Both the position numbers and the translations under genes were made by a program. Shown here one piece after another: positions 1-40,562 of a DNA stretch of 40,562 bases. The notes under the pieces were generated by a model, which did no database searches, had not been told where the DNA came from, and saw only the letters and a program-made list of their open reading frames with translations. Positions within the stretch are counted from its first letter, which is position 1. Each line of letters opens with the position of its first letter. Source of the stretch: Chloroflexota bacterium (lineage in GTDB: Bacteria > Chloroflexota > Dormibacteria > Dormibacterales > Dormibacteraceae); assembly GCA_005882115.1 (NCBI GenBank), contig VBEG01000035.1, forward strand, positions 1 through 40,562, written 5' to 3'.

Positions 1-55
1 CCCGCGAAATGATCTGTGTGCCGGTTTGGGTCACCGGCATAGTGCTGTGGGGGGT

Positions 56-90
56 GAGCCATGCGCCGCCGCGCGCATGGCTCTTTTTTT
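56..90 (+). terminator. Rho-independent terminator
   Basis: A 10-bp perfect stem (56-65 GAGCCATGCG pairs with 74-83 CGCATGGCTC) encloses an 8-nt GC loop and is followed directly by seven Ts (84-90). It has the classical intrinsic terminator layout for plus-strand transcription. It would end a gene lying left of the window. Bases 1-55 hold no gene that I can support. Confidence 0.85.
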
Positions 91-128
91 GCTTCCCCGC
101 TTGCCGAGGAACGTGGGCACGGACATTC

Positions 129-182
129 CCTCCCCACTTGCTGGGGAGGCTCGGACGCGGAGCGTCCCAGGTCGGGTGGGGG
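129..182 (+). repeat. REP-like double-hairpin intergenic repeat, copy 1
   Basis: A first hairpin (CCTCCCC at 129-135 against GGGGAGG at 143-149) is followed by a second (GGACGC at 153-158 against GCGTCC at 162-167) and then a GGTCGGGTGGGGG tail. A copy with the same layout lies at 10027-10073. There the second stem uses different but still complementary bases, so the structure is kept while the sequence changes. Its function is unknown. Confidence 0.5.
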
Positions 183-250
183 CGAGAAGCCCAGCAACTT
201 CCTGGAAAAGTCACATCACGCCCTGATCCGCCGGCGCCAACCTCGGGCGC

Positions 251-2176
251 ATGGCGGCGATCACTTTTCCGCGGGCGGTCTCGGTCCGGGCTTCAAGCGC
301 GGTCTGGACACGCCTCTCATTCGCGGCGCTGATGGCCGTCACCTTCGTCCTCTATGTCTGGGGCCTCGACCGCAACGGCTGGGCCAACGCCTACTACGCC
401 GCCGCTGTTCAGGCCGGCACGAAGAGCTGGAAGGCCTTCTTCTTCGGCTCCCTCGACGTTTCCAACTTCATCACCGTCGACAAGTCGCCCGCCTTCCTCT
501 GGGTGATGGAGATCTCGGCGCGACTTTTCGGTTTCAACCAGTGGTCGGTACTCGTGCCGCAGGCGCTGGAAGGCGTGGCCACGGTCGTGATTGTCTACGT
601 GGCGGTGCGTAGATGGTTCGGCCCCGCCGCCGGCATCATCGCGGGCGCGGTTGTGACCCTGACGCCGGTCGCGGCCCTGATGTTCCGCTACAACAACCCG
701 GATGCGCTCCTCGTCTTGCTCCTCACCGGCGCCGCCTACGCAACATTGCGCGCCACCGAAAGCGGCTCGACGCGCTGGCTGGTTCTGGCCGCGGCCCTGA
801 TCGGCACCGGTTTTCTTGCCAAGATGCTGCAGGCCTTCGTCATCGTGCCGGTCGTCATCGTGGTCTACCTGGTCGCCGGCCGTCCGCGTTTGCTCCAACG
901 AGTCCAGCAGCTCGTCATCGCCGGCGTGGCTCTGATCATCGCATCGGGATGGTGGGTGGCCATCGTCCAGCTGTGGCCCAGCGCCGACCGTCCGTATATC
1001 GGCGGTTCGCAGGACAACAACCTGCTCAACCTGATCTTCGGCTACAACGGGTTCGGACGGCTCACCGGAAACGAGACCGGAAGCGTCGGCGCGATCGGAG
1101 CCGCCGGATCGCGCTGGGGCCTCACCGGCTGGAATCGCCTCTTTCTCACCGAGTTCGGTGGACAGATCTCCTGGCTCATCCCCGCCGCGATCATCCTGCT
1201 GGTTGCCGGTCTGGTGCTCACGCTGCACGCCCGGCGGACCAACCTCGCGCGCGCGTCTTACCTGACGTGGGGTGGATCGCTGCTCGTCACCGGAGCCGTG
1301 TTCAGCTTCGCGCAAGGCATCATCCACCCCTACTACTCGATCGCGCTCGCTCCGGCCATCGGCGCCCTGGTGGGCGCGGGCGCCGTCGAGCTCTGGCGGC
1401 GCCGCGCCGGCCTCGCCGCGCGCCTTTGCCTCGCGGGCGCTCTCGCGGCGACGGTGGGCTGGGCTTACGTTCTACTTGATCGAAGCCCCGACTGGAACCC
1501 AGGCCTCAAGCTCGCGATCCTTGCGGCCGGCCTATGCGCGGGCGTCCTGATGGTCGCCGGCCCGCTGCTGCCGCGGCGCCTGGCGACCATGGTCGCCGCC
1601 CTGGCGCTGGTCGCTGCCATTGCCGGTCCATCGGCCTACACGCTCCAGACCGTTTCGACCTCGCACAGCGGCGCCATCCCGTCCGCCGGGCCGACCGTGC
1701 TCGCGGCCGGCTTCGGCCCGGGCGGCAACGGCGGCGGCGGCGGACTCGGCCAACGGCCTGGCGGGGGCACCTTTGCACCGCCACAGGGCGCCTTCGCCGG
1801 AGGCGCCCCGGGCGGCGGCAACTTCCTGCAGGCAAACCAGGTTTCGCCAGAGCTCGCCGCGATGCTCGAGGCCGACGCGAGCCGGTACCGCTGGATCGTG
1901 GCCACCATCGACGCCAACTCGGCGGCGGGCTACGAGCTCGCGACAGGGGCTGCGGTGATGGCGATCGGCGGCTTCAACGGCTCGGATCCCGCGCCGACGC
2001 TGGCGCAGTTCGAGAACTATGTCACCCGCGGCGAGATCCACTACTTCATCGCGGGCGGGATGCGGGGGAGCGGAGGGGGGTCGAGCAGCCAGATCGCGAA
2101 CTGGGTGAGCCAGAATTTCACCGCGACGACGGTCGGAGACGTGACGGTCTACGACCTGACGCAACCGCTATCGTGA
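251..2176 (+). CDS. GT39-family membrane glycosyltransferase
   Basis: This 641-residue polytopic membrane protein resembles bacterial GT39 (ArnT/protein mannosyltransferase, YkcB-like) enzymes, which transfer a sugar from a polyprenyl-phosphate donor at the outer face of the membrane. The N-terminal membrane helix ends in YVWGLDRNGWANAYYAAAVQ. The expected acidic residue follows in a loop containing FGSLDVSNFITVDKSPAFLW, and FRYNNPDALLVLLL comes next. About ten further hydrophobic segments run to about residue 475. A glycine-rich linker (about 488-526) then leads to a small soluble C-terminal domain with RYRWIVATIDANSAAGYEL, seen in Gram-positive homologues. The ATG at 251 lacks a strong ribosome binding site. 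The donor and acceptor cannot be told from sequence. It stands alone between the terminator and the secreted BNR protein, which might be an acceptor. Confidence 0.85.
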   Translation: MAAITFPRAVSVRASSAVWTRLSFAALMAVTFVLYVWGLDRNGWANAYYAAAVQAGTKSWKAFFFGSLDVSNFITVDKSPAFLWVMEISARLFGFNQWSVLVPQALEGVATVVIVYVAVRRWFGPAAGIIAGAVVTLTPVAALMFRYNNPDALLVLLLTGAAYATLRATESGSTRWLVLAAALIGTGFLAKMLQAFVIVPVVIVVYLVAGRPRLLQRVQQLVIAGVALIIASGWWVAIVQLWPSADRPYIGGSQDNNLLNLIFGYNGFGRLTGNETGSVGAIGAAGSRWGLTGWNRLFLTEFGGQISWLIPAAIILLVAGLVLTLHARRTNLARASYLTWGGSLLVTGAVFSFAQGIIHPYYSIALAPAIGALVGAGAVELWRRRAGLAARLCLAGALAATVGWAYVLLDRSPDWNPGLKLAILAAGLCAGVLMVAGPLLPRRLATMVAALALVAAIAGPSAYTLQTVSTSHSGAIPSAGPTVLAAGFGPGGNGGGGGLGQRPGGGTFAPPQGAFAGGAPGGGNFLQANQVSPELAAMLEADASRYRWIVATIDANSAAGYELATGAAVMAIGGFNGSDPAPTLAQFENYVTRGEIHYFIAGGMRGSGGGSSSQIANWVSQNFTATTVGDVTVYDLTQPLS

Positions 2177-2263
2177 CTTAAGGCTCGCTGAAATTCAGCT
2201 TGCTCGCCGGCCGTGGGGCGGCTATGGTAGCCAGGTTCCGGCGGCGAGCTCCGGGAGGGGGAA

Positions 2264-4114
2264 GTGAGCACGATCAGGCATCTGCTGATGGCCGTCGCGA
2301 CGGCCGCGTTCGCGTTGATCCCAACCAGCGTGATGTCGGCGAGCACCGGCGGCCTCGAAGCCGGTGTCGGCAACGTCCCGCAGGGCACGCAGACCAACTC
2401 GGCGTACGCGGCGAGCTTCAAGAATCGGGGCGTCACGAACGTCTTCGTGACCAGCCGGCAGGTGAGCTGTTACCGGCCCGAGGTGCCGATCCCCTTCAAC
2501 AATGGGCCGAACGACGGATACACGGGCGAGCTGCCGTGTCCACGCGCGACCACCGGCGAAGACATCGGCCGCCAGCAATACCCGACGCAGTTCGGTACCT
2601 CAACGGCCGCGGGCCCGATGCTCGTGACCGATAAGTCGGAGTCCGATATCCGCGTCGACCCCACCAATCCGAACCACATCATCGGCTCGAGCAAGTGGTT
2701 CACCGGAGCCGAGGGCTACAACCACCTGCTCGGCTTCTACGAATCCTGGGACGGAGGCATCACGTGGCCCGTGATGGGGCACATCCCTGGCTACGAAGGG
2801 TGGACTGACAACACCGACCCGGTCGGTGCGTTCGACCCTTACGGCAACTACTACGAGGCCATCCTGCCGTACCAGTTCTATTACGACAAAGGCGGGCACA
2901 AGAAGTACGAGCCGGGGAACGAGCCAAACCACTTTGTGCCCAATGAGGCTGTCTCGGTCGCCGTGCGTCCACGTGGCGTCACCGGCGTGCGTGACTGGAT
3001 CACCACGCACGCCGGCCATCCGGACTACGTGTTCACGACCGACGCCGGCCTGGGTCAGGAGCCCGACAAGCAGTGGATCGCCATCGATCGCAATCCCACG
3101 GTCGGCGGACGCCCCAATCCGAACTTTGGGCGCGTCTACGTGATGTTCGTGAACTTCAACGGCAACGGCAGCAAGCCCTACGTCTCCACGGCGATCGCCC
3201 ACCGCGACGGGACGCACAGCGACTGGACGGCGCCAATGTTGCTGCCGACCGGCAACGGGGCCACGAACAACAACACATACCTGTACCCGCATGTCGACCC
3301 GGACGGTGTCGTGTACACGCCTGTGGTCAACTACGCGTCGGCCCAGGGCTCGTGCTGCGTCGACATCTACGTCGATTACTCCTCCGACGGCGGTGTCTCC
3401 TGGAACGGACCGCTTCTCGCCGCGGCCGGCGTGCACACGCCGCCGCTTTCAGGTGCCGGCTACGCCAACACCACCTTCGAGGACGGCATCGAGGAGACGT
3501 TTGCTGTCGGCAATCACCTCACGCGTTTGGGCCCCAACTATCCGATCTATCTGGCGTACGAGTCCAAGAGCAGCGGCTACGGCAACATGCTGCTCACGGC
3601 CTCCTACGATCAGGGCAAGAAGTGGTCCCACCCGATCCAGGTCAATGACAACGCCAATCCGAGCGTCGATGAGTTCCAGCCCAACCTGGCGGTCGGGCCA
3701 GACGGCACCGTGAGCGTCAACTTCTACGACCGCAGGCTGGCGTGCCCCGCCGCCGGAACTAGAGCAGCGGCGAACGCCGGGCTCGCGCTCGACCGGAGCA
3801 ATCCGAACTATGGCGGCTCGCTGCCGCCATACGGCGCGACCAATTACTGCATCACCTCAAGCGTGCAGTTCTATGCGGCCGATCTCGCGCCGAAAGGACA
3901 CAACGTGAGGATCACGCAGCACAGCTGGGATCCTCAGCTGAACAGCCCAAACCGCTCGTGTCCCTGCAACCCCCTGGACACGTTCCTCGGTGACTACTTC
4001 GGCAACGAGATCGCGGGCTCGATCGACTACGCGACTTTCATAAGCACGTACGACGACGGCACCAATCCCCACCACTACCAGCAGCAGGTGGTGGCGAAGA
4101 TCTCACTGCCGTGA
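2264..4114 (+). CDS. Secreted sialidase-fold (BNR/Asp-box) protein
   Basis: This 616-residue protein has an N-terminal signal peptide (about residues 1-26, charged start then a hydrophobic run), so it is exported. Three Asp-boxes of the S-x-D-x-G-x-x-W type are visible: SWDGGITW at 161-168, SSDGGVSW at 373-380 and SYDQGKKW at 447-454. The segment DEFQPNLAVGPDGTVSVNFYDRR (residues 469-491) is typical of exo-alpha-sialidase-like beta-propellers. I could not identify the arginine triad of true sialidases with confidence, so the substrate is unknown and the protein may be a non-enzymatic propeller. The GTG start at 2264 follows a strong purine tract (GGGAGGGGGA, 2252-2261). Its 3' end overlaps the convergent DapA-family gene by 12 bp. 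Confidence 0.75.
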   Translation: MSTIRHLLMAVATAAFALIPTSVMSASTGGLEAGVGNVPQGTQTNSAYAASFKNRGVTNVFVTSRQVSCYRPEVPIPFNNGPNDGYTGELPCPRATTGEDIGRQQYPTQFGTSTAAGPMLVTDKSESDIRVDPTNPNHIIGSSKWFTGAEGYNHLLGFYESWDGGITWPVMGHIPGYEGWTDNTDPVGAFDPYGNYYEAILPYQFYYDKGGHKKYEPGNEPNHFVPNEAVSVAVRPRGVTGVRDWITTHAGHPDYVFTTDAGLGQEPDKQWIAIDRNPTVGGRPNPNFGRVYVMFVNFNGNGSKPYVSTAIAHRDGTHSDWTAPMLLPTGNGATNNNTYLYPHVDPDGVVYTPVVNYASAQGSCCVDIYVDYSSDGGVSWNGPLLAAAGVHTPPLSGAGYANTTFEDGIEETFAVGNHLTRLGPNYPIYLAYESKSSGYGNMLLTASYDQGKKWSHPIQVNDNANPSVDEFQPNLAVGPDGTVSVNFYDRRLACPAAGTRAAANAGLALDRSNPNYGGSLPPYGATNYCITSSVQFYAADLAPKGHNVRITQHSWDPQLNSPNRSCPCNPLDTFLGDYFGNEIAGSIDYATFISTYDDGTNPHHYQQQVVAKISLP

Positions 4115-5020
4115 CCGCTGCGGAGTAAGCAGCTCCCAGCCCGCTAGCTTTTCGCGCAGGCGAGCCTCCAGGGGCTCGTCAAGCCTGCGCGTTGGTGGCG
4201 CGGACCAGGGCTCGCACACGCCCTGCAGATGAAGCGCGCACTTGATCGCTAGAGGAAACACGCCGTTGCGCAGGACGGTGACGAGCGTGTACAACCTGTC
4301 CTGGCTCTGCCTTGCCGCCTCGAGGTCGCCGCGTTGGAATTCCTCGTAGATGCGCACCACCCACGCCGGGGCCACGTTGCCCGCTCCACAGATCGTTCCC
4401 GCACCCCCGGCCGCGAGTGACGCGACGAGCATCGTGTCGCTGCCGGTGAAGATCCGAAATCCGGGCACGTCGCGGGTCGCGACGCAGACGCCCTCGAAGT
4501 ACTCGAAGTCGCGGCTCGAATCCTTGATGCCCTGGACTGCGCCCTCGCGTGCCAGGGTCGCCAGCGTCGTCGGATCGACGGCGACCTTTGTGAACTGGGG
4601 GATGTTATAGACGAGGATCGGGATCTCGGCTCCGGCGGCGACCTCTCTGTAGAACGCGAGCACTCCGGTCGCGTCGGTCGGGTAGTAGAAGGGCGGCGCC
4701 ACCAGGGCGGCGTCCGCACCCGCTCGGGCGGCCGCCGCGACCTCGGCGATGGCGGTCGAGAGCTGGCTTTGCGCAATCCCGCACAGCACCGGGACCCTCC
4801 CCGCGCTGGCGGTGACGACCGCGTCGAGGACCTCGCGCCGCGCGCGCTCATCCAGCGACGCGGTCTCTCCGGTGGAGCCCAATGCGAGGACGCCGTGCAC
4901 GCCGCCGGAGATCACATGCTCGACCAGCCGCCCGATCCCTGCCCCATCCACGGCGCCGCCTTTCGTCATGGGCGACGCGAGCGCGATGAGGACGCCGGCG
5001 AGGGCGTCGATCCGGGCCAT
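4103..5020 (-). CDS. DapA-family aldolase/synthase
   Basis: This 305-residue TIM-barrel protein belongs to the dihydrodipicolinate synthase/N-acetylneuraminate lyase superfamily, whose members form a Schiff base with a 2-keto acid. The signature GSTGE lies at 48-52, the catalytic tyrosine in VYNIP at about 138, and the Schiff-base lysine in GIKDSS at 166. The length is normal for the family. True DapA, KDG aldolase, 2-keto-3-deoxy-sugar-acid dehydratase and sialic acid lyase share this scaffold. The local setting favours a sugar-acid role: a fumarylacetoacetase-family enzyme lies immediately upstream and enolase-type dehydratases that would make 2-keto-3-deoxy acids lie further away. It is separated from the upstream operon by 142 bp and has none of the palindromic operator sites. 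The adjoining secreted sialidase-like protein makes a lyase on a sialic-acid-like product a second possibility. Confidence 0.8.
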   Translation of the reverse strand: MARIDALAGVLIALASPMTKGGAVDGAGIGRLVEHVISGGVHGVLALGSTGETASLDERARREVLDAVVTASAGRVPVLCGIAQSQLSTAIAEVAAAARAGADAALVAPPFYYPTDATGVLAFYREVAAGAEIPILVYNIPQFTKVAVDPTTLATLAREGAVQGIKDSSRDFEYFEGVCVATRDVPGFRIFTGSDTMLVASLAAGGAGTICGAGNVAPAWVVRIYEEFQRGDLEAARQSQDRLYTLVTVLRNGVFPLAIKCALHLQGVCEPWSAPPTRRLDEPLEARLREKLAGWELLTPQRSRQ

Positions 5021-5162
5021 GGCGGCAAGCCTACCCTGGACCGAGCGGCGACCGGATGGGACGACGTCACCGGCTTCGGCACGCCGACCGCAGCATTGCT
5101 GAACCTACACTGAAACTCCAGCTTCGACCAGGGGGCTCGCTTTCGTGCGAGGCCCTTCCTCT

Positions 5163-6029
5163 CTAGTTGGGGGCGGCCACGATCCGGTTGCGAAGGACGC
5201 CGATGCCCGTGACCTCCGCCTCCATCACGTCCCCCGGTTTCAAGAACTCCGGCGGCGTGCGGGCGAAACCGACGCCGTCCGGTGTGCCGGTGGCGATGAT
5301 CGAGCCCGCGAGCAGGGTCATCCCCATGGAGACCCATTCGATCACCGCGTCGACGGGGTAGATCATGTCTCGGGTGTTGCCGTCCTGCTTCGTCTCGCCG
5401 TTGACGCGAAGTAGCAGCGGCAGCGCCTGAGGGTCGGGGATCTCGTCCCGCGTCACGATCCAGGGGCCGATGGGGCAGAAGCCGTCGAGGCTCTTGCCCT
5501 TGAAATACTGGCCGCCCCAGCCGAACTGGACGTCTCGAGCGCTGACGTCGTTGACCGTGACGTAACCAAAGACATGGTCCAGCGACCTTTCGCGTTTGAT
5601 GTTGATCCCGCGCCGGCCGACCACCACGCCCAGCTCGACCTCCCAGTCGACCTGGCTCGTGACCGATGCGTCGATCCGGATGTCGTCATGCGGACCCGCC
5701 ACGCTTGTGATCGCCTTGGAGAACACGGTCGGCGGATCCACGACCTTGCCGGCGGCCCGCGCGCTTTCCTCTGCGTGGGCCTGGTAGTTGCGCCCGATTG
5801 CGATCACGTTTCCACGCGGGTGCGGCAGCGGCGCGAGCAGGTGAACGTTTTGGAGCCTGTGTCTTGGGGCTTTGTTCGACGCGAGCGCGGACTTCACCGC
5901 CGCGATGCCGGCGTCGCCGGCATCGATCAGGGACAGCATGTCGCGCGCGTCGGCAACCTCGACCACCTCATCCTCTCGGGCGGCCCCGACTCTCGCGTCT
6001 CCACCGGCGCGATAAGTGACGAGTTTCAA
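5163..6029 (-). CDS. Fumarylacetoacetate hydrolase family protein
   Basis: This 288-residue protein has the FAH-family C-terminal catalytic domain. AIGRNYQAHAEE is followed by the metal-binding stretch VDWEVELGVVVGRRGINI, then VNDVSARDVQF, KSLDGFCPIGPWIVT and the late signature ATGTPDGVGFARTPPEFL. Such enzymes hydrolyse or decarboxylate 2,4-diketo or 2-keto acids using Mg2+; well-known examples act on 2,4-didehydro-3-deoxy sugar acids, ureidoglycolate and aromatic ring-cleavage products. The start lies 1 bp after the stop of the GAF gene, so it is the last gene of the permease-to-FAH operon. Given the enolase-superfamily dehydratases in the window, a 2-keto-3-deoxy-sugar-acid substrate is my preferred inference. 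No aromatic pathway genes are present. Confidence 0.85.
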   Translation of the reverse strand: MKLVTYRAGGDARVGAAREDEVVEVADARDMLSLIDAGDAGIAAVKSALASNKAPRHRLQNVHLLAPLPHPRGNVIAIGRNYQAHAEESARAAGKVVDPPTVFSKAITSVAGPHDDIRIDASVTSQVDWEVELGVVVGRRGINIKRERSLDHVFGYVTVNDVSARDVQFGWGGQYFKGKSLDGFCPIGPWIVTRDEIPDPQALPLLLRVNGETKQDGNTRDMIYPVDAVIEWVSMGMTLLAGSIIATGTPDGVGFARTPPEFLKPGDVMEAEVTGIGVLRNRIVAAPN

Positions 6030-6030
6030 A

Positions 6031-6546
6031 TCATGGAGCCGGTGTCGACGCCGGGGCGTCGCGCCTGAGGCGCTGGCCGATGAGCCGCGCGCACTCGCGC
6101 ATCAGCTCCAGGATCTCCTGCTGGATCTCGACCTGTTCCTTGCTCGCGCCGCACAGTGTGCCGAAGAAGCGGCCCTCCGCGGTGAACACCGGGTAGGAAA
6201 TAAAGGTGCGAATCTCGAGCAGCCGTGCCACGCTGCTGCTCGGAAACTGTTTCTGCGCGTCGGTCGTGTAGTTCGGACCGCCCTCGACCACGAACCGGCA
6301 TACGCCCTCCGACCAAGGCAGGGTGACGTCCTCGGGGATGTGGAACACGTCGCTTCGGTTGCAGGAGAAGACGATGTACTGCTCATCGACCATCAGCCGG
6401 GTCTCCGCAAGATAGGTCGAGCTGAGACCGGTCAGCTCGGCCAGCCGGGCCAGGACGCCTCGAGCCACCGTCTCCAGGTCGTTGCCTTGCCGCGCGACAT
6501 CCTCGAGCAGGTCCCGTGCCGATTGCCTTCTGGCGTCGGAGGTCAT
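6031..6546 (-). CDS. Stand-alone GAF-domain protein
   Basis: This small protein of 171 residues consists of essentially one GAF domain (about residues 20-160). It has the typical order of an N-terminal helix (DLETVARGVLARLAELTGLS), a central strand region (STYLAETR, EQYIVFSCNRSD), the loop DVTLPWSEGVCRFVVEGG and the terminal strand FFGTLCGASKEQ. No HTH, kinase, GGDEF or transmembrane segment is attached. The domain normally binds a small ligand or chromophore and regulates a partner. It overlaps the nucleotidyltransferase gene by 4 bp upstream and abuts the FAH gene downstream, so the three should be made together. The ligand and the partner are unknown. Confidence 0.75.
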   Translation of the reverse strand: MTSDARRQSARDLLEDVARQGNDLETVARGVLARLAELTGLSSTYLAETRLMVDEQYIVFSCNRSDVFHIPEDVTLPWSEGVCRFVVEGGPNYTTDAQKQFPSSSVARLLEIRTFISYPVFTAEGRFFGTLCGASKEQVEIQQEILELMRECARLIGQRLRRDAPASTPAP

Positions 6547-7334
6547 CGCCCCTGCTGCGGATGTTCTTCGGGCTGGTCATACCAGCGTATCCGGTCGCCG
6601 ACGCGGTTGCGCAGCTTCCATTTGCCTGTTTTCGGCTCGGCCTCTATGCGTTGCGAGAGCTGGGTGAGCCGCTCACCTATTCGCTCGCGCGCGCCGGCGT
6701 CCAGGCCGTACTCGCCGATTTCGGACCGGCATCGCTCCAGGGTCGCTTTGGTCGTTCGCCACAGACCCCAGTCCCGCGCGCATACCTCGGCGATGTAGTT
6801 GGCCTCGATCCCTGACCCGTCGCCGTTGGTCACCGGATGGTGATACGTCAGGTTGTAGATGTCGCGCTGGTCCCGCTCGGTGAGCTCCACGATCTGCAGC
6901 TTCGTGAGCAGGAGCTCCGCCAGCGGAATCGTCAACGGCTCCCGTTCCAGGCGATCGGCGATGGGAACCTGGTGGCACATCGAGAAGTCGCCGACGAAAA
7001 CGTCGAGCTTGCGGGCATTGGCCTCGTCATAGAAGAGCAGGCGCCGGGCTCCGTGGAGCGCGTTGAACATCTCATCTGGTACGTAGCCCGCCGCCACCAG
7101 TACCTCCGTCGCCGCCCTTCGCGCGCCGCGCCTGGTGGCGATGTCGATGTCCTTGACCTCGCGGGCCAGGATCGGCCCCCCGGCGGGAGCTTGCACGTAC
7201 ACGGCCGCTCCGCCGAGCAATCGCGCGACGACGTTCTTATGGGTGAAGACATCAATCAGCCGCCGTGACTCGGCGACCGGGTCGGAGAGCGGTCCGTTAT
7301 CCCGTCGTGAAGAGGAAATCGATGTAGCTTCCAT
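6543..7334 (-). CDS. Nucleotidyltransferase-fold protein (AbiEii/MNT-like)
   Basis: The predicted product has 263 residues from the ATG at 7334. The reading frame stays open further upstream, but that part is an out-of-frame reading of the phosphoesterase gene. The N-terminal half carries LLGGAAVYVQ followed by VKDIDIAT, which fits the GG...DxD pattern of the nucleotidyltransferase fold. The segment FYDEANARKLDVFVGDF then supplies a further acidic residue. A helical C-terminal part follows (IPLAELLLTKLQIVELTERDQRDIYNL), as in AbiEii and related proteins that use this fold to modify a target. There is no obvious antitoxin neighbour, so a classical toxin-antitoxin reading is not supported. The chosen start overlaps the upstream gene by 38 bp, with GAGG directly before it, so the start is uncertain. 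Confidence 0.6.
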   Translation of the reverse strand: MEATSISSSRRDNGPLSDPVAESRRLIDVFTHKNVVARLLGGAAVYVQAPAGGPILAREVKDIDIATRRGARRAATEVLVAAGYVPDEMFNALHGARRLLFYDEANARKLDVFVGDFSMCHQVPIADRLEREPLTIPLAELLLTKLQIVELTERDQRDIYNLTYHHPVTNGDGSGIEANYIAEVCARDWGLWRTTKATLERCRSEIGEYGLDAGARERIGERLTQLSQRIEAEPKTGKWKLRNRVGDRIRWYDQPEEHPQQGR

Positions 7335-8262
7335 CCTCGGCGAAGTCCACGATAGCGCCGCGCAACACGTCCGCGGAATAGTCACTGCCAGGATTGAGGC
7401 ACATCGTGGAGCCGATCTTCTGAGCGCCCTTCGACTCGTGGATGTGACCGTGCAGGCCGACCACCGGCTGGTACCGCTTGACCACGTCGCGCACGGCTTT
7501 GCTGCCAACCGGCACGATGCTCGGTCGACCGCCCCGGATCACCGGCCGCAGCTGGGGGTCGAGCTCCGCCGCGAAATCCAGACCGGAGCCGTACGGTGGG
7601 CAGTGAAAGTTGACCACCATCTTGCTTGCTTTTGGCGCCTGGTCCAGGATCGCCTCGAGCCGGCGGGCCAGCTCTTCCTCCGGGTACTCGCGCTCGGTGT
7701 TCCAGGGCGTCGGCGTGACGTCGCCGCAGCTGGCCATCACCACCGGGCCCAGGTCGCAGATCTCGCCCTCCGGCGACTCGATGCGCGACGCCGCCTTCAG
7801 CACGGGGTCGATCGCTTTCGGGTCGTCGTTGCCAGGAGTGATGATGCAGCGGACGCGGGGCGCCAGTCGCTCTTCGGCGAGCTTGCACCAGCCCTCGATC
7901 TGCTCCACGATGGCGTGCTCGAACGCACGGTCGAGGTGCGCCGGCTCCGACTCGAGGCGCTCGATCTCCCTCTCGTCGGTGACGAGCGAGTAGAAGCCGA
8001 GGCGGTTGATCTCCGCACGCAGACGGGCCTCTTCGTCACGCGGCACCGTCACCGCCTCTCCGCGGACCTTGGCGCTCAGGCTTCCGTTGTGGGAACGGAT
8101 CGGGACCAAGCCCTTGCCTGCGATGTCGCCGCCGAGCACGAGCGCATCCGCCTCATAGGATTCGGCAGCCGCCAGGAATTTCCGGAAGCACCTGTCGGAG
8201 CCGTGGATGTCAGTCGCGAAGTAGATGCGGAGGGCCCGCTTCTTGGGACGCCCTAAAAACAT
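7297..8262 (-). CDS. Calcineurin-like metallophosphoesterase
   Basis: This 321-residue protein has the binuclear metal motifs of the calcineurin-like phosphoesterase fold in order: D-x-H in YFATDIHGSD (about residue 18), GGDI (about 44), PGNDD (about 143; the usual GNH/E is replaced by GND), a histidine in VVNFHCPPYGSG, and the final GHIH in GLHGHIHESKG. The C-terminus (TMCLNPGSDYSADVLRGAIVDF) is also typical. A long insert between GGDI and GND is mostly helical. The substrate is unknown; relatives cut phosphodiesters such as cyclic nucleotides. GGAGGG lies 4 bp before the ATG, and the gene follows the permease by 18 bp, so it is in the same transcription unit. Confidence 0.8.
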   Translation of the reverse strand: MFLGRPKKRALRIYFATDIHGSDRCFRKFLAAAESYEADALVLGGDIAGKGLVPIRSHNGSLSAKVRGEAVTVPRDEEARLRAEINRLGFYSLVTDEREIERLESEPAHLDRAFEHAIVEQIEGWCKLAEERLAPRVRCIITPGNDDPKAIDPVLKAASRIESPEGEICDLGPVVMASCGDVTPTPWNTEREYPEEELARRLEAILDQAPKASKMVVNFHCPPYGSGLDFAAELDPQLRPVIRGGRPSIVPVGSKAVRDVVKRYQPVVGLHGHIHESKGAQKIGSTMCLNPGSDYSADVLRGAIVDFAEDGSYIDFLFTTG

Positions 8263-8280
8263 GGACCCTCCGCCTATCGC

Positions 8281-9921
8281 TTACTCGGGCGGTAGCTCCC
8301 GCATCGCAAGACGCAGGTCGATCGACGAACGCGAGAGTCGCATCTGCCGCGCGGCGAGGTAGATCACCGGGCCCGCACCAAGGACGATCACCAGGGCGCC
8401 GACCGACGTGACGGTGAAGCTGCCGAACACCGACGGGTGCGTGATGATCAGCACGACGACGATCGCCGCAAGGAGCGTGGTTGCGGCGCCCCACAACGAA
8501 GCCACCGGGACGCCACCCATGCGGGGCAGCGCCGTCTCGCCGGGTCGCGTGATGAGGTCGGGTCGGCGGTATGGCAACGCGGTCGCGGCCACGCCCCCGG
8601 CGACGATGATCAGGGCGACGAACAGCGCCAGGTTGGCGACGATGTTCGAGAGGTTGACGAACGCCGCCAGGATCGCAAACAGGATGCCGATGGCCACCGC
8701 GACGATGATGGCATTGGTGGGAATCGCGTTCCGCTCGCTGATCTTGGCCAGGCTGATGGGGAGGAGGCGGTCGAACGCGAGCGCGAACATCACACGCGTC
8801 ACCACCGCGACGAACGCGAGGTCGACGGCGAGCTCAGCTGAAGGCACGGCGATGCCGATCAGGATCTTGGAGATGGGGTCACCGGAAAGGATGAGCCCGT
8901 ATCCGAGCCCGCCCGCGGACGACTGCAAGCTGGTGATCGCTCCATAGGCCGCCGGATCGGTGGCGCCGAGCTTTGCCTGCGACTGCATGAAGTCGAGACC
9001 GACCGTGCTGCGCATCAACAGCCACACGCCGAGCCAGACGACGACCAGCAGCGCGATGCTGATCACGGACGCGTAGAGATACGTTCGGCCCGGCCGCTTG
9101 AGCTCGCCGCCGACGTAGTACGCGTAAAGCACGCCGTTGTAGTTCAGGACCATGAACGGCACCGCCGTGAGCGACGCGCCGATGGAAAAGCCGAGCGGGA
9201 TGTTGTCCTTCTGCGCCGCCGCCAGGATGTCGTTGTAGGCGCCAGGGTGATTGCTGAACGACGCCAGCGCGGTCACGAAGTCCTGGTGCGAGTGCGTGAT
9301 GAGAAGCCATCCGAGGACCAGGAACGCAAGCAGCTGGATGCCGACCAGGACCAGGATCACCTGCGCCAGCCTCTTGATCGACACAAGGGAGACAGCGCCG
9401 ACCACAAGCAGCATGACCACGCTGATCGTGGCCACCGCGCCCTGACTGGTCACGTTGCCCGCGGCGTCGCTGATCGCCGAACTGTTGAAGGCTGCACCAA
9501 GCGCGGTCAGCATGAATGGCGTGTACGTGGCCGTGAAGTTGGCGTTGGCCGCCAGGATGTAGGTGAACGCGATACAGATGGAGATCCCGGCCATCGCCCC
9601 AAGCGCGGGCGAGATGATGCGGGACAGGTAGACGTACTCGCCGCCGGCACGTGGGATCGCTTCGAGCAGGTACTTGTAGGCGAACATCGCGACCAGCCAG
9701 ATCGCCGCGCCCAACAGCAGGGGTAGCGTCATCTCGGCCTCGTCGAAAGAGACCAGCCCCGCATTGAAGTTGATGAACGTGTTGACGACGGCGACCGACG
9801 CCAGCGCGATGCCAGTGGCGGCCGGGACGCCGAGCTCGCGGACGAGGCCCGACGACTGGCGTGTGAAGAGGCCCTGGCCGGTGGCCGCCCTGCCTCCCAT
9901 AGGTGCGCTGGTGCTCGCCAT
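8281..9921 (-). CDS. APC-superfamily permease
   Basis: This 546-residue integral membrane protein has about 12-14 hydrophobic segments. The APC signature region is seen near the N-terminus: helix 1 with GIALASVAVVNTFINFNAG, followed by FAYKYLLEAIPRAGGEYVYLSR, where the PRAGGEYVY motif is diagnostic for amino acid/polyamine/organocation transporters. The middle contains FMVLNYNGVLYAYYVGGELKRPGRT, corresponding to the conserved helix 6-7 region (normally F-x-G-x-E). The substrate cannot be read from sequence. An excellent ribosome binding site (GGAGGGGAAGC) precedes the ATG. The gene heads a five-gene minus-strand operon under a clear promoter and a LacI-type operator at 9973-9984, which connects its expression to the inositol-type island. 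Confidence 0.85.
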   Translation of the reverse strand: MASTSAPMGGRAATGQGLFTRQSSGLVRELGVPAATGIALASVAVVNTFINFNAGLVSFDEAEMTLPLLLGAAIWLVAMFAYKYLLEAIPRAGGEYVYLSRIISPALGAMAGISICIAFTYILAANANFTATYTPFMLTALGAAFNSSAISDAAGNVTSQGAVATISVVMLLVVGAVSLVSIKRLAQVILVLVGIQLLAFLVLGWLLITHSHQDFVTALASFSNHPGAYNDILAAAQKDNIPLGFSIGASLTAVPFMVLNYNGVLYAYYVGGELKRPGRTYLYASVISIALLVVVWLGVWLLMRSTVGLDFMQSQAKLGATDPAAYGAITSLQSSAGGLGYGLILSGDPISKILIGIAVPSAELAVDLAFVAVVTRVMFALAFDRLLPISLAKISERNAIPTNAIIVAVAIGILFAILAAFVNLSNIVANLALFVALIIVAGGVAATALPYRRPDLITRPGETALPRMGGVPVASLWGAATTLLAAIVVVLIITHPSVFGSFTVTSVGALVIVLGAGPVIYLAARQMRLSRSSIDLRLAMRELPPE

Positions 9922-9972
9922 GCTTCCCCTCCCTAGGTGAACGAGTAAGAAAAAGGCAAAAGAGCGCCCGAT

Positions 9973-9984
9973 TGGAGCGTTCCA
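9973..9984 (-). promoter_or_regulatory. Operator A (LacI-type palindrome)
   Basis: The plus strand reads TGGAGCGTTCCA; in the direction of the permease gene this is TGGAACGCTCCA, identical to one of the two sites before the ABC transporter (23937-23948) and to the site at 32065-32076. It starts 2 bp after the predicted -10 box, over the expected transcription start. It is one of eight related sites in the window and is the proposed binding site of the LacI-family protein encoded at 22818-23864. Confidence 0.75.
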
Positions 9985-9986
9985 GA

Positions 9987-10015
9987 ACGATAGGCCACAC
10001 CCTCCCCCGCGTCAA
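9987..10015 (-). promoter_or_regulatory. Promoter of the permease operon
   Basis: On the minus strand TTGACG (10015-10010) and TATCGT (9992-9987) are separated by exactly 17 bp, a good sigma-70-type arrangement. Operator A lies immediately downstream, which fits repression by steric block. Confidence 0.65.
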
Positions 10016-10026
10016 GGACGAGTTTC

Positions 10027-10073
10027 ACCTCCCGACTGGCTGGGGAGGTCGGCGGCACAGCCGCCGGGTGGGG
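10027..10073 (+). repeat. REP-like double-hairpin intergenic repeat, copy 2
   Basis: ACCTCCC (10027-10033) pairs with GGGAGGT (10043-10049). GGCGGC (10051-10056) then pairs with GCCGCC (10060-10065), followed by GGGTGGGG. The layout is the same as at 129-182 with a different second stem. It lies between the end of the dehydrogenase operon and the permease promoter, so it might also act as an operon-end structure. Confidence 0.5.
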
Positions 10074-10079
10074 TACGGC

Positions 10080-11192
10080 TTAACCGACAATCTCCCGGAC
10101 GTCGACCCATCGGCTCTCCGCCGCGGAGCGCTCGATCGCGTCGCACACCGCCTGCACGGCGGCGCCCTGCGCGAAGTCCGGCTCCCACGGGCCGTCCGGC
10201 CACCGATCGAGCAGGTCGCCCAGGTGGTTGACGAAGCTCGATCCGTAGCCCACACCCTGCCCGATCGGCCACCAGTCGGCGGCGTAGGGATGACTCTGCT
10301 GCTCGGCGCGGATCCGCCGCATGCCATACAGCTCCGGTCGGTCCCCCGCGTCGCCGTAGAGGAGCTCGTTGAGGCGAGCGTACTCGAAGACCAGGGTGCC
10401 GCGGTCGCCGTTCACCTCGATCGTGAAGTCGCACGGCCGCCTGACCGCGACGCGCGCCATCTCCAACGCCCCTCGGGCGCCCGACTCGAACCGGACCAAG
10501 GCGGCGGACGCGTCGTCGACAGTCACAGCTTTGTCTGACCGTTGGCGGATGAACGTCTCCGACTGGCCGCTCACCTCGGCGATGGGACCCGCCATCCAGG
10601 TCGCCAGGTCGATCAGGTGGCTGCCGAGATCGGCGATCGTGGTGCCGCCCATCGATCGGTCGAAGCGCCAGTCGAAGGGAATCGTGGGGTCGACGAACTC
10701 GTCCGAAAGCCAGGTGGCGCGGAGCAGCCTGATCTTGCCGACAGCGCCCTCGCCGATCATCCGCTTCATCAGGGACACGGCCGGCAGGCTGCGGTAGTTG
10801 AATCCAACGGCGTTGAGAACCCTGGCTTTGCCGGCGGCGTCAACCGCCGAGGCAGCCTGCGGGTAGGTGACGGCAAGCGGCTTCTCGCAGATCACCGCCT
10901 TGCCGGCCGCTGCCGCCGCGATCGCGATCTCGGCGTGAGTCCCCGGCGGAGTGCAGATGTCAACGATGTCGACCTCGGGCCGGCGCACCAGCTCGCGCCA
11001 GTCGGTGACCGAGCCGTCCACACCGTATGCGACGGCTGCCGCATCGACCTTCTGCTTGTCGCGCCCGCTGATCACGCGAAGCCGCGGGCGGTGGCGGAGC
11101 CGCCGCATCACCGGAGCGACGGTGTAGCCATACGAGTGCGCTTTGCCCATGATTCCGTAGCCGACGATCCCGATCCCCACCTCACCGCTCAT
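10080..11192 (-). CDS. Gfo/Idh/MocA-family dehydrogenase 1
   Basis: This 370-residue NAD(P)-dependent oxidoreductase has an N-terminal Rossmann motif GIVGYGIMGKAHS, the family motif CEKPLA (about residue 110) and the catalytic-face segment TTIADLGSHLIDLATWMAG, where the H is in the position of the family's general acid/base. Members oxidise or reduce ring or chain hydroxyls of inositols and sugars. The start is the ATG at 11192-11190, which overlaps the stop of dehydrogenase 2 as TGATG; the longer open frame upstream is a reading of that gene. The length fits the family. It is the last gene of a four-gene minus-strand operon with an IolE-like dehydratase, which suggests an inositol or inosose derivative as substrate. 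Confidence 0.85.
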   Translation of the reverse strand: MSGEVGIGIVGYGIMGKAHSYGYTVAPVMRRLRHRPRLRVISGRDKQKVDAAAVAYGVDGSVTDWRELVRRPEVDIVDICTPPGTHAEIAIAAAAAGKAVICEKPLAVTYPQAASAVDAAGKARVLNAVGFNYRSLPAVSLMKRMIGEGAVGKIRLLRATWLSDEFVDPTIPFDWRFDRSMGGTTIADLGSHLIDLATWMAGPIAEVSGQSETFIRQRSDKAVTVDDASAALVRFESGARGALEMARVAVRRPCDFTIEVNGDRGTLVFEYARLNELLYGDAGDRPELYGMRRIRAEQQSHPYAADWWPIGQGVGYGSSFVNHLGDLLDRWPDGPWEPDFAQGAAVQAVCDAIERSAAESRWVDVREIVG

Positions 11193-12112
11193 CACGATCC
11201 GGCCATCTGGGCAGCCGCCCGTTCCGCCGCCCCCAGCGCCGCGGCGGCATCGTGCGCGTCCGCTCCTTGGAGAGGTTCGCCGCGGACATGGCGGGCGAAG
11301 CTCTCGGCCTGCTGGCGAAGCGCGCCGAAGAACGTATCGTCGGCGCCCGGCGGCCACAGGAATTTGCATTCTTCCGCGTCCTTGGTCCCGAACACCTCGA
11401 CCTTGCATACGTCGCCAAGGGGAAACCGACGTCCCAGGGAGACAATGGCCGTCGTCCCTCCCGAAAGCTCAGCGATCGCGTGGGCGCTCTCCGGGTCGCC
11501 CGGCCATCGCTCGCCGGCGATGCCAGAGGCCACAGACGTGATGGCGCCGAATTCCTGCTGCACGAGCCACCGCGTCTGATCGAACTCATGGACACCCATG
11601 TCGACGAATATTCCGCCGCTGTGGGCGCGGAAGTTAGCCCCCGGCGGTGCGCCGTCCCATTGAAAGTTCGCCACTGCGTAGATGTCACCCAGCTCACCGC
11701 GCGCGATCCGCTCGCGCAGGCGCATCAGCGACGGCACAAAACGTCTCCAGAAACCGACCTGGAAGGGCAATCCCGCGGCATCGATCAACGCCGCCGCCTC
11801 CCGCGCTTCGGAGCCTGCGACCCCGACGGGTTTCTCGCACAGCGTGGGCATGTGAGCGTCGACCAGGCGCTTGATCGTTGTCAGGTGGAGGTCGCTCGGT
11901 ACGCAGACCAGGACCGCGTCGATCGGCGCGGTATCCAGCATATCGTCGAGGCTGCCGTACAGGGCCGAATCGGCACCTTGCAGCAAGCTGCGGGTGCTCG
12001 CCACGGGTTCGGCGATCGCGGTGACCTTGACCACCGCCGAGCCGGCGATCGCGCGCAGGTGATTGCGGCCCATCCGGCCGGCGCCGGCCAAGCCTAATCT
12101 CAGCGCAGCCAC
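11192..12112 (-). CDS. Gfo/Idh/MocA-family dehydrogenase 2
   Basis: The predicted product has 306 residues from a GTG at 12112, with GAGGG 11 bp upstream and 5 bp after the stop of the IolE-like gene. The Rossmann fold is visible as LRLGLAGAGRMGRNH. The family motif is CEKPVGV, and the segment GGIFVDMGVHEFDQTRWL gives the conserved Asp and His of inositol dehydrogenase-like enzymes. It resembles the IolG branch (GFWRRFVPSLMRLRERI is the counterpart of GFQRRFDPGY in the IolG-like gene at 15379). It probably oxidises an inositol isomer or a related polyol with NAD+. The 150 open codons upstream are a shadow of the IolE-like gene. Confidence 0.8.
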   Translation of the reverse strand: MAALRLGLAGAGRMGRNHLRAIAGSAVVKVTAIAEPVASTRSLLQGADSALYGSLDDMLDTAPIDAVLVCVPSDLHLTTIKRLVDAHMPTLCEKPVGVAGSEAREAAALIDAAGLPFQVGFWRRFVPSLMRLRERIARGELGDIYAVANFQWDGAPPGANFRAHSGGIFVDMGVHEFDQTRWLVQQEFGAITSVASGIAGERWPGDPESAHAIAELSGGTTAIVSLGRRFPLGDVCKVEVFGTKDAEECKFLWPPGADDTFFGALRQQAESFARHVRGEPLQGADAHDAAAALGAAERAAAQMAGS

Positions 12113-12117
12113 CGGCG

Positions 12118-13032
12118 TCAGAACCCTCGGGCGGCCAGATACTCGCGGTTCGCGCGCTGGTCGGCGGCGGCCCTCCCGTCGGGGTCTGGCAGCACGTCCT
12201 GTTCGACGACGATCCAGCCCGCGTACGACTTGCGGACCGCATCCAGGACGGCGTCGACGTCGAGATCCCCGTCGCCAAGCCGGCAGAACGCCTGCCGGCG
12301 CCAGATCTCGGCGACTGGCGCCGCCTCGCGGACGATGCCGTCGACCACCGATCGCCGGGCGTCCTTCAAATGGAGATGATTGATGCGCTGTCCCCATTCG
12401 CGCATCGCCCGCACGGGGTCGCCTCCTCCAAGAAGCAGGTGGCCCGTGTCGAGACAGAGCCCGATCGAGGTCAGCTCGAGGACCTTCTCGATCTCCCACG
12501 GAGCTTCGATGTGTGTGCCCGTTTCGTGATGGAACGTCGGCTCGTACCGCCGTGCGCGGCAGCATTCGACAGCCATCTCAACCCCTTCGGCGAAGCGCTT
12601 CCATGTGTCGTGGTCGAAGCCGAGCGATGGATCGTTGGCCGCCTGCCCCGGGCGCGATCGGCGCAGGTCGCTGCCGATGTCGGCGAGTGTCGGTTTCGCT
12701 CTCAGACCATTGCTCGCACCGGCAGCGTCGAAGACGTCCAGCAAAGAACCAAGCCCGCGGAGCGCCGCCGGCATCCGGGTGAGGTCGCTGAAGGGCAGCT
12801 CGAAAAAACCCCCGGAGAGCGCGAGCTTCCGCCGCCGCAGGCTCGACGCAAGCTCATCTCCGTCGCCGAGATACCCGATCGGTCCGAGATCGATCCCGGC
12901 GTACCCCGCGCCGGCGACCTCGTCGAGCACGGCATCCCCGTCTGGAACGTCGGGCAGGATGCCGACCGTCAGCTCGAAGGCACCGTAGCTCACCGGGTCG
13001 TTGGCGATGACGACCTTGCCCGCCTCTGTCAC
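12118..13032 (-). CDS. IolE-like inosose dehydratase (TIM barrel)
   Basis: This 304-residue TIM-barrel protein is of the sugar-phosphate isomerase/epimerase family. IolE removes water from scyllo-inosose to give 3D-3,5/4-trihydroxycyclohexane-1,2-dione, the substrate of IolD (18982-20862). Visible metal-site segments are FHHETGTHIEAPWEI, LCLDTGHLLLGG, HLHLKDARR and VVEQDVLPDPDG, followed by NREYLAARGF. The EQD and NREYL elements near the end are typical of inosose dehydratases. The start is a GTG at 13032 overlapping the stop of dehydrogenase 3 as GTGA, so it is translationally coupled. Another TIM-barrel isomerase activity is possible, but the IolD and IolB genes nearby support this call. 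Confidence 0.75.
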   Translation of the reverse strand: MTEAGKVVIANDPVSYGAFELTVGILPDVPDGDAVLDEVAGAGYAGIDLGPIGYLGDGDELASSLRRRKLALSGGFFELPFSDLTRMPAALRGLGSLLDVFDAAGASNGLRAKPTLADIGSDLRRSRPGQAANDPSLGFDHDTWKRFAEGVEMAVECCRARRYEPTFHHETGTHIEAPWEIEKVLELTSIGLCLDTGHLLLGGGDPVRAMREWGQRINHLHLKDARRSVVDGIVREAAPVAEIWRRQAFCRLGDGDLDVDAVLDAVRKSYAGWIVVEQDVLPDPDGRAAADQRANREYLAARGF

Positions 13033-14165
13033 GAGCGCTCCGTCGGGGCGGTCGCCATGGCAGGTTGCGAAGGATGCTCGCGCGGATGGCGCCCGCGATG
13101 GACCGCCACCACGGCCTCGCATAGCGCGATGTCATGGATGGCGTCAGCGGCGGACGTCGTCGGCTGCCTGCCGTTCGTCACGCAATCGTGGAAATGGACG
13201 AGCTCTTCCTTGAAGCTCTCCTGATAGGACGCGACCTCCTCTGTGCGCGATGCGCGAGGCGACATTTTCCGGCCGTCCTCGGAGATGAAAAGCGTGGGCA
13301 TGCTGCGGAGGAACGGGGAGGGGAATGCGAGGGTGACTCGCCGCTCCGGCGAGTAAAACGCGAACTCCATCGAGTAGCGCGCGATATCGGGCAGGTCGAC
13401 CCACGCGAGAATGCATTGCGCAGCGCCGTACTTGAAGATCGCGGTCAGCCCCGTCTCGCGTATGTCGGCGAACTCGAGCGCGTCCGGCTCACCCATCACG
13501 CCACGCATGGCGTTGAACTCGTGCACGAGGCTGTCGAGCAGGACGCTTCGGTACGCCCATCGCGACAGCGGGTCGGCGTCGCCCAGCGCGGCCGTGATCC
13601 TGGCGTCGTCATCGTCGCGAAGCGTCTGCGCGACGGATTTTGGCAAAGGCCCTCCGCGCCGAAGGTTGTAATGCTGCACGTAGGGATCGATTGGGGACTC
13701 GAGGGTCGTGATGCACACGAGGCGGAGATCGGCCAGTGTGCGCGCCTCCTCGACCAGCCGTGCATACGCGGGGTCGTAGCGCTTGTTGTAGCCGACCATC
13801 AGGACGGTGCCCGCCGCGCCGGCCGCCTCGATCATCGCGCGCCCCTCGGCGACCGAAAAACACATCGGCTTCTCAACCAGCGCATGGATTCCGGCCTGCG
13901 CGGCCGCGACCGCGATCGGCGCGTGGCTTCCCGAGGTGAGCACCAGCACCGCGTCGAGCGACCTCGTGAGCAGCTCCTGCCAGGAGGCGAACTGCTCGGG
14001 GACGCCGTACTCCCTGGCGCAGGCGGACCGCACCTCATCGGAGACGTCGCACACGGCCGCGATCTCGAAGCGGTCCGCCAGCTCGCGGAGATAGTGAAGG
14101 TGCATGACTTGAGCGATCAAGCCGCACCCGATGACCCCTACGCGCAGTCGGCCGGCCATATTCAC
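13029..14165 (-). CDS. Gfo/Idh/MocA-family dehydrogenase 3
   Basis: This 378-residue oxidoreductase has the nucleotide-binding motif LRVGVIGCGLIAQVMHLHYL, the family motif VEKPMCFS and the catalytic-face segment LLDSLVHEFNAMRG, with a His-Glu pair instead of the more common HxxD. It is more divergent than the other three dehydrogenases of the window and lacks the classical D-x-G-x-H, so its reaction is less certain. The ATG at 14165 is followed by a second ATG two codons later. The gene is first in the four-gene operon and lies 31 bp downstream of a perfect operator palindrome with a good promoter. Confidence 0.8.
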   Translation of the reverse strand: MNMAGRLRVGVIGCGLIAQVMHLHYLRELADRFEIAAVCDVSDEVRSACAREYGVPEQFASWQELLTRSLDAVLVLTSGSHAPIAVAAAQAGIHALVEKPMCFSVAEGRAMIEAAGAAGTVLMVGYNKRYDPAYARLVEEARTLADLRLVCITTLESPIDPYVQHYNLRRGGPLPKSVAQTLRDDDDARITAALGDADPLSRWAYRSVLLDSLVHEFNAMRGVMGEPDALEFADIRETGLTAIFKYGAAQCILAWVDLPDIARYSMEFAFYSPERRVTLAFPSPFLRSMPTLFISEDGRKMSPRASRTEEVASYQESFKEELVHFHDCVTNGRQPTTSAADAIHDIALCEAVVAVHRGRHPREHPSQPAMATAPTERS

Positions 14166-14196
14166 CCCGGTAGAAAATACCTGCGCCGAAGCGCGC

Positions 14197-14208
14197 TGGA
14201 ACGTTCCA
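14197..14208 (-). promoter_or_regulatory. Operator B (perfect palindrome)
   Basis: TGGAACGTTCCA is a perfect 12-bp palindrome with a central CG step, the typical shape of a LacI-family operator. It begins 5 bp after the predicted -10 box of the dehydrogenase/IolE operon and so covers the transcription start. Confidence 0.8.
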
Positions 14209-14213
14209 ACGAC

Positions 14214-14241
14214 CCTATACGAAAGAGGTGGATCGTGTCAA
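14214..14241 (-). promoter_or_regulatory. Promoter of the dehydrogenase/IolE operon
   Basis: On the minus strand TTGACA (14241-14236) and TATAGG (14219-14214) are separated by 16 bp. The -35 box lies just behind the stop codon of the TIM-barrel gene at 14249, so the operon has its own start rather than depending on read-through. Confidence 0.7.
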
Positions 14242-14248
14242 CAGATCG

Positions 14249-15208
14249 CTATCGCGCGGACGCCAGCACGTCGGCCGCTTCGGGGATGCCCTGCTCGGCG
14301 GCGACGAACGGGTCCTCGTGCTCGATGGCGATCGTGTGGACCCGGCTCTCGCTCTGCAAAGCGGACACGAAAGCCTTCCACCATGCCGCGTCACGGCCGC
14401 GGCCGACGACGGCAAAGTTCCAGGGCAGGGTCCGGGGATCGTGCGGCCAGCGCCTGTCGAGCACTCCGTTCACGTCGAGGTTGGGTCTCGCGAACTGCAC
14501 GTCCTTGCCGTGGCAGTGGCCCACCCGGTCGCCGATCGCCGACAGCACGGCGAGCGGGTCCATCCCCATCCAGAAGAAATGACTCGGGTCGATGTTGGCG
14601 GCGATGGAGTCGCCGAGCGCCGCGATCCGGTCGAACGTCTCCACGTTGTAGACGGCGGTGCCGGGATGAAGCTCGAGGCAGACGAGAAGCTGCGGATGCT
14701 CGCGCATCGCAAATTCCGCGACGTCCGACCAGTAAGGCTCGACCCATTCGTCCCACTGGAGCTCGTGGATCGATTCCAGGTATGGGAGCCATCCACCTCC
14801 CGCGAAGTGCGGCGTGCGGTCGCCTCGCGCGCCGGGTGGACAGCCTGCGAGCGCCACCACGCGGTCGACGCCAAGCAGCGCAGCAAGCCTGATCGCGTCG
14901 CGCAGGTCGGCGTCGTGCTTGCGGGCGATCGACTTGTCGGGATGGAGAGGGTTGCCCCAGACGTTGAGGGCGGCGACGCGCAGGCCGCGCGACGCGATCT
15001 CTGCCGCCCAGGCCTCGCGCGCGGACGCGTCGCGAAGGAGCAGAGGTGTCTCGCAATGCGTGGTCGGTGCGTAGCCGCCTGCCCCGACCTCGAGGTCGGT
15101 CACGCCCGGCGCCGCGCGTAGCAGCCATTCCATCACGTCCGTGAGCGGCCGGCTCGCGAACGGCTCGGTCACCACACCGATGCGTGGCTCGTCAGCGCCC
15201 TCAGTCAT
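14249..15208 (-). CDS. Sugar isomerase/epimerase-type TIM-barrel protein 1
   Basis: This 319-residue protein has the TIM-barrel fold of the xylose-isomerase-like/IolE-like family. Metal-binding residues are seen in LVCLELHPGT (Glu), ANIDPSHFFW (Asp, His), GHCHGKD (His) and IAIEHEDPF (Glu). It is a close paralogue of the protein encoded at 31118-32086: the segments GGGWLP, GNPLHP, DPSHFFW, HGKD and PWNFA-VGRG are shared. This paralogue type (ELHPG...DPSHFFW...EDPF) is found in sugar and inositol catabolic clusters, but the exact reaction is not known to me. The ATG at 15208 has no clear ribosome binding site. The gene is divergent from the iolG-like operon. Confidence 0.75.
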   Translation of the reverse strand: MTEGADEPRIGVVTEPFASRPLTDVMEWLLRAAPGVTDLEVGAGGYAPTTHCETPLLLRDASAREAWAAEIASRGLRVAALNVWGNPLHPDKSIARKHDADLRDAIRLAALLGVDRVVALAGCPPGARGDRTPHFAGGGWLPYLESIHELQWDEWVEPYWSDVAEFAMREHPQLLVCLELHPGTAVYNVETFDRIAALGDSIAANIDPSHFFWMGMDPLAVLSAIGDRVGHCHGKDVQFARPNLDVNGVLDRRWPHDPRTLPWNFAVVGRGRDAAWWKAFVSALQSESRVHTIAIEHEDPFVAAEQGIPEAADVLASAR

Positions 15209-15306
15209 GCGGCGGCAATTGTGCCGCCATTACGTCCTGGCGCGCGCACATCATTGCGAGACCGTCCCCGCATCGGTCATGCCGCAGCCAGGAGAACTAT
15301 TCTTGC

Positions 15307-15331
15307 GGGAACGTTCTGTGCGAACGTTCCC
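15307..15331 (+). promoter_or_regulatory. Operator C (double palindrome before iolG)
   Basis: Two operator copies are fused into one large inverted repeat: GGGAACGTTC, a 5-bp spacer TGTGC, then GAACGTTCCC. The two AACGTT cores have centres 13 bp apart, the same spacing as at 23924-23948. The element lies in the divergent region between the TIM-barrel gene (start 15208) and iolG (start 15379), so it could control either or both. A weak -10-like TATTCT lies at 15298-15303. Confidence 0.75.
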
Positions 15332-15378
15332 GGGACACTGGCCGGATGGCCTCAAGAAGCGACGGCTGGGGGAGGACC

Positions 15379-16374
15379 GTGCACGTCGGACTCATCGGCA
15401 CCGGACGGATTGGCGCGCTGCATGCGCGAAGCCTGCGGCAGAGCCCTCTCGTGTCCACGCTGACGATCTTCGACGCTGATTCCGATCGCGGAGCGCAGGT
15501 CGCCGGCGACGTCGGCGCGGAGCTTGCGGAAAGCCCGCAAGCTCTTGTTTCTGGTGGCGTCGACGCGATCGTGATCGCGGCCGCCACCCCCGCGCACGCG
15601 GAGCTGCTGCACATGGCCGCCGAGGCTTCGGTGCCGGCGTTCTGCGAGAAACCGATAGCCCTCGAGCTCGAAGCGACCGACGATGTGATCCGGCATGTCG
15701 CGCGGGCAGGCATCTTCGTCCAGATCGGCTTTCAGCGCCGATTCGACCCGGGGTACACGGCCGCGCGTGACGCATACGCGAGCGGGGCGCTAGGCGACGT
15801 TCACGTCGTCCGGCTCGCGACGCACGATCCCGCGCCCCCGCCAGAGGCATACGTTGCCGTCTCAGGTGGTATCTGGAGGGACCTCGCGATCCACGACTTC
15901 GACATCGCCGCGTGGGTGCTGGGGAGTCCCGTCACCGAGGTTTTTGCGGATGGCAAGGCGAACGGCGAGGTGTTCGAGAGATACGGCGACGTCGACGCCG
16001 CCTGCGCGATCCTGCGCTTCGAAGGTGGCGTTCTCGGCGCGATGACCGCCACCCGCAACGACCCGCGCGGCTACGACGTCAGGATGGAGCTATTCGGCTT
16101 GCGAGACAGTATCGCCGTGGGTTGGAACGATCGGACTCCCCTCAGGTCTGTCGAGCCGTCCGTCCCGGCTCCCAGCAGGCAGGGTTATCGGGACTTCCTG
16201 GAGCGCTTTGAGCCCGCCTACCGCGCGGAGCTGCATGCGTTTTTGGGAGCGATCAAGCACGGTGGGGAGAGCCCGTGCTCGGTCGGCGATGCCCGCGCCG
16301 CGCTGGTGGTCGCGCTGGCGGCCGACCGCTCGCTGCGGGAGCATCGGCCGGTCCGGGTCGGAGAATTCGCATGA
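15379..16374 (+). CDS. iolG: Inositol 2-dehydrogenase-like (IolG) oxidoreductase
   Basis: This 331-residue Gfo/Idh/MocA enzyme most resembles myo-inositol 2-dehydrogenase, which oxidises myo-inositol to scyllo-inosose with NAD+. The Rossmann motif is HVGLIGTGRIGALHA, the family motif FCEKPIAL, and the IolG-type segments QIGFQRRFDPGY and SGGIWRDLAIHDFDIAAWVLG contain the conserved lysine/aspartate/histidine region. The GTG at 15379, just after GGGGGAGG, gives the family length. An in-frame ATG at 15346 without a ribosome binding site is the alternative. It is the first gene of the inositol-type operon and lies 48 bp after the double operator, consistent with substrate-induced control. Confidence 0.85.
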   Translation: MHVGLIGTGRIGALHARSLRQSPLVSTLTIFDADSDRGAQVAGDVGAELAESPQALVSGGVDAIVIAAATPAHAELLHMAAEASVPAFCEKPIALELEATDDVIRHVARAGIFVQIGFQRRFDPGYTAARDAYASGALGDVHVVRLATHDPAPPPEAYVAVSGGIWRDLAIHDFDIAAWVLGSPVTEVFADGKANGEVFERYGDVDAACAILRFEGGVLGAMTATRNDPRGYDVRMELFGLRDSIAVGWNDRTPLRSVEPSVPAPSRQGYRDFLERFEPAYRAELHAFLGAIKHGGESPCSVGDARAALVVALAADRSLREHRPVRVGEFA

Positions 16375-16414
16375 AGCTGTCTCACTGGGTCCTACTGCTA
16401 GAAGGAGACGTCCC

Positions 16415-16459
16415 TTGGTCGAATTGACGATGATGTCGGGAGGAGCACCTCGTCCATGA
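16415..16459 (+). CDS. Possible 14-codon leader ORF before iolA
   Basis: A TTG at 16415 is preceded by AGAAGGAG and opens a reading frame of 14 residues (VELTMMSGGAPRP after the start). Its TGA overlaps the ATG of iolA as ATGA. It may couple translation of iolA or be chance. It has no recognisable domain and is too short to judge. Confidence 0.25.
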   Translation: MVELTMMSGGAPRP

Positions 16460-17889
16460 TTCGCAACCTCATCGGCGCCGAGTGGCGATCGCCGGCCGAC
16501 GGCGTTTCCTCGCTGCCGATCTTCAATCCCGCCACGGGCCAGGAGATCGAGCAGGTGCCATTGTCTCGACAGCCCGACGTCGACGCTGCGGTCAACGCGG
16601 CGGTCAGGGCATTCCCCGGCTGGTCGCGCACAGCCTTGATGGAGCGCGTGCGCCTGATGTTCAGGTTCAAGGCTCTGCTCGAGGAGCACTTCGAAGAGCT
16701 GGCTTCGATCATCACGCGCCACCACGGCAAGACGCTCGAGGAGTCGCGGGGCGAGGTGCGGCGCGGCATCGAGGTGGTCGATTTCGCGTGCGGCGCGCCG
16801 ACGCTCCTCCAGGGCCGTACCCTGCGCGACGTCTCGGGCGGCGTCGACCAGGATCTCTACCGCTACCCGGTCGGCGTCTGCGCCGGCATCCCACCCTTCA
16901 ACTTCCCGGTGATGATCCCGCTTTGGATGTTCCCGCTCTCCGTCGTCGCGGGGAACACGTTCATCCTCAAGCCTTCCGAGCGGACGCCACTCGGGGCTCA
17001 GCGGCTGGCCGAGATATTTCTCGAGGCGGGATTCCCCGATGGCGTGTTGAACGTCGTCCACGGCGCGCGAGAGGCGGTCGACGCGCTGCTGCGACATCCA
17101 AGCGTTGCCGCGCTCTCGTTTGTCGGCTCCGCGCCCGTCGCGAAGTACGTTTATCAGACAGCTGCATCGAGCGGCAAAAGGGTCCAGGCACTTGGTGGCG
17201 CCAAGAACCACATCGTCGTCATGCCCGACGCCGACCCCGAGATCGCCGTGCCGGCGATCCTCAATTCCGCGTTTGGCAACGCCGGCGAGCGATGCTTGGC
17301 GGGATCGGTCGCGGTTGCGGTCGGCCGCGCCGCCGACACGCTGCTCGATCCCCTGCGCGACGCGGCTTCGAAGCTCGTGGTCGGCCCTGGCGACCAGCCC
17401 GGCGTGCAGGTCGGTCCTCTGATCCGCGCCGACCACCGCGACAAGGTCGCGGGTTACGTCGACAAGGGTGTGGCGGAAGGCGCCGAGCTGGTGGTCGACG
17501 GGCGAGGCGAGATGAAGCGGGCGGGATTCTTTCTCGGGCCGACGATCCTGGACCGTGTCACGGCCGAGATGACAGTCGGCCACGAAGAGATCTTTGGCCC
17601 CGTGCTCTCGTTCGCGCGGGCCGCGACCCTCGACGACGCCATCGGTCAGGCGAACCAGATGGCGCTCGGCAACATGGCCACGATCTTCACGCAGTCGGGC
17701 CGCGCCGCCCGCGAGTTCCGCGAGCGCGTGGAGGCCGGGATGACCGGTATCAACGTGCCGATCGCGCAGCCGTTCGCGTTCTTCCCCTTCAGCGGCTGGA
17801 AGGGCTCGTTCTACGGCGACCTCCACGTGCATGGCACTGACGGCATCGACTTCTACACTCGTAAGAAGGTGGTTGTGACGCGGTGGTAG
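16456..17889 (+). CDS. iolA: Methylmalonate-semialdehyde dehydrogenase (IolA/MmsA)
   Basis: This 477-residue CoA-acylating aldehyde dehydrogenase converts malonate semialdehyde to acetyl-CoA at the end of inositol breakdown, or methylmalonate semialdehyde to propionyl-CoA in valine breakdown. Typical MMSDH features are GVCAGIPPFNFPVMIPLWMF (about 140-159), the NAD site LKPSERTPLG, SFVGSAPVAKYVY, GAKNHIVVMPDAD and the catalytic Cys280 in NAGERCLAG. The absence of the general-base glutamate of hydrolytic aldehyde dehydrogenases is expected in CoA-dependent enzymes. The ribosome binding site GGGAGGAG lies about 10 bp before the ATG. It overlaps the next gene by 7 bp. Placement among IolG, IolD and IolB argues for the inositol role. 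Confidence 0.92.
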   Translation: MIRNLIGAEWRSPADGVSSLPIFNPATGQEIEQVPLSRQPDVDAAVNAAVRAFPGWSRTALMERVRLMFRFKALLEEHFEELASIITRHHGKTLEESRGEVRRGIEVVDFACGAPTLLQGRTLRDVSGGVDQDLYRYPVGVCAGIPPFNFPVMIPLWMFPLSVVAGNTFILKPSERTPLGAQRLAEIFLEAGFPDGVLNVVHGAREAVDALLRHPSVAALSFVGSAPVAKYVYQTAASSGKRVQALGGAKNHIVVMPDADPEIAVPAILNSAFGNAGERCLAGSVAVAVGRAADTLLDPLRDAASKLVVGPGDQPGVQVGPLIRADHRDKVAGYVDKGVAEGAELVVDGRGEMKRAGFFLGPTILDRVTAEMTVGHEEIFGPVLSFARAATLDDAIGQANQMALGNMATIFTQSGRAAREFRERVEAGMTGINVPIAQPFAFFPFSGWKGSFYGDLHVHGTDGIDFYTRKKVVVTRW

Positions 17890-18974
17890 CGCGACGCGAG
17901 GTGACCTACAAGAGTCCTCTACATGAGATGACCGAGACGACGCCGACGCGCCTGTGGAACGACTCGGCTGACATCGATGAGCTCAAATACTCGATCGAGA
18001 ACGGCGCGGTCGGCGCGACGTGCAACCCGGTGATCGCCGTCACCATCTTGAAGAAGCACATCGCAGAGTGGCGCCCGCGCATCGAGGCGCTGCTGGGCGA
18101 GATGCCCGCCGCGACCGAGGACCAGGTCGGCTGGAAGTTGGTCGAAGAGGTGTCGATCAAGGCGGCGAAGCTGCTCGAGCCGGCGTTTGCCGCTCATGGC
18201 GGCCGCGACGGGCGGCTCTCCATCCAGACCGACCCGCGTCTGTATCGGGACGCCGCCGCGATCGTTGAGAACGCCATGGCGTTCAGCCGTCTCGCCCAGA
18301 ACATGATCGTCAAGATTCCCGCGACCAGAGCGGGGATCGTTGCGATTGAAGAGGTCACCTATCGCGGGGTCAGCATCAACGCGACCGTGTCGTTCACCCT
18401 GCCGCAGTGCATCGCGGTGGCGGAGGCGGTCGAGCGCGGGCTCAGCCGCCGCGAGGCAGAAGCCAAGGACATCGAGTCGATGGGCCCGGTCTGCACGATC
18501 ATGGTCGGCCGGCTCGACGATTGGCTCAAGGTGCTGCTGGACAAGCGCGAGATCAGCGTCGACCCCGGCTACCTCGAGTGGGCGGGCGTGGCCGTCTTCA
18601 AGAAGACGTACGGGATATTCCGCGAGCGCGGGTACCGCCTGCGACTGCTGTCCGCGGCTTTCCGCAACCACATGCACTGGAGCGAGCTGGTCGGCGCCGA
18701 CGCTGTGATCTCGCCCCCCTACGCGTGGCAGACGCGTTTCAATGCGAGCGACATCGAGGTGCGTTCCAGGATCGACGACCCGGTCAACCCGGATGTGGTC
18801 GAGCAATTGCTCGCGCATTTCCCGGACTTCCGCCGTGCGTACTCAGAGGGCGGCCTCGCCACAGGTGAGTTCGATTCCTATCCGCCGACCGTGCGCACGT
18901 TGCGGCAATTCGTCGCCGCCTGCACGGACCTCGACGGCCTGGTGCGCGACGTGATGCTGCCCGACCCCACTTAG
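17883..18974 (+). CDS. Transaldolase-family protein in an inositol cluster
   Basis: This 363-residue protein is of the transaldolase/fructose-6-phosphate aldolase superfamily. Near the N-terminus it has SPLHEMTETTPTRLWNDSAD, giving the catalytic Asp (about 27), then GATCNPVI (44-51) in place of GATTNPSL. The Schiff-base Lys144 sits in NMIVKIPATRAG and is followed by GVSINATVSFTLPQ. All catalytic elements therefore look intact. The start is taken as the GTG at 17883, overlapping iolA; a GTG at 17901 is an alternative. The operon has IolG, IolA, IolD and IolB but no IolC kinase or IolJ aldolase. This gene lies between iolA and iolD, so I infer that it cleaves the 5-dehydro-2-deoxygluconate intermediate or its phosphate. 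That assignment is not proven by sequence. Confidence 0.8.
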   Translation: MVARREVTYKSPLHEMTETTPTRLWNDSADIDELKYSIENGAVGATCNPVIAVTILKKHIAEWRPRIEALLGEMPAATEDQVGWKLVEEVSIKAAKLLEPAFAAHGGRDGRLSIQTDPRLYRDAAAIVENAMAFSRLAQNMIVKIPATRAGIVAIEEVTYRGVSINATVSFTLPQCIAVAEAVERGLSRREAEAKDIESMGPVCTIMVGRLDDWLKVLLDKREISVDPGYLEWAGVAVFKKTYGIFRERGYRLRLLSAAFRNHMHWSELVGADAVISPPYAWQTRFNASDIEVRSRIDDPVNPDVVEQLLAHFPDFRRAYSEGGLATGEFDSYPPTVRTLRQFVAACTDLDGLVRDVMLPDPT

Positions 18975-18981
18975 ACCCGAC

Positions 18982-20862
18982 GTGGAGACAACGCGCGTGA
19001 CAATGGCGCAGGCGCTGGTGCGCTTTCTCGCCGCGCAGTACGTGGAGCGCGACGGGGTGGAGCACAGGTTCATCGAGGGATGCTTCGGCATCTTCGGCCA
19101 CGGCAACCTCACCGGCGTGGGGCAGGCGCTGGCTCAGGACCCAGACCTCCTCACCTACTACCAGGCCCGCAACGAGCAGGCGATGGTGCATACCGCGGCG
19201 GGCTTCGCCCGGATGCGAAACAGGCTCGGCACGCTCGCATGCACGACCTCGATCGGACCCGGCGCGACCAACATGGTCACTGGGGCCGCGGCCGCGACGG
19301 TCAACCGGGTGCCGGTGCTGCTCCTGCCCGGTGACGTCTTCGCTTCACGCCGGCCAGATCCGGTGCTGCAGCAGCTGGAAAGCCCCTCGCGCGGTGATGT
19401 CAGCGTGAACGACTCCCTGATTGCGGTGTCGCGCTACTTCGACCGCATCCAGAGGCCGGAGCAACTCATCCCCGCGGCGCTTTCCGCGATGCGTGTCCTG
19501 ACGAGCCAGGCGGACACCGGCGCCGCCACGCTGGCGCTGCCCCAGGATGTGCAGACCGAGGCCTACGACTACCCCGACGCGTTTTTCGAGAAGCGCATCT
19601 GGCACCTCTCGCGGCCGCTGCCCGACGCATCGATCCTGGATCGCGCGGCGGGTCTGATCCGAAGCTCCAAGCAGCCGCTCATCATCGCGGGGGGCGGCGT
19701 CATCTACTCCGAGGCGACCGAAGTCCTGCGCAAGCTCGTCCGGCGCACCGGCATCCCTGTCGTCGAGACCCAGGCGGGCAAAGGCTCGTTGCCGTTCGAC
19801 CATCCGGGCGCCCTGGGCGCGATCGGCGCCACCGGCACGCCGGCCGCGAACCGGATCGCTGCCGAAGCCGACCTGGTGCTCGGTGTCGGTACCCGGTACA
19901 GCGACTTCACGACCGCCTCGCGTACGGCGTTTCAGAATCCCGAAATTCGTTTCGTCAACGTCAACATCGCCGAGCTCGACAGCCACAAGCTTGGCGGCGC
20001 GGCACTGACCGGCGACGCCCGAGCGACGCTTGAGGCGCTGGACGAGAGGCTGCAAAGATGGACCGTCAGCGACGCATATCAGAAGCAGTACGAGCAGATG
20101 CGCGCGGATTGGGACCACGAGGTATCGCGCCTCTTCGCCCTGGGTCACGCACCGCTGCCCGCGCAATCCGAGGTGATCGGCGCGGTCAACGACCTGTCCG
20201 CACCGCGAGATGTGGTCGTGTGCGCGGCCGGCTCGATGCCGGGTGACCTTCACAAGCTCTGGCGCACGCGAGACGCCAAGGGCTATCACGTCGAGTACGG
20301 CTACTCGACGATGGGATACGAGATCGCGGGCGGGCTCGGAGTCAAGCTGGCCGATCCGTCCCGCGAGGTTTACGTGATGGTCGGCGACGGCTCCTACCTG
20401 ATGATGTCGCAGGAGATCGTGACCTCGATCCAGGAGCGCGCCAAGCTGACCATCGTGCTGGTCGACAACGAGGGCTTCGCTTCCATCGGAGGCCTTTCGC
20501 GGTCCAAAGGTATGGCGGGCTTCGGGACGCGCTACCGCTACCGGTCCGATGGCTCATTGGGCGACGACGAAAAACACGACGACGCCGAGCGGCTTCCGGT
20601 GGACCTCGCGCGGAACGCCGAAGGCCTGGGTGCGCACGTGTTCCGGACGCACAACGTCGAAGAGCTTCGGGACGCCATCAACGCCGCCAAGAACGTGGAC
20701 AGCACAGTGGTCATCTACATCCCGACGGATCGTTACGAGAGCGTGCCCAGCTACGACAGCTGGTGGGAGGTGCCGGTCGCCGAGGTCGCGGATTCGAAAG
20801 AGGTCCAGAAGGCGCGCGAGGAGCACGAGCGCGGGTTGACCAGGCGGCGCTGGCACGTATGA
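18982..20862 (+). CDS. iolD: Trihydroxycyclohexane-1,2-dione hydrolase (IolD)
   Basis: This 626-residue thiamine-diphosphate enzyme opens the ring of 3D-3,5/4-trihydroxycyclohexane-1,2-dione to 5-deoxy-D-glucuronate. The N-terminal domain has MAQALVRFLAAQYVERDG and the TPP-activating glutamate at about 65 in YQARNEQAMVHTAAGFA, followed by TTSIGPGATNMVTGA. A central Rossmann-like domain is present (RSSKQPLIIAGGGVIYS). The TPP/Mg motif starts at about residue 468 (GDGSYLMMSQEIVTSIQERA) and continues VLVDNEGFASIGGLSRS, a stretch very characteristic of IolD rather than acetolactate synthase. The GTG at 18982 is 7 bp after the preceding stop; a GTG at 18997 is possible. The gene ends in an ATGA overlap with iolB. 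Confidence 0.93.
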   Translation: METTRVTMAQALVRFLAAQYVERDGVEHRFIEGCFGIFGHGNLTGVGQALAQDPDLLTYYQARNEQAMVHTAAGFARMRNRLGTLACTTSIGPGATNMVTGAAAATVNRVPVLLLPGDVFASRRPDPVLQQLESPSRGDVSVNDSLIAVSRYFDRIQRPEQLIPAALSAMRVLTSQADTGAATLALPQDVQTEAYDYPDAFFEKRIWHLSRPLPDASILDRAAGLIRSSKQPLIIAGGGVIYSEATEVLRKLVRRTGIPVVETQAGKGSLPFDHPGALGAIGATGTPAANRIAAEADLVLGVGTRYSDFTTASRTAFQNPEIRFVNVNIAELDSHKLGGAALTGDARATLEALDERLQRWTVSDAYQKQYEQMRADWDHEVSRLFALGHAPLPAQSEVIGAVNDLSAPRDVVVCAAGSMPGDLHKLWRTRDAKGYHVEYGYSTMGYEIAGGLGVKLADPSREVYVMVGDGSYLMMSQEIVTSIQERAKLTIVLVDNEGFASIGGLSRSKGMAGFGTRYRYRSDGSLGDDEKHDDAERLPVDLARNAEGLGAHVFRTHNVEELRDAINAAKNVDSTVVIYIPTDRYESVPSYDSWWEVPVAEVADSKEVQKAREEHERGLTRRRWHV

Positions 20863-21641
20863 GCGGGCTCGTGATTCGCGATTCAGGAGGCGTGGTCGAG
20901 GTCACGCCCGAGTCGGCCGCCTGGTCATACGTCGGCTTCGAGGTGTTCCGGCTCGATGCGGGCAAGCAGCTGGAACGGCCCACTGCAGGACGCGAGGTGT
21001 GCGTGGTCATGCTGTCTGGCCAGGCGGACTTCGCGGTGGGCTCGCATCGTTGGACGGAAGTCGGTTCGCGCGACAGTGTCTTCGAGGGGCCACCGGACGC
21101 GGTCTACGCGCCGCCGGGAGAGCAGATCGCGATCTCGGCATCCAGCGATTGCGAGGTTGCTCTTTGCTGGGCGCCGGCCTCCGATGGCGCTGAGCCGGCC
21201 CTGATCAAAGCGGCGGAGATCAAGCCGTTCAAGCGCGGCTCCGGGCGGACTGAACGCACGATCCACAACATCCTCATGGAGGACCGGCCGGCGGAGTCGC
21301 TGCTCGTCACCGAGGTCTTGACCCCGGCGGGCAACTGGTCGAGCTACCCACCGCACAAGCACGACACCGACGACCCGCCGCGCGAGACCTACCTCGAGGA
21401 GACGTACTACCACCGGCTCGCGCGACCCGAGGGCTTCGCCGTGCAGCTCGTCTACACCGATGACCGCTCCCTGGACGAAGCGATCCAGGTCCGCGACGGC
21501 GACGTCGTCCTGGTCCCGCGTGGCTACCACCCCGTGGCCGCAGGTCCGGGTTACGACCTCTACTATCTAAACGTGATGGCCGGTCCCACCCGCCGCTGGC
21601 TGGTCACTACCGACGCCGACCATCGCTGGCAACTCGACTGA
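20859..21641 (+). CDS. iolB: 5-deoxy-glucuronate isomerase (IolB)
   Basis: This 260-residue bicupin converts 5-deoxy-D-glucuronate to 5-dehydro-2-deoxy-D-gluconate. The metal-binding cupin motif is clear: NWSSYPPHKHDTDDPP followed by ETYLEETYYHRLARPEGF, supplying His, His, Glu and His ligands. FAVQLVYTDDRSLDEAIQVRDGDVVLVPRGYHPVAAGPGYDLYYLNVMAG follows and matches the IolB C-terminal region. The ATG at 20859 overlaps the iolD stop as ATGA; open codons further upstream lie inside iolD. The protein is slightly shorter than the Bacillus enzyme (about 270) but appears complete. The next gene begins 22 bp later, with an operator site in between. Confidence 0.92.
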   Translation: MSGLVIRDSGGVVEVTPESAAWSYVGFEVFRLDAGKQLERPTAGREVCVVMLSGQADFAVGSHRWTEVGSRDSVFEGPPDAVYAPPGEQIAISASSDCEVALCWAPASDGAEPALIKAAEIKPFKRGSGRTERTIHNILMEDRPAESLLVTEVLTPAGNWSSYPPHKHDTDDPPRETYLEETYYHRLARPEGFAVQLVYTDDRSLDEAIQVRDGDVVLVPRGYHPVAAGPGYDLYYLNVMAGPTRRWLVTTDADHRWQLD

Positions 21642-21646
21642 AATCC

Positions 21647-21658
21647 TGTAACGTTCCA
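21647..21658 (+). promoter_or_regulatory. Operator D (between iolB and the alcohol dehydrogenase)
   Basis: TGTAACGTTCCA differs by one base from the perfect palindrome. It lies only 5 bp before the GTG of the alcohol dehydrogenase and 5 bp after the iolB stop. It may control an internal start for the dehydrogenase-lacI pair (autoregulation) or act as an internal block to elongation. No clear -35/-10 pair was seen next to it. Confidence 0.6.
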
Positions 21659-21663
21659 ATCTT

Positions 21664-22821
21664 GTGAGCGGGACGGTCCGGGCGGCCGTGATGACAGCCC
21701 CGGGACACCTTGAAGTCAGGCGATTCCCGCTCCCCGAACCCGCGCCAGGCGCCGTCGTGATGAAGGTCACCTACTCCGGCATCTGCGGCACGGACAAGCA
21801 CACCTACCGCGGTGAGTCGAAGCAGTACGCAGGCACCGATCACGAGCGCAACATCATCTATCCGCTGATCTGTGGCCATGAGAACGTGGGAGTGATCGAG
21901 GCCATCGGAGGTGGCGACTCCATCCCGGATAGCGAAGGACGCCCGCTGCGCGCCGGCGACCGGATCGTTCCCGCCGCGAACGTCCCATGCGGTCACTGCG
22001 TCTTCTGCCTCAACGACTACCCGTACTACTTCTGTGAGAACTTGCAGGACTACGGCAACAGCCTGCATGCGACCAACCCGCCGCACCTTTTCGGCGGCTG
22101 GGCGGAATACATGTACCTGCTTCCAGGAACACCGCTCTTTCGTGTGCCCGACGGTCTGCCGGACGAGGTCGCAGCCCTGACCGAGGTGATGGCCGTAACG
22201 CATGGGTTCGATCGCGCCCGCATGCTGACGGCGGGATGGGGAGGAAGCGCATTCGGCGAGTCGGTGGCCATCGTCGGAATCGGCCCGCTTGGCTTCTGCC
22301 ACCTGGTCAAGGCGCGGCTTATGGGTTGCGGCAAGCTGATCGCGATCGACCGGCTCGACTCGCGTCTCGAGCTGGCAAGAAAATTCGGCGCCACGCTGAC
22401 CATCAACGCCGCCAAAACTGACGAGAAGGAGCGCCTCGCGCTCGTGCGCGAGCACACCCACACCGGGCCCGACATCGTCGTCGACTGCACCGGTTTCGCC
22501 CAATCGTTCCCAGAGTGCCTGCATCTTGTGCGCTACGGCGGCACCGTCGTCGAGGCGGGGACGTTCGTGGACATGGGCCCCGTCGGTGTCAATCCCAACG
22601 CTGACATCTGCACCAAGAACGTCAGCGTGATCGGCGTCGGCGGCGAGACAGCGACCTCCTACGTCCCGTCGATGAACCTACTCGCCCGGAACCTCGACCG
22701 CCTTCCGCTGACAGAGATCGTCACGCACCGGATGCCTCTCGAGCGCGCGACCGAAGCCATGGAGCTATCGCAGCGGGACGGGACGATGAAGGTCCTGATG
22801 GACCCGGCCATGAAGCCGTGA
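21664..22821 (+). CDS. Zinc-dependent medium-chain alcohol dehydrogenase
   Basis: This 385-residue member of the zinc MDR superfamily (sorbitol/threonine dehydrogenase-like) has the catalytic zinc region SGICGTDKHTYRGE (about residues 39-52) and GHENVGVIE. The structural-zinc cysteines are in PCGHCVFCLNDYPYYFCEN, and the NAD site is VAIVGIGPLGFCHLVKARLMGCGKLIAIDR. An insert after GTDKHTYRGESKQYAGTDHERNIIYPL separates the zinc ligands, as in some polyol dehydrogenases. The expected substrate is a polyol or an inositol/sugar-acid hydroxyl. The GTG at 21664 gives the typical N-terminus (VRAAVMTAPGHLEVRRFPLP). It overlaps lacI by 4 bp and is preceded by an operator site. Confidence 0.85.
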   Translation: MSGTVRAAVMTAPGHLEVRRFPLPEPAPGAVVMKVTYSGICGTDKHTYRGESKQYAGTDHERNIIYPLICGHENVGVIEAIGGGDSIPDSEGRPLRAGDRIVPAANVPCGHCVFCLNDYPYYFCENLQDYGNSLHATNPPHLFGGWAEYMYLLPGTPLFRVPDGLPDEVAALTEVMAVTHGFDRARMLTAGWGGSAFGESVAIVGIGPLGFCHLVKARLMGCGKLIAIDRLDSRLELARKFGATLTINAAKTDEKERLALVREHTHTGPDIVVDCTGFAQSFPECLHLVRYGGTVVEAGTFVDMGPVGVNPNADICTKNVSVIGVGGETATSYVPSMNLLARNLDRLPLTEIVTHRMPLERATEAMELSQRDGTMKVLMDPAMKP

Positions 22822-23864
22822 TCGAATCCCCCTCTGCGACGCGAAGGCACCCCACCATCCTCGATGTCGCCTCCCACGCTGGCGTTTCGAAATCGACCGT
22901 CTCCAACGTCGTGCGTGGGCTGCCCGGAGTGTCGGAGGCGACCCGAGGGCGAGTCCGCCTTGCGATCCAGGAGCTGGGCTACCGACCCAATGTGCTCGCC
23001 CGCCAGCTCGTGCAGCAGCGAACGAGCATCCTCGGCGTCGTCGTCGGCGACCTCGCCAACCCCTTCTTCGCCGAGATGGCGAAATCGGTCGAGCGGCACG
23101 CCGCTGCCCGCGGCTACACCGCGATGTTCTGCAACACAGAGGGCGACAGCCAGAGCGAGCTCGCCGGAGTCGAGACGCTTCTCGAACACAGGGTGGCGGG
23201 CATCGTCTTTCTCGCCTTCTCCGGCGACTCCCGGACGATGCGGGAGACGCTTCAGCACCAGATTCCGGCGGTCTTCGTCAGCTGCGGCGCGGAGTGGGGA
23301 GACGTGGTCTCGGTCGATGACGAGGTCGGAGGCCGCATGGGCACGGCGCATCTCGTCGACGCCGGGCACCGGCGCATCGCGTATCTCTTTATCCCGGAGC
23401 TCGAAGACCAGTCCGACCGCGCGCGCTGGGACGGCTACTGCGAGGCTTTGAAAGCGGCCGGCCTCGGGCCGCCGGTCAGGATCAGCTGGTCGCCGCCCGC
23501 CGAGCACGCGCTCGTCGACGGCGTCGACCGCCCCCTGATCGAAGTCTTCACCGGTCCCGACCGCGCCACCGGCGTGTTCGCGTCCAATGATGTGGCCGCG
23601 ATAGCGCTCCAGGAGTTCGCGGACCGCGTTGACCTGCGCGTCCCAGGCGATATCTCGATCGTCGGCTTCGACGACGTGCCGATGGCGGGCCTCGCCCGGA
23701 TCGCGCTGACCACGATCGCCCAGCCGCGGGACGAGCTCGCGCGGCTGGGCATAGCGACCATCGCCGACCGGATCGAGCGCAAGCTCAAGGGGCCACCGAC
23801 ACGCACTCTTGTCGACGTCACGCTGGTCGCCCGCCGGTCGACCGCGCCCCTTCGCCAGGCCTAG
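22818..23864 (+). CDS. LacI-family transcriptional regulator
   Basis: This 348-residue regulator has an N-terminal HTH (about residues 12-35: PTILDVASHAGVSKSTVSNVV) followed by RGLPGVSEATRGRVRLAIQELGYRPNVLARQL. The NVLARQL hinge helix normally inserts a leucine into a central CG step of the operator. The rest is a periplasmic-binding-like sensor domain (SILGVVVGDLANPFFAEM, PGDISIVGFDDVPMAGLARIALTTIAQPRDELARLG). It would repress in the absence of a sugar-like inducer. The GTG start overlaps the dehydrogenase stop as GTGA. Eight palindromes with a central CG surround it at six loci, making it the best candidate for their binding protein and suggesting autoregulation. The inducer is unknown; an inositol-pathway intermediate is likely. 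Confidence 0.93.
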   Translation: MIESPSATRRHPTILDVASHAGVSKSTVSNVVRGLPGVSEATRGRVRLAIQELGYRPNVLARQLVQQRTSILGVVVGDLANPFFAEMAKSVERHAAARGYTAMFCNTEGDSQSELAGVETLLEHRVAGIVFLAFSGDSRTMRETLQHQIPAVFVSCGAEWGDVVSVDDEVGGRMGTAHLVDAGHRRIAYLFIPELEDQSDRARWDGYCEALKAAGLGPPVRISWSPPAEHALVDGVDRPLIEVFTGPDRATGVFASNDVAAIALQEFADRVDLRVPGDISIVGFDDVPMAGLARIALTTIAQPRDELARLGIATIADRIERKLKGPPTRTLVDVTLVARRSTAPLRQA

Positions 23865-23891
23865 TTCCGCGGCCCCCGGCAGAGGGGGGAC

Positions 23892-23919
23892 TTGACGGTC
23901 GGCCCGCCCGCCCTAGAGA
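23892..23919 (+). promoter_or_regulatory. Promoter of the ABC transporter operon
   Basis: TTGACG (23892-23897) and TAGAGA (23914-23919) are separated by 16 bp, with the operator pair starting 4 bp downstream. The -35 is good and the -10 moderate. Confidence 0.55.
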
Positions 23920-23923
23920 ATTA

Positions 23924-23948
23924 CGGAACGTTCCAGTGGAACGCTCCA
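23924..23948 (+). promoter_or_regulatory. Operator E (tandem pair before the ABC transporter)
   Basis: CGGAACGTTCCA (23924-23935) is followed after one base by TGGAACGCTCCA (23937-23948). The centres are 13 bp apart, exactly as in the double site at 15307-15331. The pair lies between the predicted promoter and the first permease gene. Confidence 0.8.
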
Positions 23949-23997
23949 GAGGCGGGACGACGCGAAGTTTTCCGCCAGATCTGCGGAGGAGTTGAGC

Positions 23998-24891
23998 TTG
24001 GCTGTCGCGGCCGGTTTGGGCCCGCGGTTGGACCGCGAGCGATTCCAGTGGTCGAGCCTTGCGATGCTCGCCCCGGCGCTGGCGCTGCTCGGCGTGCTGT
24101 TCATCTTCCCGGTCCTGTACTCCGGCTACCTCGGCTTCACCGACCTGGCGCTGGTGGGCTCGCGCTCGCGCGACTATCAGTTCACGGGCCTCGACAACGT
24201 GACCCGGATGCTCAGCGACTACGTCTTCATCAAATCGTCGTGGCTGACGATCATCTTCGTCGTCGGCTCGGCGATCGTCGGCCAGACGGTGCTCGGCATG
24301 GCGCTGGCCATCCTCCTGCGCAACGCGCTGGTATCCGTCCGGGCCGTGATCGGGTCGATCGTCATCGTCGCTTGGGTCCTGCCGGAGATCACGGTCGCCC
24401 TGGTCTGGTATGCGTTCTCCCAAGCCGGCGGCACGCTCTCGATCCTGCTGGGTCACACGGACACGAACTTCCTGGTCGCCGTGCCGATGCTGATCGTCTC
24501 GCTGGCCAACCTGTGGCGCAACGTCGCCTTTTCGATGCTCGTGTTCTCGGCCGGCCTCCGCAACCTGCCGACGGAGGTCCTCGAGGCGGCCGAGGTCGAG
24601 GGCGCGTCCGCCTGGCGCCGCTATCGAATGGTGGTCCTGCCCCTGCTCAAGCCGACGATCGTGACGAACCTGCTGCTGGTCACGATCCTCAACCTGTCTG
24701 AGTTCACGCTCATCTACGCGATGACGCAGGGAGGGCCCGGCATCGAGACCATGACGCTTCCGCTGTACGTCTACCAGGAGGCGTTCGTGTTCCACCAGCT
24801 CGGATACGGGACCGCCATCTCGCTCGTGCTGGTGCTGATCGGCGCGCTGTTCTCCCTCCTGTTCGTCCGCGCTTCGAGGAGCCAGGTATGA
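23998..24891 (+). CDS. Carbohydrate ABC transporter permease (MalF/UgpA type)
   Basis: This inner-membrane permease of 297 residues has six predicted helices (for example LAMLAPALALLGVLFIFPVLYSGYLGF at the start) and the EAA loop VLEAAEVEGASAWRRYRMVVLPLLKPTI, which contacts the ATPase. It is of the carbohydrate uptake type 1 family. The start is chosen as the TTG at 23998 because GGAGGAG (23985-23991) lies 6 bp upstream; a TTG at 23992 is too close to it. It overlaps the second permease by ATGA. The tandem operators directly upstream place uptake under the same control as the inositol genes. Confidence 0.92.
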   Translation: MAVAAGLGPRLDRERFQWSSLAMLAPALALLGVLFIFPVLYSGYLGFTDLALVGSRSRDYQFTGLDNVTRMLSDYVFIKSSWLTIIFVVGSAIVGQTVLGMALAILLRNALVSVRAVIGSIVIVAWVLPEITVALVWYAFSQAGGTLSILLGHTDTNFLVAVPMLIVSLANLWRNVAFSMLVFSAGLRNLPTEVLEAAEVEGASAWRRYRMVVLPLLKPTIVTNLLLVTILNLSEFTLIYAMTQGGPGIETMTLPLYVYQEAFVFHQLGYGTAISLVLVLIGALFSLLFVRASRSQV

Positions 24892-25760
24892 GCGCGGTGG
24901 AGGCACGCCGGGCGGGTGCGGAAAAGCTGATCGTCGTCCCGTACAGCCGGGTTTCGCCGGCGGCGGTGGCTACCAACATGATCCTGATCCTGCTCGGCTC
25001 CTTCTTCCTGCTTCCGATGCTCTGGATGGTGTTCGCGTCCGTCGATTCGAACCCCGACTGGGCGATCAAGCTGCCGACGCCGACGCTGGCGAACTTTACG
25101 GACGTGCTCGGCCGCGCCGACGCGATCAGCTCTTTCCGCAGCAGCCTGATCCTGGCCGGCACGACGACCGTCGTCACGACCGTGCTCGCCGTGCTTGCCG
25201 CGTATCCGCTCTCGCGCATGCACATCCCGTTCAAGCGCGCGTTCATGCTGGCGATCCTCTTCGCGTCGGGCCTTCCGGTTTCGATGCTGATCGTGCCCGT
25301 CTACCAGATGTACGTGTACTTCGGCTGGCTCGACTCGCTCTACACAACGGCCCTATTCCTTGCCGCGAGCTCGCTCCCGTTTGCGATCTGGCTGATGAAG
25401 AACTTCATCGACGCGGTGCCCGCGGAGCTCGAACAAGCCGCCGCGATCGACGGCGCGAGCACGGCTCGCATCCTGCGTGAGCTCGTGCTGCCGTTGACGC
25501 TGCCCGGCATCGCGGTGACCGCGATCTACACGTTCATCAACGCCTGGGGAGCTTTCATCATCCCGTTCGTGCTGACGTACAGCCCCGACAATCAACCCGG
25601 CCCGGTCGAGATCTACAACTTCATGGGTTCGCACGGACTGTTCAAGTTCGGCGACCTGGCCGTCTTCTCGCTGTTGTTCTCGGTGCCCGTGATCGTCCTG
25701 TATCTGTTCATGTCGCGCTATTTCAGCGGCGCGTTCAACTTCGGCGGCGCGGTCAAGTAG
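24888..25760 (+). CDS. Carbohydrate ABC transporter permease (MalG/UgpE type)
   Basis: This second permease subunit of 290 residues has six helices and the EAA loop AELEQAAAIDGASTARILRELVLPLTLPGI (about residues 178-207). A late helix pair ends with a short basic C-terminus (YLFMSRYFSGAFNFGGAVK). The N-terminal helix follows a 30-residue cytoplasmic start. The ATG overlaps the previous stop. It should form the membrane channel together with the protein encoded at 23998-24891, fed by the lipoprotein at 27010. The next gene follows without any gap. Confidence 0.93.
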   Translation: MSAVEARRAGAEKLIVVPYSRVSPAAVATNMILILLGSFFLLPMLWMVFASVDSNPDWAIKLPTPTLANFTDVLGRADAISSFRSSLILAGTTTVVTTVLAVLAAYPLSRMHIPFKRAFMLAILFASGLPVSMLIVPVYQMYVYFGWLDSLYTTALFLAASSLPFAIWLMKNFIDAVPAELEQAAAIDGASTARILRELVLPLTLPGIAVTAIYTFINAWGAFIIPFVLTYSPDNQPGPVEIYNFMGSHGLFKFGDLAVFSLLFSVPVIVLYLFMSRYFSGAFNFGGAVK

Positions 25761-26996
25761 ATGCTCAGCGAAGTGCGCTTCGAGGGCGTGCACAAGATCT
25801 TCGGCACCGAGACGGCCGTCGAGGATCTCAACCTCCGGGTGAACGCAGGCGAGTTCCTCGTCCTGGTCGGTCCGTCCGGTTGCGGCAAGACGACCACGCT
25901 GCGCATGCTGGCGGGCCTCGAGCGCCCCTCGTACGGGCGAATCCTGATCGGCGACAAGCTCGTGAACAACGTCTCACCGCGGTTTCGTGACGTGGCGATG
26001 GTCTTCCAGAGCTACGCCCTCTACCCGCACATGAACGTGTACGACAACCTGGCGTTCGGCATGCGCGCGCGGGGGGCGGCCGGCAGCGTCATCGCGCAGC
26101 GCGTCAAGGAGACCGCCGAGGTGCTCGGGCTTGCCCAGCTGATGAAACGCCGTCCCTCAGAGCTCTCCGGCGGCCAGCGGCAGCGCGTCGCGCTTGGCCG
26201 CGCGCTGATCCGCCAACCGCAGGTCTTCCTCATGGACGAGCCACTCTCCAACCTCGACGCAGGCCTTCGCGTGCAGATGCGAGCGGAGCTGAGCCGGCTG
26301 CATGAGCGCTTTCGGGTCACGACCCTGTACGTGACACACGACCAGGTCGAGGCGATGACCATGGGCGACCGGATCGCGGTCATGAACAGCGGCCGGCTGC
26401 AGCAGGTCGACGCCCCCGAGACCCTGTACGACAACCCCGCCAACATCTTTGTCGCCGGGTTCATCGGGTCGCCGCGTATGAACTTCGTCCGGGGCAGCCT
26501 GACGACGACGCGGGGCGTGGCGGCCGTCGAGTTTCTCGGCGTCACGACCCCGCTCAGCTCGCGCGCGAAGCTGACCGCGGAGGCCGCCGACGGTGCGGTG
26601 ACTGTGGGGCTGAGACCAGAAGACCTCATGTGGCGGCGTGCCGCACCACCCGAGAGCACGCTGACTCTCAGCGCCGAGGTGGACGTCGTCGAGCCGATGG
26701 GCCACGAGGCCTACGTGACCGCAGTGTGCGCAGGCGAAACGGTCACGTCTCGGTTTCCACCGCGGTCCGGCGTGCGGACGCGAGACCGCATCGAGCTCGC
26801 ATTGAATCCTGCGCGGCTTCATCTCTTCGACGCCCGGTCGGGGAACACCATCCTCCAACGGCCAGTGGCCGGCGGAGCCGAGCTTCCGAGATCCGTGGGG
26901 GAGGCGCGGGTCGACGAATCGGAGGAAGGGCGATCGGAGCGTCAACGCGAACCTCACACGCGGAGTGCGCAATCGAGAGCAGAAGAAATTTCATGA
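25761..26996 (+). CDS. Carbohydrate ABC transporter ATPase (MalK/UgpC/MsmX type)
   Basis: This 411-residue ATPase powers the permease pair. Walker A is GPSGCGKTT (37-45), the Q-loop MVFQSYALYPHMNVYDNLAFGM, the signature LSGGQRQRVALGRAL (about 135), Walker B VFLMDEPLSNLD and the H-loop TLYVTHDQVEAM. After about residue 235 it has the extra OB/TOBE domain of the MalK group (VGLRPEDLMW; AEVDVVEPMGHEAYV). The C-terminal 50 residues after FDARSG are unusually long and charged, with no recognised fold. The ATG directly follows the stop of the second permease. Unlike many Gram-positive sugar importers, this cluster encodes its own ATPase. Confidence 0.93.
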   Translation: MLSEVRFEGVHKIFGTETAVEDLNLRVNAGEFLVLVGPSGCGKTTTLRMLAGLERPSYGRILIGDKLVNNVSPRFRDVAMVFQSYALYPHMNVYDNLAFGMRARGAAGSVIAQRVKETAEVLGLAQLMKRRPSELSGGQRQRVALGRALIRQPQVFLMDEPLSNLDAGLRVQMRAELSRLHERFRVTTLYVTHDQVEAMTMGDRIAVMNSGRLQQVDAPETLYDNPANIFVAGFIGSPRMNFVRGSLTTTRGVAAVEFLGVTTPLSSRAKLTAEAADGAVTVGLRPEDLMWRRAAPPESTLTLSAEVDVVEPMGHEAYVTAVCAGETVTSRFPPRSGVRTRDRIELALNPARLHLFDARSGNTILQRPVAGGAELPRSVGEARVDESEEGRSERQREPHTRSAQSRAEEIS

Positions 26997-27009
26997 GGAG
27001 GTAACGCAG

Positions 27010-28410
27010 TTGAGGATTTCTGGCCATCGATTCGGAGTGTGGACGGCCCTGCTGACGTTCACAGCGGCGCTTGTCGCGGCGTGCGGCGGCGGCACAAACA
27101 ACACCGCCACGACCGACGATATGAAGGGGACCATCACGGTCGCCTACTCGACCACCTACGTCTTCGATTCCGACGACCAGTCCGTGATCTGGTGGGACAA
27201 GGTGAAGAAGGAGTTCGAGCAGCAGTACCCGAACGCCAAGCTCAACCTGCAAGGGTTCAACGGCACGGACGTCGACCTGGTCAACAAGGTGGCGCTCGAG
27301 TACAAGAACCCGTCGACCACGCCTGACGTTTTCATGCTTCCCACCGGTTACGTAGGGCAGTGGGTCGGCTCGGACTATCTGCTGCCGCTCGACTCGTTCG
27401 TCAACGACTCGACCAAGGCACCGTTCTGGGCGTCGTTCCCGAAGGTCATCCAGGACGAGAGCAAGATCAACGGCAAGGTTTACGCCGTCAACACCGGCGA
27501 GAACAACTCGGCGCTCTACTACAACACCTCCATGCTGCAGAAAGCGGGCGTGACCGTCCCCTGGCAGCCCAAGAACTGGGATGACCTGCTCGCTGCTGCG
27601 CGAGCTGTCAAGGCGAGTGGGCAGAAAGTGGTGGCGTTCTGGGCTCCGGCCGGCACCAGCGCCGGCGCCGGAGGGGTCCTCCAGGGCAGCGCCAACATGG
27701 TCTACGCGTCGTCGACGCCGACGATCTACGACTACGACAAGAAGAAGTGGGTCGTCGACAGCCCCGGACTGCGTGAGGTCATGCAGTTCTACAAGACCGT
27801 CTACTCGGAGCACCTCGGAGGCTCGACCTCGGACCTGTTCTCCCCGAAAGCGGTGGGCCGGCCGGTCGTTCTCCTGAAGGACCACCAGATGGCGATCGCC
27901 ATCGGTTCGAACTGGTTCGCCGACGCGTGGACCGAGCAGAACCGGCACTGGGCGACCGCCGCTCAGGAGGCGAGCGCCGTGCCGATTCCAACCTCCAAGG
28001 GGCAGGCCCCCGGCACCGCGAGCACGCTCGGCGGGTGGGCAGTCGCCGTCTCCAAGGCGACCAAGCACCCTCAGCTTTCATGGGGTCTGATCAAAATCAT
28101 GGAGGCCGACGACAACCAGGTCTTCATCGCCAACCGCGCGGGTTTCGTCCCACCGAGCCAGACCGTCGCCAAGTCCGACGGGTTCCTGAACTACGCGCCG
28201 CCGTTCAACAAGGCGTTCGGCGACGCGTTGCCGAACTCGAAGCCAATGCCGTCGGAGCAGGAGGGGTATCCCGCCTATGTCCAGGGCATCGGGCAGGCGA
28301 CGGGTCAGATCGCAACCGATCCCAACACCTCGGTCGACCAGGCCATCAAAATCCTGCATGACACGATGGCCAACCAGGTCGGCGCAGGTAACGTCGAAAC
28401 TCTCACCTAA
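27010..28410 (+). CDS. Carbohydrate-binding lipoprotein of the ABC transporter
   Basis: This 466-residue solute-binding lipoprotein of the extracellular family 1 type has a signal peptide ending in a lipobox, with Cys25 in ALVAACGGGTNN. The mature part shows MKGTITVAYSTTYVFDSDDQSVIWWDKVKKEFEQQYPNAKL, NKVALEYKNPSTTPDVFMLPTGYVGQWVGSDYLLPL and GGWAVAVSKATKHPQLSWGLIKIM, the usual order of this family. The TTG start at 27010 is supported by GAGGAGG (26995-27001), 8 bp upstream and overlapping the ATPase stop. The open frame starts 15 codons earlier, but that reading lies inside the ATPase gene. The ligand is probably an inositol, an inositol derivative or a sugar acid, by context only. Confidence 0.93.
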   Translation: MRISGHRFGVWTALLTFTAALVAACGGGTNNTATTDDMKGTITVAYSTTYVFDSDDQSVIWWDKVKKEFEQQYPNAKLNLQGFNGTDVDLVNKVALEYKNPSTTPDVFMLPTGYVGQWVGSDYLLPLDSFVNDSTKAPFWASFPKVIQDESKINGKVYAVNTGENNSALYYNTSMLQKAGVTVPWQPKNWDDLLAAARAVKASGQKVVAFWAPAGTSAGAGGVLQGSANMVYASSTPTIYDYDKKKWVVDSPGLREVMQFYKTVYSEHLGGSTSDLFSPKAVGRPVVLLKDHQMAIAIGSNWFADAWTEQNRHWATAAQEASAVPIPTSKGQAPGTASTLGGWAVAVSKATKHPQLSWGLIKIMEADDNQVFIANRAGFVPPSQTVAKSDGFLNYAPPFNKAFGDALPNSKPMPSEQEGYPAYVQGIGQATGQIATDPNTSVDQAIKILHDTMANQVGAGNVETLT

Positions 28411-28421
28411 CGACACGCCAG

Positions 28422-28449
28422 GGCAGGGCGGAGACACCTCCGCCCTGCC
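28422..28449 (+). other. Intercistronic stem-loop after the binding-protein gene
   Basis: A perfect 12-bp stem (GGCAGGGCGGAG at 28422-28433 with CTCCGCCCTGCC at 28438-28449) has a 4-nt ACAC loop. No T-tract follows, so it is not a standard terminator. Stem-loops after binding-protein genes often protect the upstream mRNA and raise binding-protein yield relative to later genes. Confidence 0.7.
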
Positions 28450-28480
28450 GCACCATCCTGAAAAGCGAGGACTTCAACCC

Positions 28481-29602
28481 ATGTATTCCGGCCCCGTCAT
28501 CGACTGCGACGTCCACCACGCCCGGAACACCGACGCCGAGCTGATCGAGTACCTGTCTCCGGGCTGGCGTCAGTACGTGACGGATCGCGGACCCGCCGGC
28601 AACGTGCCACTCGCGGTGCAGGACGGCCTCCCGAACCCGCACGGTTTCATGCGGGCCGACACGTATCCGAAGGGGGGCGGCGAACCTGGCTCCGACTACG
28701 CGACGATGCGCGACCAGCTGCTCGCCGCGTCAGACGTCCGGCGCGTCATCCTGACGTTCGGCGACGACAGTCACGTCGCAGGTCACCACAACCCTTACTT
28801 CGCCTCCGAGCTTGCCCGTGCAATGAACGACTGGAGCGTCGAGCGCTGGCTGAGCCAGGACCGGCGCCTCTTGTCTTCGATCATGGTCGGCAGCCAGCTG
28901 CCCGATGTGGCCGCGGCTGAGGTCCGGCGCCATGCGGAGAACCCGGGGATGGTACAGGTCATGCTGGTCGACAACCCGTTCAATCGCGGCTTTGGCCACC
29001 CGGTGTTTCATCCCATCTACGCGGCTGCGGAGGAAACCGGGCGCCCGGTGGCCATACACGGCGGGGCTGGAGGCTGGGCCAACCCGCCGAGCACCGGAGG
29101 CGGCAGCGTAAGCACGTATTTCGAGACCCACGTGCTCTGGCCGCAGGCGATCCAGACCCACCTCGTCAGCTTCATCGCGCACGGCGTCTTCGAGAAATAT
29201 CCACGGCTGCGAGTCGTGCTCGTCGAAGGTGGATCGGCGTGGATCCCGAGCCTCCTCTGGCGATTCGACACCGAGTACAAGGGCCTGCGTCGCGAGGTGC
29301 CGTGGCTGAAGCGCCTGCCGAGCGAGTACTTCGCGAGCCACGTCTGGGTGACGACGCAGCCGCTCGAGATCTCTCCGCAGAAAGAGAATGTTGTGGAGCT
29401 GCTGCGCTCGATGAGTCTCGAAGACCGGCTCGTCTATTCGTCCGACTACCCGCACTGGGACGCGGACGAGATCGACTACCTATCGACCCGGTTGCCGTCG
29501 GACTGGCATCGCCGGATCTTTTTCGAGAACGCGTGTCGGCTCTACGGCTGGAAGGAGGAGGACCTTGCGCCGCCCCGCGAAGCGGTTCGGGAGTCGGCAT
29601 GA
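28481..29602 (+). CDS. Amidohydrolase-2 family (PF04909-type) metal hydrolase
   Basis: This 373-residue TIM-barrel metal-dependent hydrolase or decarboxylase has the N-terminal metal motif as VIDCDVHH (residues 6-13), a central HGGAGGWANPP and HLVSFIAHGVFEKYPRLRVVLVEGGSAWIPSLLWRFD, and the late aspartate in VYSSDYPHWDAD. These correspond to the DxH, His, His and Asp ligands of the ACMSD/amidohydrolase-2 family. The ATG at 28481 follows GCGAGGAC; open codons before it lie in the binding-protein gene. It overlaps the Rieske gene as ATGA. Such enzymes act on cyclic or lactone-like substrates, so a ring or lactone opening step is possible here, but the substrate is unknown. Confidence 0.85.
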   Translation: MYSGPVIDCDVHHARNTDAELIEYLSPGWRQYVTDRGPAGNVPLAVQDGLPNPHGFMRADTYPKGGGEPGSDYATMRDQLLAASDVRRVILTFGDDSHVAGHHNPYFASELARAMNDWSVERWLSQDRRLLSSIMVGSQLPDVAAAEVRRHAENPGMVQVMLVDNPFNRGFGHPVFHPIYAAAEETGRPVAIHGGAGGWANPPSTGGGSVSTYFETHVLWPQAIQTHLVSFIAHGVFEKYPRLRVVLVEGGSAWIPSLLWRFDTEYKGLRREVPWLKRLPSEYFASHVWVTTQPLEISPQKENVVELLRSMSLEDRLVYSSDYPHWDADEIDYLSTRLPSDWHRRIFFENACRLYGWKEEDLAPPREAVRESA

Positions 29603-29961
29603 GGGTGGACGTCGGACCCGTCAGCGATTTCGAAGACCACCGGGTGCGCATCGTCAATGCCGGCGACCTCGAGGTCGGCGTGCTGCGATGGCGCGATCGC
29701 TTCTTTGCGATCCACAACCGCTGCCCGCATCAGAAAGGCCCCGTGTGTCTCGGCATCGTGAGCGGTCGCCTCGGCGGCGCGGCGCCGGGCTCGATGGAAG
29801 TAGACGAGGAGACCCCCGTGCTCGCATGCCCATGGCACGGCTGGGAGTTCGAGTTGGAGCGAGGCCGCGCGTTGTGGGACAAAAGTTACGCCGTGAAGGT
29901 TCTGCCGGTCAGCATCGAATCGGGTCGCGTCTTGCTGGAGGTCGGGCGCAGCCGGGATTAG
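29599..29961 (+). CDS. Stand-alone Rieske [2Fe-2S] protein
   Basis: This 120-residue soluble Rieske ferredoxin-like protein has cluster ligands in RCPHQKGPVCLG and in VLACPWHGWEFEL (Cys-x-His and Cys-x-x-His). A 32-residue linker separates the two boxes, as I recall for one NirD-like subgroup. No transmembrane segment or Tat signal precedes it, and no oxygenase subunit is nearby. The ATG overlaps the amidohydrolase stop, so the two proteins should be made in step. Its role may be electron transfer to an unseen oxygenase or a regulatory cluster. Its 3' end overlaps the convergent enolase-family gene by 4 bp. Confidence 0.88.
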   Translation: MRVDVGPVSDFEDHRVRIVNAGDLEVGVLRWRDRFFAIHNRCPHQKGPVCLGIVSGRLGGAAPGSMEVDEETPVLACPWHGWEFELERGRALWDKSYAVKVLPVSIESGRVLLEVGRSRD

Positions 29962-31118
29962 TCCCGGGCGGTGACGGTGTGCGTGCTCACCGTGTAGCGC
30001 GCGATGCGCTCCTCATCCAGCACGAGGCCGAAGCCAGGCCGGTCGGGCACACGAACAACGCCGTCGCTGTCGATCGTCAGCGGCTCGAGGAGCATCTGGT
30101 CACGGGCCGCGGCGGTGAAGCCGCTGGGCGGATCGTGCGGGAACTCGAGGAACGGACAGTTGGGGATCGCGGCGGCCAGGTGCAGGTTGGCCATCAGCCC
30201 GATGCCGTTGCCCCACGTGTGTGGCGCGAGCTCGAGTCCCGCCACCTCGGCCAGCGCCGCGATCTTCCTCATCTGGCCCACGCCCTCTGACAGCAGCGCG
30301 TCTGGCTGCAGGATGTCGTAGCACCCGCGGTCGATCAGCAGCTTGAACTCGTGCAGGCCATGGTTGTCCTCGCCGCCCGCGATCGGCAATGTGTCGAGTT
30401 TGTCGCGAAGGCGACGCAGACCGTCGTAGTCGTGGCGTGGCAAAGGCTCTTCGAGCCAGCGCACGCCCATGCGCTGCAGCTCGCGAGCGACAGTCAGAGC
30501 GATCGGAAAACCCCACATGCGATGGCCGCCGTGGCCGGGCTCTACGCCCGCCTGGTTGGCGTCGACCATGATGTCGATGCGGTCGCCGACGGCCGCACGA
30601 ACGGCTTCGACGACCTTGAGGTCCTCGCGCGGATCGGGAAGATGAAAACGAAACTTGACCGCGCGGTAGCCCTCCCCGAGCATTCGCTGCACGTCTTCGA
30701 CGCGACGTTCCGGGGAGCGGACCTCCGCGGTCGCGCAGTAAGCCGTCACGCCGTCTGAACAGCCTCCCCACAGCTTTGCGACGGGAAGGTTCGCCGCCTT
30801 GCCGACGATGTCCCAGAGAGGCATCTCCATGCAGTAGACCGGCGCGCCGAGGATCTCGGTGTCGCGCAGGATGGGCACCAGCCGCTCGACGTACATCGGA
30901 TCCTCGCCGATGAAGTAAGGCGCCACGAATCGCTCGATCGTCACCGCGGCTTCGGGGCCCGCATGCGCGGCTCCAAGGCCGGTCAACCCTGCGTCGGTCC
31001 CCACCTCGATCAGGACCATCAGGAGGTCCGGCTGGTTGCGACCCCGCGCCCAGGCCGGGTGGAACTCACGTTCGAGCGGGAAGTCGACCACTCGGCAGGT
31101 GATGCGCTCGATCTTCAT
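29958..31118 (-). CDS. Enolase-superfamily (mandelate racemase type) enzyme 1
   Basis: This 386-residue protein has an N-terminal capping domain and a barrel with the mandelate racemase set of residues: the Lys-x-Arg pair in AVKFRFH, Asp in IMVDANQAG, Glu in WLEEPLPRHDY, Glu in IAGGEDNHGLHEF and the His of APHTWGNG. This arrangement fits an acid-sugar dehydratase that turns an aldonate or aldarate into a 2-keto-3-deoxy acid. The ATG at 31118 overlaps the stop of the TIM-barrel gene as TGATG; upstream open codons belong to that gene. It is a paralogue of the protein encoded at 32168-33334. The sequence does not reveal which sugar acid is used. Confidence 0.88.
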   Translation of the reverse strand: MKIERITCRVVDFPLEREFHPAWARGRNQPDLLMVLIEVGTDAGLTGLGAAHAGPEAAVTIERFVAPYFIGEDPMYVERLVPILRDTEILGAPVYCMEMPLWDIVGKAANLPVAKLWGGCSDGVTAYCATAEVRSPERRVEDVQRMLGEGYRAVKFRFHLPDPREDLKVVEAVRAAVGDRIDIMVDANQAGVEPGHGGHRMWGFPIALTVARELQRMGVRWLEEPLPRHDYDGLRRLRDKLDTLPIAGGEDNHGLHEFKLLIDRGCYDILQPDALLSEGVGQMRKIAALAEVAGLELAPHTWGNGIGLMANLHLAAAIPNCPFLEFPHDPPSGFTAAARDQMLLEPLTIDSDGVVRVPDRPGFGLVLDEERIARYTVSTHTVTARD

Positions 31119-32086
31119 CAGATCACCGACGACAGGAAGCGCGCCGACTCGAGGATCGACTCCTCGACCAGTACGAAGGGATCCTCGTACTCGATGCTGA
31201 TGGTTCCGGAAAATCCCTTGTCGCGCAGCAGGCCGACGAATTTGGCCCACCATTCCTTGTCATGGCCGCGCCCTACCGTGGCGAAGTTCCACGGCATCTC
31301 GTCCGGTGGATTGGGCCATCGGCAGTCCAGCATGCCGTTGAGCGCGAGTCGCTCCGCATGGAGAGTCGTGTCCTTGCCGTGCGCGTGCCCGATGCGATCA
31401 CCGATTGCCTCCACCAGCGCGAGCGGGTCCATCGACTGCCAGAAGAAGTGGCTGGGATCGAGATTGACGCCGAGGTTGGCGCCAAGATGGCGGGCGCGGG
31501 TGAAGGTCTCGAAGTTGAAGACGTACGTACCCGGGTGAAGCTCGAAGCAGATCAAGAGGTCCGGATGCTCGCGCCTCGCGAACTCCGAGATCTCGAGCCA
31601 GTACGGTGCTACGCGCTCTCGCCACTGCCAGTCGGCGATCCGCTCGAGGTCCGGCAGCCACCCGCCGCCTGAGAAGTGGGGGGCGGAGCGGTCGGACGCA
31701 GCCGCCCCGGGACAGCCCGACATGGCAACGATCCGGTCGATGCCAAGCTCGGCCGCCAGCCGGATCGCCTGCCGGAGATCCGCATCGTGCCGGCGCGCCT
31801 CGTCGGGATTCGGGTGTAGCGGGTTGCCCGACACGTTGAGGGCCGAGATGCCCAGTCCCGCGTCGTCGATTGGTTTGCGCCAGGCGGCCGCGGCGCCGGC
31901 GTGCCCGACGAGCTCCGCCGGCCGGCAGTGCGGCGCCGGCGAGTAGCCGCCTACGCCGATCTCCAGGTCCCGGATGAGGCCGGTCCGGGCCACCCACTCG
32001 ACGACTTTGCCAAGGGCGCGGTCGGGCAGGGCGTCGGTCAGCAGCCCAATTCGGAGTTCGTGATTGGAGCGTTCCAATTCCGCCAC
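31118..32086 (-). CDS. Sugar isomerase/epimerase-type TIM-barrel protein 2
   Basis: This paralogue of the protein encoded at 14249-15208 has up to 322 residues. The metal-site segments are LICFELHPGTYVFN, VNLDPSHFFW, GHAHGKDTT and ISIEYEDPFVLVEE. GVGGYSPAPHC and NVSGNPLHPNPDEARRHDADLRQA are also shared with the first copy. The start is uncertain. A GTG at 32086 lies directly after the predicted -10 box and operator F falls within codons 4-8, so the true start is perhaps the TTG at 32077 or leaderless initiation. It is coupled to the enolase-family gene downstream (TGATG). The pairing suggests two consecutive steps, for example epimerisation and dehydration of a polyhydroxy acid or cyclitol. 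Confidence 0.75.
   Translation of the reverse strand: MAELERSNHELRIGLLTDALPDRALGKVVEWVARTGLIRDLEIGVGGYSPAPHCRPAELVGHAGAAAAWRKPIDDAGLGISALNVSGNPLHPNPDEARRHDADLRQAIRLAAELGIDRIVAMSGCPGAAASDRSAPHFSGGGWLPDLERIADWQWRERVAPYWLEISEFARREHPDLLICFELHPGTYVFNFETFTRARHLGANLGVNLDPSHFFWQSMDPLALVEAIGDRIGHAHGKDTTLHAERLALNGMLDCRWPNPPDEMPWNFATVGRGHDKEWWAKFVGLLRDKGFSGTISIEYEDPFVLVEESILESARFLSSVI
32065..32076 (-). promoter_or_regulatory. Operator F (TIM-barrel 2 operon)
   Basis: The plus strand reads TGGAGCGTTCCA; in gene direction it is TGGAACGCTCCA, the same variant as at 9973-9984 and 23937-23948. It starts 10 bp after the -10 box and lies at the very 5' end of the reading frame. Confidence 0.75.
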
Positions 32087-32115
32087 AACGTATGGCCCGC
32101 CGGCGGGTTTGTCAA
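32087..32115 (-). promoter_or_regulatory. Promoter of the TIM-barrel 2/enolase 1 operon
   Basis: TTGACA (32115-32110) and TACGTT (32092-32087) are separated by exactly 17 bp on the minus strand. The expected transcription start (about 32080) is just after the GTG at 32086, which argues against that codon being the translation start. Confidence 0.7.
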
Positions 32116-32167
32116 CGGTTCCTTCTTCCCCCTGGGGTGGAGGGCCACGGCGAGGGGCGTGGAGCTG

Positions 32168-33334
32168 CTATCCGTAGGTGGCGACGGTGTGATGCTCGAT
32201 CAGCTCCTCGTCGAGCTCGAAGCCAAACCCGGGCCGTTCGGGCACGTTCAGGTACCCGTCGCCGTCGATCCATGGCTTGGAGACCAGCATCTGACTCAGC
32301 GCGGTTGATGGCCAGCCGGGCGGCTCGTGCGGAAATTCAAACCAGGAATGATTCGGGATCGACGCCGCGAGGTGGAGGTTGGCGAGCAGGCCGATGCCGT
32401 GGGTCCAGGTATGCGGGGCGATCAGCAGCCCGGCGGCCTCGGCGAGGGCCGCCACCTTCCGCAGCTGGTAGACACCTTCGGACAGGACTGCGTCCGGCTG
32501 GAGCACGTCGTAGCAACCCTCCTCGATCAGCAACCGGAACTCGTGCATGCCGTGGTTGTTCTCTCCGCCGGCGAGCTGCAGCGTGTGAATGCGATCGCGC
32601 AAGCGGCGCAGGCCGGCGTAGTCGTGACGCGGCAGGGGCTCTTCGAGCCACGTCACGCCGAGACGCTCGAGCTCGAGCGCGACGTCCATCGCAATCGGGA
32701 AGGTCCACTGTCGATGGCCTCCGAGGCCGGGCAGCACACCGGCCTGGTTGGCGTCGACGAGGATCGCGAGCCGATCCCCCAGGTCGAGCCGGATCGCTTC
32801 GACGACGCGTATATCGTCGCGCGGGTCGTCGGAGTGAAAACGCAGCTTTACCGCCTTGAAGCCCTCGGCAACGATGCGGCGGCAATCCTCCACCCGGCGC
32901 TCCGCGGACCGCACCTCGCCGGTCGCGCAGTACGCGGCCACGCGATCGGTCGCGGCGCCCCACATCTTGTAGACGGGAAGGCCCGCGATCTTGCCCGCGA
33001 TGTCCCAGAGCGCGATCTCGACGCAGTAAACAGGCGACCCAAGGATCTCCGCATCGCGCATGACCCCGATCAGACTCTCCGGCCGGGCGGCGTCCTGACC
33101 AATCAGGTGCGGGGTCACGAAGCGGTCGACCGAGACGGCGGCTTCACGGCCGGCCTCGGCGGCTGTGATGCCGACCACGCCACCGACAGTCTCGACCTCG
33201 ATCAGCGTCACATGAAAGGAATGCTGGATCTCGTTGCGGCCCCACGCCGGCCTGAACTCGGCCGGCAGCGGCAGATCGAGCACACGCGAGCGGATCCTCC
33301 TGATGCGAGTCTCCGGCGGCGACGCGGCTCCCAT
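32168..33334 (-). CDS. Enolase-superfamily (mandelate racemase type) enzyme 2
   Basis: This 388-residue protein starts at the ATG at 33334; a GTG at 33364 would add ten residues. It is closely similar to the enzyme at 29958-31118, with the same catalytic set: Lys-x-Arg in AVKLRFH, Asp in ILVDANQAG, Glu in WLEEPLPRHDY, Glu in LAGGENNHGMHEF and His in APHTWTHG. Differences around the second barrel half (for example GENN against GEDN, and THGIG against GNGIG) suggest a related but not identical substrate. No operator palindrome lies before its start. It may be read through into the TIM-barrel 2 promoter region, 81 bp downstream. It probably acts as an acid-sugar dehydratase. Confidence 0.87.
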   Translation of the reverse strand: MGAASPPETRIRRIRSRVLDLPLPAEFRPAWGRNEIQHSFHVTLIEVETVGGVVGITAAEAGREAAVSVDRFVTPHLIGQDAARPESLIGVMRDAEILGSPVYCVEIALWDIAGKIAGLPVYKMWGAATDRVAAYCATGEVRSAERRVEDCRRIVAEGFKAVKLRFHSDDPRDDIRVVEAIRLDLGDRLAILVDANQAGVLPGLGGHRQWTFPIAMDVALELERLGVTWLEEPLPRHDYAGLRRLRDRIHTLQLAGGENNHGMHEFRLLIEEGCYDVLQPDAVLSEGVYQLRKVAALAEAAGLLIAPHTWTHGIGLLANLHLAASIPNHSWFEFPHEPPGWPSTALSQMLVSKPWIDGDGYLNVPERPGFGFELDEELIEHHTVATYG

Positions 33335-33366
33335 CTGCGGCCATCCTATCCGGCGACAATTCACGG

Positions 33367-33615
33367 GTGCTGAACTTGCTTGGCAACATCTTTTCGTGGA
33401 CAGTGACCGCGCTGTTTGGCGCGATCACGATCCTGCTCGCGTTCGAGAGCTGGGCGCTGCTTACCAACCACGAGCCAGTCACGGACTACATAAGACCGGC
33501 GGTCCATTCCTATCCGGGCATCGCCTTTGTGATCGCTGTGGTGATTGGAATCCTCGTCGGACACTTCCTGTGGGGCCCGGCGTACGGCCGAACTTCACCG
33601 GTCGGCAAGAAATGA
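33367..33615 (+). CDS. Small membrane protein, tandem copy 1
   Basis: This 82-residue protein has two predicted membrane helices (about residues 8-30 and 52-70) separated by a loop containing ESWALLTNHEPVTDYIRPAVHSYPG. It ends with VVIGILVGHFLWGPAYGR. The sequence is clearly related to the next gene (ES-AL...P-T...R-AV...P...AVVIG..-GH-LW). The start is a GTG at 33367 in a short divergent gap from the enolase-family gene. The function is unknown. No signal or catalytic residue can be seen. The two proteins may form a pair in the membrane. Confidence 0.65.
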   Translation: MLNLLGNIFSWTVTALFGAITILLAFESWALLTNHEPVTDYIRPAVHSYPGIAFVIAVVIGILVGHFLWGPAYGRTSPVGKK

Positions 33616-33824
33616 ACTTCGGCGCCGAGACGATCGTTTCCCTGATCGCGACGCTTGTGTCGCTTGTGGTCTTCCTCTTGATGCTCGAAGAATCCCTCGC
33701 GCTGACCGCGGGACGCGACCCGATCACCAACGACGTGCGGTCCGCGGTGCGCCGCTTCCCGCGTGTCACCTACGCGATGGCGGTCGTCATCGGCATGGTG
33801 CTGGGTCACCTTCTCTGGCCATAA
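33612..33824 (+). CDS. Small membrane protein, tandem copy 2
   Basis: This 70-residue two-helix protein is similar in order and motif to the preceding one: EESLALTAGRDPITNDVRSAVRRFP, then AVVIGMVLGHLLWP. The ATG overlaps the previous stop as ATGA, so the two proteins are coupled and probably made in equal amounts. Gene duplication with divergence of the N-terminal helix (NFGAETIVSLIATLVSLVVFLLML) is the simplest explanation. The proteins' role is unknown; I found no holin-specific features. Confidence 0.65.
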   Translation: MNFGAETIVSLIATLVSLVVFLLMLEESLALTAGRDPITNDVRSAVRRFPRVTYAMAVVIGMVLGHLLWP

Positions 33825-33859
33825 CGGCAGCCGCGGCGGTCAGCGGAAGGAGGGAGTGG

Positions 33860-34741
33860 GTGGGGACGATCGTGGTCCTGATCTCGGCGACGGCGTTCGG
33901 CACCCTTTCAGTTTTCGGCAAGCTTGCCTACCGCGCTGGGCTCGGGACCGAGCAGACCCTCGCGTTTCGATTCGTGATTGCGGCGATCGGGATGTGGTGC
34001 CTGGCGCTGGCGCTGCGCCAGAATCCCATGCGCCTCGGGAGGCTCGAGCTGCTCACCCTCGTCGCGCTAGGCGCGCTGTTCTACACCGGCCAGTCGCTCG
34101 CGTACTTCACCGCGCTGCGCACATTGCCCGCTTCCCTGTGCGTGCTGATCGCATACGTCTACCCCAGCCTGGTGGTGCTTGTCGGATGGGCATTTTGGCG
34201 GAGATCCGTGTCCATCTGGCACGCGGTTGCCCTGCTTGGCAGCTTTCTCGGGGTCGCCCTGCTCGTCGGCGGCGCAGAGCTGCGGTTCAGCTGGGCACTC
34301 GTGTTCGCGATTGCGTCTCCCATGATCTACACGGGCTACATCCTGCTCGGAGAGCGGGTGATGGCGTCGGTGCCTGCGGTCGGCGCCAGCGCCGTGATCA
34401 TGTCGGGCGCTGCCATCGCCTTCACGCTCATCGCCGCGCTCGCGGGTGAGCTCAGGCTTCCCTCCTCATCCGCTCAGTGGGCGGTCGGTTTGGGCATCGC
34501 TGTCATCCCGACGATGGTCGCGATATCGCTTTTCCTTGCCGCGCTGCCGCGGATCGGCGCGGCACGGTCATCACTGCTGAGCACGTGGGAGCCGGTCGTC
34601 ACCGTGTTGCTGGCCGTCGTATTGCTTGGTGATCGCTTCGCCCTGGCCCAGGTTGCCGGCGGGATGTTGATCCTAGTGGCTGTCATCGTCGTCCAGTCCG
34701 CCCAGCTTTGGAAGCCGGGGCCGCCGAGCGCGCTCAAGTAA
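33860..34741 (+). CDS. EamA-family (DMT superfamily) transporter
   Basis: This 293-residue protein has ten hydrophobic helices in two EamA repeats. The first includes AFGTLSVFGKLAYRAGLG and YTGQSLAYFTALRTLPASLCVLIAYVYPSLVVLVG. The second includes SPMIYTGYILLGERVMASVPAVGAS and PRIGAARSSLLSTWEPVVTVLLAVVLLGDRFALAQVAGGMLIL. It probably exports a metabolite or amino acid; the substrate cannot be told. The start is the GTG at 33860 with GGAAGGAGGGA just upstream; open codons before it overlap the small membrane-protein gene. It is convergent with the endonuclease-like gene, 18 bp away. Confidence 0.88.
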   Translation: MGTIVVLISATAFGTLSVFGKLAYRAGLGTEQTLAFRFVIAAIGMWCLALALRQNPMRLGRLELLTLVALGALFYTGQSLAYFTALRTLPASLCVLIAYVYPSLVVLVGWAFWRRSVSIWHAVALLGSFLGVALLVGGAELRFSWALVFAIASPMIYTGYILLGERVMASVPAVGASAVIMSGAAIAFTLIAALAGELRLPSSSAQWAVGLGIAVIPTMVAISLFLAALPRIGAARSSLLSTWEPVVTVLLAVVLLGDRFALAQVAGGMLILVAVIVVQSAQLWKPGPPSALK

Positions 34742-34759
34742 TCCATATAGCGTGCCAAC

Positions 34760-35482
34760 TCAAAAGTCGGCGAAGACAGGTAGGTGGTCGGACGCCCGAA
34801 CGTTCAGCGTCCACGCGCGATGCGTCGTGCCGACCGCGCCCGTCGCGTAGATCGCGTCGAGCTTCTGGGCCGTCCAGTGGGTACGTCGCAAGCCATGGGT
34901 GAGTTCGACCAGCCGGGCTTCGTGCGCCGCGGTCCGGATCCGCCGCCACAGCCGCAGGCGGGGAGGCCCGAAGGTGTTGAGATCGCCGGCGATCAGCGTC
35001 AACGGCACCGCATGACGCGAAGTCATGTCGGTGAGCATCGCGCGGAACTGCTCGAGCTTGTGCGTGAATCCGACCACATCGAGGTGCATCACATAAACCC
35101 GCAGCGCATCCGATTCGGCGCGAATCGCGATCCGTCTCTGAGGCGGGATCGCCCGCAGCAGCGTCCGCTCGGCGCGCGTCAGGTGGACGGCCGGTAGATC
35201 GCTTAGTGACACCACCTGAGGGGACTCATCGAAAAGGCCGCGACGCCAGATCAGGGCGTTGGCCTGCTCCCGGCCTCGGAACACCTGCGCTGTCGCCTGG
35301 AAGTAGGAGTATCCGTCGCCCATCGCCTCCGCGATCGCCTCGGCGTCTCGGCGCCCATCGTGCACTGACGCTTCCTGGATCGCGAAGAGATCGACGTCTC
35401 GAAAGTCGCGGTGGGTGCGCACCGTCTCGAGGACCTTGTCGAGCCTGTTGCCGAGCAGGATGTTCCACGTACAAATCCGCAC
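34760..35482 (-). CDS. Endonuclease/exonuclease/phosphatase-fold protein
   Basis: This 240-residue protein has the EEP-fold motifs in order: CTWNILLGN (residue 4 on), Glu in FAIQEASV, YVMHLDVVGF, AGDLNTFGPP and the final SDHLPVFADF. These supply the metal-binding Asn, Glu, Asp/Asn and catalytic Asp/His. The family includes nucleases, sphingomyelinases, inositol polyphosphate phosphatases and deadenylases. No signal peptide is present, so it acts in the cytoplasm. The gene is divergent from the glyoxalase-fold gene with only 18 bp between starts. The substrate cannot be deduced. Confidence 0.85.
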   Translation of the reverse strand: MRICTWNILLGNRLDKVLETVRTHRDFRDVDLFAIQEASVHDGRRDAEAIAEAMGDGYSYFQATAQVFRGREQANALIWRRGLFDESPQVVSLSDLPAVHLTRAERTLLRAIPPQRRIAIRAESDALRVYVMHLDVVGFTHKLEQFRAMLTDMTSRHAVPLTLIAGDLNTFGPPRLRLWRRIRTAAHEARLVELTHGLRRTHWTAQKLDAIYATGAVGTTHRAWTLNVRASDHLPVFADF

Positions 35483-35500
35483 TTATCTATCCTGCCCCGC

Positions 35501-35896
35501 ATGACCCCCTTCGATCAGCTCGACTACCTCTACACGCCTAGCAACGACGTCGCCAAGGACGCGAAGTTTTTCACCGAGGTCCTCGGCGGCCGGCTTGCCT
35601 TCGCCGTCGAAGGCATGGGCGCGCGGGTGGCGATGATCGAGCTGACCGGCGGCCCTCCGCACGTTCTGCTCACCGACCACCTCGAAGGTGATCGCGCCAT
35701 CTACATCTATCGGGTCAAAGATCTAGGCAAGGCGGTTGCGGGGCTGAAGAAGCGCGGGCTGAAACGCGAGAACCGGCTCGAGATTCCGATGGGTCCTTGC
35801 TCGTCGTTCGTGCTGCCGGGCGGGCAACGAGTCGCGCTATACGAAGCGTCACGGCCCGAGGTGCTCAAGCATTTCCTCGGTCGCAAGGACTTCTGA
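35501..35896 (+). CDS. Glyoxalase/VOC-fold protein
   Basis: This 131-residue protein is of the vicinal oxygen chelate family. It has the paired beta-alpha-beta modules: LDYLYTPSNDVAKDAKFFTEVLGGRLAFAVEGMGARVAMIELTGGPPHVLLTDH and then RAIYIYRVKDLGKAVAGLKKRGL, PMGPCSSFVLPGGQRVALYEASRP. A Glu near the end (LYE) is the usual metal ligand, but the first His ligand is not obvious, so catalysis is uncertain. The start at 35501 lies in a short gap from the endonuclease-like gene; a longer frame upstream is a shadow of it. Confidence 0.8.
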   Translation: MTPFDQLDYLYTPSNDVAKDAKFFTEVLGGRLAFAVEGMGARVAMIELTGGPPHVLLTDHLEGDRAIYIYRVKDLGKAVAGLKKRGLKRENRLEIPMGPCSSFVLPGGQRVALYEASRPEVLKHFLGRKDF

Positions 35897-35961
35897 TTTG
35901 AAAATCGGTGCAATGAAACCGCTGACGCCCGATCGCGGAGGCGCTTCAAAATAGGCAGCGC

Positions 35962-37545
35962 ATGAGCACCAAGCGCTGGATCCTGATCGCCGCGGTGCTC
36001 GGGTCCGGGATCGTTTTCCTCGACTCGACGGTGGTCAATGTGGCGCTGCCCAAGATCGGCCGCGACCTGCCTCGCTTGTTCCTGGGCGTCCTCGAAGGCC
36101 AGTCGTACGTCTACAACGCATACCTGCTCACCCTGAGTGCCCTTCTCATCCTCGCGGGCGCGGTGAACGACTTTTACGGACGCAAGCGGACGTTCCTTCT
36201 CGGCCTGGTCGGCTTCGGCGCGACATCGGTCCTGTGCGGTTTCGCGCCGAACATGGAGCTTCTCGTCCTCTTCCGCGTCCTGCAGGGAGCAACCGGCGCG
36301 CTCCTCGTTCCAGGTTCGCTCGCATTGATCACCGCCAACTTCTCGGGCGAGGAGCAGGGCCGGGCGTTTGGCACCTGGGCGGGCGCGTCCGGCGCGACCA
36401 CCATCCTTGGTCCCCTGATCGGCGGCGTCCTCGTCGACACGATCTCGTGGCGCGCCGCGTTTTTCATCAACGTCCCACTGGTCGCCGTGGCCGCCTGGGC
36501 AACCTGGAAGAACGTGCCGGAGAGCCGCGAGGAGGGCAAGTCTCCATCGTTCGACTGGATCGGCGCTGCCATCGTCGCGTTGTCCGTCGGCGGCCTGGCG
36601 TTCGGCACGATCTACGGCCAGCAGCGTGCGTGGCGGGACCCCCTTGGCTACTTGATTCTTGCGGCGGGTATCGTCGCCACGGCGGCGCTTCCGTGGTGGA
36701 TGATGCGCGCCAAGCATCCGTTGATCCCGCTCGACCTCTTTCGCTCCCGCAACTTCACGGTCACCAACATCTCGACCCTGCTGATCTACGGGGCGCTCTA
36801 CGTCACGTTTTACTACCTCGGCCTCTTCCAGCAGGGCACGCTTGGTTACACGGCCGCGGCTGCGGGCGCCGCCGGGATACCGGGCTCCATATTCCTCATC
36901 TTCTTCTCGCCGCGATTCGGAAGCCTCGCCGCGAAATACGGCCCTCGAGTATTCATGGCCGTCGGGCCGGTCATCATGGCCCTCGGCGTGCTGTGGTTCG
37001 CGCGCGTGCCCTCGTCGAGCACGCCCTGGAAGCTGGAGCCGAACCACGTGAGCACTTACCTGCCGCCCCTCTCGTACTTCATCGACTTTCTGCCCGGCAA
37101 CATCATCTTTGGGATCGGCATCATGATCATGGTCGCGCCGTTGACGACAGCCCTTATGACGTCGGTGCCTGTCCGGCACTCGGGCCTGGGATCGGCGATC
37201 AACAACGCGATCTCTCGCGTCGGCCCGCAGCTCGCCGGGGCGCTGATCTTCGTCTTCCTCACCGCCTCCTTCTATGCCTACCTGGCGCCGCATCTCCCGG
37301 GCGTCGATGTTTCATCTGAGTCCTTCCGCAGCACAGTCAGTCCCTTGAACACGCCGAGCGATCTGAAGCTGACGGCCGTAGTCCGCGATGCGTCGACCAC
37401 GGCGTTCCACCTCGCCATGCTCATCGGCTCGGGACTATTGCTGGCGGGGGCCGTCGTCAACGCGGTGGGCATCCGCAACAAGCAGCCTCGGCCTCAGGAG
37501 GCCGAGCTCGGCGAAAAGGAGCCTGTCTCCGCGACGCCGGCGTAG
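35962..37545 (+). CDS. MFS drug exporter of the DHA2 (EmrB/QacA) type
   Basis: This 527-residue protein has 14 predicted helices. Helix 1 ends in FLDSTVVNVALPKIG, the motif D1 typical of the DHA2 family. Motif A is GAVNDFYGRKRTFLLG, and the helix 4-5 region has FRVLQGATGALLVPGSLALI and the antiporter motif C in GASGATTILGPLIGGVLVD. The family exports drugs and metabolites by proton antiport. A C-terminal charged tail follows helix 14. No TetR regulator was found beside it. The antisense open frame over the gene is a high-GC shadow. Confidence 0.9.
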   Translation: MSTKRWILIAAVLGSGIVFLDSTVVNVALPKIGRDLPRLFLGVLEGQSYVYNAYLLTLSALLILAGAVNDFYGRKRTFLLGLVGFGATSVLCGFAPNMELLVLFRVLQGATGALLVPGSLALITANFSGEEQGRAFGTWAGASGATTILGPLIGGVLVDTISWRAAFFINVPLVAVAAWATWKNVPESREEGKSPSFDWIGAAIVALSVGGLAFGTIYGQQRAWRDPLGYLILAAGIVATAALPWWMMRAKHPLIPLDLFRSRNFTVTNISTLLIYGALYVTFYYLGLFQQGTLGYTAAAAGAAGIPGSIFLIFFSPRFGSLAAKYGPRVFMAVGPVIMALGVLWFARVPSSSTPWKLEPNHVSTYLPPLSYFIDFLPGNIIFGIGIMIMVAPLTTALMTSVPVRHSGLGSAINNAISRVGPQLAGALIFVFLTASFYAYLAPHLPGVDVSSESFRSTVSPLNTPSDLKLTAVVRDASTTAFHLAMLIGSGLLLAGAVVNAVGIRNKQPRPQEAELGEKEPVSATPA

Positions 37546-37571
37546 TTCCCAGTCTGCGTGCGCGGGATGAT

Positions 37572-38255
37572 CTAGCCGTCGACGGTCTGCATCAGGAGCT
37601 CGCGAGGAGGGTCGAGCGGCCCGAAGAATTCGTCGAGCCATCGTGGGTGGTCGGGCAGAGGAAGCGGTGGCACGGTGAGCCGGCTCCACCCGCTCGCCTC
37701 GAACCACTCGGGCTGCTCGGGATTGATCAGCGCGATCACGCCGCCTGGCCGCGTGACGCGGCGCATTTCGGCGAGCACGATGGGATCCGGTCCGAAGGCG
37801 CCGGACGCTGCGGTAAGGTCCGACGAGCCGTCGCCGACCGGCAGGTTTTCAGCCCAACCAGCGACAGCCTCAACGTCGGGCAGGCGTCGTTTCAGCATCG
37901 CCCGAAGCCCGGCCGCCGGCTCTACCGCGAGGGTGCGCCTGCTGCGCTGCACGAGGTGTTGGGTGAGCCGGCCGCTCCCGGCTCCGACGTCGATCGCCAT
38001 CGCAACGCGGTCAGGCAGAGCGTCGATGAGCTCCGGATGGATCGGCTCGTAGCGCGTTAGCTCGTCCCACTTCTCAGGCTCCAGGTGGTAGACCAGGGTC
38101 CAGAAAAGCGCCCGCACGACACTGTCGTCGGGCTCCCCTGATGGCACGCGCGCCAACTCGTGGATGCGGATCGCGGACGGCAGCCGCGCGACGTCGTGGA
38201 CGCTGAAGTGCCGCCAGCCGGGCGGTGCCTTGGCGACGGCCTCTGCATAGTCCAC
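37572..38255 (-). CDS. Class I SAM-dependent methyltransferase
   Basis: This 227-residue protein has motif I as AMAIDVGAGSGRLTQHLV (about residues 88-105), motif II-like LAVEPAAGLRAMLKRRLPDVEAVAGWAENLPVGDGSSDLTAASGAFG, and the following strand RVTRPGGVIALINPE. This is the Rossmann-like methyltransferase fold of the UbiE/methyltransf_11 type. The first 80 residues are an extra N-terminal part of unknown role. The start is a GTG at 38255, divergent from the glycosyltransferase by about 30 bp. The methyl acceptor is unknown. Confidence 0.82.
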   Translation of the reverse strand: MDYAEAVAKAPPGWRHFSVHDVARLPSAIRIHELARVPSGEPDDSVVRALFWTLVYHLEPEKWDELTRYEPIHPELIDALPDRVAMAIDVGAGSGRLTQHLVQRSRRTLAVEPAAGLRAMLKRRLPDVEAVAGWAENLPVGDGSSDLTAASGAFGPDPIVLAEMRRVTRPGGVIALINPEQPEWFEASGWSRLTVPPLPLPDHPRWLDEFFGPLDPPRELLMQTVDG

Positions 38256-38285
38256 GCGTACCCTCGATCAGACTAAGACGGCGTG

Positions 38286-39311
38286 ATGAGGATCGCCGTC
38301 GTCTCCTCGCCGGTGACGGCGCTTCGTCCGGCGCAGCTTGGCGGGGCGCAAGCCTTCATCTGCGACCTCGCGCGAGGGCTCACGGAGCGTGGGCACGACG
38401 TGACACTCCATTGCGCGGAAGGCTCGCAGGTCGATGGCGTGGAGCTGGTCACGGTTGCCGCACCTCCAGACGCCGCTGCCGCGCTCGTCATGCCCGGCGG
38501 GTCGCAGCCGCCGCCCGCGCCGGGCGTCGCGGCTGCCCTCGGGCAGATCTTCCAGACGATCCGCGCGATGGACGTCGACGTCATCAGCCAGCACGCGTTC
38601 GACGCACCAGCGCTTGAGCTCCCGCGTGGCCTGCGCGTGCTGCACACGTTGCATCTGCCGCCCATCGTGACCGGAGTGGTCGAGGCCGCAAGGCAGGTAC
38701 CGGCAGGCGCGCTGGCGACCGTGTCGCGCTCTTGCCAGGCGCACTGGCGCGGCGCGGGCGTGGACGTGGAACGCGTGCTGCCCAACGGCGTCGCCGACAT
38801 CGCGATCGAGTCCGCTCCCTCGCGATCAGCCCTCATCGCCGGGCGCATCTCGCCGGAAAAGGGAATCGAGCACGCGATCGCCGCTGCGCGGTCCGCCGGC
38901 ATCGCGGTGCGCCTCGCGGGTGCGCACTACGATCCAGCCTATGTGGTCGATCTTCACGGCGTCGAAACGCTGGGCTCGCTTGCGCGCGACGAGCTTCGCC
39001 GCGTGATGGCCACTTCCGGCGTCACGGTGTGTGCGGTGCGCTGGGAAGAGCCGTTCGGCATGGTCGCCGCGGAAGCCCAGATGGCCGGATGCCCGGTCGC
39101 GGCGTATCGCCGCGGCGCGTTGCCAGAGGTGGTAGACGAAGGCGTGAGTGGGTTTCTCGCCGAGCCCGACGACGTCGCAGACCTCGCCGTCGCGATCGAG
39201 CGCTGCCTGACGCTCGACCGGGCGTCGGCCCGGGCAAGCGCGCGCCGCCGCTTGAGTCTCGACGACGCGCTGGACCGATACGAATCCGCGTTGCGGGAGG
39301 TCGCGCGATGA
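38286..39311 (+). CDS. GT4-family glycosyltransferase
   Basis: This GT-B glycosyltransferase of 341 residues starts at the ATG at 38286; a GTG directly before it is in frame. The N-terminal domain has SSPVTALRPAQLGGAQAFICDLARGLTERGHDVTL. The donor-site domain begins with ALIAGRISPEKGIEHAIAAA and has the E-x7-E motif in RWEEPFGMVAAEAQMAGCPVAAYRRGALPEVV. It is retaining by family. It overlaps the reductase gene downstream as ATGA and lies just before a pterin-synthase-like gene. By analogy to cyanobacterial and Chlorobium pterin glycosylation, it may attach a sugar to a pterin. Other acceptors cannot be excluded. Confidence 0.85.
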   Translation: MRIAVVSSPVTALRPAQLGGAQAFICDLARGLTERGHDVTLHCAEGSQVDGVELVTVAAPPDAAAALVMPGGSQPPPAPGVAAALGQIFQTIRAMDVDVISQHAFDAPALELPRGLRVLHTLHLPPIVTGVVEAARQVPAGALATVSRSCQAHWRGAGVDVERVLPNGVADIAIESAPSRSALIAGRISPEKGIEHAIAAARSAGIAVRLAGAHYDPAYVVDLHGVETLGSLARDELRRVMATSGVTVCAVRWEEPFGMVAAEAQMAGCPVAAYRRGALPEVVDEGVSGFLAEPDDVADLAVAIERCLTLDRASARASARRRLSLDDALDRYESALREVAR

Positions 39312-39928
39312 CCCTCACGGCAGTCGTTACAGGTGGATCAGGCGGCATCGGCGGCGAGGTGGTCAAGGAGTTGCGCGCTCGTCGGTGGGACGTGACATCG
39401 CTCAGTCGCAGCGAAGGCTGCGACGTCTCCGACGAAGACCAGGTCGTCAAAGCATTCGGCCAGCTGCGGTCGCTCGACGCGCTGGTCCACTGCGCGGCCG
39501 TGTTGATCAAGCAACCCTTCGTCGACACGAGCATGCGTGACTGGGACGAGCAGCTCGGCGCCGGCTTGCGCGGCGCATTTCTATGCAGCCGAGAGGCTTT
39601 CCGCCTGATGCGCCGCGGCGGCGGTGCGATCGTCATGGTGTCGAGCCTGTCAGGTATCGCCGGCGCGGAGAAGTTCCGCGGCATGGCGGCGTACGTCGCC
39701 GCCAAGTCGGGCCTGGCCGGCCTGACCGAGGCGCTCGCTGTCGAAGGCCGCGAGTTTGGCATTCGCGTCAACGCGATCAGCCCGGGCTCGGTCGACACCG
39801 CCATGCTCCGCGTCGCGGGGGTGGAGGGCCCCGCCCTTTCGCCCGCCGAGGTCGCTCACGTGATCGTCTGGCTCGCCTCTACCGAATCCGCTCCCCTTAC
39901 CGGTGCTAATTTGCGGATGGACCCATGA
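39308..39928 (+). CDS. Short-chain dehydrogenase/reductase
   Basis: This SDR is short, at 206 residues. The NAD(P) motif is VVTGGSGGIGGEVV (residues 6-19), and the catalytic Ser and Tyr-x3-Lys are in MVSSLSGIAGAEKFRGMAAYVAAKSGL. PGSVDTAM and a final LASTESAPLTGANLRMDP follow. It is about 40 residues shorter than usual, with a compact region after the second strand. It is translationally coupled to the glycosyltransferase upstream and to the pterin-synthase-like gene downstream. In that context a sepiapterin-reductase-like step is plausible, though ordinary carbonyl reduction cannot be excluded. Confidence 0.85.
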   Translation: MTLTAVVTGGSGGIGGEVVKELRARRWDVTSLSRSEGCDVSDEDQVVKAFGQLRSLDALVHCAAVLIKQPFVDTSMRDWDEQLGAGLRGAFLCSREAFRLMRRGGGAIVMVSSLSGIAGAEKFRGMAAYVAAKSGLAGLTEALAVEGREFGIRVNAISPGSVDTAMLRVAGVEGPALSPAEVAHVIVWLASTESAPLTGANLRMDP

Positions 39929-40335
39929 CCACGCATGTGACGATCACCCGCCGCGCCACATTCGCGGCCGCGCACATCCTGTGTCGCGACGACTGGGACG
40001 ATGAGAAGAACCGCGAGGTGTTCGGGGCGTGCGTCACCGACCACGGGCACAACTATGTGATCGAGGTCACCGTGAGCGGCCCGCTCGACCCCGAGACCGG
40101 CATGGTCGTCAACCTCAAGCACATCGACAGCGTCCTGCGCCGGGAGCTCATCGACGCCGTCGATCACCGCCATCTGAATCGCGACGTGGACTTCCTGCGC
40201 GGCGTGATTCCCACCGCGGAGAACGTGGCGATGGCGGCGTTTCATCGCCTGGAGCCGCACTTCAAACCCTCGCGCCTGGTGAAGGTGCGTGTGGTGGAGA
40301 CGGAGAACAACGCCGCCGAGGTGACCGCCGACTAG
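39925..40335 (+). CDS. 6-pyruvoyl-tetrahydropterin synthase/QueD-family protein
   Basis: This 136-residue member of the PTPS/6-carboxytetrahydropterin synthase family has zinc ligands His17 (FAAAH) and His40/His42 (DHGHNY), a catalytic Cys36 (GACVTDHGHN), and DHRHLNRDVDF (80-90) with PTAENVA, which resembles eukaryotic PTPS more than QueD. The final Glu lies in VVETENNAAEV. PTPS makes 6-pyruvoyl-tetrahydropterin from dihydroneopterin triphosphate. The gene overlaps the SDR as ATGA. No QueC, QueE or other queuosine genes lie nearby, which supports a biopterin-type role, but a QueD function remains possible. Confidence 0.85.
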   Translation: MTTHVTITRRATFAAAHILCRDDWDDEKNREVFGACVTDHGHNYVIEVTVSGPLDPETGMVVNLKHIDSVLRRELIDAVDHRHLNRDVDFLRGVIPTAENVAMAAFHRLEPHFKPSRLVKVRVVETENNAAEVTAD

Positions 40336-40562
40336 TCGGGCCCGCGCGGAAACCCGAATGTGATCGTCGGCGCGATCACGACGATCTGCTGGTCTTCGGT
40401 TTTGATCAGCTGCCATCCGCCCTCATGCACCATCCGATGATGCCGGCGACAGAGGGCCTGTTGCCGAAGGGGTCTTACGAGGCTTCGGGGGTTGGGTTCG
40501 CGGTCTGAGTTAGGGTCGCGAGAAGATTTCCTCTTCCGGGCCGAAGGAGCGTCTGCAGAGCC
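40332..40562 (-). pseudogene. C-terminal part of an HNH endonuclease-like frame (probable remnant)
   Basis: On the minus strand the last 40 codons read CRRHHRMVHEGGWQLIKTED and then QQIVVIAPTITFGFPRGPD. This matches the C-terminal end of HNH endonucleases attached to DUF222 in Actinobacteria-like genomes. The frame is open to the right edge (77 codons), but the upstream part is a low-complexity, arginine-rich stretch without the expected HH-x-DG/W-A core, so it may be a decayed or frame-shifted copy. The stop shares CTAG with the stop of the pterin gene. Confidence 0.5.

What the first reader, a model, noticed from the sequence alone, without database searches (positions are those of the whole stretch)
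16456..21641. Inositol pathway without IolC and IolJ, with a transaldolase-family protein in their place
IolG, IolA, IolD and IolB are present in one operon and an IolE-like gene lies in the divergent operon, but no 5-dehydro-2-deoxygluconokinase or class II aldolase is encoded in the window. A transaldolase-family protein with an intact Schiff-base lysine (K144) sits between iolA and iolD. It could cleave 5-dehydro-2-deoxygluconate directly to malonate semialdehyde and dihydroxyacetone, or transfer the three-carbon unit to an acceptor. That would be a kinase-free or transaldolase branch of inositol breakdown.
Basis: inference. Interest (0 to 1): 0.85.

Follow-up and report, generated by a model that had tools for sequence, protein, structure and literature searches.

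The report
Transaldolase replacing inositol kinase and aldolase
Some uncultured soil bacteria appear to break down inositol with one transaldolase-like enzyme in place of the usual kinase and aldolase; this looks like a new, kinase-free branch of a textbook pathway, predicted from genomes and not yet shown at the bench.

Summary
The window (a 3.36 Mb, 96.5%-complete MAG; its named relatives are Chloroflexi/Dormiibacterota MAGs) carries a tightly packed iolA-TAL-iolD-iolB operon. No IolC over its cut-off, class II aldolase or DUF2090 aldolase was found in its genome. A second transaldolase-family gene lies on another contig, so this one need not be the housekeeping enzyme.

Comparative genomics supports the idea. 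Among iolD-bearing genomes of the window's class, 18 have TAL without IolC, 14 have IolC without TAL, none has both. In a second, acidobacterial class the figures are 24, 18 and 0. On the IolD tree the state changes at least 14 times. IolC loci usually carry IolC plus a Cgl0159-like aldolase, so TAL seems to replace the pair. Where iolD is absent, TAL can still sit beside iolB (makes the presumed substrate) or iolA (uses the presumed product).

Predicted reaction: Schiff-base cleavage of unphosphorylated 5-dehydro-2-deoxygluconate to malonate semialdehyde, the dihydroxyacetone unit being passed to glyceraldehyde-3-phosphate (favoured: no linked DHA kinase) or released (possible: an invariant Gln where transaldolases have Glu). 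No paper linking transaldolase to inositol breakdown was found in the library searched.

The parts
17883..18974 (+). TAL: transaldolase-family protein (363 aa, GTG start, Schiff-base K144), the proposed replacement of IolC plus aldolase
   Evidence: PF00923 132 bits; all classical Tal and FSA equivalogs below cut-off; AlphaFold2 model pLDDT 95.2, pTM 0.92; nearest solved structures are transaldolases
16456..17889 (+). IolA / methylmalonate-semialdehyde dehydrogenase (CoA-acylating); would consume malonate semialdehyde
   Evidence: TIGR01722 603.9 bits, cut-off 448.5
18982..20862 (+). IolD, trihydroxycyclohexane-1,2-dione acylhydrolase
   Evidence: TIGR04377 920.8 bits, cut-off 715
20859..21641 (+). 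IolB, 5-deoxy-glucuronate isomerase; makes 5-dehydro-2-deoxygluconate
   Evidence: TIGR04378 339.5 bits, cut-off 205
15346..16374 (+). IolG-like Gfo/Idh/MocA dehydrogenase
   Evidence: TIGR04380 298.7 bits, below the 355 cut-off
21664..22821 (+). Zn-dependent dehydrogenase, IolM/HpnZ-like
   Evidence: PF00107 and PF08240; NF041097 IolM 142.8 bits, below the 450 cut-off
22818..23864 (+). LacI-type regulator by reading of its sequence
   Evidence: ORF and sequence; not scanned against a family library
23992..26996 (+). Sugar ABC transporter: two permease-like genes and an MsmX-type ATPase by reading of sequence
   Evidence: ORFs; not scanned against a family library
12118..13122 (-). IolE-like TIM barrel (candidate inosose dehydratase), divergent operon
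   Evidence: PF01261; TIGR04379 131.3 bits, below the 290 cut-off
14249..15208 (-). Second xylose-isomerase-like TIM barrel, divergent operon
   Evidence: PF01261 67 bits
13029..14165 (-). Gfo/Idh/MocA dehydrogenase, divergent operon
   Evidence: PF01408
11192..12223 (-). Gfo/Idh/MocA dehydrogenase, divergent operon (start not determined)
   Evidence: PF01408 and TIGR04380 173.9 bits, below the 355 cut-off

Best explanation
TAL replaces two steps of inositol breakdown (the IolC kinase and the following aldolase). Its lysine K144 forms a Schiff base with C5 of unphosphorylated 5-dehydro-2-deoxygluconate, the product of IolB. The C3-C4 bond is cleaved, malonate semialdehyde leaves for IolA, and the enzyme-bound dihydroxyacetone unit is transferred to glyceraldehyde-3-phosphate to give fructose-6-phosphate (or to erythrose-4-phosphate). 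Shown here: the operon, the missing genes, the mutual exclusion with IolC, the fold and the catalytic lysine. Inferred: the substrate, the reaction and the acceptor. I put about 0.85 on the common core (TAL cleaves unphosphorylated 5-dehydro-2-deoxygluconate in place of IolC plus aldolase); the confidence below is for the version with transfer to an acceptor.
For: Tight operon with IolA, IolD and IolB. No IolC equivalog, class II aldolase or DUF2090 in the genome. Of 34 iolD-bearing genomes in the class 18 have TAL only, 14 IolC only, 0 both, 2 neither. In a second class, 24, 18, 0 and 24 of 66. TAL is strongly associated with IolD there (Fisher p about 1e-14, genomes counted as independent). 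On the IolD tree the TAL/IolC state changes at least 14 times, at least 7 of them forced by well-supported branches. IolC loci carry IolC plus a Cgl0159-like (PF22649) protein in 7 of 8 fetched loci, which TAL loci lack with one exception. Without iolD, TAL still adjoins IolB (L061, L064, L071, L079, L084) or IolA over its cut-off (L057, L078, L159, L168 and nearby in L100). Both arginines that hold the acceptor phosphate in TalB (R181, R228) are invariant as R210 and R261 (role of these positions in PMC3962226). DHA kinase is not enriched: 11 of 18 TAL genomes against 10 of 13 IolC genomes in the class, and 6 of 20 TAL genomes elsewhere. Kinases are rare beside TAL. Chemical fit from general knowledge: the C3/C4 configuration of the substrate, read from its keto end, matches the D-threo configuration of fructose. 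Precedent: the sulfoquinovose transaldolase pathway (PMC9594981).
Against: No biochemical test. The catalytic Glu of transaldolases (TalB E96) is Gln in all 125 homologues, as in fructose-6-phosphate aldolase, which points to release of DHA rather than transfer. Some TAL loci have no iol genes within 10 kb and some TAL genomes have no IolD, so the family may have further substrates. The genome was not searched for PF22649.
Confidence: 0.5

Rival explanations
1. TAL is a plain aldolase: it cleaves unphosphorylated 5-dehydro-2-deoxygluconate to malonate semialdehyde and free dihydroxyacetone, which a DHA kinase or glycerol kinase then phosphorylates.
For: Gln115 is invariant where transaldolases carry Glu and FsaA carries Gln59. 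Solved structures of TalB E96Q and E96Q/F178Y exist, made, as I recall, in work showing that this residue helps decide between transaldolase and aldolase. The own genome has two DHA kinase genes. Two acidobacterial loci (L113, L116) have an FGGY kinase and a GlpD-like gene near TAL.
Against: The second aldolase determinant (TalB F178Y, FsaA Tyr131) is Met207 here, in all homologues. DhaK is absent from 14 of 20 TAL genomes outside the class and from 7 of 18 inside it, and is not more frequent than in IolC genomes.
Confidence: 0.33
2. TAL replaces only the aldolase: some other PfkB-type kinase encoded elsewhere phosphorylates the substrate and TAL cleaves the phosphorylated form.
For: The genome has six sugar-kinase-like PfkB proteins besides the HMP kinase ThiD.
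Against: None reaches the IolC cut-off; the best sits beside a KDPG-aldolase-like gene and scores as a KDG kinase. PfkB proteins lie near TAL in only 2 of about 117 loci. Transaldolases and FSA use unphosphorylated dihydroxyacetone units (general knowledge), whereas the phosphate in the classical intermediate sits on that unit.
Confidence: 0.07
3. TAL is a pentose-phosphate transaldolase or acts on another sugar in the same regulon, and its place in the operon does not bear on the missing steps.
For: It belongs to the transaldolase family; some homologues stand beside other sugar genes, SDRs or a galactonate-type MFS transporter without iolD.
Against: The genome has a second transaldolase-family gene with a much better PF00923 score (268 against 132 bits). 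TAL is mutually exclusive with IolC in two classes and sits with IolB or IolA even without iolD.
Confidence: 0.06
4. IolC and an aldolase are present but lie in the unassembled part of the genome.
For: The assembly is a 147-contig MAG, 96.5% complete. G055 (75% complete) has TAL and also a Cgl0159-like gene on its IolD contig, so its IolC may simply be missing.
Against: 18 TAL genomes of 70-96.5% completeness all lack IolC, as do 24 of 24 in a second class.
Confidence: 0.04

Closest known systems
Classical myo-inositol pathway (IolG-E-D-B-C-J-A, Bacillus subtilis)
   Same: IolD, IolB and IolA over family cut-offs; IolG-like and IolE-like present
   Different: No IolC and no IolJ; TAL in their place
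IolC-DUF2090 fusion aldolase (PMC9007349)
   Same: Another replacement of IolJ by a lysine Schiff-base barrel
   Different: It keeps the kinase and a phosphorylated intermediate; DUF2090 is absent from this genome
Sulfo-TAL pathway (SqvA/SftT, 6-deoxy-6-sulfofructose transaldolase; PMC9594981)
   Same: A PF00923 enzyme cleaves an unphosphorylated ketose carrying a distal acid group and passes the three-carbon unit to glyceraldehyde-3-phosphate
   Different: Different substrate and operon; the solved BmSF-TAL is a short (about 220 aa) FSA-size protein, this one is 363 aa
Transaldolase of Corynebacterium glutamicum (3r5e) and E. coli TalB
   Same: Fold (TM 0.81 to 3r5e), Schiff-base lysine, Asn/Thr site residues, phosphate-binding arginines for TalB
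   Different: About 20% identity; catalytic Glu replaced by Gln, TalB F178 replaced by Met
E. coli fructose-6-phosphate aldolase FsaA
   Same: Lysine, Asp, Asn, Thr and the Gln59 equivalent
   Different: 220 against 363 aa; Tyr131 equivalent is Met; below the TIGR00875 cut-off

Membership tests
PF00923 TAL_FSA superfamily | Pfam model over the gathering score, Schiff-base lysine | tested here: met
   131.6 bits, cut-off 27; K144 in 125 of 125 homologues
Classical transaldolase (EC 2.2.1.2) | NCBIfam equivalog cut-offs | tested here: not met
   TIGR00876 73.1 of 233.75, TIGR00874 56.6 of 396.2, NF002881 114.6 of 367
Classical transaldolase (EC 2.2.1.2) | Catalytic Glu (TalB E96) | tested here: not met
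   Gln115, invariant
Classical transaldolase (EC 2.2.1.2) | Transfer of the three-carbon unit to an aldehyde acceptor | not testable with these tools
   Needs an enzyme assay
Fructose-6-phosphate aldolase | TIGR00875 cut-off | tested here: not met
   41.3 of 245.95 bits
Fructose-6-phosphate aldolase | Gln59 equivalent | tested here: met
   Gln115
Fructose-6-phosphate aldolase | Tyr131 equivalent | tested here: inconclusive
   Met207 lies at TalB F178, which I take as the equivalent of Tyr131; FsaA itself is gapped at this place in the alignment
IolJ (class II aldolase, PF01116) | PF01116 in the genome | tested here: not met
   No match
IolC-DUF2090 aldolase | PF09863 in the genome | tested here: not met
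   No match
IolC | TIGR04382 cut-off 300 bits in the genome | tested here: not met
   Best PfkB 139.8 bits; none at the class search threshold
Cgl0159-like aldolase (PF22649) | PF22649 in the own genome | not tested
myo-inositol catabolic operon | IolD, IolB and IolA over cut-off | tested here: met
myo-inositol catabolic operon | IolG and IolE over cut-off | tested here: not met
   IolG-like 298.7 of 355; IolE-like 131.3 of 290
Sulfo-TAL (SqvA/SftT) | Activity on sulfofructose, sulfoquinovose operon | not tested
   Only an analogy; no sulfoquinovose gene was looked for

The most novel reading that the evidence does not exclude
A kinase-free, transaldolase-dependent branch of inositol catabolism, spread among uncultured Dormibacteria-type and acidobacterial soil bacteria and exchanged repeatedly with the IolC plus aldolase pair: the inositol counterpart of the sulfo-TAL pathway.
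Probability: 0.82. Interest if true: 0.78.

Novelty: new variant of a known kind. Interest (0 to 1): 0.74.

Why it matters
Published surveys already record inositol users without a known aldolase: Gaiella occulta and Solirubrobacter soli lack iolJ (PMC6741124), and 8 of 26 inositol users have neither IolJ nor IolC-DUF2090 (PMC9007349). A one-enzyme bypass would mean that inositol users can be missed when they are called by IolC, explain how several abundant uncultured soil lineages could use inositol, and give a second natural example of a transaldolase turned into a catabolic cleavage enzyme. The prediction is directly testable with one protein.

Tried and rejected
Hidden IolC or IolJ elsewhere in the genome: seven PfkB and four DeoC/LacD proteins were looked at and none fits. 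Housekeeping transaldolase: a second, better-scoring PF00923 gene exists. Kinase linked to TAL loci: not found as a rule. An obligatory DHA kinase: not supported by its distribution. A first IolD tree had five sequences read in the wrong frame (long branches); it was rebuilt with frames chosen by alignment, and only the second is used. The first structure model (16 sequences, pLDDT 77.8) was replaced by one from 56 sequences (pLDDT 95.2). The Gaiella record was not in the collections.

Full report
What is in the window. The + strand carries an IolG-like dehydrogenase, IolA, TAL, IolD, IolB, a Zn-dehydrogenase, a LacI-type regulator and ABC transporter genes. A divergent operon carries two TIM barrels (one IolE-like) and two Gfo/Idh/MocA dehydrogenases (regulator and transporter by reading of sequence). 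IolA, TAL, IolD and IolB are packed as in one operon: IolA overlaps TAL by 7 nt, TAL and IolD are 7 nt apart, IolD overlaps IolB by 4 nt. IolD, IolB and IolA exceed their curated cut-offs; IolG-like and IolE-like do not.

Are the missing genes really missing? The genome (3.36 Mb, 147 contigs, 96.5% complete) has no class II aldolase (PF01116) and no DUF2090. Its seven PfkB proteins include none over the IolC cut-off. The best, 139.8 of 300 bits, scores higher as a KDG kinase and lies beside a KDPG-aldolase-like gene. A second transaldolase-family gene with a 988-aa open frame is on another contig; its length suits a Tal-Pgi fusion, but its second domain was not scanned.

Does the pattern repeat? 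Across 110 genomes of the class, 34 have IolD: 18 with TAL and no IolC, 14 with IolC (one a partial hit below cut-off) and no TAL, none with both, 2 with neither. In 399 genomes of the class of G110 (L058, a record titled Terriglobia bacterium), 66 have IolD: 24, 18, 0 and 24. Fisher p values for exclusion are 8.6e-8 and 8.6e-5, and 1.2e-14 for TAL with IolD in the second class. They treat genomes as independent, which they are not, so the tree matters more: on an IolD tree of 73 rows the TAL/IolC state changes at least 14 times, at least 7 of them forced by well-supported branches. Exchange has therefore happened repeatedly. One caution: G055 (75% complete) has TAL, but its IolD contig carries a Cgl0159-like gene, so it may be an IolC-type genome with IolC unassembled.

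What does TAL stand in for? In 7 of 8 fetched IolC regions a Cgl0159-like protein (PF22649), probably the class I aldolase of the pathway, lies in or near the iol cluster. It is absent from the TAL loci apart from the G055 IolD contig. TAL thus replaces a two-gene module. Of 75 TAL loci with a called TAL gene, 49 have IolD, IolB or IolA in reach: IolD 39, IolB 39, IolA 19. Where IolD is absent two pairs remain: TAL directly followed by IolB (L061, L064, L071, L079, L084; two of these IolB proteins were scored, at 182 and 189 bits, just under the 205 cut-off) and TAL with an IolA that passes its cut-off. IolB makes 5-dehydro-2-deoxygluconate and IolA uses malonate semialdehyde, so the neighbours name the likely substrate and product.

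Chemistry. Numbered from its keto end, the substrate is a hydroxymethyl ketone with a D-threo diol like fructose and a carboxylate near the place of the fructose phosphate (general knowledge). Retro-aldol cleavage gives a dihydroxyacetone unit and malonate semialdehyde. TAL has the lysine (K144), Asp27, Asn48, Thr168 and both phosphate-site arginines (R210, R261), present wherever the column is filled in 125 homologues. The model (pLDDT 95.2) matches solved transaldolases best (3r5e, TM 0.81). Two positions are odd and invariant: Gln115 where TalB has Glu96 and FsaA has Gln59, and Met207 where TalB has Phe178. Position 178 is a known aldolase switch: TalB F178Y gains 70-fold aldolase activity (PMC3962226). 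The Gln argues for release of DHA. The lack of Tyr, the kept arginines, and the lack of any link to DHA kinase argue for transfer. I lean to transfer, by about 0.5 to 0.33.

Comparison with the literature. The IolC-DUF2090 aldolase (PMC9007349) and the missing iolJ of Gaiella and Solirubrobacter (PMC6741124) show that the lower inositol pathway is variable and partly unexplained. Gaiella is reported to have iolC, so its gap may be filled by a Cgl0159-like aldolase rather than TAL; this was not tested. The sulfo-TAL pathway is the nearest mechanistic precedent (PMC9594981). Searches for transaldolase together with iolJ, inositol catabolism genes or 5-dehydro-2-deoxygluconate found no report of this bypass in the open-access library. 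Subscription papers and preprints were not searched.

Verdict. The reaction and the fate of the three-carbon unit remain inference.

Noticed in passing
L262:7577-8584, L264:4470-5393, L265:3504-4412: A Cgl0159-like protein (PF22649) lies in or near IolC clusters of Dormibacteria-type and acidobacterial genomes; it is a good candidate for the missing 5-dehydro-2-deoxyphosphogluconate aldolase of inositol users without IolJ or DUF2090. No paper in the library names it.
   Followed up: partly
L140-L154, L156, L157 (IolD regions of acidobacterial genomes): 24 of 66 IolD-bearing acidobacterial genomes have neither IolC nor TAL, and the fetched regions lack the Cgl0159-like protein too. One group has IolE-like, a sodium:solute symporter, IolD and a DUF5060 protein in a row. 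Either a third route or an IolD with another role.
   Followed up: partly
L061, L064, L071, L079, L084: TAL directly followed by an IolB-like gene in genomes of family f2 in which no IolD was found; a possible two-gene module for 5-deoxyglucuronate from another source.
   Followed up: partly
L158, L159, L160: TAL homologues of 67-68% identity beside SDR, threonine-dehydrogenase-like ADH, aldo/keto reductase and (L159) IolA, without IolD: perhaps breakdown of 2-deoxygluconate or a related acid.
   Followed up: partly
L183:5829-12338: In the own genome a DHA-kinase protein of DhaK-DhaL fusion length stands near an RpiB-like gene, a TIM barrel, an SDR and a DeoC/LacD-type aldolase gene: another sugar pathway, by reading of sequence.
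   Followed up: no
L179:8570-9895, L181:8425-9798: A second, distant TAL subfamily (31-33% identity) occurs in a few genomes of the class outside iol clusters; in L181 it lies near DHA-kinase-like proteins (by reading of sequence).
   Followed up: no
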